This document shows, piece by piece, positions 1 through 64,000 of a stretch of DNA of 64,000 nucleotides. The position numbers and the translations under genes were made by a program. Source of the stretch: Spiroplasma clarkii (GTDB lineage: Bacteria; Bacillota_I; Bacilli_A; Mycoplasmatales; Mycoplasmataceae); NCBI RefSeq assembly GCF_002795265.1, contig NZ_CP024870.1, positions 1,178,001-1,242,000 on the forward strand, written 5' to 3'. The first letter of the stretch is position 1. Every line of letters starts with the position of its first letter. Under the pieces are notes generated by a model, which saw only the letters and a program-made list of their open reading frames with translations, was not told the origin of the DNA and did not search any database.

Positions 1-223
1 AATTTTTATTAACTAAATATGACATTTCTTTTTCAATGGCATCTCGATCCATTGTCATATACTCAGATAATTGTGATGGGGTGAAACTTTTAGCTTCATC
101 ATTAGACAGTTCTAAAATTAGCAAGATTATGGCAAGCTGCTTTTCAGTAATGTTTAGTTTTGCATAATTTAAGATTAAAAGTGATTTTTTATTAATCAAT
201 CCTTTATTAAAAAGTTCAAACAT
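1..223 (-). CDS. DnaD-like replication protein, N-terminal part (cut by window edge)
   Basis: The minus-strand frame starts at an ATG at 223, preceded by a good ribosome binding site (CGAGGAG), and stays open to the window edge, giving about 74 residues. The segment reads as a leucine/isoleucine-rich helical domain with a winged-helix flavour (LNITEKQLAIILLILEL, then FTPSQLSEYMTMD). This resembles the N-terminal domain of DnaD, the primosome protein that helps load the replicative helicase in low-GC Gram-positives. The C-terminal DNA-binding domain lies outside the window, so the assignment rests on the N-terminus only. The gene lies directly downstream of hup on the same strand, separated by a terminator hairpin. 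Confidence 0.55.
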   Translation of the reverse strand, partial: MFELFNKGLINKKSLLILNYAKLNITEKQLAIILLILELSNDEAKSFTPSQLSEYMTMDRDAIEKEMSYLVNKN

Positions 224-242
224 TTTTTTACTCCTCGAAAAA

Positions 243-270
243 AATAAAAGTTGCTAGGGCAACTTTTATT
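243..270 (-). terminator. Rho-independent terminator after hup
   Basis: A perfect 12-bp inverted repeat (AATAAAAGTTGC, 4-nt loop, GCAACTTTTATT) lies 10 bases past the hup stop. On the minus strand it is followed by a T-run (positions 242-236). Confidence 0.8.
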
Positions 271-280
271 TCAAATAGAA

Positions 281-556
281 CTATTTAGCAACAGCTTCTT
301 TTAATTGTTTAGCTGGTTTGAATTTTGCAACAGTAGTTGCTGCTATTTGAATTTTTTCTTTTGTTTTAGGATTAATTCCTTCACGTGCTGCTCTTGGTGC
401 TGCCACAAATTTACCAAATCCTGCAATTGAAACTTCTTCGTTTGCAACTAAACATCCTGTGATTTCATCAAAAAGGAAGTTTACGTATGATTCAGCATCT
501 GTTTTTGAAAAATCACCTTTAATAGCTAATTTATCTGCTAGATCTTTTTTTGTCAT
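281..556 (-). CDS. hup: HU family DNA-binding protein
   Basis: This 91-residue nucleoid protein bends and compacts DNA as a dimer. The N-terminal helices begin MTKKDLADKLA. The hallmark beta-arm motif GINPKTKEKIQIAA lies around residues 59-72, and the tail is basic (KFKPAKQLKEAV). Length is exactly the family norm of 90-92 residues. The ATG at 556 has a GAGGGG ribosome binding site. It sits 17 bases behind gpsA on the same strand and ends in a strong hairpin, so it is probably the last gene of a cmk-der-gpsA-hup transcript. Confidence 0.96.
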   Translation of the reverse strand: MTKKDLADKLAIKGDFSKTDAESYVNFLFDEITGCLVANEEVSIAGFGKFVAAPRAAREGINPKTKEKIQIAATTVAKFKPAKQLKEAVAK

Positions 557-573
557 GGTTAATTACCCCTCGT

Positions 574-1578
574 CTATACCACCTCAGCGTTTTTAAATAA
601 ATCATTTATTAATGCGCTAGGTCTACCCTTATTGTATAATATTTTGTGCATTATTTCAAAAAAAGGTGAAGAAATTTCAAGTTTTTTACATATTTTGTAT
701 GCTAATTTGCAAGCATAAACCCCTTCAACAGTATTTTTATGAGATTTTAGCACTATTTTTGCATCATCTCGCTCAGCAATTTGCAATCCAAGACCATAAT
801 TTCTCGATTTATTGCTTGATGCAGTCAAGATTAAATCACCTAATGCTGCAAAATTCATAAAAGTTTCAATTTTTGCCCCAAATCTCTGAGCAATTTTATA
901 AATTTCAGAGTTTCCAATGGTTATTAATGAAGCTTTAGCATTATCAGCTCCACCAAATCCTGCTAGAATCCCACTAGCAATAGCTACTGTGTTTTTTAGT
1001 GAGGCTGCAATTTCACAACCCACTAAATCAGTAGTTGGTTTAACAATAAAATACTCATTTGTAAAAATTTGAGCAATTTCTTGGGCAATTTGCAGGTTTT
1101 CATTACAACTCATAACACAAGTTGGCTTTCTCATTACAACTTCAATAGCTACTGAGGGACCATAAATTGCTCCAAATGACTTCATTACTTGATGATTTGC
1201 TAGTTTTTTAATGATTTTTTTACTTAACACGTCGAGGTTTTCCTCATCTAAACCTTTTGCTGTGTTAATAATGTGCATTTCTCGCTTACCATATTTTAAA
1301 ATACCATCTAAAACATTGTCAACTGCAAAAGTTGGCACTGATAAAATTACTATTTCTGCTTTTTCTAAAGCCACTGCTAACTCAGTTGTGGCTTGAATAT
1401 TTTCATTTAATAATAAATCTTGAAAAAAGGCTTGGTTTAAATGATTTTCATTAATGTCATTAACCTGTTTTTCTTCAATACCATACATCAACACTTTATG
1501 TCCATTATCTGTCAAAACATTTGCCAGGGCTGTTCCATAAGCACCTGTTCCAATAATTGCTATTCTTCTTGTATTCAT
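574..1578 (-). CDS. gpsA: NAD(P)H-dependent glycerol-3-phosphate dehydrogenase
   Basis: It reduces dihydroxyacetone phosphate to sn-glycerol-3-phosphate for membrane phospholipid synthesis in the cytoplasm. The protein has 334 residues. The dinucleotide-binding Rossmann motif GTGAYGTALA is at the N-terminus. Family blocks IINTAKGLDEEN, GAIYGPSVAIEV and the catalytic-lysine region SLKNTVAIASGI follow in order. The start is placed at the ATG at 1578 (MNTRRIAIIG) because AAGGAAG lies upstream and the nucleotide fold begins there; a longer in-frame reading would overlap der. It follows der by 7 bases, as expected in an operon. Confidence 0.95.
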   Translation of the reverse strand: MNTRRIAIIGTGAYGTALANVLTDNGHKVLMYGIEEKQVNDINENHLNQAFFQDLLLNENIQATTELAVALEKAEIVILSVPTFAVDNVLDGILKYGKREMHIINTAKGLDEENLDVLSKKIIKKLANHQVMKSFGAIYGPSVAIEVVMRKPTCVMSCNENLQIAQEIAQIFTNEYFIVKPTTDLVGCEIAASLKNTVAIASGILAGFGGADNAKASLITIGNSEIYKIAQRFGAKIETFMNFAALGDLILTASSNKSRNYGLGLQIAERDDAKIVLKSHKNTVEGVYACKLAYKICKKLEISSPFFEIMHKILYNKGRPSALINDLFKNAEVV

Positions 1579-1585
1579 ACTTTTT

Positions 1586-2899
1586 TTACTTCCTTTCTCT
1601 GAAAATAATTGTAATTGGTACTCCACTAAAATCAAAATGTGAACGAATTTGATTTTCTAAGAACCTCTTATATGAAAAATGGACATAGTTTGGATTATTA
1701 ACAAACAACACAAAAGTTGGTAAGTAAGCCTCTACTTGTGAACCATAATATATTTTTAATCTACCCCCATTATGATTTGGAGCTGGATTGATTAATTGTG
1801 CTTTGTTAAAAATTTCATTTAAAAGACTTGTTCTAATTCTTTTTTTAATGTTTGTTTTCACAAGTTCCACTGCTTCAAAGATTTTTTGAACCCTTTGGTT
1901 TTCTTTGGCAGAAATAAACAAAACACTTGCATAATTTAGATACTTAAAATAAGTGCGAATTTCTTCAGTTTTTTTAACCATTGTATTTGTTTCTTTATTG
2001 GCAATCAAATCCCATTTATTAGCAATGATAATAATGGGTTTATTTTCCTCAAAAGCAAAACCACCAATATTTGTATCTTGATCACTAACTGTTTGAGAAA
2101 CATCAATCATTAGCAGTACAATATCTGCTTTATTGATACTAGTCATTGACCGTAAGTAACTGTATCTTTCTAAATTTTCATAAATTCTTCCTCTTTTTCT
2201 CATTCCTGCTGTATCAATAATGATGTACTCATTACCATCAACTTTTAACTTTGAGTCCACACTATCAACTGTGGTGCCTGCAATTTCTGAAACTATCATG
2301 CGCTCTTCCCCAACCAGTGCATTAACTAGACTTGATTTTCCCACATTTGGTTTTCCAATAATTGCTAACTTGGTTGTGTTATCTTCTTCATCTTTATTAA
2401 AACTTGGTAATTTAGCAACCATTTGGTCAAGTAAATCACCAACTCCAATCCCGTGAGTTGAAGAGACTAAACAGTAATCTCCAAAGCCAATACTCATATA
2501 CTCATAAGCATCATCATACAACTCTTTTTTGTCATATTTATTAACTGCTAATATGACTGGTTTTTTAGTTTTGTATAAAATTCGAGCAATACTTTCATCT
2601 TCAGGAGTAAGCCCATCTTTAAAACTAACTACAAATACGACAACATCAGCCTCTTGAATAGCAATTTCTGCTTGCATTTTAATTTCTTTGGCAAAAGTTT
2701 CTTCTTTCAGAGTAATTCCCCCAGTATCAACCACAATGAATTTTCTTGTTAATCATTCAGTATTACCATACATTCGGTCACGAGTAACCCCGGGTTTGTC
2801 TTCAACAATTGCTTTTTTTTCACCAATAATTCGATTAAATAATGTAGATTTACCAACATTGGGTCGCCCCACAATTGCTACAATACCTTTTCTTGCCAT
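1586..2899 (-). CDS. der: Ribosome biogenesis GTPase Der (EngA)
   Basis: This is a double-GTPase needed for maturation of the 50S subunit. The 437-residue protein has two G domains. The first P-loop is [12 protein letters not shown] near residue 9, with its G3 motif DTGG. The second is [12 protein letters not shown], with DTAG and NKWD. A C-terminal KH-like domain follows ([22 protein letters not shown]). The true ATG is at 2899 ([11 protein letters not shown]); an in-frame TGA read as Trp near 2755 explains why the standard code shortens it. It lies 24 bases after cmk, so the two are probably cotranscribed. Confidence 0.96.
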
Positions 2900-2923
2900 A
2901 AACCTACACCCCTTACTAATTGA

Positions 2924-3589
2924 TTATACAACAGCTTTTAACTTTTCCCTGACCTTATCAATAACTTCCTCAAGCGTTAACATGCTTGTATCCAAATACC
3001 AAGCATCAGCAGCTCTTTTTAGTGCCCCCACACTGCGATTTTGATCTCATTGGTCCCTTTGTTGGATTTGACGTAAAATGTCTTGATATTGATTGGGATT
3101 AACTCCCTGTTGTTCATTTTGAATAAAACGACGCATTGCTCTGGCTTCTGGAGAAGAGTCAAAATAAATTTTTAACTCTGCTTCGGGTAAAACAACTGTT
3201 GTAATATCTCTTCCAACCATGATTTTGCCCTTATTTGCTGCAAACTCTTGTTGTAGTTCAACCATTTTTGCTCGCACCTGAGGATTTGCAGCCACATACT
3301 TAATGTTTTCAGCCACATTATAATCTATTAAAAACGGTGTGTAATCAGTTGTTCCAATGTAGATGGCCCCATTTTGATCATAACTACAATTAAAATCAGG
3401 AACTAAGCTTGCTACTGCTTGTGGGTCTGTAAAATCTAAGTTTTTTTCTAAGCACAATTTTGTATAAGCTCGATACATTAAACCTGTATCAATAAAATCA
3501 AAGCCAAATTCTTGGGCAATTTGACTCATAACTGAGCTCTTACCACTTCCAGCAGTGCCATCAACTGCCACATTTATTTGTTTATTCAC
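2924..3589 (-). CDS. cmk: Cytidylate kinase
   Basis: It phosphorylates CMP and dCMP with ATP in pyrimidine nucleotide metabolism. The 221-residue protein starts with the P-loop DGTAGSGKSSV and the substrate-binding LMYRAYTKL. The lid-region sequence GRDITTVVLPEAELKIYFD and the motif RRFIQNEQQ follow. A TGA at 3047 must be read as Trp; the frame then continues about 41 codons and restores the normal C-terminus (ADAWYLDTSMLTLEEV). The start codon is GTG with a strong GGGGG site 8 bases upstream. It heads the run cmk-der-gpsA-hup; the cmk-der pairing is common in low-GC Gram-positives. Confidence 0.95.
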
Positions 3590-3603
3590 AATATTTTCCC
3601 CCT

Positions 3604-4281
3604 TTATGCAAAATTAAAAACTATTAACAACACTAAACAAATTAAAGCAGTTAACAATAAGAAACAAGTTGTTACCATAAAACCTTTGGTTTTAATGTGT
3701 AATTTTGATCCTTTCCAACTTTTTTTCAATTTATCTTTGTAATTCACTAAATTTTTGTCAAATTCTATGTTAAAAACAATAAAGCTGTCTTTATCACTTG
3801 CTAAGTACTCTTTTGTTTCCTCATTAGTTCAAAAAGAGTTCTCTTTAGCTTTTATTGAGGTTAAATCTTGCAGTTGTTTATTAAAACTATTAGTAGCTTC
3901 AGTGCAATTTTTTGCAATTGTCTCATACCTTGGTGTTTCAAATCTCAGATTGTTAGTATCTTCTGTTTTAGTTTTGGTAATAATTTGAACATTTTCTTCT
4001 ATTTTTAAGATTTCTGTTTCTGCCTCTTTTAAATTTGGAACAAAACGGTCTGGGATCAATCTTTTTTCACGATCTTTATCAAAATATGGCTTTTCAGTTT
4101 CATGCAAACGATCAAAAGCTTTAATTTTGCTTCTAAAGTAATCATTTTTATCAAAAATTTTAATACGTTCAAAGACTGCACTAATTAATGACTTTTGATC
4201 AAAAACTTGTCGTTTGATTGCATTCTCCCGATTAATTTCTTGGTGTAAACTTTGTAACCTTTGCATTCTTTTAATTGCCAT
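3604..4281 (-). CDS. Hypothetical C-terminally anchored membrane protein
   Basis: I do not recognise the family. The 225-residue protein is highly charged, helical and K/E/R-rich for about 185 residues, as in a coiled coil. It ends in one hydrophobic segment (TTCFLLLTALICLVLLIVF) that would place the bulk in the cytoplasm as a tail-anchored protein. One TGA at 3829 is read as Trp. The ATG at 4281 is preferred over an in-frame GTG at 4293, because the AGGAG site lies 11 bases before the ATG but only 1-2 bases before the GTG. It stops 15 bases before cmk and could be cotranscribed with it. Confidence 0.65.
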
Positions 4282-4370
4282 ATCTAAAAACACTCCTAAA
4301 CTCTTATATTATAAATTAAAACTTAATAAATTAAAAATTTTGTTATGATTATATTAATAGAGGTGATTTT

Positions 4371-4553
4371 ATGAAAAAAACTTGAATCGACAAACCAATG
4401 TGTATTGGATGTATGGCATGTGTGGAAATTGATGAAACCGACACTCTTTTTGAAGATAGTGATGGTTTAGCAGAAGCCAAAGAAAATGATTTAGAACTAA
4501 GTGAATGCCAAATGGTTTGCCCCACAGGTGCAGTCAAGATTGGTGAAGAATAG
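4371..4553 (+). CDS. 4Fe-4S ferredoxin (60 aa)
   Basis: This is a small electron carrier. The frame is hidden under the standard code because codon 5 is TGA (Trp). The protein carries the cluster pattern C-x2-C-x2-C (Cys11, 14, 17) and a distal C-x3-C-P (Cys46, Cys50-Pro), with an acidic middle typical of single-cluster Bacillus-type ferredoxins. An AGAGGTG site lies 8 bases before the ATG. It stands alone on the plus strand between two minus-strand genes and ends in a hairpin. A likely client in this window is the Fe-S enzyme IspG at 23.9 kb; that link is inference. Confidence 0.9.
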
Positions 4554-4568
4554 TTCTCACTTAAAAAC

Positions 4569-4592
4569 AGCACTATTAGATAGTGCTTTTTT
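4569..4592. terminator. Bidirectional terminator between ferredoxin and mreB
   Basis: The hairpin AGCACTAT-TAG-ATAGTGCT is followed by T6 on the plus strand and flanked by A5 on the other side. It can stop both convergent genes. The mreB stop codon lies in the T-run. Confidence 0.8.
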
Positions 4593-5631
4593 ATAATTTT
4601 AAGGTTTCATCATTTTTTAAGGCTTTTAATTCCTTTTCTCTTTTCATTAAATCTAACAAGTAACTTTGATATTTTTTTGTTCCATTAATTACTGCTAAAA
4701 GTGGTTGTTGAGCTATTCGAACTGGTAGCCCTAAACTTTCAGAAAAGTATTTATCCATTCCTTTTAGTAAAGCAGTTCCTCCACAAAGCAAAATTCCACT
4801 TGTATAAATATCACCAGCTAATTCTGGAGGTGTTTTTTCTAAAACTGTTACAACTAAATCAATAATTTTAACAACAACAGCTCTGAGGGTGTCACGAATT
4901 TCATCTGGATAAACTATAATTTCTCTTGGTAAGCCAGAAACCAAGTCTCGACCATGAACTTTTAAAGAATTTTCATCATTATATCTACCAATTGAACCAA
5001 TTTTGATTTTAATAGCTTCTGCTGTTTTAATTCCAATTTCTAAACCATGTTCAGATCTAATTAATTTTAAAACTTCTTCATTTAAAACATTTCCAGCAAC
5101 TTGAATGGAATCACTTAAAACAATGTCTCCAGAGGCAATGACTGCCACATCACTAGTACCTCCACCCATATCAACAATTAAAGAACCCTTGGGAGCATCA
5201 ATATTAATTCCACCACCCAATGCTGCCATTTTGGCTTCTTCTTCAATAAAGACTCTTGAAGCACCAAAACTTAAACCTATTTTTTCTAAAGCTCTTTTTT
5301 CTAGGGCTGTAATTTTTGAAGGACAGGCCAGCAGCATAACACAACCTTGCAGTTGTTTGTCAATTCTTAGTTTATTAAAAATATGTCTTAATTGACCAAG
5401 TGTTGCTTTAATATCTGTAATTACACCATTCATCATTGGTCTAATTACTTTTAAGGTTCTATTACCTTTACCAATCATGTTATATGCATCTGTACCAACA
5501 GCAACAATTCTTTGTTCTCTTGTATTGTAAGCAACAATTGCTGGTTCATTATAAACTACACCTTGACCTTCGATATAAACTAGTGTATATGAAGTTCCTA
5601 AGTCCATTGAAACAAATTGTGGTTTTTTCAT
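4591..5631 (-). CDS. mreB: Actin-like protein MreB
   Basis: This is an actin-fold filament protein. In wall-less spiroplasmas MreB paralogs act in helical shape and swimming instead of wall synthesis. The protein has 346 residues. Phosphate-1 motif SMDLGTSYTLVY is at the N-terminus, phosphate-2 is VDMGGGTSDVAVIASG in the middle, and the adenosine motif SGILLCGGTALLKGMD is near the C-terminus. The start is placed at the ATG at 5631 because AGGA lies 9 bases upstream; an ATG at 5637 would have only 3 bases of spacing. There is no wall-synthesis neighbour. The gene ends at the bidirectional hairpin shared with the ferredoxin. Confidence 0.95.
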   Translation of the reverse strand: MKKPQFVSMDLGTSYTLVYIEGQGVVYNEPAIVAYNTREQRIVAVGTDAYNMIGKGNRTLKVIRPMMNGVITDIKATLGQLRHIFNKLRIDKQLQGCVMLLACPSKITALEKRALEKIGLSFGASRVFIEEEAKMAALGGGINIDAPKGSLIVDMGGGTSDVAVIASGDIVLSDSIQVAGNVLNEEVLKLIRSEHGLEIGIKTAEAIKIKIGSIGRYNDENSLKVHGRDLVSGLPREIIVYPDEIRDTLRAVVVKIIDLVVTVLEKTPPELAGDIYTSGILLCGGTALLKGMDKYFSESLGLPVRIAQQPLLAVINGTKKYQSYLLDLMKREKELKALKNDETLKL

Positions 5632-5712
5632 GGTCATAATTCCTTTCAAAACATATTCTAATTTTACCAAAAAAGTGTGTCATTTTTTTAGTAATTTTCT
5701 TAATTTACTTAA

Positions 5713-5739
5713 AAACACAGCATCAAAGTTGCTGTGTTT
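5713..5739 (-). terminator. Terminator after the first His-rich membrane gene
   Basis: A perfect 10-bp stem (AAACACAGCA / TGCTGTGTTT, 7-nt loop) lies 9 bases past the stop codon. A T-rich stretch follows on the minus strand. Confidence 0.75.
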
Positions 5740-5747
5740 AAAGTCAT

Positions 5748-6632
5748 TTATCTATATCTGTGGTTTAACTTTTTAACTTGAGGTTCAACAACTGCAAAGG
5801 CTGCATAACAAGCTGAAAATCTTAAAAGTTCAAATCCAAATAGACCAAATATTAAGACTGCTCATTTACCTTCAAATTCTGAGTGTTCATGATGTTCTTC
5901 TAAAGCATTAATCATTTTAAAAATTTCATGAACATGTTCTTCATGTTCGTGCTCATGTTCGTGTGCCACAAAGATTGTATCAACTGAAAATCTAATTAAT
6001 AATGTAATTAAAGTTGTGTAAAATAATGTCAAAATAATTACATAAAATGGCATTGGTAACCATCTTTTAAACAAATCTTTTTTTCGATTTGGATCCTTGT
6101 GAATGTATGAGTTTCTAAAAATTACATAGTAAAAAAGTCATAATACTCAAACTGCTAATAAGTAACCTCCAAAATCCATCATTGCATCAATTCAAGTGTG
6201 AGCATGAGCACTATCAATTACCAAGTGCATTCAAGGTACTACTGCTGCAATTAGTGAGGCAAAAATTGGTCCAATACTTCCAATTGAAAGTAGGATAAAA
6301 AGTATATCAAAAAATCTAAAACTTATATTTATCCCTGCAATTGGAATGTGAATGAATTCTAAGAATATGTCAAAAGCAGTTCCTCCAATTGCTAATGCCA
6401 GAAATACTCCAGTTAAAGTAATACGATAAATTAAGTTTTTTTGACTAGTATAAATGCTGTTCTTGAAATGAAAGTCATTAAGAATCACATCATCATGATT
6501 TCCACTTGCATCAAAGTGGTGAATATCATGATAGTGATCTTTTTTAGCTTTACTACCCTGTTCGCTATGCTCAGCAACTTCATGGTCAGCATGTTCGACA
6601 TCATTAATGTCTTTGTCTTTGTTATTTTCCAT
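5748..6632 (-). CDS. His-rich ECF-type transporter S component-like membrane protein, copy 1
   Basis: The 294-residue protein was rebuilt through TGA codons at 5862 and 6231. A cytoplasmic N-terminus rich in His/Asp/Glu carries a conserved block DHYHDIHHFDASGNHDD. It is followed by about six membrane segments. The order (ITLTGVFLALAIGG, then a stretch ending SIGSIGPIFASLIAAVVPW and a polar DAMMDFGGY) resembles ECF transporter substrate-binding S components. A second His/Glu-rich loop (HEHEHEHEEHVHE) lies between the last segments. The substrate is unknown; the His clusters suggest a divalent metal, as inference. GGAG lies 5 bases upstream of the ATG. A paralog lies at 8332-9201. Confidence 0.6.
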
Positions 6633-6771
6633 AGTTTCTCCTTATTTATAATTTTTATAATTTAATTATACACCTAATTTATAAAAATTATAAACAAATT
6701 TAAAATTTTTATAATACTTAACTAAAATGTAAAAAATGTAGCAGTGAATTTAAAACTAATTTTTTTATACT

Positions 6772-6799
6772 TTGATACTTGTTATAATTTTTATATAAT
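6772..6799 (+). promoter_or_regulatory. Sigma-A type promoter of the ABC exporter genes
   Basis: TTGATA (6772-6777), a 16-base spacer and TATAAT (6794-6799) lie 41 bases before the permease ATG. AAAGGAGG follows at 6825-6832. Confidence 0.65.
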
Positions 6800-6840
6800 G
6801 CTGATCAAAACCAGTATTTACATTAAAGGAGGTTATTTTA

Positions 6841-7596
6841 ATGTTAAACATAATTATTTTTAATTATCAAAGACTTATCCAAAGATGATATTTTATTATT
6901 GCTTTTATTGGTTATGCAACTTTTTGAATTATGCCCTGATTTGGAGGTTTTGATTTTATAACTACAGTTAAAACTTCTAGTAGTTTTGTACAAAACTTTA
7001 TAATGAGCAGCAACTTAATAATAATTTTAATGACATCATTCTATTTATATTTTGATTACAAGTCTGGTCTTTGAAAACTATTATTTACTTCAAAAGCTAG
7101 TAAATTAAAAATAATCTTAGGTTATTTTTTGAGTGCCCTAATCTTAAGTCAATGCATTCTTTTAATTATCTTGTTACTGGTTAGTGCTATTTATGCAAAA
7201 ACAATCTCAGATTACGGAATTTGATTTAACATCATTTTTGACTTCTGGGTTTTACCAACACTAACAACCTTGGTTTTTATTTTAATTGCTTGTTGTATTT
7301 TTTGTTATTTTCCCAAAGATATGTCTCTTGAAGTCTTCATCTTGGGTTTAATCTCAATTATTATAAGTGCTCTGCGCATGACGGTTTGAACACTAACACT
7401 TGAAAAGTGGATGGTATGGAGTTTGATGGTTTTACCACTACTAAATCTTTTCTTACTAGAAAGCCACTATAATTATTTTTGAGTTCCTGTAATAGTTAAC
7501 ACATGCTTTGGTTTACTGGTATTATTAGTTATTTTTTTAAAAACTAAGGAGGTGAAAAAGAATGAAACTTTCAATGTTAAGGTTAATATCAAGTAA
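6841..7596 (+). CDS. ABC-2 type exporter permease subunit (hypothetical)
   Basis: The 251-residue membrane protein is invisible under the standard code because of many TGA (Trp) codons. Six hydrophobic segments are visible, starting after a short N-terminal helix (RLIQRWYFIIAFIGYATFW). It is typical of permeases that pair with a separately encoded ATPase. The downstream gene, which overlaps it by 35 bases, carries ABC ATPase motifs, so the pair forms one exporter locus. The substrate is unknown. A strong promoter and Shine-Dalgarno sequence precede it. Since the ATPase is broken, this permease is probably non-functional or on its way to decay, although its own frame is intact. Confidence 0.6.
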
Positions 7597-8219
7597 TTTT
7601 ACTTTAGAAGTTACTAATCTAGTTATCAACCCCTTTGATGTCATTGCAATTCTCGGTGCCAATGGTTCCAGGAAAAACTACATTTATTGAAACTTTAACT
7701 AATCCTTTTTCACCAAAAAGGGATTTTACCTGTGATACAAATTTTACCTATAATTTACTACCTCAAATTGCAAACTATGGAAATGTTAAATTAATAAACT
7801 TAGTAACATTGCTTACCAAACTTAATCAAGCAAACCTTGATATCAACAACTTATTCACAAAATATAGTTTACAAGATTTTAAAACACAATATTTTTCAAA
7901 ACTGTCACCAGGACAACAACAAAGATTTAAGTTTATGCTTTTAGAATTGTTTGATAAAAATAATCTTTTGATATTATATGAAGTTTTTAATTTTATTGAT
8001 TTAGATTGAAAGGAAAAAATTCATGCTCAACTTGAAAATTGAAAAACAGCTTATTCAGCAATTTTATTAGTAAGTCATGACTTAGAATTCATAAAAAGTT
8101 TTTGTAATCGTGTTTTAGTATTTGATGCAGGAAAAATTGTAATTGATAGTAGCAACTTTGATGATGAACTCTTCAAAGATATTAATGATGTGATCAAAAA
8201 AACTAATGATTTTGAATAA
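7562..8219 (+). pseudogene. ABC transporter ATP-binding subunit, frameshifted and with a damaged Walker B
   Basis: From the ATG at 7562 the frame runs to the Walker A site, where an extra C at 7668-7669 shifts it. Deleting one C restores GANGSGKTTFIETL. The rest then reads open to 8219, with the signature SPGQQQRF and an H-loop LLVSHDLEF. Walker B reads LLILYEVF, so the Asp of the usual LLLDE is replaced by Tyr. The product is short for the family, at about 218 residues after repair. Two independent lesions argue for genuine decay over a sequencing error. It overlaps the end of the upstream permease gene. Confidence 0.8.
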
Positions 8220-8234
8220 AACTTAAGACTAATA

Positions 8235-8270
8235 AAAACACCAAGTCTTTTGTTTAGAACTTGGTGTTTT
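8235..8270. terminator. Bidirectional terminator between the ABC locus and the second His-rich gene
   Basis: A perfect 12-bp stem, AAAACACCAAGT / ACTTGGTGTTTT, has T-runs on either strand. Convergent genes lie on both sides. Confidence 0.75.
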
Positions 8271-8331
8271 ATCTTTCATTCATAAAGTTATTCATTCATA
8301 TGTTTTTAATTTAATTTAAAATTTCTAATTC

Positions 8332-9201
8332 TTACTTATATCTGTGGTTAAGTTTTTTAACTTGTGGTTCAATCATTGCAAAGACTGCAAAGCAAGCTGA
8401 GAACCTTAATGCTTCAAAACCAAACACTCCAATAATTAGAATTCCCCATTTACCATTGAACTCACCCATTTCATGTTCATGTTCATCTGAGTGTGGTGAA
8501 ACCATTTTACTTTCAATTGATTGGTGGTTTGTTGCATGATTGTAATTTGCAAATGCGCCATTCAAATGGAAAACTCCAATAATTAAACCTGTGTAAAGTA
8601 GTGCACAAGCAATTACAAAGAAAGGCATTGGTGATCACCTTTTAAATAAATCTCTTTTTCGATTTGGATCTTTGTGAGTGTATGAATTTCTAAATAGTAC
8701 ATAATAAAAGATTCACAAAATTCAAGTAATTGTTACATACCCACCCAAATCAATTAAGGCATCATACACTGTATGTCCATGAACATTATCAATTAAGATA
8801 TGCATTCAAGGAACTACTGCAGCAATAATGCTTGTAAAAAATGGACCTATGCTTCCAATTGATAATAGTATGAATAATAAATCAAAGTATCTAAAGTTTA
8901 TATTAACCCCAGCAACAGGAACTCTAACAAATTCTAAGAATATGTCAAATGATGTTCCCCCAATTGCTAATGCTAAAAAAACTCCTGTTAATGTTATTCT
9001 ATAAATCAAGTTTCTTTGACTTGTATAAATACTTTCTTTAAAATGGAAGTCACCTTCAGCCACATCATCATGATTGCCCCTCTTGTCAAAGTGATGAGTA
9101 CCATGGTAGTGATCTCGCTTAAGTTTGTCTCCTTGAATATCATGCTCTAGAACTGCATGCTCTGGATTTGATGATATATCATCGTCTAAGTTGTTTTTCA
9201 T
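8332..9201 (-). CDS. His-rich ECF-type transporter S component-like membrane protein, copy 2
   Basis: The 289-residue paralog of 5748-6632 was rebuilt through the TGA at 8806. It keeps the N-terminal block (RDHYHGTHHFDKRGNHDD), the membrane core (RITLTGVFLALAIGGTSFD) and the C-terminal EPQVKKLNHRYK. The second loop differs: copy 1 has an HE repeat, this copy has NYNHATNHQS and DEHEHEM. The upstream region (9202-9270) is also similar to that of copy 1, so the duplication included the promoter. GGAG lies 7 bases before the ATG. Function is as uncertain as for copy 1; the shared conserved histidines suggest a metal ligand. Confidence 0.6.
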
Positions 9202-9295
9202 TTCTTTCTCCTTATTTATAATTTTTACAAATTGATTATACGCTTTACTTATAAAAATTATAAATAAATTTAAAAGATTTTTTTCAATAGTGCAT

Positions 9296-9337
9296 TGTTA
9301 TCAAAACAAAAAAGGACTAAATGTTATCAAAACAAAA
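9296..9337 (+). repeat. Tandem left-end repeats of the IS1202-like element
   Basis: TGTTATCAAAACAAAA occurs at 9296-9311 and again at 9322-9337, 26 bases apart. Both copies are followed by a GGACT. A single inverted copy (TATCAAAACAAA, then GG and CT) ends the element near 10837. These are likely transposase binding sites. Confidence 0.7.
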
Positions 9338-10837
9338 CTGGACTTTATTATAATAATAAAGGAAATCAGGGAATAAAAATGAAAAGAAATTATAGAGGTA
9401 AAAGACAAATGAAAACCAACAAACATATACAAGATATTATTAGGGAGGCTGCTTTATCCAGGGATAAAGCAGCCAAAAGAGAACTTTTGATAAAAAGTGG
9501 TGGCAGTAGATCATGGTTTTATGATGCCATTAAAAAATACAAAGAAATTGGTGAGGCCTTCTTTATCCACAAAAATAGAAACAATAAGCATGCTCAAAAG
9601 CGAACCCATATGCAAGCACTAGAGATTAGCGGGATTTTTAGGGATGAGTACTTAAACTGTAATTTTAGGGATTTTATGCGCTATTTAAAAGCAGATAAAA
9701 GATATGACTATCAGTGGGTGAGTTATTCATATATTTACAATATTTTAAGATCTAAAAATCATTGCTCAAAACTGGCACATAAAAAAACTATCAAATTGTT
9801 AGCAAAAGAAGAAGAGTTGAAAAATAGACCTCAAAGTCTACTGGTTCCCTCCTCAGCTACAGAAAGAGCAAAAGAAAATATCCATATTGCAAGGCCAAGA
9901 ACCCAAAGGCGTGGTCATGTTGTTGAAGCTGATGCTACATTTTGAAGATTCAGTGATGAGGAGATTTGGGCATTGCATGGTTATATTGATGAGGCAAGTG
10001 GAGAGGTTTTAGGATTATATTTTGATCATCAAGAAACTACTGAAGGTTATTTCAATGCTTTGAAACCGGTCTTAAAAAATTATGGGACTTTTGAAGTGCT
10101 AAGAATTGACAAACGCAGAACTTTTTGGAGTGAAAAAAAAGAATCTTCGCCCGAAGATTCTCGAATTCAGTTTGCATTTGTAGCTAAAAACTTAGGTATT
10201 GACATCCAATCATCAATTTCACCACAATTCAAACCAAGGATTGAAAGGCTCTGAAAAACCATTAAAGGTACAATCACTACCTTTATGGAACAAAATAAAG
10301 TCACAAATATTAATGAGGCCAATCTAGTCTTACCAAAATTTGTTGAGTATTTAAATAATCATGTTGTAACCCTTCAAAAAGATTTTACTACAAATTCATT
10401 CAAAAAATTTGAGGGAGATCTAAATATTATTTTGGGACACAAATCAATTAGAGTGGTTGCAAGAGATCTAACCGTTACCTATGAAAAGAAAAAGTACTTT
10501 ATATGCAATTTTACAACACCATTAAATATACCTAGACGAGAGATTATGATAATTCAATGTTGTGATGGTAACCTTATCGCATCACTTGGTGATAACTATT
10601 ATAGTATGATTGAATTTGATAATGAAATGCTCTACAAATCAAAAGTTGTTCTTGAAAATGAAGGAGTGAAACCTGAAGATATGCCACAAAAAATTAAAAG
10701 CAACTCTGTCTGAGCTCAATCAAACTTTATATTTTTTAAGAAAAAATACTCAAGTTGATATAAAAAGCACTCCTATTAAACTAGCAATTTATTAAAAGTT
10801 GTATTAAAATTACTAAAAGCCCAAATTTGTTTTGATA
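9299..10837 (+). mobile_element. IS1202/ISNCY-like insertion sequence, about 1.54 kb
   Basis: The element has a single DDE transposase gene and imperfect terminal inverted repeats (TATCAAAACAAA-N3-GG-N-CT). Borders are approximate to a few bases. No target duplication could be matched: the left flank (TTTTTTTCAATAGTGCAT) and right flank (TACACCTGTTGCC) share nothing obvious. The left border abuts the promoter region of the copy-2 His-rich gene. The right border lies inside the reading frame of the secreted protein at 10813-12972 and supplies its last residues and stop codon. Confidence 0.7.
9379..10779 (+). CDS. IS1202/ISNCY-type DDE transposase
   Basis: The 466-residue protein was rebuilt through TGA codons at 9943, 10252, 10711 and 10756. 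An N-terminal helix-turn-helix region is followed by an integrase core. Candidate catalytic residues are Asp in GHVVEADATFW, Asp in LRIDKRRTF and Glu in KPRIERLWKTI. The block ALHGYIDEASGEVLGLYFD followed by QETTEGYFNALK is typical of the IS1202 group. The frame is intact, so the element may be active. The ATG at 9379 has a weak AGGGA site; an open frame continues upstream to 9295, so a longer start cannot be excluded. Confidence 0.75.
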
Positions 10838-12972
10838 GCTACACCTGTTGCCATGCCTGTTGCAATTGCAATTATTAACCACTCTGGTATTCTACCATCA
10901 ACAATATGATCATGGTTAATTGGATTTGTGTCATCTGGTTCAAAATCTATATCTTGATTGTGTTCAGTGTCATCTAAATGAAATCATGCATCTATTTCAA
11001 AATTACCTTGAAAATTACTACTAGGTTTTATTACTCCAAATAACTTTATCAACAAGTCTTGTGATTGGTTGTTTTCATAAATAGCTTTGAAATTAGTTTC
11101 ATTTCAAAGAATATTTTTTTTGCTATAACCCAAATATCAGTCAACTTGATCAAAAGTTAAATCACTTTGTCACAGTTTAAAACTCTTCTTAAAATGCACA
11201 TCCACTTCAACAAACAAGGCATTAAAATCTTTATTTACAATATTTAACTCAAAGTAATCCAATAAATCACCTTGAAGTGATTTGGGAATCTGTTCAACAA
11301 AGTTAATCTGAAATTCAATTTTGCTTGCATATTTTTTAATGACTCCAAATAATTTAAAACTTGTGTTGCTTTTTATTAATTTCCAATACTTTTGATATTT
11401 ATTTAAATCGGTGCCTTCAGTTGTACGATAAACAGCATATTTATAAAGCGAACCATAAATCTCCCTAGCTTCTAATTTATTAATTAATTTTCCCTCAAGA
11501 GCTGATCTTTCATTTACTGCAAAATATATATCAAGAATTGAACTATTTTTTAAAACAAAAACTTCAAGTTTATCAAAATATTTGTAATCATCATCTGCTG
11601 AAGGAATTATTTCAGCTGGTGCAGGGTATGTTTCAATACCAAATTTCATGTTCTCGCTACACCCATATCACTCTAAAAAATATTGAATTGCTGACTCATC
11701 AAAAAATCTAATAAGACTACTTGCAGAAATGCTAGCACAGTGGCTCATTGAATGTGCAATTTTATGATAGATTGTGGAAAATTTCAATTCATTGTATATG
11801 GTGTAACTAACTCCAACATGTTTTTCACGTAAATCAGTTGCAATTTCACTTGATATCCAAATTCTAGTTTTTATATCACCTCGATTAGAAATAGTACTGA
11901 ATACACCATAAGATTTGAAACCTGCTGGGTCCTTGGAAAAGAAAATCAGTATTGGATTTGTAACTCAAAAGTCTATTTTATGGATATTATAAAAAATATT
12001 CATTGACATTAATAATAATTGTTGTGTTTTCAAAACTTCATTCTCATAAGTGTAATCATAAAAGTGACTCTTATTAGCAAGGCCATTACTTCAGTTCAGA
12101 GCTGCCTGAATCATGTCTTTAAACATTAAACCACTACCGTTTGCTTTAGTAAACTTAGTTTTTTTAACGTATTTTCTATCCATTTCATCAAAATCTTTCC
12201 AATATCACAGTTCTTTATTTTTAAAATTTAAATCATCTTCAAAATATGGAGTATGAAAAATATTATCTAGTACTGAAAACTGTTCATTGATTAACTTGAT
12301 TTCTGATTGACATAATCCTCTTGGATTATTATAACCAATATCACTCATTATATTTTCATAAAATTTTACTATGAAACTGTCATCTTTATCACGAGCAGTA
12401 GCAGTTTCACTATAATGAAACCTTCCCAATAAATATGGGTCTACTATATCTTTTTGATTTAAAATAGTTGAAATATAAGTATTTATTTTAGTTTGAGAAT
12501 TTCCATTAGAAACCATTTTTGCTATAACAGGTAATTTAATCCAAAAAAAATCATCAACTAGCTTTGTAAAAACCGTTGGGTTATCATAAAAAATTTGACT
12601 TACATAGTTAGTATAGGTTTCTGCAAAAAACTCTTTCGGGTTTTTGCCTGAATACTCAGTACCTCCCATATATCTACCTACAAATTCTGTTTTAATCAAT
12701 GCAAAATTGTCCATAGAAATATTGTTTCTTTTCATTATTGCCTTTATGGAACTATCAAATTCAGGAGATTTTGATAGATCTATTCTTGAATTAAAATAGT
12801 GAACTAATGCATCTGAGGCTTCATCTGTGTTTCTAAATAATTTATCACTTTTTAAAATTGATTCAGTGCTTTGTGACTCAGTTTTATTACTGGACTTATT
12901 AAAATTTATAACTCCAAAACTGCTTGCCACTAACAAACAGGTTGTTAAAATTAGTTTTTTAAATTTAACCAT
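10813..12972 (-). CDS. Large secreted, C-terminally anchored protein with degenerate metallopeptidase-like motifs
   Basis: The 719-residue reading frame was rebuilt through many TGA codons (e.g. 12205, 11170). It begins with a signal-peptide-like segment (KKLILTTCLLVASSFGVINF) lacking a lipobox Cys and ends in a hydrophobic anchor (WLIIAIATGMATGVAI). Inside, NPKEFFAETYTNYVSQIF near residue 112 resembles the third-ligand helix of gluzincin peptidases such as the anthrax lethal factor type. A second region pairs HKIAHSMSH with FFDESAIQYFLEWYG, like an HExxH site whose Glu became Lys. This is motif-level inference. The last eight residues and the stop come from the IS right end, so the native C-terminus is lost. 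Confidence 0.6.
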
Positions 12973-13174
12973 TTTTTCTCCTATTCTTTTATTTTTAAAT
13001 AAAGATGTTTTTTAGCATATCTTTCGTTATTATTTAGTTATTGTTAAAATTACCACTGCTAAAAAGTACCTAAAAATATTTACTCATTGCTCTTTCCTAC
13101 AACACTTTTATCTTACACTATTATCACATAGGTTTGGTTAAAACCAAGGTATTTTAAAAAGATAATTTCAAAAT

Positions 13175-13195
13175 AAAAAGTGGAGACATCCACTT
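13175..13195 (-). terminator. Terminator after the RibU-like gene
   Basis: The stem AAGTGGA-GACA-TCCACTT is followed on the minus strand by T5, 17 bases past the stop codon. The rest of 12973-13174 shows only AT-rich DNA and no gene. Confidence 0.7.
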
Positions 13196-13211
13196 GGTAT
13201 TTATTTATAAT

Positions 13212-13913
13212 TTAGATTTTTTCAACATATGGTCTTAAAGCTAATCGCAATGGACCAAACATAGCCATAAATAGTGCAAAAACAATTGCTAACTTCGTGG
13301 TGTTAAAGGCTAGCAAAAATCCAGCCATTTCTCAGGTGTTATAACTTCCATCATCTCCATATAAGCGGAAAATAAAGGTAAAATTAGCAAAGATATTTCA
13401 TAAGTTTGCTATGATTATGGTAATAACACTTGCCACAGCCAATTGTCAATACATTGACTTGGTATCTTGACGGTTAAAGACCAGTTTTAAAATAAACATA
13501 ACTAAAATAAAAACTGCAAGTGTAACGATATCTCCTAAGTTTAGTGCCAGTAGTCCAATGACTTCATTTGTTGGCATAAAAGTAAGTCTAAATCAAGTTA
13601 AAGGCGTGATTAAGATTAAGGCATAAAAGCCATTAACACAAACCCAAATAATAAGATATGATAAAAAAGTAATTTCAAGCTTTAAAAAATCAGTGAAAAT
13701 AGGAAATAAACCTAGCACATAAAAACTAATTAGTGCCAAGATGATGTTAATAGCAGTTAACATCCCCAACAAGGTAATTCTAAAAATACTTAAACCAAAG
13801 TATTGTTGCAATTCTTGTCGTTTAATTTGTTTTAGATGAAGTACAAGTTGAGCTTCATCCTCTAAATCAACTTCGCTAATTGTTAATTTATCTTGATTTT
13901 TGATGTTTTTCAT
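13212..13913 (-). CDS. RibU-like ECF transporter S component (probable riboflavin/FMN)
   Basis: The 233-residue membrane protein was rebuilt through the TGA at 13593. After about 40 polar residues come six hydrophobic segments. The layout fits the RibU/FmnP family: a loop with FPIFTDFLKLEITFLSYLI, then EVIGLLALNLGDIVTLAVFI, and a late segment around ANLWNIFANFTFIF. S components bind the vitamin and join a shared EcfA/EcfT energising module, which is not in this window. GGAGG lies 11 bases upstream of the ATG at 13913. The match is a pattern resemblance, not a proven assignment; another vitamin is possible. Confidence 0.45.
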
Positions 13914-13999
13914 AGTTTTTCTATCCTCCAAATTTTTAAATTTTTTAGCAATACTATTATATTTTACTATAAAATTTATATGTATAAGGAGAGTATATT

Positions 14000-14563
14000 A
14001 TGAAAAACAATGTTATGGAAATGATTGTGGAAATTCCTAAAGGAAGTTCAAACAAATATGAATATGATATTAAATCAGGGACAATTGCACTAGATAGAGT
14101 TTTATATGGTGCTAATTTTTACCCAGGTGAATATGGATTTATTGATGAAACCTTAGATTGAGATGGGGATCCACTTGATGTAATTTCATTAGTAACCTAC
14201 CCAACTTTACCAGGAGTTAGAGTTAATGTGCGTCTTTTGGGAACAATTCGTATGATTGATGCTGGTGAAATTGATACAAAATTATTTGGAGTTTTTGCAG
14301 ATGATCCAAGATTTGCTAGCTACCAAAAATTAAGTGATGTACCCCAACATCTAAAAGATGAAATTGAAAATTTCTTCTTACAATATAAAGCTTTACAAAA
14401 AAAAGAAGTTCGTATTGAGGGTTGAGGCGATGTCAAAGAAGCTGCTCATGAAATTGAAGAGTGTCAAGCAAGATTTGTTGAATACAAAGATAGATACCTA
14501 AAACCAGGTGGCAAAGAAGAAATTTTAGCTGAATGAAAAGCAAAAGGCTTAGGTCAAGCTTAA
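14000..14563 (+). CDS. ppa: Inorganic pyrophosphatase
   Basis: It hydrolyses pyrophosphate to two phosphates, pulling biosynthetic reactions forward. The 187-residue type I enzyme carries the signature DWDGDPLDV (its Trp encoded by TGA), the substrate region YEYDIKSGTIALDR and FYPGEYGFI. The C-terminal block WGDVKEAAHEIEECQARFVEYK is normal. Metal-binding aspartates in DxDxxD order are present. A GGAGAG site lies 7-8 bases before the ATG. It is a single-gene unit on the plus strand, ending in a long hairpin shared with the convergent neighbour. Confidence 0.95.
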
Positions 14564-14593
14564 AAAAACTATGTTAATAAACATAGTTTTTTT
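14562..14593. terminator. Bidirectional terminator after ppa
   Basis: A perfect 14-bp stem (AAAAAAACTATGTT / AACATAGTTTTTTT, 4-nt loop) starts in the ppa stop codon. It ends at the stop of the convergent gene. Confidence 0.85.
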
Positions 14594-15389
14594 ATAAACA
14601 GACAAAAGGACCAAGAAATTTCAAGTTTGAAGTTTTACTGTTAAATCGAAAAGAATCAAAATGCATTTTTTTTATTTGAACTGCATAAAGTCTTGCTGCA
14701 GTTATATCTGACTTATAACCTGTTAACTCTTCATCAACAAACTTTACAATATTTCTCTCATAATTACTTTCCAATAAGAACTTTATTTGTAAAGAATTAA
14801 CTTCACAAAGTAGGTAAATAGCATAAAATACCAAACAGATGGTTTCCAGAATTTTAATTTTATAAATAATACTTAAAAATGAGCTTTCAAAGTCAATTTC
14901 ATTCATTATTAAAACTTTAACAAACAATAAGGTTATTGCCAAACATAGTGCTAATACATAAATACATCCAGCCACTAGGGGCAAAGTATGAGCTATAATT
15001 TGCATTCTTCTGATACCTTTATCTTTTTTAAATAATTTGGCATTGTACCAAATACTAGCCAAAAGATAATCAAGTTCATAACCAACACTTGGCATAACTC
15101 ATTTAGGAATATTAATGACTTTCTTTCTTCTATTTAGCATTGTGAAAATTTTTGTATAAGATTCACCAGTTTCATAATTAATTTTCAATTGATCTTGGGT
15201 AATTCCCAAGTAGTTCATAAATGCTTTGATAATTTCTTCAACTCTTGCTGATGAAATATTTTTATCTGCAGAGTTGATTTCTGCAACTTCTACTTTAGAA
15301 TAGTCAAAAAAATTAAAAATCTTTTTACAAAATATAGTTAGCAAAGAACCTCCAATTGCTACATAAAATATTATATCTAAGTTACTCAA
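14592..15389 (-). CDS. Membrane protein, remote YugP-like architecture without a zinc site
   Basis: The 265-residue protein was rebuilt through a TGA at 15099. A membrane segment starts the protein. A soluble part follows (SSARVEEIIKAFMNYLG, YETGESYTKIFTMLNRRKK, IPKWVMPSVGYELDYLLAS), then three or so hydrophobic stretches. The order resembles YugP-type putative zinc metallopeptidases, in which the equivalent helix carries HExGH. Here that helix reads LLASIWYNAKLF and has no histidine pair, so if related it is catalytically dead. That relation is tentative. No operon partner lies within 50 bases. Confidence 0.5.
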
Positions 15390-15443
15390 AAAATCACCTA
15401 CTTTATTTATTATTATAGTTTAAAACCCGAGCATTTTTTAATA

Positions 15444-16463
15444 TTAACGTTTATATTTTTCAAATAAGTACTTTATATCTGGTTTTAGTTCATTAACTTT
15501 CTTAACATCATAAACTGTAAAAATATTTCTCACAATACCATGGCTTGCAATAAATGCATTTACAAAGAATTTACCATTTTTATAATTAATTGGTCTCAAA
15601 GTTCCCCCAGCAGTGATTCCTGCTGCAAAAAAGCGAGTCCGATGATCACTGATTAAATCTAAATCTGTTAAAATTGTTTCAAAATCAATTTTGTGCTTGC
15701 TAATTCAAGCATTTTCTTTTATTGTTCGTGATTCAGTTTCAACTTCATTTGGTCAAACTTGACTATATGGAACTAAACGACAAAACATTTTTGAGCCACT
15801 AGCAATAGCAAGTGCTGCCATCAAACCTCCTTCAGGAGCTCCTCCAACTCCATAAACAAAATCGGCTTCTTTATTAACAACATCAATTGCTGCTAAAACA
15901 TCTCCATCTTGAATTGTTCTCACAACAACTCCCATTCCTCCAAGTTTTTCAATGACATCCTGGTGGCGGGGTTTATCTAAAACAATACATTTTAAGTCTT
16001 TACGTTTGGCAAAAATTTGCATTTCTTTAACTGTCTCAATGATATCTTCACCCATAGTTATGTTGTTTGTGAATTCATCACTAATGAACAGTTTTTCCAT
16101 ATACATTTCTGGTAATTGTAACATTGTATTTTCTCGAGATAAGGCAATAGCTGCAATACTCCCAGCAAAATTATAAGCTGCAGGATTTGTTCCTTCAACT
16201 GGGTCAACAGCAACATCAAAAATTGGAGCTTCTGGATTTGAGGTGTCACCCAGCATTTCACCAACAAACAGCATTGGGGCATTATCTAGTTCCCCTTCAC
16301 CATTAACAATTTTTAATTGAAAACCTTTTTCGTTTTTTAACATAACTTGTAAAGCTTCCACTGCTGCTTTATCTACTAAATTTTTATCTTTTTTTCCAAT
16401 ATATTTGTAAGTAGCAATAGCTGCTACTTCAACTGATCTTAATAAGATCATATCTTTATTCAT
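15444..16463 (-). CDS. glpX: Fructose-1,6-bisphosphatase class II
   Basis: It dephosphorylates fructose-1,6-bisphosphate, the gluconeogenic step. The 339-residue protein was rebuilt through the TGA at 15753. The lithium-sensitive phosphatase fold motif FDVAVDPVEGTNPAAYN is present. Other family blocks are NGEGELDNAPMLFVGEMLG near the N-terminus, GVGGAPEGGLMAALAI, and GITAGGTLRPINYKNGKFFVN near the C-terminus. It starts 3 bases after yebC, so the two are cotranscribed. Its presence fits an organism that assimilates carbon from amino acids or amino sugars. Confidence 0.92.
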
Positions 16464-16466
16464 TAT

Positions 16467-17189
16467 TTATGCCTCTAATTCTACATTATGATAAACATCT
16501 TGAACATCCTCTAGTTCATTTAGTCTATCAATTAATTTTTCAAATTGTTTTTTTGCTTCTAGGTCTTGAATAGTAATTAAACTATCTGCTAACATTGTGG
16601 TTTGTGCTATTTTGTATTCTTTAATTCCAGCTTGATCTAAGGCAGTTTTTACTCCATTAAATGATTGAAATGGTGCAATGACCTCAACACCATCCTCATC
16701 ATCAACCACATCACTAACTTCAACATCTGCTTCCATTAATAACTCTAAAATTTCTTCAACAGTTTTACCAGTGAAAGCAAAAATACTTACTGCTTGAAAT
16801 GAGTGAGAAACTGCTCCTGTTTGACCAATTTTTCCCCCATTCTTATTGAAAGCATCTCTAATTTCTGCAATTGCTCGGTTCACATTATTTGTCAATGAAT
16901 CTACAATTAGCATTGAATTTCCTGGTCCATAACCTTCATAGCGGTTTGCAGAATAACTTTCTGCATCCCCACCTTCAGCTTTTTTAATAGCTCTTTGAAT
17001 TACTTCAGTTGGAACTTGTTTTGATTTTGCTTTATCAATTGCACTTCTAAGTGCTAAATTTGCTTCTGGATCTGAACTTCCATTTTTTGCTGCCATATAA
17101 ATTTCTTTAGATGCCCGCCCATAAATTGCCGACTTCATTGCAGCCGTTTTTGCCATACTTTGCTTTCTAACTTCATGTGCTCTTCCCAT
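16467..17189 (-). CDS. yebC: YebC/PmpR family DNA-binding or translation-assisting protein
   Basis: The 240-residue protein belongs to a universal family described as a transcriptional regulator; some members assist translation of proline-rich stretches. The N-terminal signature MGRAHEVRKQSMAKTAA and the sequence YGRASKEIYMAAKNGSSDPE are diagnostic. The acidic C-terminal half includes DVSDVVDDEDGVEVIAPF. Length matches the family (about 240-250). It is followed by glpX after 3 bases on the minus strand. Hairpins upstream separate it from the EIIA gene. Confidence 0.93.
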   Translation of the reverse strand: MGRAHEVRKQSMAKTAAMKSAIYGRASKEIYMAAKNGSSDPEANLALRSAIDKAKSKQVPTEVIQRAIKKAEGGDAESYSANRYEGYGPGNSMLIVDSLTNNVNRAIAEIRDAFNKNGGKIGQTGAVSHSFQAVSIFAFTGKTVEEILELLMEADVEVSDVVDDEDGVEVIAPFQSFNGVKTALDQAGIKEYKIAQTTMLADSLITIQDLEAKKQFEKLIDRLNELEDVQDVYHNVELEA

Positions 17190-17220
17190 AATTGCTTACC
17201 TCAGTTTCTATTTCTTGCAA

Positions 17221-17276
17221 TACTTAAAAATTTTACAATATTTTTAAGTAAATTAAAACTACCTGAGTGGTAGTTT
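17221..17276 (-). terminator. Two adjacent hairpins between EIIA gene and yebC
   Basis: TACTTAAAAA/TTTTTAAGTA (17221-17250, 10-bp stem) and AAACTACC/GGTAGTTT (17256-17276) lie just past the EIIA stop codon. Either could end that transcript. Confidence 0.6.
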
Positions 17277-17287
17277 GCAAAGATTTT

Positions 17288-17716
17288 TTAATATAGTAAT
17301 TGTGTTTCACTAGTAAATTTAATTAGTTTATTTAAGGTTGGTTTTGCTAAAAGGTTGTTAAAAAGTATTTCATCAATTGTATTGATAGCAACTGTTTGTA
17401 ATGCTTCAAGTTGATTATTTGGTTGTAAATAAAGTCCTAAAATTAATCGAATAGGTTCTCCATCTCAAAGCAACTCTTCTTTTAAATGTCAAATAAATAT
17501 CTTTGGTTTTTTAACTTTTTTTGAAATTTCATATGTACCATGAGGTGCTGCAACAAGGTTCCCTAAATTAAATGAAGCAATTTTTTGACGTTCTAAAATT
17601 GAATCAACATATTCTTGATCACATCCACCAGCTAGCATTACTTCAAGAACTTGATTTAATGCAGTTTCTTTATCTGCAAATTTGCAGTTCATAAAAATGT
17701 TTTTTTCATCATACAT
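17288..17716 (-). CDS. PTS mannitol/fructose-type EIIA protein
   Basis: The 142-residue protein was rebuilt through the TGA at 17489. The phosphorylation site follows the family pattern NLGNLVAAPHGTYE, with the active His after Pro. Typical later features include LLWDGEPIRLILGLYL and the helix QLEALQTVAINTI. It should accept phosphate from HPr and pass it to an EIIB/EIIC. No mannitol EIIBC or mannitol-1-phosphate dehydrogenase lies next to it, so the gene is an orphan component here. AAGGTG lies 8 bases before the ATG. Confidence 0.85.
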
Positions 17717-17860
17717 TATTCTTCACCTTTATTTTTAGATAACATGTAATTGTTATCTAATTTGCCTTTCTCTTCACAAAAAGTATAGCATTATTTTTTA
17801 CAAGTTAGTTTTGAAATTGCTAATTATTTATAAAAAGTCAAGATGTCTTTATTTCAAACA

Positions 17861-17886
17861 AAAAAACCCATAAATATGAGTTTTTT
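17861..17886 (-). terminator. Terminator after the small two-TM protein
   Basis: AAAAAACCCAT-AAAT-ATGAGTTTTTT has one mismatch in the stem. T6 follows on the minus strand. It lies 10 bases past the stop codon. Confidence 0.6.
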
Positions 17887-17896
17887 ATTGTAAAAA

Positions 17897-18151
17897 TTAT
17901 GAAACAGTTTGTAAAGCAAGACAAATTAAGACAATTGCACAAACATATACCAAAAACATTAGAGCAATAAAAGCATAGTGCTGTCAAATTTTAAATTCCT
18001 TGGTTTGTTTGGCAACAATATTAAAATTATTTTTATTAGCATTTTTAAAACTTTTAACTTTTAAAAGAATATAAGTTAAAAATATCCCTACAAACATTAA
18101 GACAATTCCTACTGCTAGTAGAATGTATGCTAAATTTTTACTTAAAATCAT
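17897..18151 (-). CDS. Small membrane protein with two transmembrane segments
   Basis: The 84-residue frame contains one TGA (Trp) and is therefore missed by standard-code ORF calling. It has hydrophobic segments near residues 8-30 (AYILLAVGIVLMFVGIFLTY) and 60-82 (AFIALMFLVYVCAIVLICLA), with a short basic loop between them. I do not recognise a family. AAGGTAA lies 9 bases before the ATG. It is 12 bases after the nagB stop codon on the same strand, so it may be the last gene of nagA-nagB. Confidence 0.55.
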
Positions 18152-18163
18152 TGTTTATTTACC

Positions 18164-18889
18164 TTAACTTAGTAAACTTGCTGCAGCCTCATCAACAACC
18201 ACCAATATATCAGAGTGATCTTGTAAAACTGTACATGGTCATTCAGTAGACTGGTTACCTTCAATTAATGCTTTGATAGCTTCAGCTTTTGTTGCTCCCA
18301 TAGCAATTAGAATGATTTTTTTTGCATTCATAATTGATTTAAGACCCATAGAAACAGCTTGCTTTGGTACATCTGCTTCATTATCAAAAAATCTAGCATT
18401 GGCTGCAATAGTACTTGGTGTCAAGTCAACAATTCTTGTTAGTGAATCAAAACTAGTTTTTGGTTCATTAAAACCAATGTGCCCATTAGTTCCAATCCCA
18501 AGAATTTGCAAATCAATACCTCCATGTTTTTTAATTTCTTCATCATACTTTTGTGCTTCTAAGTCATTTTTTACCAAACCACTTGGCACAAAAGTATTTT
18601 TGATATTAATATTTATGTTTTCAAATAATTTTTTATTCATATAATAACAATATGATTGCTCATCAGTTTCTGATAAACCAATATATTCATCAAGATTAAA
18701 AGTTACAACTTCTTTTCAATCAATTTTTTCTGCTGCAGTTTTTTCAATCACATATTGATATGTTGATTCAGGTGAACTTCCTGTAGCTAACCCCAAAACT
18801 GCAGCTTTATTGGTTTTGACAAGATCTATGATAATGTCTCCAACTTTTTTTGCTATTTCCTTATCATCTTTTAAAATTACTAATTCCAT
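18164..18889 (-). CDS. nagB: Glucosamine-6-phosphate deaminase
   Basis: It converts glucosamine-6-phosphate to fructose-6-phosphate and ammonia, feeding amino sugars into glycolysis. The 241-residue protein was rebuilt through TGA codons at 18716 and 18239. Key blocks are [33 protein letters not shown] with the catalytic Asp/Glu region, and [15 protein letters not shown] with the catalytic His. Length is near the family norm. The ATG at 18889 follows the nagA stop codon with 1 base between them, so translation is coupled. GGGAG lies 8-10 bases upstream. Confidence 0.95.
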
Positions 18890-18890
18890 T

Positions 18891-20045
18891 TTATTTTTTC
18901 TCCCTTTCAAATTTAATATCTCCATCAACAAAAGTCTTCACAACTTCGAAATTTTTGTCTAAAATAACTAAATCTGCTTTTTTTCCTACTGTAATACTTC
19001 CAGTTTGTTCAAAAATACCAAGTTGTTTTGCAATATTTATTGAGGTCATATAAATTAATTCATTCATTTTTAAATTACTAATTGTTTTTAACATTACCCT
19101 AACATTATGGTCATAAGTGGCCCCAGCCCCTGCTAAAGTACCGCTATCACTTAAAAACACTTTGATACCTGTTTTAGTGACATTTAAATTACCTAATTTG
19201 TAATTTCCATCTGGTAAACCTTTAGCATTAACTGCATCAGTGATAATGCAAATTCCTTGATAACCCTTAATTTTATAGGTTAGTTTAATTGTTTCTACAT
19301 CAACATGAATTCCATCAGTGATTAATTCACATAAAACATCATCATAATACAACCCAGCAGCTGCTAAACCTGGATCTCTTTGAGAGATACCTGACATTCC
19401 ATTATAAAGGTGAGTTAAGTGCTTGATACCTTGCTTGTGGTGCATCTCAAAGTCTTTAAAAAGAATATTTGAGTGTCCTGCTGATGGTAGAATTTGGTTT
19501 GCTAATAAAGATTCTGTAAATTCCCCATTTTGCAATTCAGGAGCATAGGTAATGATTTTTACCAATTGTGGGTTAACTTCCATAAGTTTTTGTAATTCAG
19601 CAATGGTTGGTTTTTGTAATAAACTAAGTTCATGTGCTCCTTTTTTATCTGGCGAAATAAAAGGACCTTCAAAATGTGCACCTAAACATTTTCCTACCTG
19701 AGAATCTTTTTGCTGCATAAAATTTTGAAATTCAGTCAAGTATTTTAAATTATTTGCTGTTGAATTTGTCACACTTGCTTGAACATAGGTTGTTACTCCT
19801 TCTTGAACAATGTTTTTTGAAAAATGCTCAAATCTCTTGGCATCACCAAACTCAAAGTCAACTCCATAACCACCATGAACATGACAGTCTATAAAACCAG
19901 GTAGGATTCATTTTCCTTCAACATCAAGACCTGGCAAATCGGTTGTGCCTGCCTCAATTTGAACAATTTTTGAATCTTCAATTTTGATTCACCCTTGTTC
20001 AATAACTTTGTCTTCTAAGACTATTTTTCCATTTTTTACTATCAT
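18891..20045 (-). CDS. nagA: N-acetylglucosamine-6-phosphate deacetylase
   Basis: It removes acetate from GlcNAc-6-phosphate, giving the NagB substrate. The 384-residue amidohydrolase extends from an ATG at 20045 (MIVKNGKIV) through two TGA codons near the N-terminus. It shows LPGFIDCHVHGGYGVDF (metal-binding HxH), GAHFEGPFISPDKKGAHE, the HSN and HLYNGM motifs, and the catalytic-aspartate stretch LSDSGTLAGAG. A GGGAG site lies 8 bases upstream. It is translationally coupled to nagB. Confidence 0.95.
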
Positions 20046-20211
20046 ATATTTCTCCCTATACTTATTCTAAACAATTTTTTTTGTTTTTAATAAGAATTAT
20101 GATTTTTATTTTATCTATCAAAAAAAATCCATTTATTTAGTGCAAGTTCCAACTAATTTGACTGTTAACAATTAAAACTCCTGCATTTCAGTAGAAAATG
20201 ATTTAATAAGT

Positions 20212-20832
20212 TTATTTTGCTTTCAACTGAGGGTCTTTTTCATAGATTTTTGCCATAATTTGTTCCATTTTAGCCTCAATATCATCTGTATCTGCATCAA
20301 TCACAATTGAATCAAACATATGTTTGCGGCGATTATAAAAATCATCATAGCGAGCATTTAATTTTTCTCAATACTCTCTTGGTGTGTCTAACTCTTGAAA
20401 TCTACCTCGACTTCTAATTCTTTCAATTGCTTTATCTGTTGATACTTTTAAATAAATCACCAAATCAAACTCAGCACGATGTGCTAAATTTGGAATAACA
20501 ACATGCTCATAAAAATCTGTATAAGTTTTAAAGTCCACATCATTCATTGTTTTTAAATCATGATTAACAGCTACAAAGATTGGATCTTCTAAGATTGATC
20601 GGTCAAAAATTACATCTTTGATTTTTCTAGCATCAATTAACTGCTTGCTTCTTGCTGTCAACATATAAATTTGCATTTTAAAAACATTTGCCTCCATATC
20701 TTTGTAGTAATCATCAAAGTATGGGTTGTTATCAATTGGTTCAGGAAAGATTTCATAACCTAGTCGCTTTGAAATTTCAGATGAAATTGTAGATTTACCT
20801 GCACCAACTGTCCCAAATAGTGCAATTCTCAT
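20212..20832 (-). CDS. Deoxynucleoside kinase (dGK/dAK type)
   Basis: It phosphorylates deoxyadenosine or deoxyguanosine for nucleotide salvage. The 206-residue protein was rebuilt through a TGA at 20368. The P-loop FGTVGAGKSTISSE is at the start; EPIDNNPYFDDYYKD, the motif FDRSILEDPIF and the lid IRSRGRFQE follow. The start is at the ATG at 20832 (MRIALFG), with GGGG upstream; an upstream in-frame ATG at 20877 would overlap rluB. It lies 4 bases after rluB, the last gene of scpA-scpB-rluB. The substrate preference cannot be read from the sequence. Confidence 0.85.
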
Positions 20833-20836
20833 TTTT

Positions 20837-21583
20837 TTACCCCTTTTCTTTAGTTTTTGTTGATTTATACATTCCATAAAGTTGCCTTACTTCATGGGTT
20901 TTTAGTTCTCTAAATTTACCAACTTCAATATCATTGATTGTTAAGAACTCAATTTGAGTTCTTTTTAGTTTTTGTAAATAAATATCTGCTGCTATTAACA
21001 TTTTTTTAACATGGTGTTTACGCCCCTCTGCAATTGTTAATTCAATAATTGACTCATCTTTATCGGGGTCATATTTAATTAAATTTGCATAAATTGCTTT
21101 GGTTAAGTACTCATCATCAATTTTTACCCCAGTCATAAGTTCTTTAATTTGATATTTGCTAACTTTACCTTGGCACAAAGCTTGGTAGGTTTTTCTAAAT
21201 TCATAGCGAGGGTGCATAATAAAGTTTGCTAATTCACCATCATTTGTCATAATCAAAGCACCACTAACATCAAAGTCAAGTCTACCAACTGGATAAACTC
21301 TTAAATCTGAGTCCTTAAAAAAATCAGCAACTGTTCTTCTTTTTTTTGGATCATACATGGTTGTGACAACCATTCTTGGTTTATTAAATAAATAATAAAC
21401 TTTCTCATCGGTTTTCATTAAAGGTTTATTATTTATTAAAATTTCAACATTTTCATCAAATTGTTCCCCTAGAGTCATAATAATTTTACCATTTACTTTA
21501 ACTCTACCTTCAACAATTAATTTTTCTGCATTTCTTCTTGAACAATAACCGCGACTGGCAATTATTTTTTGGAGTCTTTCCAT
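20837..21583 (-). CDS. rluB: Ribosomal large-subunit pseudouridine synthase B-like
   Basis: It isomerises a uridine in 23S rRNA. The 248-residue protein has an N-terminal S4 RNA-binding domain (ERLQKIIASRGYCSRRNAEKL). A RsuA/RluB catalytic domain follows, with the active-site motif VGRLDFDVSGALIMTNDGEL in which the Asp attacks the base. AEGRKHHVKKM is a typical late block. It sits 3 bases after scpB; the scpA-scpB-rluB order is conserved in low-GC Gram-positives. Confidence 0.93.
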   Translation of the reverse strand: MERLQKIIASRGYCSRRNAEKLIVEGRVKVNGKIIMTLGEQFDENVEILINNKPLMKTDEKVYYLFNKPRMVVTTMYDPKKRRTVADFFKDSDLRVYPVGRLDFDVSGALIMTNDGELANFIMHPRYEFRKTYQALCQGKVSKYQIKELMTGVKIDDEYLTKAIYANLIKYDPDKDESIIELTIAEGRKHHVKKMLIAADIYLQKLKRTQIEFLTINDIEVGKFRELKTHEVRQLYGMYKSTKTKEKG

Positions 21584-21586
21584 ACT

Positions 21587-22147
21587 TTAACCTCGATTGA
21601 AGATGTCTTTTTCATCTTCTTCTATGATCTCTTTTAGTTTTGGGAGATCGTCTAAACTGCTTAAATTAAAGTACTTTAAAAAATCTTCAGTAATGTTGTA
21701 AAGTGTGGGTTTACCAACTTCTTCAGATTTACCAACTTCTTGAATTAAATTCCTTAACTTTAACTTGTAAAAAATAGTATCACAATTTACTCCACGTAAT
21801 TCCTCAACCTGAGCTTTTGTGATTGGTCCTCGATAGGCAATGATTGAAACTGTTTCAATGCTTGCAGTAGACAAACGAGTTTCAGTCTTAACATTTGAAA
21901 GCTTTTGAAAATATTCAGCATTTTCTCGTTTTGTTACTAAACGAAATTTGACTTTATTAAACTTTTGAATTGTTAAACCAGACATTTCGTTGTTTTCATA
22001 ATTTTCTATTAAGGTGTTGATAATTTGGTTAATTAAGGTTTCATCATTTGTTTCTAAAATGAATTTCAAGTCATCAATTGAAACCCCTTCATCCCCATTA
22101 ACAAATAATAATCCTTCAGTTACAGCAACTTGTTTCTTAAATTCCAT
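21587..22147 (-). CDS. scpB: Segregation and condensation protein B
   Basis: This is a winged-helix partner of the SMC-ScpA condensin complex. The 186-residue protein contains two winged-helix units. The block ETRLSTASIETVSIIAYRGPITKAQVEELRG, of which only a part is diagnostic (IAYRGPITKAQVEELRG), and the following NCDTIFYKLKLRNLI are typical. Its start overlaps the scpA stop by 11 bases, indicating coupled translation. The long acidic C-terminal end (EEDEKD) is normal for the family. Confidence 0.92.
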   Translation of the reverse strand: MEFKKQVAVTEGLLFVNGDEGVSIDDLKFILETNDETLINQIINTLIENYENNEMSGLTIQKFNKVKFRLVTKRENAEYFQKLSNVKTETRLSTASIETVSIIAYRGPITKAQVEELRGVNCDTIFYKLKLRNLIQEVGKSEEVGKPTLYNITEDFLKYFNLSSLDDLPKLKEIIEEDEKDIFNRG

Positions 22148-22901
22148 TTGTTATCTCCTCCTTTAATAAATTTTGCACCATCACGTGATCATCTGCTTGA
22201 AAAATGTCAATTTTTCCTTTTGCTGCTAAGTCTAAAATTGCTAAAAAAGTTGCTACTAACATTCTAATTGAAAATTCCTTTTCAGCAATTAAGTCTTCCA
22301 AACTAATTTTTTCAATTTTATGTTCTTCTAAGTACTGTTGAATGTCTCTAGCCACTTCTTCAGGAGAGATTTCCACACTTGTTACAGTATTGGTTTGCAT
22401 TGTTTTAAAACGATTTTTTTCAATAACTTTTAAAAAGATTTGGGCAAACTTATCGATATCAATATGAGCAGGAGCTAAAGGCAAACTGTCATCATCAATT
22501 TTAGTGATTTTAAACACAGATTTTGGTTTGCTATAAAGTTTTAATCCCTCAAGTTGTTGTTCTTTAAAAAAAGCAGTAACTTCTTTAATTTTATGATATT
22601 CTAATAACCTTGCTAATAATTCCTCTCTTTGATCAGCTTCATAATTTGAATCAATTTCGACTTCCAATTTTGGGATTAAAAGTTTTGATTTTAACTCAAT
22701 TAAGTAGGCAGCCATAATCAAGTATTCACTAGCAATTTCAATATCAAGTTGTGACAAAGAGTTAATGTAAGCAAGGTATTGATTCGATAACTCTAATAAA
22801 TTAACTTCAAAAATACTTAGCTGTTTTTCTTTGATCATGTATAAGAGCAAATCTAATGGCCCAGTAAAATTATGCAATTTTAGTTCTTGTCAACGTTCCA
22901 T
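22137..22901 (-). CDS. scpA: Segregation and condensation protein A
   Basis: This is the kleisin subunit that bridges SMC heads in chromosome condensation. The 254-residue protein was extended to the ATG at 22901 through a TGA (Trp) at codon 4. The N-terminal FTGPLDLLLYMIKEKQLSI and ASEYLIMAAYLIELKSKLLI are family signatures. The C-terminal winged helix contains the SIRMLVATFLAILDLAAKGK motif. GGAG lies 8 bases upstream. Together with scpB and rluB it forms one operon. Confidence 0.93.
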
Positions 22902-22912
22902 TAATAACTCCT

Positions 22913-23761
22913 TTATTTTTCCTTGTTTTTTAAGACTTCAAAAATTTGCTTCATTTCTAAATCAGTTTTTAAGGTTTTACGCAAAACTAGCATTATCCTT
23001 CCAATTATAATAAATAAAAGTTGTAATGAAAAGGATATATTGTATTTTCTTGATGGATTAGAAAAATCATGCTCTAAGTTATTACGCAAACGACGAATAA
23101 AGTGTCAGGCTTTTGAGCTTGTGATTTTGTCTAATGTTGATTTTAACACATTATTGGCTTCTTCGTCCTTAGTTAAAAAATTTATATAATTTACAAAATC
23201 ATTATAAAATTTTAAAGTAAGTTCATTAAGGTCGTTTTTTTGGTTTTTAACATAGCGATCATTTAAATAACGAGCAATATAAGTAAATTTATCAAACACT
23301 GAGTAAAGGTACTTAAAAGTTTCATTCTGCTGGTGAAATTCTATAGTTTTAATACCATATAAAGTTTCAAAATCCATTAAGGCTTCATATTCATAAGTTT
23401 TTTCTAAGTAATAACGCACAATGCTTTTTACTTCAGCAAAAATGTAAAACTTAAAAGTAGTTCAGTCACCATAAAGTGCTTTTTCTAAGGCTCTTTTGCA
23501 ATTTAACATATAGTCATTTAGTTGGTTAACAGATAAATCAACATCTGTTTTCACAAAAAACTTCATATCTAAGTTTCTTTCACTTTGTTCAGCATATTGA
23601 GTTAATTTCTCAGTGATTGCACTGTTTTCAAAAAAGGTAACATCTAAATAATCACCAATTACATCTAAATAGGCATTAAATTCCACTTGTGAAGCATAAT
23701 TTTTTTGGGTTAAGACCTTATTGATTTCCACAATGTCTCTTAGGGTTATTTTGACACTCAT
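22913..23761 (-). CDS. Hypothetical helical protein with a HEPN-like R-x4-H motif
   Basis: The 282-residue protein was rebuilt through TGA codons at 23462 and 23105. It is predominantly helical, with many charged and Leu/Phe residues. No Walker motif or zinc site is visible. Near residue 222 the sequence RRLRNNLEH contains R-N-N-L-E-H, matching the R-x4-6-H pattern of HEPN ribonuclease and nucleotide-binding domains; such a short pattern can occur by chance. A short hydrophobic stretch follows (ISFSLQLLFIIIGRIMLVL). It ends 11 bases before scpA, so it could head the scpA-scpB-rluB transcript. Function is unknown. Confidence 0.5.
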
Positions 23762-23920
23762 AGCAATCCTCCTAAACTTATTATACTTAATTTTAAGTTG
23801 GTTTTTTTCACAATTGGTGAGTTATTTTACCAATCTTGGATAACAAGTAAATATCTAAAACTTACTTGAAAAAACCCACTAAAAATGATGTATCATTTTA
23901 AAAGAAGAGGTAGATTTGTT

Positions 23921-25000
23921 ATGACACACAGAAAAAATACAAGAGCTGTTTTTGTGAATGACATTCAAATTGGAGGAAACAATCAAGTCATCATCCAATC
24001 AATGACAACAACAAAAACTCATGATGTTGCAGCAACACTGACACAAATTAACCAATTGCATAAAGAGGGCTGTGCAATTGTTAGGGTTGCAGTTTTGGGT
24101 ATTAATGATGCTAATGCCCTATCTGAAATTGTAGCTCAAAGTCCGGTACCAATTGTGGCAGATATTCATTTTAATTACAAATTTGCCTTAATTGCTGCTG
24201 ATGCAGGTTGTGCAAAAATTAGAATTAACCCTGGAAACATAGGGATTGAAGAAAACACAATTGCTGTGGTTGAAAAATGTAAGGAAAAACAAATCCCCAT
24301 TAGAATTGGAATTAATTCAGGAAGCTTACCAAAAAAATTAGTGGCTAAATATGGTTGAACTGCTGAATGTATGGTAGAAGCATTGAGAGAACATATTGAA
24401 ATTTTAGAAAAGTATGACTTTTATGACATAATTTACTCACTGAAATCAACTGACCCATTAATGGCAATTGAAGCCTACACCTTAGCAAGCAAAAACTGAG
24501 ATTATCCAGCTCATCTTGGTATTACTGAAGCTGGGAGTTTATTAAATGGTGCCATCAAATCAAGCTTTGGAATTGGTCACTTACTTTATCAAGGTATTGG
24601 TAGTACAATTCGTATTAGCCTTAGTGAAGATCCAGTTATGGAAATCAAAGTTGCTAAAAGACTTTTAAATGCAATGGGTTTATATGAAAACTTAGTTGAA
24701 GTAATTGCTTGTCCAACTTGTGGACGACTTGAATTTGGTTTAGCAAAAGTTGTTCAAGAAATTGAAGAATTTGTTGAAGATTTACACTTTCCTTTAAAAA
24801 TTGCAATTTTAGGTTGTGTTGTTAATGGTCCTGGTGAAGCAGCTCAAGCAGATATTGGGATTGCTGGAGGAAAAGATGGTGGAATCATCTTTAAAAAAGG
24901 GAAATTGTTTAAAACTGCAAAACAAGCAGAGTTAATCCCAGAATTAAAAGCATTAATCTTGGAATATTTTGAAATTTGAAAAAACCAAACTAATCAGTAG
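23921..25000 (+). CDS. ispG: 4-hydroxy-3-methylbut-2-enyl diphosphate synthase
   Basis: This [4Fe-4S] enzyme performs the sixth step of the MEP isoprenoid pathway. The 359-residue protein was rebuilt through TGA codons at 24356, 24498 and 24977. Its TIM barrel begins HRKNTRAVFVNDIQIGG and includes PIVADIHFNYK, KIRINPGNIG and RIGINSGSLP. Cluster cysteines lie in ACPTCGR and ILGCVVNGPGEA. Length is typical (350-370). AGAGG lies about 12 bases before the ATG; an in-frame ATG at 23885 exists, but homologs start at the chosen position. Its tail overlaps the next minus-strand gene by 11 bases. Confidence 0.95.
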
Positions 25001-25010
25001 TTTGGTTTTT
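24980..25010. terminator. Bidirectional terminator at the ispG 3' end
   Basis: A perfect 12-bp stem, AAAAACCAAACT / AGTTTGGTTTTT, overlaps the stop codons of both convergent genes. Confidence 0.8.
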
Positions 25011-26456
25011 AAAATCAATTTGGGTTTTAGTTTTTTGTTTAATTGAATTTTTAATAATAGCTTTTAGATTTTGAATAGCAAACTTATAATTTCTAAAGTC
25101 AGCTAATAAGTATTTAGAACTAAAGTTGAAAACCACTGCGGCAACTAGCACAACACTTGCAGCACATGCTAAAATTATTGAACCAATCTCATTAATTTGC
25201 TCTTGATAATTTATTAGGTTTTCTTGTAAACCAATTGCTTGCATTAAATCTGATTTTGAAGCTAACAAAAGACCATTAATTAACTTAACTAAAAACACTG
25301 CAAAGTAACTGGCACTACAAAAATAACCAACTACTGGTTGTTTTACAGTTCGACAATTTCAAAATAGTGCAATTGAAAATAATGAAAAGATAATTTGTAC
25401 ATAACAAAATCCTGCTAAAATACTAAAGATTAGTAAAGCAATCCCATTACTAATAAATGACATCCCAGCATAAAGGCCAAATAATGTAAATAAAGCGATA
25501 AAAATTAAGTTTTTTTGACCAATTGAATTTATAATTGTCTTATTTAATATGTATGTCAAAAGAAAAGTTGGGATTAAAAATCACCCTGTTCCAATTCTAT
25601 TTAATAATGAAATTTGCCCTTCAGCAAAACCAATGCTTGTTAAATTAGTGATAATTTGAGCTTTTACAAAGACTGAATTGCTCAAAATAAATGCAAGTGT
25701 TACTAAAAAACCTAAACTATATAAAAAGAGCATTGTTTTTAGGTTAATTTGAGGTAATTGTTCTCGAATAACTAATTCAAACGGACCAATACTTTGTTGA
25801 TTGCTTCTTCTTACAAATCCTAAAATTAGCAAAAGGATTGCAATTGAACCTGTAATTGCCGGAAAAATTCATCTAACTTTTTTTAAATAAACAAAGTCAA
25901 ACTCATAATAAACATGAGCTATTAGTAGTGAGGTTGCACAAAATGAAATTAAAACTCAAACCAATGCATAGGTATTGATCTTGTAAAAATACTGTTCATT
26001 TATGTCCAACACCAAAATTGGGACTGCTGTACTTATTAAGAAAAACAAAGCAATTAAAACTAAATTCAGAGTTAATGAACTAGTCACACTAGAATCTAAG
26101 ACAAATCACATAATTGTTAAAGCATAGGCTGAGCAAATTCAAATTTTGCGGTTTTTACAAATTGTGGTTAAAAATACCCCAAGTGGTTGACCAATTAAAA
26201 AAATTAATCCTAAAAATAAACTTCCAATTCAATAGCTATTAGTATTTGTATTTGCATATAAAAAATCTAAATTTGCTTGTGTGTACTGTGTAATTTTAAA
26301 AAACATGTATCCCAACAACATTCAGAATAAAGCAATTTCAACTAAACAAATTAATGATTTACTCTTAATTTTTTCTTTATGAACAATTCAACCAAGATTT
26401 ATAATAGCAATTAGTAAAAAAATTGGTGAAGCAATTTGTAAGTCCCAGTTTTTCAT
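24990..26456 (-). CDS. Polytopic membrane protein, about 12 transmembrane segments
   Basis: The 488-residue protein was rebuilt through many TGA codons (25359, 25581 and others). Hydrophobic segments alternate with short loops along the whole length. A central charged loop (FVRRSNQQSIGPFELVIREQ) divides two halves of roughly equal size, which resembles an MFS-type 6+6 transporter. No MFS signature or charged membrane residue is decisive, so family and substrate are open. The C-terminal tail is basic. A GGAG site lies close upstream of the ATG at 26456. It is preceded by the 26513-28042 gene. Confidence 0.5.
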
Positions 26457-26497
26457 AATCTCTCCTACTTTTAATATTTATATTTTATTGGAAAATA

Positions 26498-26527
26498 AAA
26501 AAAATTGCACTATTAATGTGCAACTTT
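26498..26527 (-). terminator. Terminator overlapping the end of the 26513-28042 gene
   Basis: TTGCAC-TATTAAT-GTGCAA is followed on the minus strand by T8. The stop codon lies within the loop region. Confidence 0.7.
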
Positions 26528-28042
26528 TACAGTTTTTGGAACTTCAGTGCTATCTGCTGTTGTAACTTTTTTTAAGTCTGAAATTTCTTTTTTTATTTCC
26601 TTCATTTCATTGTGAATTTTAACAAAATATCGGCTAGTTTGGCTATTATAGTCTTGAATACCTTCAATGACATGATCTTTGGCACGAACAAATTGGTTAA
26701 ACATTGCAAGTTTTTGTAATTGACGGCTGTTGGTGCTCACCAAATAGCACACTAAATAAATCATAAATGTCAAAATCAAAATTGGTGTAATAATTATTAA
26801 CAAAATATCAGAAACTAAGTAAATTATGTTAGAAAAAGTGACCTCAGTAAGACTAAAGTTAATTATAGTTAAAATGGTAAGATTAAACATCTTTGCTGTT
26901 AATCAAAATGTTGCTAATTTCATAAAAATTCCAATCATTGGCACCAAAAGCATAAAGACAAAAATTAATATTAAACCTAATGATTGTTTTTTAAAGGTTT
27001 TGTAAATTTTTGAATTCTTAAAGAGATTATTTTTTAAAGAATTTGCATCTTGATACACTAATCCTGTCAACTCTTCTTCGCTATCAATCAAATTACCTTT
27101 ATTTTTAATAAATTCTTGTTGGTTTTCATATTCCTCAATTAAACGGCGAGTATTTAGTGGGCCAAAAGTTTTTGATTTAGTTAGATCATTTTCTGGAAAC
27201 TTATTTGTAATTCCTTCTAACATCATTTTATCAGTTTGAGTTGTGTTTTTGTACTCTGGTTTTGACTGTAATGGTGCAGTTTTTGGTCTTTCAATTGAAG
27301 GTTGAGTTTTAGCAGTTTCAAATACATTATCATCCAAGTACTTAACTTTTGAATTTCCTGTCATATGCCCAGTTAAAATTCTTTCAGTTTTAATAGTATT
27401 TGAGTTTTGTGGTTTTTGAACCACAATAGTGGGATCAGTCATAGAAACCTGTTTGCTTTTTGGTGTGATAAGCTCAGGTTGTGGTGCTGTTTGAGTTGCT
27501 GTGTTCTTTTTTAATCGAGTTGGAATAAACTCATAAGTGCTTAACTCACCAATTGGGGTCATATCTGAAATGGTTTCATCAACAATTGATAAGGGTTTAA
27601 AGTCACTTGCATAATCTGGCTTTTTATTTGCTCTTTCTTGAACAATATTGCTAAATACTTCTTGAGTTTTTGGCTGATTTAGGGGTTGAGTTTCAAAACT
27701 TGGGGCTTTTTCAACCTCAATTTCATCAACACCATAACTAGTTTCATTTTCATTTAAATGAAAATGGTCAAAATCTCCTGAATCTTCATGGAATCTATCC
27801 TTTGCACTAACACCATCATTAAAAAGGTCATTAATAATTCTAGTGTCTGAGGAGTTAACTTTTTTTTCATTAACAACAAATTTTTGAACATCTTGTGCTC
27901 GAACTTGTCTAATTTCATTGGTAATTATGTTCTTGATAGTCAACAACGTCAAAAAACCACTTGGTGTGGTGCTATCTTCAATGTTGTTCACAACCCAATT
28001 TTGGTCATGGTAAATTACTAGTGCCCCTTTTTTGAATCCCAT
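26513..28042 (-). CDS. Large protein: N-terminal SH3/CarD-like domain, long linker, C-terminal membrane anchor
   Basis: The 509-residue frame is contiguous through a TGA at 26903, so what standard-code ORFs show as two proteins is one. Residues 1-55 (FKKGALVIYHDQNWVVNNIED, of which FKKGALVIYHDQNWVV is the core) look like a CarD/KOW-type beta-barrel that binds RNA polymerase or RNA. About 260 low-complexity residues rich in T, P, Q and K follow. Two or three membrane segments (LILIFVFMLLVPMIGIF; NIIYLVSDILLIIITPILIL) precede a charged coiled-coil tail. This combination is unfamiliar to me; the domain call is a resemblance only. Start ATG at 28042 with GGAGAGGG upstream. Confidence 0.55.
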
Positions 28043-28184
28043 AATAACCCTCTCCTATTTTTAAGTATATATATAAGTAATTTTTTTTCAACTGTAATTG
28101 ACAAGAAATGCTAGAATTAAGTTGAATTTGAAAGTTTTTTAACAAATTTATATCACTTTTAATAAATTTTGAATGAAATTAAGA

Positions 28185-28211
28185 AATAAAAAATGCATCA
28201 GGTGATGCATT
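28185..28211 (-). terminator. Terminator after rplS
   Basis: An 8-bp stem, AATGCATC-AGGT-GATGCATT, is followed on the minus strand by a T-run. It lies 5 bases past the rplS stop codon and ends the rpsP operon. Confidence 0.8.
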
Positions 28212-28215
28212 CGAT

Positions 28216-28584
28216 TTATTTAGCCTTTTTTGTCACAATTTCTTTAATACGAGCAGCTTTTCCAGATAGTTTTCTGATGTAATAAATTCTTGCTCTTCTT
28301 ACTCGTCCACGTTTGACAACTTCAATTGAATCAATTAGTGGTGAATGAACCAAGAAAGTTCTTTCAACAAAAACACCATTTGAATTTTTTCTCACAATAA
28401 CAGAGTATGAAATACCACTACCTTGAGTTTTGATAACAACTCCTTCAAAAACTTGAATACGGTAGTTATCTCCTTCTTGAATTTTAACATTAACTTTAAT
28501 GGTGTCACCTGATGAAAAATCAGGTAAATTTTGGTTTAATTGTTCATCAACAATTTCTTTAGTTTTCTTTGTTAACATGTTCAT
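28216..28584 (-). CDS. rplS: 50S ribosomal protein L19
   Basis: The 122-residue protein lies at the subunit interface. Typical blocks are [31 protein letters not shown] and the conserved [26 protein letters not shown] stretch, of which [17 protein letters not shown] is diagnostic. Length is normal. The ATG at 28584 has GGGGA upstream; a second ATG lies two codons downstream. It is the last gene of the rpsP-(khpA-like)-rimM-trmD-rplS operon, 4 bases after trmD. Confidence 0.96.
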
Positions 28585-28588
28585 AAAA

Positions 28589-29320
28589 TTAGTCCCCTTT
28601 CAATTTTTTTTGTAATTTTTTTAAATAATCTAGATCATCTGCAGACCAATTATTTGTTTCTAATAAATCTGGCCTTTTATCATAAGTATTTTTAATTCTG
28701 CCTTGTTGTCTGAATTTTTCAATATTAGCATGATGTCCACTCAATAGGACTTCTGGTACTTTTTTGCCATCAAACTCAACTGGTTTTGTGTAAACTGGAT
28801 GGTCTAATAAATTGTTCTCAAAACTATCATTTTGATGAGATTCATTAGCAATAACTCCCTCAATTAACCGGGTGATTGAATCCACCACAATTAAACTTGC
28901 CAGTTCACCACCAGTAATAACATAATCACCAACTGAAACTTCAAAGTCAATGTAATCTAAAATTCTTTCATCAAAGCCTTCATAATGACCACAAACTATA
29001 ATTAAGTGTTGGTAATTGTTTTTAAAAGTTTTAACTAAATTTTGACTTCAGGTTTTTCCTTGTGGGCTTGTTAATAGCACCACTGAATCTTTGGTTTTAC
29101 AACTGTTAATGGCATTAACCACAGGTTCAACCATCAAAACCATACCTTTGCCACCACCAAATTGGTAGTCATCAACTTGATTGTGAGAATATGTTGTGTG
29201 CTGACGCAAATCAATAATATCAATCTCAATTTTTTGTTTATCAATTGCTCTTTTAATAATTGATTCACTTATGTAAGAACTTATTAAATTTGGAAATAGG
29301 GTAATAATAGAAAATTTCAC
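28589..29320 (-). CDS. trmD: tRNA (guanine37-N1)-methyltransferase
   Basis: It methylates G37 in tRNAs, preventing frameshifts. The 243-residue protein was rebuilt through a TGA at 29048. Signature blocks are [51 protein letters not shown] and [16 protein letters not shown], covering the trefoil-knot SAM site. The start is GTG at 29320, overlapping the rimM stop by one base (TAGTG). The operon order is that of Bacillus. Confidence 0.95.
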
Positions 29321-29820
29321 TATTGAAGCATTTCTAAATCTATTGCATAAATTGAATTTGTAGCTTTATCAATTTTTACAATATATTTATCAACACATGG
29401 AACTCAAAATTCCACTTGGTTGTTTTTTACCTTAATAAGTTCATAAGCACCATTATTCATCAATTCAATCACATGACCTCACAATTTTTCTTGACAATAG
29501 ACTGCAAAACCTAATAATGTTGTTTTTACTGTTATTAAATTTTGATCAGTTTTAACAAAAACTTGTTGACCCACCAATCCTTTAGCTTGGTCAATAGTAT
29601 TGATTTCTTTAAATTTAACAATTTGTTTAACCTTTACTGAGTAGAATTTTTCAACTGTATAAACATCAAAATTATTCTTTTTATCTTGTAAAAAGAGTTG
29701 GTTACCAATTGGACTGTGTTCAAAAATAATGTCATCATTAATCCATAACTTAAATTCACCTTTAATACCATGAGTTGCTTTTAGAACCCCTATTTCTGTT
29801 AGTTGTTTAAGCAGACTCAT
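29320..29820 (-). CDS. rimM: 16S rRNA processing protein RimM
   Basis: The 166-residue protein assists 30S maturation and binds S19. It was rebuilt through a TGA at 29479. The N-terminal domain has the signature [16 protein letters not shown]. The C-terminal PRC-barrel domain is short and lacks some usual acidic residues, but reads [17 protein letters not shown] and [18 protein letters not shown]. The ATG at 29820 lies inside the end of the upstream gene (14-base overlap). It is translationally coupled to trmD. Confidence 0.88.
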
Positions 29821-30064
29821 CAAAGATTTCCACTTCAATCTCAACTTTTTTACCAATAGTTGAGATATCCAAATTTAAAGCATTTTGGATGGTAGGTATT
29901 AATGGAGTTTTGTTAATAAGTTCAATGCTTTTGGCATTATTATCAATAACCAGGATAAAGCTATAATAATCCTCAAATTCCGCTTTTGGTTGAAAAATAT
30001 AATTCACACTCTCTGGCAAGACATCAGTTAAAATTTGTTTAATGGTTTGAAATGCAAAGTCCAT
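29807..30064 (-). CDS. Small protein at the khpA position, KH motif not visible
   Basis: The 85-residue protein sits between rpsP and rimM, where Bacillus-type genomes carry the KH-domain RNA-binding protein KhpA. The sequence ([43 protein letters not shown]) shows an alpha-beta pattern compatible with a KH fold. The G-x-x-G loop that binds RNA is absent; the corresponding part reads NKTPLIPTIQNALN. Its ATG overlaps the rpsP stop (TAATG). Assignment is by position; the protein may be a degenerate homolog or unrelated. Confidence 0.4.
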   Translation of the reverse strand: MDFAFQTIKQILTDVLPESVNYIFQPKAEFEDYYSFILVIDNNAKSIELINKTPLIPTIQNALNLDISTIGKKVEIEVEIFDESA

Positions 30065-30450
30065 TATTCTTCAGTAGTTGCAGCTGGTTCGGCTGCTTTT
30101 GCAGTAGCTTTTGGTGCGGCTGCTTTTTTAGTTGCTGCTTTTGGGGCAGCAGCTTTTTTAACTTTTGCTTTTGGTGCAGCTGCTTTTTTAGCATCTAATT
30201 TAGAGTTGTGTAAATCAGTCATAACCCCAGCTTTTGAAAGGATATTTCTAACTGTATCTGTTGGTTGAGCACCTTGTTGTAATCATTTTAAAGCAATTTC
30301 ATTTTTAAGGTCAACTGCTCCATTGATTGGATTGTAAGTACCAACTAATTCAATGTACTCACCGTCACGTTTAACACGTGAATCAGAAGCTACAATTCTG
30401 TAAAATGCAGCTCTTTTTTTACCAGCTCTTTTCAATCTTAGTTTTACCAT
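30064..30450 (-). CDS. rpsP: 30S ribosomal protein S16 with a Lys/Ala-rich C-terminal extension
   Basis: The 128-residue protein was rebuilt through a TGA at the conserved Trp (ALKWLQQGAQP). The core starts [24 protein letters not shown] and ends about residue 82, as usual. A tail of about 40 residues repeats KKAAAPKA-like units three times and ends in an acidic stretch (EPAATTEE). Such extensions occur in other low-GC Gram-positive S16 proteins, but the repeat is distinctive here. GGAGG lies upstream of the ATG. This is the first gene of the operon to rplS. Confidence 0.95.
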
Positions 30451-30567
30451 GTTTTTCCTCCTTTATACTCTGTTAAGATCCTTTTAATCATATATTATTT
30501 AAAATTAAAGTCAAGTACTTTAACTTAACTTCCTTAATTTCTTAACTATTTTTAAGCAATTACAACT

Positions 30568-30593
30568 AAAAAAATACCTTTCTCAGGTATTTT
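30568..30593 (-). terminator. Terminator after the Pr6Pr-like gene
   Basis: The stem AAAATACC / GGTATTTT with a 7-nt loop starts 5 bases after the stop codon at 30598. A T-rich stretch follows on the minus strand. Confidence 0.7.
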
Positions 30594-30597
30594 AAAC

Positions 30598-31344
30598 TTA
30601 ATTAAGATTTTGATAAAACTTTGTTTTAATTATTAAGTTGCTACTAAAATTGTACAAGTAGCAAAATCCAATTAAACAAGCAATAATTGCAAAGAAAGCA
30701 ATTGCAAACCAAACTCCCCCTGCTAAATTAAGTGGTCCAGTTTTGTGGACATTTAAAAAGAAATATGGGTAGAAGAGGTTGTGACTTTCATACAAATCTC
30801 CACTTGATTGAAAACGCATTTCTCCCCTTAGCATTGCATAAATACAATATGCTAAAATCAAACAAAAAATAATGTAAAATCTTTTTAAGAAAAATTCATT
30901 TAAATTAATATGCTCTTTTTTTGGCATTAATACCAAGAAATAAAAAACAAAAGCAAGTGGATTAATAACATGGTTCATAATTGAAACATATTGGTTAAAT
31001 GAATCTTTAGGAAAAGCAGAGTCTAGTGGCACTAAGACAAAGTTGTAAATTACTAGAGTCACTGAGATGTAAACACTTGCAATTAAGCCACTTGTTTGTG
31101 AAAGCAACTTTGCTTCTCCTTCTTTTTTATAAAAAATTGCAGCAAATAGCAATCAAAATAATACTAAAAAATTTGAAAGTATTGTAAAAGTTGATAAAAA
31201 GTCAATAGTAAAGATCTCATAATTGCCTAGATAAGTAGTTTTAATTTCAGTCCCATCAATTATTTTAAATAAATAAGCAGCTAAAATACTTGCCAATCCT
31301 CAAATTGCAAAGGTTAATTTATATGCCATTCTAATCTTATTCAT
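30598..31344 (-). CDS. Membrane protein, Pr6Pr / FAR-17a-like layout
   Basis: The 248-residue protein was rebuilt through a TGA near 31160. About six to seven membrane segments are visible. The stretch IMNHVINPLAFVFYFLVLMP, then LFYPYFFLNV and a final hydrophobic hairpin, matches the layout of the Pr6Pr/FAR-17a group of six-TM proteins in Actinobacteria and Mollicutes. The biochemical role is not established. A GGAG site lies upstream of the ATG at 31344. It is separated from neighbours by hairpins on both sides, so it is probably monocistronic. Confidence 0.5.
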
Positions 31345-31378
31345 AAGATACACTCCTTCAAATATTGGTTCAAAAATT

Positions 31379-31410
31379 CAAAAGTCGTTTTTCAAAAAAA
31401 ACAACTTTTG
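31379..31410 (-). terminator. Terminator after the pyrH-frr-zinc-ribbon run
   Basis: The hairpin CAAAAGT..GTTTTT..AAAAAC..ACTTTTG lies 17 bases past the stop codon at 31427 on the minus strand. Confidence 0.6.
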
Positions 31411-31426
31411 TTAGATAAAATTTTTC

Positions 31427-31702
31427 TTAAGACTTAATTACAATTAATGTAATTAAAATAATCATTTCAATTACAAAAACTGCAAAAAGAGCAATTATGG
31501 TTTTGAAATACCAATTTTTTGATTGGGGTTTTGAATTTGTAGCTAACAATGTGTACTTGTAATCTTTTTTCCTTTTTTTACCACACTCAAGATGATATAA
31601 ATTAAGTGGTCCAGTTTCAATAATTTTGATTTTAATTGTGGGTTGGTTTTCTAACAAAACTTCTTTACAGTAATAACAAACTTCTTTTAAACTAGTATCC
31701 AT
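31427..31702 (-). CDS. Small zinc-ribbon-like membrane protein B
   Basis: The 91-residue protein has an N-terminal Cys/His cluster (CYYC, then YHLEC; C-x2-C...H-x2-C) that could bind zinc. A basic linker and one C-terminal membrane segment (TIIALFAVFVIEMIILITLI) follow. I recognise no named family. It overlaps the end of the preceding paralog-like gene by 16 bases and belongs to the run pyrH-frr-A-B. The shared ribbon-plus-anchor layout suggests the two arose together or interact. Confidence 0.55.
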   Translation of the reverse strand: MDTSLKEVCYYCKEVLLENQPTIKIKIIETGPLNLYHLECGKKRKKDYKYTLLATNSKPQSKNWYFKTIIALFAVFVIEMIILITLIVIKS

Positions 31703-31950
31703 ATAATTCCCACCAATCCTAAAATTATTGAAACTGCTAAAATTATTAAGAATACAAAATTTGAAAATTGACCAACATTTTGTTCATAGGTTTTTTTATA
31801 CTGCAAAGTATTAGCTTCTTCAATTTCTTTGATATCACCAAATTGTTCTAAATGACAAGAACAATGGTAAGTTTCAACCTTTTCATCAAAATAATCTTTA
31901 ACGAATTCTTGTTCTTGTGAAATTACCTGTTTACAAATTTTACAAATCAC
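31687..31950 (-). CDS. Small zinc-ribbon-like membrane protein A
   Basis: The 87-residue protein begins MICKICKQVISQ. A second Cys/His cluster (YHCSCH) completes a possible zinc knuckle of pattern C-x2-C...H-C-x-C-H. A charged linker and one C-terminal membrane segment (FVFLIILAVSIILGLVGIIW) follow. No named family was recognised. It lies 11 bases after frr and overlaps the next gene, so the three are likely cotranscribed. The arrangement puts a cytoplasmic zinc domain on a membrane anchor. Confidence 0.55.
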   Translation of the reverse strand: MICKICKQVISQEQEFVKDYFDEKVETYHCSCHLEQFGDIKEIEEANTLQYKKTYEQNVGQFSNFVFLIILAVSIILGLVGIIWILV

Positions 31951-31961
31951 ATTTTTTTCCT

Positions 31962-32510
31962 CTAGATTGTCATTAAATCTTTTTCTTTTGCTTTTGCCAT
32001 TGCATCTAGTTTAGCAATGAATTCATCAGTTAATTTTTGGACGCTATTTTCTCCATCTTTTTTGATATCTTCTGCTAAGTCTGAACTTTTTTTAATTTTT
32101 TCATTAACATCTCGACGTGTATTTCTAATTCTAACTTTAAAACTTTCAAGTTCCTTTGACATTTTTTTAACTAAATCTTTTCTAACTTCTTCAGTTAAAG
32201 CTGGGATGTTAATTCTAATTAGGTTTGCTTCTGCTAGTGAATGCAAACCCAAATCTGCTTTATTAATTCCTGCAATAATTACCCCAATTTGACTTGGATC
32301 ATAAGGTTTGATAACAAGTTGTTGTGGTTCAGGTGCAGAAATTTGAGAAGTTTGGTCAATTGGAGTTGGTGTTCCATAAAAGTCAACCATAACTCCTTTT
32401 AGCATATTTGCATTTGCTCTACCAGTTCTAACCTTTGTTAAGTAGTCTTCAAATGCAGCAACTGTTCCTTGCATTTCTTTTTTTGTTTGTTCTAATAAAA
32501 CATTTATCAT
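31962..32510 (-). CDS. frr: Ribosome recycling factor
   Basis: With EF-G it splits post-termination ribosomes. The 182-residue protein matches the family length (185). Diagnostic segments are FEDYLTKVRTGRANANML, VDFYGTPTPIDQTSQI and NIPALTEEVRKDLVKKM, with the late IRNTRRDVNEKIKK. It starts 3 bases after the pyrH stop codon; pyrH-frr is a conserved pair. GGAGG precedes the ATG. Confidence 0.97.
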   Translation of the reverse strand: MINVLLEQTKKEMQGTVAAFEDYLTKVRTGRANANMLKGVMVDFYGTPTPIDQTSQISAPEPQQLVIKPYDPSQIGVIIAGINKADLGLHSLAEANLIRINIPALTEEVRKDLVKKMSKELESFKVRIRNTRRDVNEKIKKSSDLAEDIKKDGENSVQKLTDEFIAKLDAMAKAKEKDLMTI

Positions 32511-32513
32511 TTT

Positions 32514-33239
32514 TTATTCCTCCGTATTTATATATGTGGCTTCTAATTCTCCATAAGCCATTTTTTTGATATTGTTGTGGCCATTCATGTCAAACACAAC
32601 AACATTTAGGTTTCCATCTCTTGAGAGAGTGGCTGCTGTCGAGTCCATTACTTGTAATTTTTTTGAAACTAGGTCATCAAATGACAAGTGCTTGTAAAAC
32701 TTAGCCTTGGGATTAATGTTTGGATCACTATCATAAACTCCCTTGGTTCCATTTTTTGCCATTAGTAATGCATCTGCTTCAATTTCAATTGCCCGGATTG
32801 AAGCTCCAGTATCTGTGGTGAAATAACTGAAACCTGTTCCTCCTGCAAAAATTGTAACATAACCTTGCTCTAATTTTTCTCGTGCTTCACGATAATTATA
32901 AGCAGTTGTTACTGTTTTGATTTCCAATGATGAGTAGACTTTTACCTTGTCAAAATCCATTTTCTTTAAGGAAGCTTCAAGTGCCAATGCATTCATTATT
33001 GTTGCTAACATTCCCATGTAATCTGCTTCAATGCGATGTAATCCAAGAGACCCAGCTAATTTACCTCTTCAAATGTTTCCTCCACCAATAACAAGTCCGA
33101 TTTGCAAACCCTCATTTGTTAATTCAATAATTTGTCTTGCAACATCATCTAATTTGTCCTTCTCATAAATATCATCTGCACCGCTTTTGAGTGCTTCTCC
33201 AGATATTTTTAATAGAACACGTTTAAACTTTAATTCCAT
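32514..33239 (-). CDS. pyrH: UMP kinase
   Basis: It phosphorylates UMP to UDP. The 241-residue amino-acid-kinase-fold protein was rebuilt through a TGA in GNIWRGK. It begins KFKRVLLKISGEALK, followed by GLVIGGGNIWRG, DYMGMLATIMNALAL and TGFSYFTTDTGASIRAIE. KNGTKGVYDSDP is the nucleotide-contact loop. The start is the ATG at 33239 with GAGGT upstream. It is the first gene of pyrH-frr. Confidence 0.96.
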
Positions 33240-33268
33240 ATTTACCTCACTTAAATTGATTATAACAA

Positions 33269-33298
33269 AAAAGGTTATTTAATGATAAATAACCTTTT
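33269..33298 (-). terminator. Hairpin upstream of pyrH
   Basis: A 13-bp stem, AAAAGGTTATTTA / TAAATAACCTTTT, lies after the thiT-like gene on the minus strand and 30 bases before pyrH. Confidence 0.75.
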
Positions 33299-33384
33299 AT
33301 TTTTAGAGTTTTTTTGCAAAGACCATAAAAATATTTACAAGATCTTGCTTTTTTAAAATAAATCTTGCAAAAAAACATACCATT

Positions 33385-34329
33385 TTATTGTTGACGATTA
33401 ATTTCTTGCTTGTGTTTGATAACAGTTAAAGGAATACAAATCATTGGAGTTAAGATTACCAAAACAAAGTAATCAACAATGCTATTGAAAGCATTAAAAA
33501 TTAGTGAATATGTAAATGCTCCATTTCAGTTGAATTCATAACTGACTCCATCATAAACTGCAGGATTTAACCAAAAAGCAATCCCGCTAATTACTCTAGA
33601 TAAATAAACAATTAGCATTGGTACAAAAACATACAAGTTTCATTGGAGAATTTGCACAACCTTGTTATCTATTTTTTCAATTGGTCTAAAGAAACTTGCC
33701 AATGAAAATGCCATAATTGGTACAAAGTAATCAAAAATATACTGAACTGGTGACATAACTGCAGTTCCTGGCATAATAATTGTAATAAAACCAATAATGA
33801 TACAAAGAGAAAAAGTACAGCTGAATGTTAGTATGTAAGCTGCAAAAAATAAAACTACATATTTAAAAGATGGTGTAATTCAAAATGGCATTACTGGCAC
33901 AAAACTTGAAACATAATCAATTATCAAGTAAATTCCTAATAATAATCCCATAGTTGTAATGTCAAAAATTGATCATTTTTGAGGTTTTGACCACCTAATA
34001 GTTCTAAAAACTTCTGCTCAGTTGATAACTAAATAAACTAAAAGTTCAATATTTAAAGTAATTACTGCCAGAATTACTACTTTAATGTTAAAAACATTAA
34101 GGTCATAAATAAATAGCAGTACAATATTTGTAGTAAGTAAACTAAATGCTAAAAAAGCAAAAATAAAACAAAAAATAATTAGAGTTTTTTCATTTGCTGT
34201 AAGTGGATTGGCATCAACTTTATTTTTAGATGCCACAACAATAGCAAGTCAAGTTAATAAACCCAAGAGAAGAATGCTTCTTAGGCTTGCTAATGTTATC
34301 GTTAAAATGTTTCATGTATTTTTTTTCAT
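33385..34329 (-). CDS. ThiT-like ECF thiamin transporter S component
   Basis: The 314-residue membrane protein was rebuilt through many TGA codons. An N-terminal half with three to four hydrophobic segments precedes a ThiT-like half: a region ending MPFWITPSFKYVVLFFAAY, then PVQYIFDYFVPIMAF, which fits the ThiT PxQxxLDY pattern, and YLSRVISGIAFW. ThiT is about 200 residues, so this is an extended form. The strongest support is the TPP riboswitch in its leader (34372-34446). The start ATG at 34329 has GGGAG 6 bases upstream, within a small hairpin. The EcfA/EcfT partners are elsewhere. Confidence 0.7.
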
Positions 34330-34345
34330 GAAGTTCTCCCTTCAT
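34328..34345 (-). promoter_or_regulatory. Hairpin with the ribosome binding site in its loop
   Basis: On the minus strand ATGAAG-GGAGAA-CTTCAT folds into a 6-bp stem. The Shine-Dalgarno sequence lies in the loop and the first two bases of the start codon lie in the stem. It lies between the TPP aptamer and the thiT-like gene. Confidence 0.5.
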
Positions 34346-34371
34346 AAAAAAACAGAATCTTAATAATTTTA

Positions 34372-34446
34372 TAGGACTTCCTCCGCTAGTATTAACTAGA
34401 TCAAGTTCAAAGAGTATTTCTCAAGTCTTGCAACTACCTCTGCCTT
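34372..34446 (-). promoter_or_regulatory. TPP riboswitch (THI element)
   Basis: The minus strand reads CTTGAGAAATAC, then CTTTGAACTTGATCTAGTT and AATACTAGCGGAGGAAG. These match the TPP aptamer core: a CUGAGA-like box, the CUUGAACCUGAUCUGG-like stretch and the AGCGNAGGGAA-like 3' block. It sits about 45-115 bases upstream of the thiT-like ATG. This supports thiamin-pyrophosphate control. No clear intrinsic terminator stem follows, so control is likely at translation. Confidence 0.85.
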
Positions 34447-34470
34447 TTTACAATTTAATCATAAACTAAA

Positions 34471-34495
34471 AAAAATCTCATAAAATGAGATTTTT
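34471..34495 (-). terminator. Terminator after the 34509-35300 gene
   Basis: AAAAATCTCAT-AAA-ATGAGATTTTT has a perfect 11-bp stem. It also separates the thiT leader from upstream transcription. Confidence 0.85.
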
Positions 34496-34508
34496 AAGAA
34501 TTTGAAAT

Positions 34509-35300
34509 TTACTTTTCAGTATCTTCACTTGTTTTTGTTTCTGGTTCAGTTTTAGTTTTTGGTTCTGATTCTGTTTTAGCAGATTCAGATTTTGGTTTTG
34601 CTTTTGAATCATCTTTTTTACTTGCTGCAGTTCTTAGCTTTTCAGCTGGAACTGATTTCAATTCAACAACTTTATTTTGGTAAAATTCTTCTTGATTCCC
34701 AACTTCAACTTTGATTCCAGAAGCAGAAAGATTTTCAATAATAAACTGAGTCATTGTAGATCCAATTCTAAAACTTAATTTTTTCAAACTAGTTTTACTT
34801 TCAGTAAAATTGATATATACTTTTCCTTTATTTTCATCTTTGATAACTTTAACAATTTTTTCTTTTTTAATAGTTGATGAAATTGTTACAATTTGGTTTT
34901 CTTCAATTTGAATTCAAATGTAATGTGCTCAAAATAATAAAATAGCATATCATCCAACTGCTGTTACATAAGTTAAAATTGTAAAAGTAAGTACTAAAGT
35001 AAAGGCTTTGTTTCCAGCCTCACTACCTGTTCCTAAGATGAATTCTCCAAAAAAGAACATTCATCCTAAACAACAAAAGATAATACTTAGCACTTCTGCT
35101 ATTAATATTCCAGCAAACCATGGTTTACTTAAGAATTTTTTACCTTCACTTTTTTTGAATCCAACAAATAAGTATAAGGCATATAATGTTGGTATTAATG
35201 TTACCACTAAACCAATTCCTAATAAAATAACAAAATTGGTAAAAAGTGCTCCATCTTTAGATAGTGCTCCATCGATGAAATCATAATTTGCAAATATCAT
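34509..35300 (-). CDS. Membrane protein with four TM segments and a charged C-terminal tail
   Basis: The 263-residue protein was rebuilt through TGA codons (35061 and others). Four hydrophobic segments occupy residues about 20-130. A cytoplasmic domain follows, with a beta-rich part and a strongly charged, repetitive tail of K, S, E and T (EPKTKTEPETKTSEDTEK). Family unknown. The ATG at 35300 is chosen, but an in-frame GTG at 35312, just 1 base past the tsf stop codon, is an alternative start. The gene probably belongs to the rpsB-tsf transcript. Confidence 0.55.
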
Positions 35301-35312
35301 TTTTCTACTCAC

Positions 35313-36185
35313 TTAACCTTTCAATTGAGCAGCTACTTCAGCTGCGAAGTCAGTTACTACTTTTTCGATTCCTTCTCCAACTTCAAAACGATACATTGTT
35401 ACTAGGCTTGCACCTTTTTGCTTAACAAATTCACTAACTTTTACTTTTTCATCCATAACAAAACCTTGTTCTAGTAAAGTTACTTCGGCAAGTTTTTTGC
35501 TTAGTTTTCCTTGTAAAATTCCTTCAGCAACTTTTTCAGGTTTACCTGTTAAGTCAGTTGTTTCCTTAATGATGTGCATTTCAGTTGCTTTAAAGTCTTC
35601 TGGAACATCATCTTTTGATAAGTATTTTGGTGCCATAGCAGCAACATGCATACATAAGTTGTAAGCATCTTCTTCTGCAATGTTACCACTAAATTGTAGT
35701 AAAACTGAGATACGGCTATTTGCGTGATTGTAGAATGAAATTGTGTTTCCATCAACAACATCAAATCTTCTAACCTCAATTTTTTCCCCAATTGTGGCAG
35801 TAGCTGAGATACATGCTTGTTCAACAGTTTCCCCAGATTTAAGTTTTACTTTTAATGCTTCTTCAAGTGTTTTGGCATTTGATTCTAATAATGCTTCCCC
35901 AATTTCATTAACTAGGGTCATAAATTTTTCATTTTTTGAAACAAAGTCTGTTTCTGAATTAATTTCAAAAATAATTCCTCGTTTACCATTTGATTTTGCA
36001 AAAGCGACACCTTCTGCAGCAACACGGTCTGCTTTTTTAGCAGCTTTTGCTAATCCATTTTCTCTCAATCAAACCACAGCATCATCAATGTTACCATTTG
36101 TAGCTTCTAAAGCTTTTTTACAGTCCATCATACCTGCTGAAGTCATTTCTCTTAATTCTTTAATTAATTGTGGTGTTACAGCCAT
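35313..36185 (-). CDS. tsf: Elongation factor Ts
   Basis: This nucleotide-exchange factor for EF-Tu has 290 residues, rebuilt through a TGA near 36072. It starts [20 protein letters not shown], a family hallmark. [18 protein letters not shown] and [14 protein letters not shown] (the TDFV motif that contacts EF-Tu) follow. The C-terminal end is normal. It follows rpsB by 17 bases, and the pair is universally conserved. GGAG lies upstream of the ATG. Confidence 0.97.
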
Positions 36186-36202
36186 TTTATTCTCTCCTTT
36201 TC

Positions 36203-37000
36203 TTATTTAGTATCTACTAGTTTTGAATCACTATTTGGTGTGTAATTTCTTGGTCCACCAGCTGGACGTTCTTCTTTTTTCTGTGCTACAACTTTTAAAT
36301 TACTTGGTTGTAATTTCAATCCTGCTGCATCAGCATAAACATCAACAATGAAGTTAGTGATTAAGTTAACTGATTCTTGAATGTCATCATTTGCTGGAAT
36401 AATGTAATCTACCATATCTGGATCAACATTAGTATCGCAAATTGCAATAATTGGAATGTTTAACTTTCTAGCTTCTTTAACTGCAATTTCATCAGTTTTT
36501 GGGTCTACCACAAACATTGCATTTGGTAATTTACGCATATGTTTGATTCCACCTAATGTTTTTTCTAATTTTGCTTTTTCTTTTTTGATTTTAATTTGCT
36601 CTTTTTTTGGTCTTAGATTAATTTTTCCTGTTTTTTCTTCAATTTCAATATCTAATAGTGTTTTAATTCTTGAAGAAATTGTCTTCATATTTGTCAAAGT
36701 TCCACCCAATCATCTTGAGTTAATGTAGAAGTTTTGACTTCTTAATGCAGCTTCTTTTACTGCATTTTTTGATGACCTTTTTGTACCAACAAAAATAATT
36801 TTTCCTTTTTTTTCACCAATTGAAGTTACAAACTTTTTAACATCTTCTAACCTTCATAATGTTTGTTGTAAATCAATAATGTGATTTTTATTTTTAGCTC
36901 CATAAATGTAAGGTTTCATTTTGGGGTTTCATCTCTTTGTTTGATGTCCATAATGTGCACCTGCATCTCACAGCTGATCTCTTGTTAAATCTTTTGCCAT
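36203..37000 (-). CDS. rpsB: 30S ribosomal protein S2
   Basis: The 265-residue protein was rebuilt through TGA codons at conserved tryptophans ([20 protein letters not shown]). [21 protein letters not shown] and [20 protein letters not shown] are family blocks, and [18 protein letters not shown] is in the normal place. A short Pro/Lys-rich tail ends the protein. It is the first gene of the rpsB-tsf operon. A structured leader precedes it. Confidence 0.97.
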
Positions 37001-37049
37001 TTTTTCTACTCCTTATTGTTTTTATAAAATTGTAATTTGTTAGACTTCC

Positions 37050-37116
37050 AAATGGTTCAAACAACCACCACTATTTAATTAAACCAATAGCACTAGGTGG
37101 TTGAATTCCCAAATGT
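37050..37116 (-). promoter_or_regulatory. Structured leader upstream of rpsB
   Basis: On the minus strand CATTTGGG..AACCACCTAGTGCTAT is mirrored by ATAGTGGTGGTT..CCATTTGG. The main pairing is AACCACC with GGTGGTT, plus CTAT/ATAG, around a central AT-rich loop. It ends about 50 bases before rpsB. Leaders of this kind often bind excess S2; the assignment is inference. Confidence 0.45.
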
Positions 37117-37142
37117 GATTGCATACCCTAAAATAAAGTTTA

Positions 37143-37482
37143 TACAACATAATTAGTATAAAGATATTTGCCTGCAATTGCAATCCATTATCTTGGTTTT
37201 ATTGAGAAGATTTTGACAATTTTGCACACTTCTTTCTTAGTATTTTTGTCAATTAATTGTACCAGCCTTGTTTTTATAAATAATTATTGCTAATATCTGC
37301 ATAATTTTAAACTATTTCTTCAAGTAATGGTGAAACACCAACACCAGAAAACTCACTCACTTTATTTTACAAATTAATCATAACTCTAAAAATTATGTCT
37401 AACAAAAATATTTGACTGTCATTAATTACCACCAAGACCTTTTTAACAAAAAAGTGATAAAATTTATTTAGAAGGAGGAGTA
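37143..37482. other. Intergenic region between rpsB and the plus-strand membrane gene
   Basis: No confident gene is seen. A TATAAA-like sequence on the minus strand near 37135-37145 could serve rpsB. GATAAAAT at 37456-37463 could serve the downstream plus-strand gene. A short minus-strand frame around 37140-37280 is broken by a stop and was not called. Confidence 0.4.
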
Positions 37483-38145
37483 ATGAAAAAAATAAATCAA
37501 AAAAATATCTTGTTTACAGTAATTTTTATTCTAAATAATTTATTGGTTACTTTTGTACTATTTAAAATTTTAACTCAGCATTTTTTAGATATGGATTTTA
37601 AAGATGAAATTGACTATCAACTTGCTTGACTTGGTTTTTTCACCTTAGCTTTATTGATGAATTTTCTTGAACTAGCTTTCCCAAAAATTCCTCGTTTTTG
37701 CTTTTTTATAAGTTATTGATTTTTTCCAATTTCTTTACCATATCTAATTCTAGCTTACCAAGTGGCAAAGAAAAAAATAACTGTTGATCAAGAAACTATT
37801 GACTGTTATTACAAGTGTTCAACTAAAATTGCTTTTATTGTTAGTTTACTTATTTTTAGTTTTACCTTTGTGTGACTATTTAATTCTTGAGCAATAATTA
37901 TACTATTCCTTTTTGATGAACATAGACCAAAGTCACTCTTTGTCTATACAATCATTAGCATCTATTTTTTAGGTAATATAATTGCTCTTTGTTTAAATTT
38001 TGGTAACAATAAAACATTTAAGAAAATTGCCTGAACAGGTTTCATGGCTGGTTGAAGTTACCTGGTTTTTGAAAAACTAACCTTAACTTCTTTAAAAAAT
38101 AATGTAAATTTAGTTGAAAGTGATGCGGAAAAAAACTTGACCTAA
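37483..38145 (+). CDS. Polytopic membrane protein (about six TM), unknown family
   Basis: The 220-residue frame is fragmented in the standard code because it uses TGA for at least six Trp codons. A strong GAAGGAGG site lies 5-6 bases before the ATG. About six hydrophobic segments are visible. The first is ILFTVIFILNNLLVTFVLF; later ones include IAFIVSLLIFSFTFVWLFN and a region starting FVYTIISIYFLGNIIALC. Polar loops are short, and the acidic C-terminus is cytoplasmic by the positive-inside rule. No family was recognised. It is monocistronic, flanked by a terminator. Confidence 0.6.
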
Positions 38146-38158
38146 TTGTCAAGTTTTT
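38131..38158. terminator. Bidirectional terminator between 37483-38145 and the ferritin gene
   Basis: AAAAACTTGAC / GTCAAGTTTTT forms an 11-bp stem that overlaps the stop codon of the plus-strand gene. It also lies just past the ferritin gene's end. Confidence 0.8.
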
Positions 38159-38162
38159 ATTT

Positions 38163-38684
38163 TTATTTGTGTGGTGCAAATGGATCAATTACTGCTTCAG
38201 TATCAGGTTCAGTTCTTTTTGCAACTCTCTTGTCAATGTCATAGTGATTACCATTAGACATTTCAAGTCAAGCAATTAAATCATTTGTTTCTGAAATTTC
38301 TTCAAAGAAATCAATAATAAATCATTCATAGAATTTTGCAGTTTGAAAGTCATTAACTTTCAAAGCATTTGCAGAAAAGTCATCTGAAATTTTTGCAAAA
38401 TAACTTCTTAAAGCCACATATTCATTCAAAATTTCAATAATGTTTTTAAATGTCTTTGTTTCTACTTTGATTCCACTCATTTTATATGTTGCATCACGAT
38501 CCATTAAGTAATTCATAATTCTTCGTTGGTGTAACATTTCATCTTGTGATTGGACTTGAAAGAAATGTTTAAATCCTGGGTAACCAAGTTTATCACAAGC
38601 TTCACTTAAATTAAAACAAATTAATTGCATTTTTAAATGTTCATCAATATATTGTTGTAAATCTTTTAAAATTTCTGGTTTCAT
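38163..38684 (-). CDS. Ferritin-like iron storage protein
   Basis: The 173-residue protein was rebuilt through a TGA at 38322. The helical layout fits bacterial ferritin: QQYIDEHLKMQLICFNLSEA (first helix with Glu), GFKHFFQVQSQDEMLHQRRI (Glu and His of the diiron centre), and EYVALRSYFAKISDD. A polar C-terminal tail follows. Iron storage or protection from peroxide is the expected role; the full set of ferroxidase ligands cannot be verified without an alignment. It is located 10 bases after the dipeptidase gene on the same strand. Confidence 0.8.
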
Positions 38685-38694
38685 AATACTTCTC

Positions 38695-40050
38695 CTATTT
38701 CTTGATAGTGGTTAATTTAACAATTGACTTTGCATAAATTTCCATCATTTTTTTCAAATCCTCAATTTTAACATACTCATTATAAGCATGCATTGTTGAA
38801 TCATTTAAGTCAAATTCAGCTCCAAAGGCAATCATATTTGGCATTGATTTTGCAAAAGTACCACCTCCAATTGCAATTGGCTCACTAGTTAAATCCCCAG
38901 TTACTTCTTGGTAAACTAACATTATATTTTTAACTACATCACCATTTTTGTCAAAGTAGACACTATCTTCAATATCTTGAACTTCCACATTAATGCCAAA
39001 TGGCTGACAAGCTTTTGTCAAAACAGCATTTACATCAACTTTTGGGTCACGAGTACATGGTACTCTAAAATTAAATGTATAACGAAAATCTGTGGGAGTT
39101 ATTTTTATTATACCGTTATTTGCTGTTAAGTTTCCTGTCTCATCTTTCAAATCTCCAAAGACACTTTTCATCTCAAAATCAGCATTAACATGTTTGCTTA
39201 CAAACTCTGCTAGGGGATGTTTTAAACCAACACTATTAATTGCTGTCAACAATCAGTTGGCTGCATTTACCCCTTTAAATGGTAAGCTACCATGAGCCGA
39301 GACACCTTTAACATATAAGTCATTATCTTTCATATATTGCTCAATTTTGTTTTGATCTAAGAACTTTTTAATCTCTTCTACTTTTGGACCTTTATATTTC
39401 ACTAAGTCATTAACAGCATTGTAAACTTCCCCGCCAGTAATTTCAAACTCACTGGTGAATTTACCAACTAAATCTACATCACTAATTCATTTTTCAGCAT
39501 AAACTACTGGGAAATGACCATCAGGTACATAACCTAAATCGCATAGTTTTTCATGTTTTTTGTATGCTTCCATACATTCTCAAGTAGTTTCCTCACTTGT
39601 TCCAAAAATAAATCTAATTGTGTAATCTGGTTTGAAACCATTGTCAATTAGGTATTTAAAAGCATATAAGTTCATTAGGGTTGGACCTTTGTCATCAAAT
39701 GATCCTCTTCCATATAACTTTCCATCAATCTCAACTGGTTCAAAAGGTTTAGTTTTTCACTCATCTAAATTTCCTGGTGGAACTACATCTAAGTGACAGA
39801 TGATACCAAATAATTTGTCACCAGTCCCGTAATCGGCATAACCATACATAAAATCAGGAGCAATAAAAGTTTTCATTCCAAATTCTTGACACAAATTAAC
39901 ACAATATGTTAGTGCAGCTTGAATTGCTTGGGGAACTGCTTCACCTTTTTTAGGGTCTTTTCTGAAAGAAGGTATTTTAACTAGCTCTTTTGTTTTTTCC
40001 AATGCTATTGGAAAGTAATCATTTAATAAGTTTTTTTTATCTACATTCAT
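38695..40050 (-). CDS. M20-family dipeptidase (PepV-like)
   Basis: The 451-residue zinc enzyme was rebuilt through TGA codons (39757 and others). It cleaves dipeptides such as carnosine-type substrates in the cytoplasm. The first metal site is in LFGIICHLDVVPPG (HxD), the next in GRGSFDDKGPT, and FIFGTSEET carries the catalytic Glu pair. A lid domain interrupts the catalytic domain as in PepV, with the sequence GVSAHGSLPFKGVNAANWL. The start is the ATG at 40050 with AGGAT upstream. The C-terminus has the GGGTFAKSMPN block. Confidence 0.92.
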
Positions 40051-40120
40051 ACGAAATCCTCCATCTACTTTAATCATACTCTTTAAATTTTTAATTTTTA
40101 ATGATTTTTTACAAATGCAC

Positions 40121-40143
40121 AAAAAAAACAACCATATGGTTGT
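40121..40143 (-). terminator. Terminator after rpmA
   Basis: ACAACCAT-ATGGTTGT is a perfect palindromic stem followed by T7 on the minus strand, 14 bases past the rpmA stop codon. Confidence 0.8.
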
Positions 40144-40156
40144 CTGAAAATATTAA

Positions 40157-40447
40157 TTATTTTTTTTCTTGGGGAATAACAACTGCTCTTGTTCTATTTT
40201 TCCCAAATTTTTGGAACTTAACAATACCTGACACTAAAGCAAATAATGTATCATCTCCACCACGACCAACATTAGCACCTTGGTGAATTTTTGTTCCTCT
40301 TTGTCTAAAAATAATTGAACCTGCATTCGCAAATTCTCCATCTGATTTTTTAGCTCCTAAACGTTTTGATTCTGAGTCTCTACCATTTTTTGTAGACCCA
40401 ACTCCTTTTTTAGAAGCAAAATATTGTAATCCTAATAAGAAACGCAT
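40157..40447 (-). CDS. rpmA: 50S ribosomal protein L27 with a cleavable N-terminal extension
   Basis: The 96-residue protein has the extension [18 protein letters not shown]. In Firmicutes the part before A-S-K-K is removed by the Prp protease. The core ([32 protein letters not shown]) is typical. The gene is directly downstream of prp and rplU, the usual arrangement for this processing. The ATG at 40447 has GGAGG upstream, and a terminator ends the unit. Confidence 0.96.
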
Positions 40448-40448
40448 C

Positions 40449-40760
40449 CTAAAGCACCTCCTCTATTGCAAAATTTTTTGGATACTGAACATTTATTGTT
40501 TGTAATTGAATTAACAAGAATTGTAATAGTTTTTGCAAATCACTATCTTGTTTTATAACTTTGATGATTATTTGGTTTTCTAAAACTGTTAATTTTACCT
40601 TGCTGTGATGTAGTAGATCTAAACCATTTAAAGCACCACTAACAATTGCGGTGATACCAGCACAGACAAGGTCATTCCCAAATTCACCAGCCTCAGCATG
40701 ACCAGTAATCTCAATGAGTTGAATAGTTTGTTCTCGAAAAGTTACTTTTGCTTGAACCAC
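40449..40760 (-). CDS. prp: Ribosomal-processing cysteine protease Prp
   Basis: The 103-residue protein removes the N-terminal peptide of L27. It carries the catalytic pair in [20 protein letters not shown] (His and Cys). This matches the family, in which the His is about 12 residues before the Cys. A GTG start at 40760 lies between the rplU stop codon and the gene with no strong ribosome binding site. It ends 1 base before rpmA. The rplU-prp-rpmA order is diagnostic. Confidence 0.93.
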
Positions 40761-40766
40761 TTTAAA

Positions 40767-41117
40767 CTATGCCTCATTAGTTTCAGCTGGTTTTGCTGCT
40801 GCAGGTTTTGCAGCAGCACCTGTTGAGATTTTATCAATTTTAACTTTTGTGTATGGTTGTCTGTGACCATAGACTTTGTTAACATTTTTCTTTGGATGGT
40901 ATCTTACCACTCGTAATTTCTTTTCTTTACCTTGTTTTAGGACAGTTCCTTCAACTTTAGCACCCTTTACAAAAGGAGCACCAATTTCTTTATCAGTGGC
41001 AATAACTTCAGAAAAAGTGATTTTTTTACCTTCCTCAATTAATGTTTTTTCGATAAAAATTTCATCCCCTGGTTGTACTTTAATTTGTTTACCACCAGTT
41101 TTAATAATTGCATACAT
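40767..41117 (-). CDS. rplU: 50S ribosomal protein L21
   Basis: The 116-residue protein begins MYAIIKTGGKQIKVQPGDE, a signature of L21. KVEGTVLKQGKEKKLRVVRY and the basic block KKNVNKVYGHRQPYTKVKI follow. The C-terminus carries an Ala/Lys/Pro-rich tail (AAAKPAAAKPAE), echoing the tail of S16 in this genome. It leads the rplU-prp-rpmA operon and is preceded by a structured leader. Confidence 0.96.
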   Translation of the reverse strand: MYAIIKTGGKQIKVQPGDEIFIEKTLIEEGKKITFSEVIATDKEIGAPFVKGAKVEGTVLKQGKEKKLRVVRYHPKKNVNKVYGHRQPYTKVKIDKISTGAAAKPAAAKPAETNEA

Positions 41118-41215
41118 CTATTCTTTCCTCCAGTCTAGACTCGCCTTGTATGTGAGTGAAGTTTATTCACTACTTGTAGACACACAAAAGAGCGGTTGAA
41201 ACTAGCAACCTAAAT
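41118..41215 (-). promoter_or_regulatory. L21 leader (ribosomal protein autoregulatory element)
   Basis: On the minus strand the leader contains CAACCGCTC, TGTGTGTCTACAAG and a hairpin GTGAATAAACTTCAC. It then contains ACTCACATACAAGG and AGTCTAGACTGG before the GGAGG site. The order of these blocks resembles the L21 leader upstream of rplU in low-GC Gram-positives. It would sense excess L21 or another operon product. Confidence 0.55.
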
Positions 41216-41280
41216 AATTTTACCCTAAATTGCACTCAAAATTTGTATTTTTTTAATTTTTTTTGCAAGTCAGAGTAAAG

Positions 41281-41332
41281 AAAAACCCCATTGTTTACTT
41301 GGAAATAATCACTCCTTACTAACAATGAGGTT
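41281..41332 (-). terminator. Terminator-like hairpin after the GG-leader peptide gene
   Basis: AACCCCATTGTT (41284-41295) pairs with AACAATGAGGTT (41321-41332), one mismatch, with a 25-nt loop. On the minus strand GGGG is followed by T5. Confidence 0.55.
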
Positions 41333-41397
41333 AATTAATAATTTATCTTGCAATCTTGAATTGGACTAGGCTTAGTGCAAAACAAGTTTAATTACTT

Positions 41398-41676
41398 TTA
41401 AAAAAATGATTTAGCAGCAAAATCTTGATTTGCAGCAGCACTTTTAGCTTGAATTGAACGATCATATTTAACTGAATTGTCACCAATTTTAACATCTAGT
41501 TTGTCATAATCATTTGGGTGTTGAAAAAGAAAAACTGTTGTTGCTACTGTTGATATGATGTCATTAATGAATGAAAAACCAACTTTTAAAATGTCACCAA
41601 TACCATTTAGCAATGCACCAGAAACTCCAGCGCCACCAACAACTTCACATTTTTCTTCCATGCTTAGTTCTCTGAT
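41398..41676 (-). CDS. Double-glycine leader peptide, bacteriocin/pheromone-like, apparent AUC start
   Basis: The 92-residue product, read from an ATC at 41676, would be (I/M)RELSMEEKCEVVGG followed by AGVSGALLNGIGDILKVGFS. This matches GG-type leaders (ELSxEE...VxGG) cut by peptidase-containing ABC exporters. The mature part is about 77 residues: a glycine/alanine-rich hydrophobic segment, then a polar tail ending QDFAAKSFF. GGAGG lies 7 bases before the ATC. The only canonical alternatives are a downstream ATG (shortening the leader to MEEKCEVVGG, 22 bases from the GGAGG) and a TTG overlapping the GGAGG. It follows rsmI by 35 bases on the same strand. No exporter or immunity gene lies next to it. 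Confidence 0.7.
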   Translation of the reverse strand: MRELSMEEKCEVVGGAGVSGALLNGIGDILKVGFSFINDIISTVATTVFLFQHPNDYDKLDVKIGDNSVKYDRSIQAKSAAANQDFAAKSFF

Positions 41677-41711
41677 AAAATCACCTCCCAATTACTTAAT
41701 CGAATGATAAT

Positions 41712-42599
41712 TTATGTTTTTGCCAAAAAGTTTAAGCTTTTTTGATAAAGCTCATTCTTATTTAAACCATATTTTTTTGCAATTTCTTTTACTGCTTCTT
41801 TTCTTGAAACTCCTTGCAAAATTAACTCATCTAGTAATTTCAAATAATCAACACTTGTTGCTGCATTGCTTTGGGGCTGGAGGTTTTTATCTAAAACTAC
41901 ACAAAACTCACCTTTTTGAACAAATTCTGGTGAATTAATATAAGCACTTACTTCTTTTAAATCACCAACAATGATTTCTTCATTGAGTTTAGTAATCTCT
42001 CGCACTACTGCCACTTGACAGTTTTTTGCAAACAAGGCACTTAAAATATTAATTGTAGTTTGAATGCGATGCACTGATTCATAAAAAATAACTAATTTAT
42101 CTGTCAGGTTAGTCAAGTTTAAAAATTGGTTCTTTAATTGTTGAGGTTTCTTATCTAAAAAACCTAGAAATTCAAGTCCTTTTGCTTCAAAACCTGACAT
42201 TATTTGAGCATGTATAAATGCTGGACCACAATTAATTGGACAAATCGCAAAATTTATTTCTGAGTTCATCAAACAATTAAGTACTTTGGCTCCTGGATCA
42301 CTAACACAAGGGACCCCTGCATCTGTGATAATTGCAACATCTTTACCTTGTTTTAAATCAAAACTTAACTCAGAGACCTTTTCTAACTCATTAAATTTAT
42401 GTAAAGAAACTAGATGGTTCTTGATTTGAAAGTGATCTAGCAATTTTTTACTAGTTCTGGTGTCTTCACAATAGATTTTAGTCACAGTTTTTAAAGTTTC
42501 TACAGCTCTTGGTGAAAAGTCACTTAAATTCCCGATTGGCGTTCCAACAACATAAATTATTGGGCTTTTGTCCTTAAATGTTTTTTTAATTTGTAGCAT
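41712..42599 (-). CDS. rsmI: 16S rRNA (cytidine1402-2'-O)-methyltransferase
   Basis: It methylates the P-site region of 16S rRNA. The 295-residue tetrapyrrole-methylase-fold protein has the N-terminal motif YVVGTPIGNLSDFSPRA. EDTRTSKKLLDHF, IITDAGVPCVSDPGAKV and FYESVHRI are the family blocks. The ATG at 42599 is supported by GGAGG 8 bases upstream; an in-frame GTG at 42608 overlaps that site. It follows greA, from which it is separated by a terminator hairpin. Confidence 0.95.
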   Translation of the reverse strand: MLQIKKTFKDKSPIIYVVGTPIGNLSDFSPRAVETLKTVTKIYCEDTRTSKKLLDHFQIKNHLVSLHKFNELEKVSELSFDLKQGKDVAIITDAGVPCVSDPGAKVLNCLMNSEINFAICPINCGPAFIHAQIMSGFEAKGLEFLGFLDKKPQQLKNQFLNLTNLTDKLVIFYESVHRIQTTINILSALFAKNCQVAVVREITKLNEEIIVGDLKEVSAYINSPEFVQKGEFCVVLDKNLQPQSNAATSVDYLKLLDELILQGVSRKEAVKEIAKKYGLNKNELYQKSLNFLAKT

Positions 42600-42616
42600 T
42601 ATTTGCACCTCCGAAT

Positions 42617-42639
42617 AAAAAAACCTAACTTAAATTAGG
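42617..42639 (-). terminator. Terminator after greA
   Basis: CCTAA..TTAGG hairpin with T7 on the minus strand, directly past the greA stop codon. Confidence 0.7.
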
Positions 42640-42640
42640 C

Positions 42641-43111
42641 CTATTTTAATGAAGTAATTTTAATTTTATAAGGTTCTTTTAATTCCCTAACTTCAACAGT
42701 TTCATTAACATCATACCCAATCATAGCTTTTGCTAGTGGTGATTCATTTGAAATTTTATTTTCAAATGGATCTGCTTCAATAGCTCCAACTATTTTTACA
42801 GCAAATTCTTTATTAGTTTTTAAGTTAGTAAATGATACAGTACTTCCAATTTTGGCTCCAAATGTTTTTTTATCTTTTTCATCAATAATTTTTACTTTTG
42901 AAAGCATTGTTTCAATTTCTTTAATTCTTGCTTCAACTTCAGCTTGTCTATTTCTAGCAGCATCATAATCAGCATTTTCAGATAAGTCACCTTGTGCACG
43001 TGCTTCCACAAGCTCTTGGATTACTTGTGGTCTAACGATATTAAGTAAGTGTTGTAACTCATTTTGTAGTTTTTCTAAACCTTCATTCGTTAAAATAATT
43101 TCTTTGTCCAT
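42641..43111 (-). CDS. greA: Transcription elongation factor GreA
   Basis: It stimulates RNA polymerase to cleave backtracked transcripts. The 156-residue protein has an N-terminal coiled coil with the functional acidic tip (QGDLSENADYDAARNRQAEVE). The C-terminal FKBP-like domain has ANESPLAKAMIG-type sequence (here SNESPLAKAMIGYDVNE). Length is the family norm of about 158. The ATG at 43111 has AGGGG upstream. It lies next to the IS3 element. Confidence 0.96.
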   Translation of the reverse strand: MDKEIILTNEGLEKLQNELQHLLNIVRPQVIQELVEARAQGDLSENADYDAARNRQAEVEARIKEIETMLSKVKIIDEKDKKTFGAKIGSTVSFTNLKTNKEFAVKIVGAIEADPFENKISNESPLAKAMIGYDVNETVEVRELKEPYKIKITSLK

Positions 43112-43188
43112 AATGTAAACCCCTTTGTTAACTAATATATTATACTCTTTTATTTAATAATATGTAAATATTTTTGCCATTTTCCTTT

Positions 43189-43204
43189 AATTCACATAAT
43201 TGTG
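43189..43204. repeat. Direct repeat flanking the IS3 element, left copy
   Basis: AATTCACATAATTGTG is identical to 44464-44479 on the far side of the element. 14 bases are the likely target duplication; the final TG may belong to the element's own end. Confidence 0.85.
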
Positions 43205-43234
43205 ACAGGTAACCTTTTTCCGGACACACATATT

Positions 43235-44092
43235 TTACAACTTTATTCTCACATAATTGTAAAATTTTTGATATAAACTTGCATTTAGCTGATACTCAGC
43301 AAGTCCTTTATAACAGTAATTTTCTTTTAAGCATTCTCTTTTAAAAACTGATCAAAACCCTTCAATCCAACCATTATCTGTAGACTTGGCTATTCTTGAC
43401 ATGCTTGGAATCAAATTAAAGTACATTAGCATCAACTTATAATTATATGCTTTAAATTCAGAACCATTATCTGAGTGTATTACACTGTTTGGCAAGAAGA
43501 CACCAAATTCATCAGTCATTTTTAGAAATGATTTTTCTACAAGTTGATTCCCTTTATTTTTTTCTGTTACTAAACCAAAGATTTTTTTCATTTTAATATG
43601 ATAAAAACCACAGGTATAGTATCTTTCACCATTGAATTCCTTTTCTGTTATGTCTACTGAAAAAACATCACCATACTTATCAAAATTTTCAGGATCAGTT
43701 AACAAGTTTGGGTATTTACCAACCTTTTCAGGTTTTGCTACCTTATTTTTTCATTTCACATGATTATTGGTGGAGATGCTTCTCATTTTAAAGTATCTCA
43801 ATATTTTTTTATGTGATGACTTAGCTATCCCCTTAGTGAGCAAATCTATTGCAATTCTTTTACAACCATAGGTTTTTCCTGAATCAATAAAGCTCTGCTC
43901 AATATTTAAATAAAAATCATGATCATAATATCTTACCCTAGGTTTCCCTTGCTTCACTCATTCATAGTATGTACTTTTTGGAAGTTGAGCAATTTTTAAT
44001 AAGCCATTTTTAGGTATTTTGAATTCATTGTAGATAAATTCCTCAACAACTAAGCATTTAATTATATTAAGCTCCCATTTAACTACTTTTTT
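43235..44092 (-). CDS. IS3 transposase OrfB (integrase core, made by -1 frameshifting)
   Basis: About 285 codons in the -1 frame relative to orfA, with several TGA Trp codons. The catalytic DDE residues can be seen: Asp in VFSVDITEKEF, Asp in VIHSDNGSEF, and Glu in DNGWIEGFWSVFKRE, with the usual D-35-E spacing. The start is not an independent ATG; the likely product is an OrfAB fusion arising at the A8G run (44087-44094 on the plus strand read as T). It ends about 32 bases inside the left end of the element. Confidence 0.8.
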
Positions 44093-44379
44093 TTACTTAT
44101 CAGGGCCTCAATTCTTTTTCACATTTCATTTCTAGTTTCTAATTCGGCATTTTTCTTCTTCAGTTCTTTAACTTCATTTCTTAAAATTATTAGTTCTTCT
44201 TTATCAGCTGAATTTGGTGCCCCAAGACCATCAATTCCAGATTGATCATACTTTTTACACCAATTTAAAAGTGTTTGATCTGAGATGCCATAACTTTTAA
44301 CAAAATTCTTGGCCTTTGTCTTGCTCTCTCTAAATTTTAAAATTATTTTTTCTTTTTGCTTTGCTGAGTAATGTCCCAT
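44083..44379 (-). CDS. IS3 transposase OrfA (helix-turn-helix)
   Basis: The 98-residue DNA-binding protein reads MGHYSAKQKEKIILKFRESK, then a helix-turn-helix with YGISDQTLLNWCKKYDQSG. A leucine-zipper-like coiled coil follows (LRNEVKELKKKNAELETRNEM). A TGA at 44119 is read as Trp. It stops with TAG directly after the AAAAAAAAG slippery run. -1 slipping there joins it to OrfB. Confidence 0.85.
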
Positions 44380-44430
44380 AAAAAAACCTCTTTCCTAACA
44401 ATATTATTTTACATTCAATATAAATGTAAT

Positions 44431-45894
44431 TTAATTTTTTGTCCGGAAAAAGGTGGAAGTACAAATTCACATAATTGTGTATACAATAGAATGGCTCAAA
44501 GGATCACTGACTAAGACTAAATAAATTAAAATTAAACCTCAACCACCAATAATGTTAAAGCCTTTTACTACTAAAAACGGTAGTGCTACCATCCCAATTC
44601 CCATTGTAAAGAAGGAAATAATTATTGGAAACCATAAATCTCCCACTGCTCACAGGGCCCGCAAAAGTGTCATGTTAACTGTATCAAAGAGCAGTTTCAC
44701 AGCAAAAATCAGCAATAAAATAACCTCAATCGGTCATGCCACATCGCGAGATCCAAAGAGAACTAAAATTGGTCAGCTAAGAGCTACCATCATTATATTA
44801 ACAATAACAGTTCCATAAATTGCTACTTTTCAACAATTTAATGCAGTTTCATAAGCACCTTGAGTATCTTGTTCACCAACTTTTCTTGCAACAAATACTG
44901 AGGTTACTGTTCCTAGAGCTTGCACAAAAGCAGAGGAAATTTGTCCAATGTTTGTGGCATTCCTGTGCAAAACAAATAAACTGTCATCATGTAGACTCCC
45001 AATTGCTGAACTTGTAAAGAAATTACAAATATTTCACACTCCCATTTCAATAGTAATCGGTAGACCTGTTTTTAAAGTTTCAATGGCATAGATTTTATTT
45101 AGCTGCTGCTTTTTATTAATTTTAAAGTCAATAAATCGCAAACACATAAACAACATATAACACATTTGAAAAATTCCAGCAATAGGTATTGTTAGTGCTG
45201 AATAAACTGGATTAATAAGTCTTGAGTATAAAATTGTATAAACCAATACTAAATTAATTGCATCTGTAATGATAGTGCCTATCATTACATGTTTGCTTTT
45301 TTTGATAGACTGCAAGCCAGCAACAAAAACTTGAGTAAATGATAATAAAATTAAATTTATATTTAAAAGTCGATAGTATTTTACTAGGAAATTAAATTTT
45401 GCAGTATCAGTCCAAGAATTATCAGTAGCCACATCATCACTTGATTCTAAAAAACGAGCTAAACCCTCACTGAAACCTTCAGTGAGAGCAAAAATCAGCC
45501 CTGTGATTGAGGCATTAATTAATAAGCCTGTCAAAATAACTTTTGACAGTTCCTCTTTTTTACCTTGCCCTAATAAATTTCCACAAACTATAATTGTTCC
45601 AGTAGAAATAAGTGAAGGGATAAATTGCAATGTGTTGTACATCACAACAGCCTTAGCAACTGGTGCTTTATAATGACCTCCATCAAAGTTATTCACTGCA
45701 ATCAAGTTGATAATTGCAATTAAAATATTAAATAATAGTTGTGCAAAAATTGGCAAACCCATATTTAAAATTTCTTTAACATCATTTGCTTTATATCAAG
45801 GAGTTTGAATTTTTTGAAATGGAGCAAAATGAGCTTTACTCAATTTATAATCCAAATTAGATTTAGGATTGTCCAAGTTATTTTTATTTTCCAT
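44431..45894 (-). CDS. MATE-family efflux transporter, C-terminus rewritten by the IS3 insertion
   Basis: The 487-residue frame was rebuilt through many TGA codons. It is a 12-segment exporter of the MATE superfamily, which extrudes drugs or organic cations with Na+ or H+. Typical parts are NMGLPIFAQLLFNILIAI, PSLISTGTIIVCGNLLGQGK and QALGTVTSVFVARKVGEQD. After DPLSHSIVYTIMWI it enters the IS end and gains CTSTFFRTKN before a stop at 44431. Joining the flanks without the IS gives an ending KGKWQKYLHIIK and a stop at 43150-43152. Only the tail is lost, so activity may persist. Its ATG overlaps the uvrC end by 11 bases. Confidence 0.88.
44464..44479. repeat. Direct repeat flanking the IS3 element, right copy
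   Basis: AATTCACATAATTGTG, identical to 43189-43204. It encodes part of the MATE protein (TIMWI on the minus strand). Confidence 0.85.
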
Positions 45895-47662
45895 AATCAT
45901 TTGACATATCTTGCAGATATTTTTCTAACCTTTCTAATGTTTTTTTATTTTTAATAATTGTACTTAATTCTTCTGTTGATGCTTGACGCATTCCCCCAAT
46001 AGATTCAAATTTTTCATACAATTTTTTTATTGTTGTGGTGCCAATACCACTTACATTGTTTAGTATAGCATCATTTGTAAAAGCTTTGGCATAACGATTT
46101 CTAAATCCTGAAATTACAAAATTGTGAACTCGCAATTGTAGTGCTTCTAAAAATCTAAACAGTTGTGAACTTTTTTCAAGTTGAATCTTTTCTTCATTTA
46201 AACCCAGTAGATAATCTGTGCGGTGTTTATCATTTTTTACTAAACTTACCACTGGGATTTTGATTTGTAATTCTTGTAAAGCAATTTTAGCAGCCCTAAC
46301 TTGTTGAATACCTCCATCCATTATAATCAAATCTGCATAGTTTTTTTGATTATTTTGATCTTTTTTGTAGCGGCGAGTAATCAATTCAATCATTCTGTGG
46401 TAATCCCCTCGTTGGTCAATATTAATATTGTATCTTCTAAAATCATTATGACTTGCAAAGCCATTTTTATATACTACCATAGCACCAGTTACAAACTCAT
46501 CCATAATATTAGCAATATCATACATTTCAATTTGGTAGGGAAACACTGACAATTGTAATAGTTGTTGTAACTCAGTTAGCAATTCTTCTTTGGTTACCTC
46601 TTTATTTTTGTAGTGAATTTCTTGATATAAATATTCTTGAGCATTGCTGCTTGCTAAATCTAAAAGTCTTTGATTAATTGTTTGACTATTGTCAACAATT
46701 TTTTCTCCAAAAAATACTTGCAAATCATCACTTTCAACTTCTGAAGGAACAATAATGTAATCAGGCAAAATATTTTTTGCATAAATTTGTAAAATAAAAC
46801 TTTTAAATAATTCAATGATGTCTTGTCCTTCATTTTTAATTACTTCTGTATTTTTAAAGGTCAATTTACCATTTCGATAAAACAAGACAATAAAACAAAG
46901 GTAATCTTCATATTGAAAATAATTAAAGACATCTCGATTCAACTCATCATTTAAATCTACATCTTGTTGGGTGGTTGTGAAAGATAAGTGACTAATAATT
47001 TCTTTAATTCTTTGTGCTTCTTCAAATTGCAAATTTTGAGCTGCTTGTAACATTTTTTGTTCTAACTTATCTTTCAAGTCTGTAGTTCTTCCTAAAAAAA
47101 AGTCTTTAATATTTTTAATTTGCTCTGCATAGTAACTGGGAGCAACTTCTTGAAAACAAGCACCACTACATTGGTTAATGTGTCAGTACAAGCAGGGTTT
47201 TTTTAAATTACCTTGGCATCTTCGTAAAGGATAAATTCTTTCTAAGGTTCTTAAAATATTACGAGCACTTGTTCCTTCTGGAAATGGACCAAACGAGAGC
47301 TGGTATTTACTATGATAATTTCTCACATACAAGTATTGAGGATCTTTTTCAGCAGTGATCACAATATAAGGATATTTTTTATCATCATTTAAAACAACAT
47401 TGTATCTTGGTTTATACTTTTTAATTAAATTTTGTTCTAATAAGAGTGACTCTTTTTCATTAAGGGTGACAATAGTTTCAACTTTGACAATATCTCGCAC
47501 TAATTTTGTAGTTTTAAAATTATGAACTTTATTAAAGTAAGAATTAACTCGCTTCTTTAAATTCTTTGCTTTCCCAACATAAATCACTTTTTGAGCAGCA
47601 TTATAATAAAGATAACAACCTGGTTTTTCAGGAATAATTTTTAACTGATTTTCTATTGTCAT
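45884..47662 (-). CDS. uvrC: UvrABC excinuclease subunit C
   Basis: It makes the dual incisions in nucleotide excision repair. The 592-residue protein was rebuilt through TGA codons (47183 and others). It contains the GIY-YIG nuclease domain (EKPGCYLYYNAAQKVIYVGKAKNLKKR), a UvrB-interacting UVR region (NLQFEEAQRIKEII) and an endonuclease V-like domain (LIIMDGGIQQVRAA). A helix-hairpin-helix end reads LNNVSGIGTTTIKKLYEKF. The start is the ATG at 47662 with AAGGGG upstream. It follows ftsK on the minus strand, and the MATE gene overlaps its 3' end. Confidence 0.95.
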
Positions 47663-47697
47663 ACTTAACCCCTTATTTATAAATTAATTATAAATAA

Positions 47698-47731
47698 AAA
47701 AACAAATTTAAGTGGACTTAAATTTGTTTTT
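47698..47731 (-). terminator. Terminator at the end of ftsK
   Basis: A perfect 16-bp stem, AAAAACAAATTTAAGT / ACTTAAATTTGTTTTT with a 2-nt loop, overlaps the ftsK stop codon. Confidence 0.8.
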
Positions 47732-50700
47732 AATAAATTTCTTGGTTTTTTACAAAAACTTCTCTTGGTTTAGCTCCATTTTGTGGTCCAATAATACCTG
47801 CTAATTCTAATTCATCAATTATTTTGGCAGCTCTATTATAGCCAATTGAAAATCTTCGTTGAATCAAACTCGTTGAAGCTTTTTGTTCTCGAATCACATA
47901 TTCTTTAATTTCATCAAACATTGGATCTTTTGCAAAACTCCCAAGTCCTTCATGAACTTCAGTTTCAGTTTTTAAGAATTCTTCATCAAAAATTTGTTCT
48001 TGTTGTCTTGAAACAAAATCAACTAGGTTGTGAATTTCTTCATCACTAATAAAAGCACCTTGGGCACGAACTAATGTATTTGAACCTGGGAATTGGAAAA
48101 GTAAATCTCCTCTTCCATTTAATTTTTCAGCCCCTCCACTATCTAAAATAGTTCTAGAATCAATTGATGAAGCTACTGCAAAACTAATTCTGGTTGGAAT
48201 ATTGGTTTTAATCACACCAGTAATAACATCTGTTGAAGGTCTTTGTGTTGCTACAATCAAGTGAATTCCAGCAGCACGAGCCATCTGGGTTAATCGCATA
48301 ATTGAGTCTTCCACATCTTTTTTGTTTCCAGTCATCATCAAGTCAGCTAATTCATCAATGACAATAACATAATATGGTAACTGTTTTCTTGGATCTGAAA
48401 CTTTTGAGTTATAACCACTCATATTTTTTACTCCAAATTTTTCAAATAAAACATAACGTCTATCCATTTCATTAACAACTTTTTTAAGAGCACTATTTGC
48501 CTGAGCCATATCACTAATTACTGGTGCTAAAAGGTGTGGAATTGGAGCATAGACTGCTAATTCAACTTTTTTTGGATCAATCATTAAAAATTTAACTTCA
48601 TGAGGTTTTGCTCTCATCAAGATTGAACAAATAATGGCATTAATCATTACTGATTTACCACTCCCAGTTGAACCTGCCACTAGTAAATGGGGTGCTTTAT
48701 CAAGTTCTGTAAAAACTACCTCGCCTAAGACATTTTTTCCAATCCCAAAAAATAGTTTTGCATTCATTTTGTTAAAAGGAATACGTTCTAGCACTGCTTT
48801 TAGTGGGACATCAGTTGGATTGTCATTTGGGACTTCAATACCAATTGCAGCTTTTCCTTGAATTGGAGCTTCAATTAAGACATTTTTAGTTGCTAGTTTA
48901 AATTTTAAATCATTTTCTAAACTAGTAATAGCATTAACTTTGGTTCCTGGTTCAGGTAAAACTTCAAACTTTGTTACACTTGGTCCCACATTAATTTTTG
49001 CAACTTTGGCATTAACTCCAAACTGTTGAAAAACTTCATTAATGTCTTTGGCTTTTTTATTGGCAACACTATTGGCTAAATCAATGCTTTTTTGATCAAT
49101 ATCAATTTCATTTAATAAATCATCTGATGGTAACAAATAATTTTTATTAACAAAGACTTCTTTTTCTAACTGATTAACCTGGTTAACTTGTCTTGTTGTG
49201 TGACTTGGTATGGGTTGAAAACCATTATTTTGTAAAATCATGGTTTTTGAAAAAGTATCTTCAATTGGATTAACATACTCATCAAATTGCTTACGTTTTG
49301 CTTCACGAATTTGTTTTTCATTTTCACTTTGTTCAATCATTTGTTCAATAGTAATTTGTTTGGCATTTTCTGTAGCTTTTAAATCATTAACCATTTCTAT
49401 GGTTTTACCTCCAGCTCCATATGGGGTAATATTGCGTTCAAAATCATAGCGCTTTTGAGCTTCTTCTTGACTCATGTCCTTACCAATAAGGGCATCACCA
49501 ATATATTCATCTTTAAATTCAAACTTATTTGGATTTGCTTCATCATAATTTACAGTTTGCTTTTCAGAATAACGTTTTGGAACAAACATTTGGGGTTGGT
49601 TGGGATTATTAAAGTCAACATTAACTGGGTTTTCATAAATATTTGGGGTTGGTTGGGGTTGGTAATTGTTTTGTTCAGTTTGAGTTTCATAAATACTTTG
49701 ATTTGCTTGTCTATAAATTGGGTCAACTCCCTGATTGTTTTGAGTTGGTTTTTGATCCACCCCAACATTAATATAGCCCCTTGGACCCACTTGATAGTTT
49801 CTTTCTTGTTGGTAATTTTGGGGATAATCAGTTGTGATTTGCGGATTTTCTGGAACCTTAAACTCACCATTGTAAAAATCACTTGGTTTTTCAACATAAA
49901 AATTTTCATTTTTAGCTGCTTTAACAAAGCTTGGTAATTCAATTGTAATATCTGAATCTCTCATACTTTGAATTATGGCATTATCATTAATACCACCTTG
50001 TTCACTTAAAGTCATTGATTGAATAAATGAACCAAAACCTTTTTTCCTTTTTTTCTCTTTTTTTTCTTTTTTATTTAAAACCTGTTGATTAAGATTTGCA
50101 TTTTGGTAATTGGTTGATTTGCTTTTTAGTGAAAGAATTCTCAAACGTTTTGGTTTCCTTTTATTTTTTGGTTTAAATAAATAAAAAGGATCTCCTGTAA
50201 AAATTCAAATCATGTTGATAAAAAAACCAATGACAGCTAAAGCTAAACCTCCAAAAATAGATAAATAGGCACTGATTCCTGCTAAAAGAGCCCCAATCAT
50301 TCCGCCACCAGCAAAAGGAGTGATGTAGTTTTCTTTTGGTGAAATTAACCAGTTTTGTGTTTGACCATTAAAGACTGAATGATTTTTTCAATCTTCTCAA
50401 AACCAAGAAACTGTATCTTTGAAAATAGTTTTGGTAAAAATATCTACTGTCCGATCAGTTGCATTATAAGAATAATGAATGATAATTAACATTATGGCTG
50501 AAATGATTCAACATAAAACTACTCAGGTTATAAAAAGCATTGCTAGAAATCTTTTTTTGGGTTTAAACTTAATTCCAAAATAAATGGCAAAGTCAATTAT
50601 GAAAAATAGCAAGTATAAAAAATATTTAAACCAACCAAATGGTAAAGTAAAAATAACGTCATCTAAAAATTGACCAATTATAGTAATTCTTGCTAAAGAA

Positions 50701-50843
50701 ATAACATTTAAAAAGAAAATCACCAATCCTGCAACAATTCAGAGTACAGAATCTGGTCGACGTTCTTTTTTTTCTATTTTAAAAGCCTTTGTCCTGTTGT
50801 TGTCATCCTCAGGGGCTATATTAAAATTTTCATAATCTTGCAT
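47730..50843 (-). CDS. ftsK: DNA translocase FtsK/SpoIIIE
   Basis: The 1037-residue hexameric DNA pump aids chromosome segregation at division. It was rebuilt through TGA codons upstream of 50144 and the ATG is at 50843. Four N-terminal membrane segments (e.g. VLWIVAGLVIFFLNVISLA) precede a roughly 300-residue low-complexity linker rich in N, Q and P. The motor domain has Walker A LLVAGSTGSGKSVMINA, Walker B YYVIVIDELADLMM and ATQRPSTDVITGVIKTNIP. The C-terminal winged helix (LIQRRFSIGYNRAAKIIDELE) reads orientation signals. A strong terminator separates it from uvrC. Confidence 0.95.
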
Positions 50844-51024
50844 ATGTCCCACCCTATCATTTATGTTTTTTAGTTTATGCCCTTTATCTATTATTTTAAT
50901 ATAAATTCATTCTTTTTCATAGCATTTTACAAATATAGTTTATTTTAGTTTTATCAAAAAAGTCTAGAAAACAAGTGTTTGTTTTTCTTTTAATATTTTT
51001 ACAAATTTGTTAAAGTTCTTAAGA

Positions 51025-51504
51025 CTACATTATCTTAGAACCAAATTTTCTTCATAAAAAACAAAAGTCGAAATCATGTTTTTTTAAACTATGAGCCACT
51101 ACCAAGTAATAAATTCAAGCTAACAAATAACCAACTATTGGGATTATTGAAAATAAAACAAGAACAGTTCTATTTTTGTTTTTAAAAATCTCCTCAGTCT
51201 GACTCAATTTTTTAGTTAATTTATTAAGTGTCACACAAAACCAAATAGCTTCTCCCATAATAATTAAAATAAAAAATATAAAAGCAATTCATAAAATAAC
51301 TTTAATTTCATTTATTCAACTAAACCTATCTGAAAATTTATAAAAAATGCCTGTTGAAATTAATCCTAGAAATAAAAACTGAATGAAGCCAAAGAAAATG
51401 TAACAAAAGAAAACACTACTATCAATTTTTTTAGCATCAATATCACTCTCTTCATAGACCATAACTGGTATTAAAAATAAAAGTGGATATAAAATATACT
51501 CCAT
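51025..51504 (-). CDS. Small polytopic membrane protein (four TM), unknown
   Basis: The 159-residue protein was rebuilt through a TGA at 51316. Four hydrophobic segments are visible: YILYPLLFLIPVMVY, FFCYIFFGFIQFLFLGLIST, ILWIAFIFFILIIMGEAIW and VLFSIIPIVGYLLAWIYYLV. The last pair is separated by a charged loop. No family was recognised. The ATG at 51504 has GAGGTG 5 bases upstream. It is a single unit between rnj and ftsK on the minus strand. Confidence 0.5.
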
Positions 51505-51582
51505 TAATCATCACCTCATAAAATTATTATAACATAACAAGTTTTTTAAATGAGAAACAGGCAAAACTTAAAATAGACATAG

Positions 51583-51609
51583 AAAAATCTCACATGTTAA
51601 ATATGAGAT
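51583..51609 (-). terminator. Terminator after the RNase J gene
   Basis: ATCTCA / TGAGAT hairpin (11-nt loop) with T5 on the minus strand, 12 bases past the stop codon. Confidence 0.65.
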
Positions 51610-51620
51610 CATTTGAGTTT

Positions 51621-53333
51621 CTATTTAGTACGACTTAGCTTTGGTTCATAAAATGAACTCAAACTAATTTCATTAATAATTACTAAAACTATTGGTTGTT
51701 TACCTGTATCTTGTTTAATTGTTGTTCTGATTCTTGAAACAATCTCTTTTTTAATTTCTGCTAAATCATAAGCATTTGGGTTTAACTTACCGTCAACTTT
51801 AGCTCTTTCTAAAATATCGGTAATTTGCTTTTGCATCAATTTGAAAATTGGGTTATCTTCTTGAATATAAATAACTCCACGCATTTGAATATCAATCAAA
51901 GAAACTAGTTCTTTTGTTTTGTCATCAATATTTGCTCCAATAATTACTGCTCCATCAGTTGCCAGTTGTTTTCTTTCATTTAAAACAATTGCTCCAATAT
52001 CACCAACCCCGATACCATCAACATAAATATCTGCTGTTTTAACAACTTCACTTGAAATTACCAATTTTTCATCATTGGTAAATTTCAAGACTTGACCATT
52101 ATTAACTAACTGAATATTTCTTGGTTCTACTCCTGCTTCTAAAGCAGCTTTTTCTGCCATTAAAAAGTCCTTGTAAAGTCCTTTAATTGGAATAAAACAT
52201 TTTGGTTTCATAATTCTAGTCATTAATTTAATATCTTCATAACTTGCTCGCATTGATCAAATATTTCGATCACTTAGTGAGACTAATTTTGCAGGGGTTC
52301 GGGCAAGTTCATCAAGTACTTCTGCATGTCTTTTCTCAACTCCAGCTGCAGGAGGAGTTGCTAAAACAATAATATCATTTTCTGTAAATTCAACATTATC
52401 ATCATTACCTGATGCTATTTTTGCTAATCTTGAATATAGTAAATCACCAGCTCCAGTTAGAATTAAAATACCATCAGTTGATTTGTTAAATTCTGAAACT
52501 TCAACAATATCTGCTGGTTTTAAACCAAGAGCATCTTGGATGATTTTTGATTCAACAACCTTGGTTAAAGTTTTACCATAAATTGAGATTTTACGTCCTT
52601 GTTCTTTTGCTTGTAAAACAATTTCAAAGAATTTAAAAACATTTTCTTCAAACATTCCAATAACTAGACGTTTTTTCATATCTTTCATTGGTCCCACAAT
52701 AAATTTATCAATGCGATGATTTGGGACTGTGTAGCCAATTCTTGAGGCATATTCTGAATCACTAATTAACGCTAAAACACCTTTTTTTGAAATGTCTGAT
52801 AAGTGATTCAGGTCAGTTGAAAATCATGATTGTTCATTACCATCAATGATGTAGTCTCCTGCATAAACTATTGTTCCAGATTCAGTATGTAAAGCAAACC
52901 CAAAAGTTGATGGGAAACTTGCTGTGGTGCGAAAAACTTCCACTTTATTTTTACCAAAATCAATAATATCTTTATCGTTAACTACTTTAAAGTTGTTTTC
53001 ACGATTTTTTATACGATACTTCATATTTCGATACTTTAAAATTGTGGTTGTCAATTTATTGCAGTAAACTGGTGCATCAATTTCTCTTAAAATATAACTA
53101 ACTGCTCCTGCATTTTGACTACTTGGATTCGATAAAAAAATTCCTTTTACTTTTTTTGCATTTGCTTTCAAGTAATCAAAGCTAGGAATAACTACATCAA
53201 TTCCTAAAATACTTCTTTCTGGAAACTTAATTCCAGCATCAAAAACAAATAATTCATCATCAACACTGATGACAAAGGTGTTTTTACCACGCTCATCTTG
53301 GCCTCCAAGTGCTACAAATTTTATTTCTGCCAT
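51621..53333 (-). CDS. RNase J paralog lacking the metal-binding active site
   Basis: The 570-residue protein was rebuilt through TGA codons at 52824 and 52257. Overall it is a metallo-beta-lactamase/beta-CASP RNase J: GGQDERGKNTFVISVDDELF, FPERSILGIDVVIPSFDYL and late DGIGVGDIGAIVLNERKQLA. The catalytic HGHEDHIG motif is replaced by SNPSSQNAG. The SGHA-type motif is replaced by WSMRASYEDIKL, and VHGE by IKGL. All usual zinc ligands in those blocks are gone. It may be a structural partner like RNase J2; a normal RNase J1 is expected elsewhere. The long leader contains a hairpin (GTCAC..GTGAC). Confidence 0.88.
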
Positions 53334-53429
53334 TTTCTATAATACTCCTTTTATTGATTTTTATTTTTATATATTTCTAGTCACGCTTATTCAGTTTGTG
53401 ACCGGTTTTTTTCAGATACAGATAACTAT

Positions 53430-53435
53430 ATTATA
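53430..53435 (-). promoter_or_regulatory. Candidate -10 element of the RNase J gene
   Basis: TATAAT on the minus strand lies 95 bases before the ATG. No convincing -35 is visible, and the distance implies a long 5' leader. Confidence 0.35.
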
Positions 53436-53598
53436 GTTGAAATTCACTCAAAAATACTAGGTTTTGATATAAAGTTGAAAACTTATAAGGGTGGGAATTA
53501 AGCAGAGGTAGTGGTTTTTTTAAAAAAATTCTAAATAGTCTTATATCTTGCGGAGAAATATTTTATAATTATAATAATATAGAAGTGAGGATGATGTT

Positions 53599-53901
53599 AT
53601 GAAATCAATTAGTGCTGAGGAATTTAACCATATCAAAGATGAAGTACTCATTTTAGATGTTCGTTCTGCAATTGAATACAAAACCCTACCAAAAATTCCT
53701 GGATCAATCAATGTTGAAATTGATGAATTGTTGAGCAATTACCAAAATATTTTAAAAGACCACACCAGTAGTGTTATTGTAACAGTTTGCAATGCAGGAA
53801 ACCGTAGTGGTCAAGCTGCAGAATTCTTAAATCGCCATGGCTACAATGCTTTTGTGCTGCGAGGTGGAATTTATGGTTACAAACATAAGTTTAAATTGTA
53901 A
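53599..53901 (+). CDS. Rhodanese-like sulfurtransferase domain protein
   Basis: The 100-residue single-domain protein has the usual motif order ILDVRSAIEYKTLPKIPGSIN and the active-site loop VTVCNAGNRSGQAA, in which Cys is the persulfide carrier. RHGYNAFVLRGGIYGYK ends the domain. A role in sulfur transfer or phosphatase-like regulation is possible. It is transcribed alone on the plus strand. TATAAT at 53574-53579 is a plausible -10, and GTGAGG lies 9 bases before the ATG. Confidence 0.85.
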   Translation: MKSISAEEFNHIKDEVLILDVRSAIEYKTLPKIPGSINVEIDELLSNYQNILKDHTSSVIVTVCNAGNRSGQAAEFLNRHGYNAFVLRGGIYGYKHKFKL

Positions 53902-53922
53902 AAGGTCTAATAAACCTTTTTT
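53900..53922 (+). terminator. Terminator after the rhodanese gene
   Basis: AAAAGGT..ACCTTTT hairpin with T6 directly at the stop codon on the plus strand. Confidence 0.65.
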
Positions 53923-53925
53923 ATT

Positions 53926-54276
53926 TTAAAGGTCTTTTATATCTTTTGCTAGTCTTTTGTAAAAATTTGTTAAATTAAAACCTTTTACCATCAAACTCAA
54001 TTGGTTGTCTTTTCAAGTTACTTTGACACCAATTCTTTTAAGGTATTTTTCATTAACTAAATTTACTGCAAAAACTGAAATTCACTCATTTTCCACTTCT
54101 TTGATATTTTGAATTGTTCCCAAACCTTGCAAAACATGTTCATAAGTAAAACTGTGTTTAAAATTAAGGTTATTTTTTCTTTTAAAAATTGTTGTGATTG
54201 ATTTTGAAGTAGTCATGTAAATTAAAAAAACAATAGCTAAAATTATTGCTAAGATTCCTAAAACACTTCACAACAT
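53926..54276 (-). CDS. Membrane-anchored small protein, possible PTS EIIB-like domain
   Basis: The 116-residue frame contains TGA codons and is missed under the standard code. It has an N-terminal membrane segment (VLGILAIILAIVFLIYM) and a cytoplasmic domain (LQGLGTIQNIKEVENEWIS, LKRIGVKVTWKDNQLSLMVK). The domain's order resembles the glucose-type PTS EIIB fold. The phosphorylated Cys of EIIB is not seen at the expected place (the part reads NEWISVFAV), so if related it is not a phosphotransfer protein. It starts 8 bases after the nadK stop codon, so it is probably cotranscribed with nadK. Confidence 0.45.
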
Positions 54277-54284
54277 ACTCCCCA

Positions 54285-55088
54285 TTATTCAATAACCTCT
54301 TTATCTTTAATAAAAATTTCACGTAAAACCTGGATTTCACTTTTATAATCATGGTTTTTTAAACTCAAGATATTAATTTTTTTATCACTGATTTTTATTG
54401 TCAATTCTTTCCCCATGATTTTTCTTTCCTGAGTATCGCATAAAAGAGTTTCAGTTAGGGAACTTAACTCTAATTTTAACTTAACATCATTATTTAAAAT
54501 CAGAGGTGCATTTAAAGTGCGATATTTATTGGTACTTACAGGAACCAGTTCTTGTAATTGATAAATCTTGGCATTTTTTGGAAAAATAACAGCTCCACCT
54601 GTTGATTTCATATAACCTGTGCTACCATTGGCAGTGGAAATAACCAAACCAGTGCCATGAAAGGTTTCAAAAAACTCATCATTTAAAAAAATCTTAATGT
54701 AAACTAGATTTTTTTCATTTAAAATCTTAACCTCATTACAACAATAATGGACTTGATTTTTGTTGCTAATTTCTAAAACTTCATAGGTGCTTAATTGCAT
54801 TTGTTGGTTTTTGATAGCAGCAATAATTTTTTGAATATCTTGAATATTGTTTCGATTAGTATAAAAACCAATCCCTCCAGATTTAAATGGTATAAATTTG
54901 ACTTGATCTAAACAATTTTGAAACAAGTGCACTGCTTTTAAGAAAGTTCCATCTCCACCAATGACAAAAACATAATCTGGATTCTTGTCATCAAGAAGAT
55001 TACCTTGTTCTAACAGCTGCTTTTCTAGTTCTGCAATCAGTTTAGCAGTCACTTTATAATCATTTTTAACAATGAAAAATTTAAACAT
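54285..55088 (-). CDS. nadK: NAD kinase
   Basis: It phosphorylates NAD to NADP. The 267-residue protein has the family GGDGT motif (FVIGGDGTFLKAVHLF) near residue 43 and the TANGSTGYMKSTGG block with the conserved N-G-S-T-x-Y. The length is typical of Mollicutes NAD kinases. The ATG at 55088 has GAGGTAG upstream. The following gene lies 8 bases after its stop codon on the minus strand. Confidence 0.94.
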   Translation of the reverse strand: MFKFFIVKNDYKVTAKLIAELEKQLLEQGNLLDDKNPDYVFVIGGDGTFLKAVHLFQNCLDQVKFIPFKSGGIGFYTNRNNIQDIQKIIAAIKNQQMQLSTYEVLEISNKNQVHYCCNEVKILNEKNLVYIKIFLNDEFFETFHGTGLVISTANGSTGYMKSTGGAVIFPKNAKIYQLQELVPVSTNKYRTLNAPLILNNDVKLKLELSSLTETLLCDTQERKIMGKELTIKISDKKINILSLKNHDYKSEIQVLREIFIKDKEVIE

Positions 55089-55199
55089 TTCTCTACCTCT
55101 TAACTATTATATTTTACAACAGATTAACTAGACTGAGTGATATTTTTTATTTCCCAGTAGTTTTTAGCACTATTTTACCCAACCACAACTAAAAAATTG

Positions 55200-55205
55200 T
55201 ATAAT
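55200..55205 (+). promoter_or_regulatory. Candidate -10 element of trpS
   Basis: TATAAT lies 34 bases before the trpS ATG. AAAGGAG lies 6-8 bases before the ATG. No T-box signature (specifier stem, NNCC-type antiterminator) was found in 55089-55238. Confidence 0.4.
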
Positions 55206-55238
55206 TATTTTGTTAAAATCTTTTAAAGGAGAACTATT

Positions 55239-56252
55239 ATGGAGAAAAAAAGAATGCTCTCAGGAATTACCACCACTGGTCAATTGACCCTAGGTAATTA
55301 TATTGGGGCTTTACGCAATTTTGTTAATCTACAAGATGAGTTTGAAATGTTTGTTTTTATTGCAAATTTGCATGGCATTACTACACCAATTGCCAAAGAT
55401 ACATTAAGAAATAATATTAAAAGTATGGTGGCTTTATATTTTGCTTGCGGTTTAGACCCCAATAAAGCTACAGTGTTTTTACAAAGTGATGTTTTAGAAC
55501 ACACTCAATTGGCATGAATTTTACAATGTCATACTACTTTGGGTGAATTACAAAGAATGACCCAATTTAAGGATAAATCAACAAAAGTCAAAGCAGAAAA
55601 TGGAACTGAATTTATTCCCACAGGAATTTTAACTTATCCAACCCTAATGGCTGCAGATATTTTATTATATGATCCTGAATTTGTTCCTGTGGGTAAAGAT
55701 CAAAAACAACATGTTGAATTGACTAGAAACATTGCTGAACGTTTGAATAATAAATTTGGCACAATGTTTGCTATTCCTCAAGATTACACTCCAAAAGTAG
55801 GTTCAAAAATAATGGATTTACAAGATCCTAGCAAAAAAATGTCAAAATCAAGTACTAATCCCAAATCATTTATTTGGTTACTTGATGATTTAAATATTGT
55901 TCGCAATAAAATTAAAGCAGCAGTTACAGACAGTGAAAATCTTATTAAATATGACCCAGAAAACAAACCTGGGGTTAGTAATTTATTAACAATTTATGCT
56001 GCTTTAACTGAAAAACCAATGTCAGAGGTTGAAAAGTTCTTTTCAAACCAAGATTATGGTGTCTTAAAAGCAGAAGTAAGTGAAGTTGTAGTGACATTAT
56101 TGTCAAAAATCCAAGAAAAATACCATCAACTTTATAATTCTCAACAACTTGAAGAGTGATTAGAACTTGGTGCCAAAAAGGCTCGTCATATTGCTCAAAA
56201 GAAAATGACCAAAGTTTTAAACCTAACAGGTTTAAACTACAAGCGAAAATAA
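55239..56252 (+). CDS. trpS: Tryptophanyl-tRNA synthetase
   Basis: The 337-residue class I enzyme charges tRNA-Trp. It was rebuilt through TGA codons at 55515 and 56157, which is notable because this enzyme serves the UGA-decoding tRNA. The HIGH-like motif is SGITTTGQLTLGNYIGAL. MAADILLYDPEFVPVGKDQ contacts Trp. KMSKS occurs in SKKMSKSSTNP, as expected. The gene is monocistronic on the plus strand with a hairpin terminator. Confidence 0.96.
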
Positions 56253-56296
56253 AAATGAGTAAACCTTAGTTATTGTAACTAAGCTACTCATTTTTT
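56251..56296. terminator. Bidirectional terminator after trpS
   Basis: AAAAATGAGTA / TACTCATTTTT (11-bp stem) with a second inner stem CTTAGTT/AACTAAG. It ends just before the stop of the convergent gene. Confidence 0.8.
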
Positions 56297-56303
56297 TAAA
56301 TTT

Positions 56304-56651
56304 TTATTGTTCTTTAAATGCTTCTTCATCAAATTTTCAAATTTGACTCTTAATTTTTTTAAGAACTTTTGAATTATCAGATTTTGCTTTATATTCCAAA
56401 CAATAAGGATGAATAGCCACAAAGTTACTGCTGATTAATTCTGGTTTTTTTGCATTAATTAAATCAATGACTCAACCAAGTTCACCAATTTCTTGGTGAT
56501 TAAATTTTTCTTGCAACATATGAAATTTACAAATATAGCACATTCTCACTAATTCTGGTTCTTTATTAATCAAAATTGGTGCATTTTCTCAAGCTTGTAA
56601 AATGTCAGCAGCACTAAATTCTACAGAATTATCACTCAATAACTTTGCCAT
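56304..56651 (-). CDS. Hypothetical cytosolic protein (115 aa)
   Basis: The frame carries several TGA Trp codons. The protein is soluble and helical. It begins MAKLLSDNSVEFSAADILQA and contains two cysteines in MCYICKFHMLQEKF (C-x2-C-x2-H), which could be a small metal site. No family was recognised. The ATG at 56651 has AGGAAAAAA-type sequence about 10 bases upstream. It lies 20 bases past the rplT terminator on the same strand. Confidence 0.5.
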
Positions 56652-56670
56652 CTTTTTTCCTCAGGTTTCT

Positions 56671-56697
56671 AAAAATGCAAGAATCAAAATTCTTGCA
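56671..56697 (-). terminator. Terminator after rplT
   Basis: TGCAAGAAT-CAAA-ATTCTTGCA is followed by T5 on the minus strand. It is a perfect 9-bp stem, 12 bases past the rplT stop codon. Confidence 0.85.
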
Positions 56698-56708
56698 CTA
56701 TAATAAAT

Positions 56709-57074
56709 CTATTTTTTTGAAGCTAATGCTTTTTTACTTACTTCAACAATTTGAGAGAACTGTTGAGGTTCATGAATTGCTAATTCTGATAACATTTTTC
56801 TGTTCATTTCAATATTTGCTTTTTTTAAACCATTCATAAATTTTGAATAACTTAATCCTAGTGGTCTAACTGCTGCATTGATACGTACAATTCATAATTT
56901 TCTAAAGTCACGTTTTCTTAATTTACGTCCTACAAATGCATAATGCATTGAACGAACTACTTGCTCATGGGCTTTTTTGTAGTTAGCTTTTTTAGTTCCA
57001 TAGTAACCTTTTGCTCTTTTAATTCAACGTTTTCTTCTTGCTCTTGTTACTTTACCAAATTTTACTCTTGCCAT
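56709..57074 (-). CDS. rplT: 50S ribosomal protein L20
   Basis: The 121-residue protein starts [20 protein letters not shown] with TGA encoding Trp, which hides it from standard-code calling. [20 protein letters not shown] and the conserved [16 protein letters not shown] follow. It is the third gene of infC-rpmI-rplT, 23 bases after rpmI. In many bacteria L20 represses this operon by binding its leader. Confidence 0.97.
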
Positions 57075-57097
57075 TTTTTCCTACCTGCTTTCTTTAA

Positions 57098-57292
57098 TTA
57101 GAATTGTAATAATCCTTTTAGTCTTTTCATATCTCCATCTGAAATGAATCTTGCTTTTTTCAATTGTCTTTTTTGCTTAGTTGATTTATTTTGTGCTAAA
57201 TGTGAACGATAAGCACAACCTCTTTTAAGTTTTCCACTACCAGTTTTTTTAACTCTTTTAGCTAAAGAACTTTTTGTTTTCATTTTCGGCAT
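57098..57292 (-). CDS. rpmI: 50S ribosomal protein L35
   Basis: The 64-residue basic protein reads [20 protein letters not shown], then [20 protein letters not shown] and the C-terminal [13 protein letters not shown]. It is the conserved middle gene of infC-rpmI-rplT. GGAG lies 7 bases upstream of the ATG. Confidence 0.96.
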
Positions 57293-57316
57293 AATATCTC
57301 TCCTTTTTCTTGCTAA

Positions 57317-57850
57317 CTAACCTTTTTTGGGCACTACATACATATCTAAGAAACGGGTATTTAACTTTGCTTCTTTTTCGATTTTTGCTATATCTTCAAT
57401 TTTTGAATAGAATTTTTTTAATGTTTCCAGTCCAAATTCTTGGAAGGCAATTTCTCTTCCTTTAAACTTCAATGATATTTTCAATCTATCACCAGCTTCT
57501 AAAAATTCTCTGGCTTTTCTGGCTTTAGTTTCAAGGTCATGATCCCCAATCCCTACTGTTAGTCTAATTTCTTTGTTTTCAACCTTAACTTGATTTTTTT
57601 TGTTTTCTCTAAGTTTACGTTTTTGTTCATACTTAAATTTTCCATAATCAAGAATTTTAGCAATTGCAGTGTTTTTATCTTGCATTCCAACTTGAAATAG
57701 GTCTAATCCTTCATCTTCAGCCATTTTTATTGCTTCAAATTTATTTAATGGACCAACTTTGGTTCCATCATCATTTATAACTAAAATCTGTCTTGCTCTA
57801 ATTTCACGATTAACAAATTCTGTTTTTGTATTTTTGTTTTCTAACGCCAT
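57317..57850 (-). CDS. infC: Translation initiation factor IF-3
   Basis: It ensures start-codon fidelity on the 30S subunit. The 177-residue protein has the N-terminal domain (NREIRARQILVINDDGTKVG) and the interdomain linker DYGKFKYEQKRKLRENKKN. The C-terminal domain carries the typical IRLTVGIGDHDLETKARKAREFLE region, of which DHDLETKARKAREFLE is diagnostic. The ATG at 57850 is used here, although IF-3 is often started at a non-ATG codon in other bacteria. GGAGG lies 6-8 bases upstream. It leads the operon with rpmI and rplT. Confidence 0.96.
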   Translation of the reverse strand: MALENKNTKTEFVNREIRARQILVINDDGTKVGPLNKFEAIKMAEDEGLDLFQVGMQDKNTAIAKILDYGKFKYEQKRKLRENKKNQVKVENKEIRLTVGIGDHDLETKARKAREFLEAGDRLKISLKFKGREIAFQEFGLETLKKFYSKIEDIAKIEKEAKLNTRFLDMYVVPKKG

Positions 57851-57867
57851 TTTTCCTCCAAAATAAA

Positions 57868-57982
57868 AGTGTGCCTTAAAAGGTTAAGAGCACACATAAA
57901 TTATTCATTAATTTACCTAAAATAATTGGTAAAAACAAATTCAAATTAACCGTTTTCCATAAGTGACGGTGAGCTGTGCGCT
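57868..57982 (-). promoter_or_regulatory. Structured leader of infC-rpmI-rplT (L20 leader-like)
   Basis: On the minus strand GCGCACAGCTCACCGT..ACGGTTAAT forms a first stem. A hairpin GTGTGC..GCACAC with an inner TTAAC loop lies close to the infC ribosome binding site (57869-57895). Position and shape match L20-binding leaders known upstream of this operon in low-GC Gram-positives. Confidence 0.5.
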
Positions 57983-58061
57983 TCTTCTTTTAAACAAAAT
58001 AATTATATACCAATTTTTTAGAAAAATACAAATTTTTTTAACTTTTAAAAACTCCCTAGCA

Positions 58062-58087
58062 AAAAAAGTGGAGTATTCCACTTTTTT
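58062..58087 (-). terminator. Terminator after argS
   Basis: AAAAAAGTGGA-GTAT-TCCACTTTTTT is a perfect 11-bp stem with T-run on the minus strand, 22 bases past the argS stop codon. Confidence 0.85.
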
Positions 58088-58108
58088 GACCTTTATCTAA
58101 TTTATAGC

Positions 58109-59770
58109 TTACATTTCATTAATTACTTCAATACCAACTAAATCAAAGGCATTTGCCAAAACTTGGTAAATTGCACTCACTAATTGCACTCTTTGTTTAG
58201 TTAATTTTTCATCTGCAATATCAAAGAATTTTACATCAGCATAATATGAGTGAAATCTTTTTGCTAGGTTTTGAATAAAATCACAAATTATATTTGGTAA
58301 TCTTGAACTTGCTGCATATTCCACTGTTTTATTAAATGAATCTAATAAAATTAGAAGTTGTCTTTCTTTAACACTTGTTAATAAATCAAAACTAATTTTT
58401 TCATCATATAAACCATCAGCTTTGGCTTTATTAATGATTTTACTACATCTTGCAGTTGCATATTGAGCATAGTAAACTGGATTGGTGCTGTTTTTTTGCA
58501 CTGCTACATCTAAATCAAAGTCCATATGACTTGATGGAGTTTTTGAAACTAACATGTATCTAATTGAATCTTTCCCCACCATTTCCATTAAGTCAATTAA
58601 TCAAACAGCAGTTCCTTTTCTTTTTGACATTTTATACTCTTGGCCATCTTTCATTAGTCTAACCATCTGAATCATATCAATATCTAATAAACCAAGTTTG
58701 TGACCCAATAATGCTAATCCAGCATTCATTCTAATAATGTAACCATGGTGATCTCCACCTCAGAAGTTAATGTATTTATCTGATTTACTTCTGTTAAATC
58801 TAATATTATGACAAGCTAAATCAGGAGTTATGTAAGTAAAATCTCCATTAGATTTTACTAAAACTCTATCTTTGTCGTCCCCAAATTCTGTGGTTTTTAA
58901 TCAAATAGCTCCATCTTTATCATAGGCTTTACCTAATTTTTTATAGATTGCTAACATATCTTCAATTGCATGATTGCTGTACATTTCAGCTTCACTAGTA
59001 TACAAGTCAATTTGTACTCCTAAATCAATTAATTGTTGTTTGATTTCTTTCATAAATAAAGTGATAGATTTTTGTTTAAAAATTTCATGAACTTCTGGAT
59101 CTGAAATTTTGTTTTCAACAATATCTAAATCTTGATATTTATCACCATATTCATCAATCAATTTCTTGGCAACTTCAGCATACATGTCCCCACCATACAT
59201 TTCTTCTGGTTTGGTTACTTCTTTGCCCAACAATTGTTTGTAGTGGTAAAACAAAGTTGAAGCAGCAATGTTAATTTGATTTCCAGCATCATTAGTGTAG
59301 TATTCAGTTTCTACTTCATAACCTGCAAACCTTAAAATTCTTGCCACTGAATCTCCAATGGCTCCATTTCTAGCATGACCAATATGTAAATATCCAGTTG
59401 GGTTAGCTGAAACTAACTCTAAATTATATTTATATTTTTTTGGTTGAGATTTCCCATAGTTTTGTTTTTTTGCTATCACTTCACTCAAAATATCTTTAAA
59501 TAAAGCATCATTTAATTTCATATTAATGAATCCAGGACCAGCAATATCAACACTTGAGAAAATATCTAAGTTACGTAAGTCATTCACCACCAACTGAGCA
59601 AGATCTCTAGGGTTCTTGCTGTTTAATTTTGAATTAATCATGGCAAAATTAGTTGCAAAATCACCATTGTTTTCTTCTCTTGGTTTTTCAATTAAAACCT
59701 CTCCTTGGAGCTTATGCTTCTTTTTTATTTCTTCAAATGCTGAAGTTATTTTTTCTACTAATAAACTCAT
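58109..59770 (-). CDS. argS: Arginyl-tRNA synthetase
   Basis: The 553-residue class Ia enzyme was rebuilt through TGA codons (58901 and others). Add-1 domain at the N-terminus ([19 protein letters not shown]) is followed by the HIGH-like motif [19 protein letters not shown]. Arg-binding YTNDAGNQ follows, then KMSK in [16 protein letters not shown]. The C-terminal helical domain binds the anticodon. The gene is divergent from arcA, which also draws on arginine. Confidence 0.96.
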
Positions 59771-59793
59771 TTTATTTTCTCCTTTACAAATTT

Positions 59794-59799
59794 ATTATA
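59794..59799 (-). promoter_or_regulatory. Candidate -10 element of argS
   Basis: TATAAT on the minus strand, 24 bases before the argS ATG, with AGGAG between. No strong -35 is seen. Confidence 0.4.
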
Positions 59800-59917
59800 A
59801 CCACTAATTGTTTAACTGCTAATTTTTTTTCAAAAAAATTTCTTAGAATATATTTTATAAACAAAAAGTTTTTTTGGAAATCCGTTGCTTTTTAATAGAT
59901 TTAGGTATTTAATTAAT

Positions 59918-59961
59918 TTGTAGGCACCAAGTGAAAGGAGTGCCTCAAAATATCCCTACAA
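59918..59961 (+). promoter_or_regulatory. Foldable leader element upstream of arcA
   Basis: TTGT..AGGCAC..GTGCCT..ACAA nests two stems around a loop with CAAGTGAAAGGA. TTGTAGG can also pair with CCTACAA, which would exclude the inner stem. It ends 72 bases before the arcA ATG. No recognised riboswitch class was matched. A regulatory role is inference. Confidence 0.4.
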
Positions 59962-60033
59962 CCAAAAAACTTAGTTAAAAAGTTTACAACTGAATAAGAT
60001 AGCAATTCTAATTGTTACAAAGGAGAAAAAAAT

Positions 60034-61218
60034 ATGAGCAAAATAAATGTTTTTTCAGAGATTGAACCTCTAGAAGTGGTTCTCTTACATAGACCCGGAA
60101 AAGAAGTCGAAAGTTTAACTCCAGATCTATTAGAAAGGTTGCTATTTGATGACATTCCTTTCTTAAAAGTAGCTCAAGCTGAGCATGATGCTTTTGCAAA
60201 ACACTTAACAGACAATGGTGTTAAAGTTTTATACATTGAAAAACTTGTAGCAGAAACATTAGACCAAAATCCAAATTTGCGTGAAAAATTTGTTGATCAA
60301 TTTATAAGTGAAGCTAACATTGAAAGTAAATGAGCAGCTCGTTATAAAGAATTTTTAATGAGAATGGATAACCAAACAATGGTTAATGAAATGATTGGTG
60401 GTACTAAAAAAATAGATTTAGACCCTAAAGATAAATCAGATTATCCATTTATTGCAGATCCACTGCCAAATATTCTCTTTCAAAGAGATCCATTTGCATC
60501 AGTTGGAGAAGGAATTATTTTAAACAGAATGTGAAGTGTCACAAGAAATCGTGAAACACTCTTCCCAAACTTTGTTTTCCACAACCACAAAGACTTTGCA
60601 GGGGACTTATTTTTCTGATATGACCGTGATGAAACTCACCCAATTGAAGGTGGTGACGTACTAGTACTTAATGATAATACACTAATTATAGGTATTTCAC
60701 AACGTACTGAACTAGAAGCTGTTAAAAAAATGGCAGAGCGCTTATTTGCCAACAGCAATTACCAAAAAATCTTAGCAATTGACTTGCCAAAAACTCGTAG
60801 CTTTATGCATTTAGACACAGTCTTTACAAATATTGACTATGACAAATTCATTGTCCACCCATTAATTTTTGACAATATTGATGCTTTTAAACTACATGAA
60901 ATTACTCGTGAAGGAATCAAAGACATTAATAAAGGTTTAATTGATGTACTTGGAGAACTAACAGGTAAAAAAGTTACTTTAATCAAATGTGGAGGAGAAG
61001 ATCCTATTGCTGCAGGTCGGGAACAATGAAACGATGGAACCAATGTTCTAACCATTGCCCCAGGGAAAGTTATAGCTTATGACCGTAACTGAGTGACAAT
61101 TGATCTACTAAAAAAAGCAGGAGTTGAAGTATTACTAATGCCAAGTAGTGAACTTTCAAGAGGACGTGGTGGACCTAGATGTATGTCAATGCCACTTGTT
61201 AGAAAACACAAAAAATAA
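60034..61218 (+). CDS. arcA: Arginine deiminase
   Basis: It hydrolyses arginine to citrulline and ammonia, the first step of arginine fermentation. The 394-residue protein was rebuilt through TGA codons (60331, 61027 and others). The family blocks are [46 protein letters not shown] and [16 protein letters not shown]. The nucleophilic Cys is in [10 protein letters not shown] at the C-terminus, preceded by SRGRGG. An AAAGGAG site lies 9 bases upstream. It leads the operon arcA-argF-arcD-arcC. Confidence 0.96.
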
Positions 61219-61242
61219 TAATTATAAAGGGAGAAATTAACT

Positions 61243-62232
61243 ATGTTAAATTTAAAAGGAAGAAGTTTAATGACGTTATTAGATTTTTCACCCAGAGAAA
61301 TCCAATATCTTTTAGACTTATCAAGAGATTTAAAAAGAGCCAAATATGCAGGAACTGAAGTTCCAAAATTAGTGGGTAAAAATATTGCCCTATTATTTCA
61401 AAAAACTAGTACCAGAACGCGATGTGCTTTTGAAGTAGCAGCCCATGACCAAGGAGCTCACGTTACCTACATTGGAGCCGATGGATCACAAATGGGAATT
61501 AAAGAATCAATCGCAGATACTGCTCGAGTTTTGGGTAGAATGTATGACGGAATTCAATTTAGATGTTTTAGACATGAAGATGTTTTAGAATTAGATAAAT
61601 ATGCTGGAGTTCCAGTCTTTAATGGGTTGTCTGATTTATTTCACCCAACTCAAATGATTGCAGACTTAATGACAATAATTGAAGAATTTAAAACATTAAA
61701 AGGAATTAAAATGGTGTTTTGTGGTGATGCCCATAACAATGTGGCTAACTCACTAATGGTGGCCAGTGCCAAAATGGGAATGCATTTTGTAGCAGCTGCT
61801 CCAAAACACTTATGACCTGAAGAAAAATTAATTGATCAATGCAAAAAAATTGCTAAAGAAACAGGTGCAATTTTAGAATTTGATGAAGATATTATCAAAG
61901 CAGCCAAAGATGCTCATGTAATTTATACAGACATTTGAGTATCAATGGGTGAACCTGACTCAGTTTGAGATGAAAGAATCAAACTATTAAGTCCTTACCA
62001 AGTAAATAGTAATGTAATGAAAAGTGCCCGCAAGGATGCAATTTTCTTACACTGCTTACCTTCATACCACGATCTAAAAACAGATATTGGGAAAAAAATT
62101 CATGAAAAATATGGATTAAAAGAAATGGAAGTAACTGACGAAGTCTTTGAATCTAAAAAATCAAAAGTTTTTGAGGAAGCAGAAAACAGAATGCATTCAA
62201 TTAAAGCAATAATGGTTGCTATGATGCGATAA
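61243..62232 (+). CDS. argF: Ornithine carbamoyltransferase (catabolic)
   Basis: It converts citrulline and phosphate to ornithine and carbamoyl phosphate in the deiminase pathway. The 329-residue protein was rebuilt through TGA codons (61813 and others). The carbamoyl-phosphate site is [16 protein letters not shown]. Family blocks [29 protein letters not shown] and [10 protein letters not shown] (the Cys-containing ornithine site, HCLP) are intact. GGGAG lies upstream. It is 24 bases after arcA. Confidence 0.95.
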
Positions 62233-62269
62233 ATTCTAAAAACAAGTTTATAAAGAAAGGAAAAATAAA

Positions 62270-63763
62270 ATGGAAGTAAAAGAAAAGAAAAAATGAAAAT
62301 TTAAAATGCCTACAGCCTTTACAATTTTGTTTTTCATTATTGCCTTCTTGGTAATAATGTCTTGAATTCTGCATTGAAGTGGTGTCACTTATGATGGTGC
62401 AGATGGAGCTACAAAAATTGGAGCTATGGGTATCCTAGATATCTTCTGGTCTATCTGTCAAGGTTTCGTTGATAGAGCTGAGATTATAATTTTTATCTTA
62501 GTACTAGGAGGATTTATCTTCATTGTTTTAGAAACTAAAGCACTTGAAGCCTTTACCCAATCAGTTTCAAAAAAATTAGGAAATAGATCAATTTTCTTAA
62601 TACCAATAATGATGTTCTTCTTCAGTTTCTGTGGTTCAACTTATGGAATGGCTGAAGAAACATTAGGATTTTATATGATCTTAATTCCCCTTGTCCTTTC
62701 AATGGGATATGATAAATTCACTGGATTAATGATTGTTTTATTTGGAGCTGGAGCTGGAGTATTAACTTCAACAGTTAACCCCTTTGTGATTGCTGTTGCT
62801 GTTGATGCTGCTAAAGTTGAAGGCTTATCATCAAGTAATGGTATGGCTTGAAGATGAATTTCTTGAGTTATTATTACTGGTGCTGCTATTACAATGGTTA
62901 CATTATATGCAGTTAAAGTTAAAAAAAATCCACAAAAATCATACACTTTCGCAACACTTGAAGGTGATAAAACTTTCTTCTTAGGAGAACAACAAGAAGA
63001 AGTTAAATTTACAAAAAGAAGAATTGCCACACTAGTAATTTTCTTAATGACATTTGTTATTATGGTTGTTTACTTAGTGGCTTGAGATGACATTACCAAC
63101 AGCACAGCAATGGGAAATGCAGGAGAATGAGTAAATACAAATATTCCTTATCTAACTGCTTTAATTCCTGGATTTGGAATGGGATACTTAGTTGAAGTAT
63201 CAGTCTTCTTCTTTGTTAGTGCCTTAATCATTGCTCTAATTGGTTGAAGTGGTGAAGAACATTATGTTAACGCCATGATTGATGGAGCTAGAGATTTATT
63301 AGGAGTATGTTTAGTAATTGCCACAGCTGGTGGAGTTGGAATTATTATGGACAGTAGTGGTATCCAAAGTCTAGTAGTTGATGGTCTTTCAAAAGGAATG
63401 GACGGACTAAACTCAGTTGTCTTCTTATTATTATCATTTATTATTTTCTTACCTTTATCATTCCTAATTCCTTCAACAAGTGGGTTTGCAGCAGCAATCT
63501 TCCCAGTTTGAGGGCCACTTGCAGCTTCAATTGGAACTGGAGCCACAGGAGTAGCTAGTGGATCAATTCTTGCATTTAGTTTTGCAAGTGGGATCTTAAA
63601 CCTATTCACTCCAACAAGTGGAGTTGTTATGGGTGCTTTAGGAATTGCAAAAATGGATTATGGAACATTTATGAAAGGGTCATGAAAATTCATTCTAGTT
63701 ATGACTGGAACTGCACTTGCCCTATTATTATTAGGTTCTGCATTACCAGCATCAGTATTTTAG
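62270..63763 (+). CDS. Arginine/ornithine antiporter-like permease (YfcC family)
   Basis: The 497-residue membrane protein was rebuilt through many TGA codons. About 12 hydrophobic segments are visible. The N-terminal part (TAFTILFFIIAFLVIMSWIL) and the conserved AEETLGFYMILIPLVLSMGYD, STVNPFVIAVAVDAA and PLSFLIPSTSGFAAAIFPV blocks match YfcC/C4-dicarboxylate-type carriers. In arginine deiminase operons such genes take the place of arcD and exchange arginine for ornithine. That substrate is inferred from the operon. It lies between argF (37 bases) and arcC (10 bases). Confidence 0.8.
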
Positions 63764-63773
63764 GAGGAAAAAA

Positions 63774-64000
63774 ATGGCTAAAATAGTAGTTGCAGTTGGA
63801 GGCAATGCCTTAGGTAATAATCCTGAAGAGCAAAAAGAGATTGTCAAAATAACTGCAAAAAATCTTGTTGATATGGTGGAAAATGGTCACAACCTTGTGA
63901 TTGTCCATGGAAATGGACCTCAAGTTGGAATGATCAATCAGGCCTTTAGCATAGCAAATGCCCATGATAAAAATTCACCAGTTGTAGATTTTCCTGAATG
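63774..64000 (+). CDS. arcC: Carbamate kinase, N-terminal part (cut by window edge)
   Basis: It transfers phosphate from carbamoyl phosphate to ADP, yielding ATP, ammonia and CO2. About 75 residues are in the window: KIVVAVGGNALGNNPEEQ (the amino-acid-kinase start), VENGHNLVIVHGNGPQVGM and the beginning of the next block (NSPVVDFPEW). GGAGG lies 6 bases before the ATG, 10 bases after the permease stop codon. It completes the arginine fermentation operon. Confidence 0.93.
   Translation, partial: MAKIVVAVGGNALGNNPEEQKEIVKITAKNLVDMVENGHNLVIVHGNGPQVGMINQAFSIANAHDKNSPVVDFPE

What the first reader, a model, noticed from the sequence alone, without database searches (positions are those of the whole stretch)
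41398..41712. Bacteriocin-like double-glycine peptide with an apparent AUC start codon
The leader RELSMEEKCEVVGG reads cleanly as a GG-type export leader only if translation starts at or before Arg. A strong GGAGG lies 7 bases before an ATC codon. There is no ATG or GTG in the correct frame at a usable distance: the in-frame ATG is 22 bases away and would cut off ELS, and a TTG overlaps the GGAGG itself. AUC is a rare start, so this is either a real non-canonical start, a weakly expressed peptide, or a decaying gene. A GG-leader peptide in a wall-less, insect-associated genome without an adjacent exporter or immunity gene would be a new candidate signalling or antibacterial peptide.
Basis: partly seen in the sequence, partly recalled or inferred. 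Interest (0 to 1): 0.8.

Follow-up and report, generated by a model that had tools for sequence, protein, structure and literature searches.

The report
Conserved exported peptide, AUC start codon
A small peptide in a wall-less, probably Spiroplasma bacterium is almost certainly made from a rare AUC start codon and cut and exported by the cell's only peptide-exporting pump; relatives occur across the mycoplasma order, where such pumps had been reported to lack any known cargo.

Summary
At 41398-41676 (-) lies a 92-codon frame whose double-glycine leader starts at an AUC codon after an extended Shine-Dalgarno sequence. Homologs occur in 50 of 60 genomes of the family, usually in the same place (greA-rsmI-peptide-rplU). 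In all 47 aligned homologs the leader is exactly 15 codons, which fixes the start. In 8 of 47 that codon is AUC, AUA or AUU (at least 5 changes on a tree); in four of these no ATG, GTG or TTG exists between the upstream stop and the double glycine. None of about 165 neighbouring genes has such a start. The gene is under purifying selection, so it is not decaying.

The genome has one C39-peptidase ABC exporter and one credible GG-leader peptide. Exporter and peptide are lost together; in two genomes without a working exporter the GG is mutated. This gives a candidate cargo for the 'orphan' C39 exporters of mollicutes (eLife 2019 found none for JCVI-syn3A). 'Bacteriocin' is not supported: no immunity gene, no positive charge, a fixed vertically inherited locus. 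A secreted signal or envelope peptide is likelier. Cleavage, export and function are inferred.

The parts
41401..41676 (-). Precursor peptide, 92 codons starting at ATC (41674-41676); stop TAA 41398-41400
   Evidence: homologs in 50/60 genomes of the family
41632..41676 (-). 15-codon double-glycine leader (M)RELSMEEKCEVVGG
   Evidence: Leader length 15 in all 47 aligned homologs; residues 14-15 GG (38), AG (7), EV (1), GV (1)
41401..41631 (-). Predicted mature peptide, 77 aa, net charge -1, Gly-rich hydrophobic N-terminal part and polar C-terminal part
   Evidence: cleavage inferred from the leader
41674..41676 (-). AUC start codon
   Evidence: Aligned with ATG of most homologs and AUA/AUU/AUC of others
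41680..41688 (-). Extended Shine-Dalgarno GGAGGTGAT, 3 nt before the start
   Evidence: 9-base match to the complement of the 16S tail
41284..41332 (-). Terminator-like hairpin followed by T-rich tail, between peptide and rplU
   Evidence: Fold -17.4 kcal/mol, z -2.7
41127..41207 (-). Ribosomal protein L21 leader (RF00559), start of the downstream unit
   Evidence: 36.4 bits, gathering 36
41712..42608 (-). rsmI, conserved upstream neighbour
40767..41117 (-). rplU, conserved downstream neighbour

Best explanation
The gene encodes a small exported peptide. Translation starts at AUC, placed by an extended Shine-Dalgarno pairing that compensates for the poor codon, and probably gives a lower yield than AUG would. 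The 15-residue double-glycine leader is recognised and cut by the C39 domain of the genome's only peptidase-containing ABC exporter, encoded about 590 kb away, and the 77-residue mature peptide is released to or beyond the membrane. There it most likely acts at low dose as an autocrine signal or a membrane-associated peptide, not as a weapon against competitors. Shown here: conservation, fixed leader length, recurrent non-AUG starts, a single exporter with an intact catalytic triad, and joint loss of exporter and peptide. Inferred: actual AUC initiation in cells, cleavage, export and function.
For: Start: leader length is fixed at 15 codons; 8/47 homologs have AUC/AUA/AUU at that codon, and in L008, L019, L031 and L037 no ATG, GTG or TTG lies between the upstream stop and the GG. 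At least 5 changes of this trait on the tree, plus G003 not on it. Neighbour genes: none of about 165 with such starts (uncorrected Fisher p 3.6e-6). Extended SD GGTGAT in 7/8 of these against 1/35 of the ATG homologs; the same pairing of AUA/AUU with an extended SD is shown by ribosome profiling in S. aureus (PMC13009471). Substrate: single C39 exporter in the genome, full length, aligned to PCAT1 at E 6e-34, Cys/His/Asp kept. Exporter intact and peptide intact: 46 genomes; both lost or broken: 9; only one of the two: 3. In G012 (exporter broken) GG became EV; in G015 (no exporter) GG became GV. Six independent pairs on the tree: 4 change together, 0 opposite. Not a bacteriocin.
Against: No expression, proteomic or cleavage data. 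Corrected for kinship, the exporter-peptide link rests on 6 pairs (p 0.125). Exceptions: G004 and G022 keep a GG peptide with a broken exporter, and G045 keeps the exporter with a frameshifted peptide. Position -7 of the window's leader is Lys, where classic leaders have a hydrophobic residue. A TTG five codons upstream could in principle start translation in the window itself. The choice between signal and envelope peptide is weakly supported.
Confidence: 0.8

Rival explanations
1. It is a class II bacteriocin: a secreted antibacterial peptide against competing bacteria in the insect gut.
For: Double-glycine leader and C39 exporter; weak leader-level hits of a few homologs to bacteriocin models TIGR03949, TIGR01847, PF10439.
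Against: No immunity gene beside peptide or exporter; net charge -1, family -10 to +4; mature length mostly 73-116 aa; present in nearly all species at a fixed locus; no curated model above cut-off.
Confidence: 0.12
2. The peptide is a secreted signal in a feed-forward loop controlling recombination or gene transfer, like the competence pheromones of streptococci, with the start codon setting the dose.
For: The MPN313 family (f3 genomes) has the same 15-residue GG leader; in G070 it lies beside mraZ/mraW, as expected of M. genitalium MG220 (gene identity from memory). A review calls MG220 RrlA, required for activation of sigma-20 and for recombination (PMC9262362). Low-yield start codons suit a signal.
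Against: Homology between the Spiroplasma peptides and MPN313 is mostly in the leader; the primary RrlA paper was not held; no receptor or sigma factor was looked for in the window's genome.
Confidence: 0.3
3. The peptide is a constitutive envelope or membrane component delivered by the exporter, comparable to MAM of Faecalibacterium.
For: Near-universal presence, long hydrophobic Gly-rich helix (poor AF2 model), no regulator nearby; MAM is a GG-leader protein proposed as PCAT cargo and is the main envelope protein (PMC12184118).
Against: Non-canonical AUA/AUU starts gave about 10% of AUG output in S. aureus reporters, odd for an abundant structural protein; lost in most of the Citri-like genus g8.
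Confidence: 0.3
4. Translation starts at the upstream TTG (41689-41691), giving a 20-residue leader, and AUC is an ordinary codon.
For: TTG is a canonical start in frame.
Against: The TTG overlaps the SD and has none of its own; every homolog has a 15-codon leader; four homologs have no canonical start at all before the GG.
Confidence: 0.06

Closest known systems
Double-glycine leader peptides processed by peptidase-containing ABC transporters (PCAT1/CtA, ComA/ComC)
   Same: GG at -2/-1, Leu -12, Glu -8, Val -4; a C39-TM-NBD exporter aligned along its length to PCAT1 with Cys/His/Asp
   Different: Exporter is unlinked; leader is short (15 aa); -7 not hydrophobic; mature part longer than most, without net positive charge and matching no curated family
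Genes with non-AUG starts and extended SD: infC, cvfC1, ccpN in S. aureus (PMC13009471); sigR GTC in Streptomyces (PMC5472188)
   Same: AUC/AUA/AUU start with unusually long SD pairing
   Different: Here the start codon varies between species within one family, with several independent changes; the window's own infC starts at ATG
MPN313 family protein (NCBIfam NF045747; M. pneumoniae MPN313, M. genitalium MG220/RrlA by my reading)
   Same: Small mollicute protein with the same 15-residue GG leader
   Different: Mature parts differ; the window peptide does not match the model; different locus (mraZ)
MAM of Faecalibacterium (PMC12184118)
   Same: GG-leader protein proposed as PCAT cargo that is not a bacteriocin and ends in the envelope
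   Different: MAM gene is next to its PCAT; no sequence relation tested

Membership tests
Double-glycine peptides exported by C39 PCATs | GG (or GA/AG) at the end of an N-terminal leader | tested here: met
   GG in window; GG/AG in 45 of 47 homologs
Double-glycine peptides exported by C39 PCATs | Hydrophobic residues at -4, -7, -12 and acidic at -8 | tested here: inconclusive
   L-12, E-8, V-4 present; -7 is Lys in the window; Leu or Met at -7 only in some homologs
Double-glycine peptides exported by C39 PCATs | A C39 exporter in the same genome | tested here: met
   One, E 1.5e-21, catalytic Cys/His/Asp present
Double-glycine peptides exported by C39 PCATs | Cleavage after GG and export | not testable with these tools
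   Needs biochemistry
Class II bacteriocin | Adjacent immunity gene | tested here: not met
   Neighbours are rsmI and rplU; exporter neighbours are rimP and a 134-aa ORF without a family above cut-off, then ybeY
Class II bacteriocin | Small cationic mature peptide | tested here: not met
   77 aa, net charge -1; family -10 to +4
Class II bacteriocin | Match to curated bacteriocin models above cut-off | tested here: not met
   No match for the window peptide; weak leader hits, at E-values no better than 1.5e-4, for some homologs
Class II bacteriocin | Antibacterial activity | not testable with these tools
   Needs assay
MPN313 family (NF045747) | Score above the curated cut-off (100 bits) | tested here: not met
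   No hit for the window peptide; f1/f7 relatives at 13-16 bits, one f3 relative 34.9
Non-AUG start with extended SD | No usable canonical start at the position fixed by conservation | tested here: met
Non-AUG start with extended SD | Initiation observed at the codon | not testable with these tools
   Needs ribosome profiling or N-terminal MS

The most novel reading that the evidence does not exclude
Across the Mycoplasmatales, the near-universal C39 exporters (262 of 298 genomes) secrete one conserved family of GG-leader peptides that act as a dose-controlled pheromone, in some lineages governing an alternative sigma factor and recombination (RrlA/MG220), with the peptide dose tuned in evolution by switching between AUG and AUC/AUA/AUU starts.
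Probability: 0.22. Interest if true: 0.9.

Novelty: new variant of a known kind. Interest (0 to 1): 0.72.

Why it matters
The 2019 model of the minimal cell JCVI-syn3A states that no double-glycine peptide could be found for its C39 exporter 0401, cites the same puzzle in other mycoplasmas, and therefore proposed another role for it, tentatively lipoyl-peptide uptake (PMC6609329). A conserved candidate cargo in related genera makes the question directly testable, and the small size and non-AUG starts suggest why it could be missed by gene finders. A gene family in which the start codon itself changes between AUG and AUC/AUA/AUU several times, together with the length of the SD, is also a natural experiment on initiation fidelity.

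Tried and rejected
Decaying gene: rejected by dN/dS and conservation. Sequencing error at the start: unlikely, since eight homologs in several lineages have such starts, four without any alternative. Variant initiator tRNA as cause: the initiator tRNA has the normal three G:C pairs. infC with a non-AUG start in the same genome: infC starts at ATG after its own SD. AlphaFold model: mean pLDDT 58, too poor for a fold search. Pfam, NCBIfam and solved structures: no reliable hit for the peptide. G010 (no RplU match, region apparently missing) and G006 (rplU at a contig edge) were left out of the co-occurrence count. No genome identifiable as M. mycoides was found among those held, so the syn3A case was not tested. 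Primary papers on RrlA/sigma-20 and Dirix 2004 were not read (gkv422 and PMC6105099 are not held).

Full report
What is there. On the minus strand at 41398-41676 lies a 92-codon frame, IRELSMEEKCEVVGG|AGVSGALLNGIGDILKVGFSFINDIISTVATTVFLFQHPNDYDKLDVKIGDNSVKYDRSIQAKSAAANQDFAAKSFF, preceded by GGGAGGTGATTTT and an ATC codon. It starts 35 bases after rsmI. A terminator-like hairpin (41284-41332, -17.4 kcal/mol, z -2.7) and the L21 leader RNA (41127-41207) separate it from rplU. The window is G000:C1:1178001-1242000 of a 1,560,007-base single-contig genome. Size and gene content fit Spiroplasma clarkii, whose published genome is 12% below 1.77 Mb; this name is an inference.

Is it a gene? Homologs occur in 50 of 60 genomes of the same family at E up to 1, including all 20 of the genus; a profile search adds some that the single sequence missed. 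The order greA-rsmI-peptide-rplU-ysxB-rpmA is kept in most of them; in the Mesoplasma group the peptide stands next to rplU, and in genus g8 (large genomes, Citri-like by my reading) it usually stands near greA. dN/dS is 0.08-0.43 between related pairs, one near-identical pair being uninformative.

Where does translation start? In 47 aligned homologs the distance from start codon to the leader's last residue is 15 codons without exception. The start is ATG in 35, GTG in 3, TTG in 1 and AUC, AUA or AUU in 8 (the window, L006, L008, L019, L025, L026, L031, L037). In L008, L019, L031 and L037 there is no ATG, GTG or TTG between the upstream in-frame stop and the GG, so the leader can only be made from a non-canonical codon. 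On a tree of GreA, RsmI, RplU and RpmA this trait changes at least 5 times; G003, also AUU, was not on the tree. Neighbour genes in the same loci show none in about 165 (Fisher p 3.6e-6, not corrected for kinship). In the window's whole genome, of about 400 genes with an SD-placed start only two other candidates looked plausible, one of them a 673-aa symporter-like gene. Seven of the 8 have GGTGAT just before the start, against 1 of 35 ATG homologs. The same link between AUA/AUU starts and an extended SD is documented in Staphylococcus aureus, where such starts gave about 10% of AUG output in poor medium (PMC13009471). The initiator tRNA is normal.

What does it work with? The genome has one C39-peptidase match. 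It belongs to a 652-aa exporter with C39, membrane and ATPase domains that aligns along its length to PCAT1 (4ry2, E 6e-34) and keeps Cys, His and Asp. It stands alone between rimP and a 134-aa ORF followed by ybeY. A scan of the genome for GG leaders with an SD gave this peptide as the only credible candidate. Of 58 family genomes that could be scored, 46 have both intact, 9 have both lost or broken, 1 has only the exporter intact (G045, peptide frameshifted) and 2 only the peptide (G004, G022, exporters broken). Where the exporter is broken in G012 the GG has become EV, and where it is missing in G015 the GG has become GV. Kinship weakens the statistics: 6 independent pairs, 4 in the same direction, none opposite, p 0.125.

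How wide is it? C39 exporters are present in 262 of 298 genomes of the order. Weaker relatives of the peptide, with the same kind of leader, appear in families f7 and f3; in L131 (f7) it is again beside rplU. In f3 they include NCBIfam's 'MPN313 family protein'. Similarity to the latter is mainly in the leader, so orthology is not claimed. For the minimal cell JCVI-syn3A the authors state that no GG peptide was found for exporter 0401 (PMC6609329); that genome was not available here.

What does it do? Bacteriocin is unlikely: no immunity gene, net charge -1, fixed locus, near-universal presence. Two readings remain. A membrane or envelope peptide, as proposed for MAM of Faecalibacterium, fits ubiquity. 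A signal fits the low-yield starts and the report that MG220 (RrlA) of M. genitalium is required for sigma-20 activation (review PMC9262362); that MG220 is the MPN313-family member rests on my memory plus the mraZ/mraW neighbourhood in L245. I rate the two about equal.

Verdict. Not shown: initiation in cells, cleavage, export, activity.

Noticed in passing
L245 (G070:C1:266087-266356) and L244-L263: NCBIfam 'MPN313 family protein' members carry a clear 15-residue double-glycine leader, suggesting that they are C39-exporter cargo; in L245 the gene is beside mraZ/mraW.
   Followed up: partly
G000:C1:1433045 (-): A 673-aa GltS-like symporter frame follows GGAGG with an ATA codon and has no ATG for 178 codons: possible second AUA-start gene in this genome.
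   Followed up: partly
G000:C1:633025-633429: 134-aa ORF directly after the C39 exporter, with a hydrophobic N-terminal stretch and no family above cut-off; could be an accessory protein.
   Followed up: no
L036 (G045) 1492-1674: Peptide frameshifted after about 35 codons although the exporter is intact.
   Followed up: partly
L115 (G016), L239 (G022), L129, L132: Second or tandem short GG-leader ORFs beside the first, so some genomes may have several cargo peptides.
   Followed up: no
window 43235-44379 (-): Pieces of a transposase (rve and HTH_Tnp_1 domains) between greA and the MATE-like gene.
   Followed up: no
window 6841-8219 (+): Two adjacent frames resembling an ABC exporter whose ATPase part matches only the second half of the Pfam ABC_tran model: possibly truncated.
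   Followed up: no
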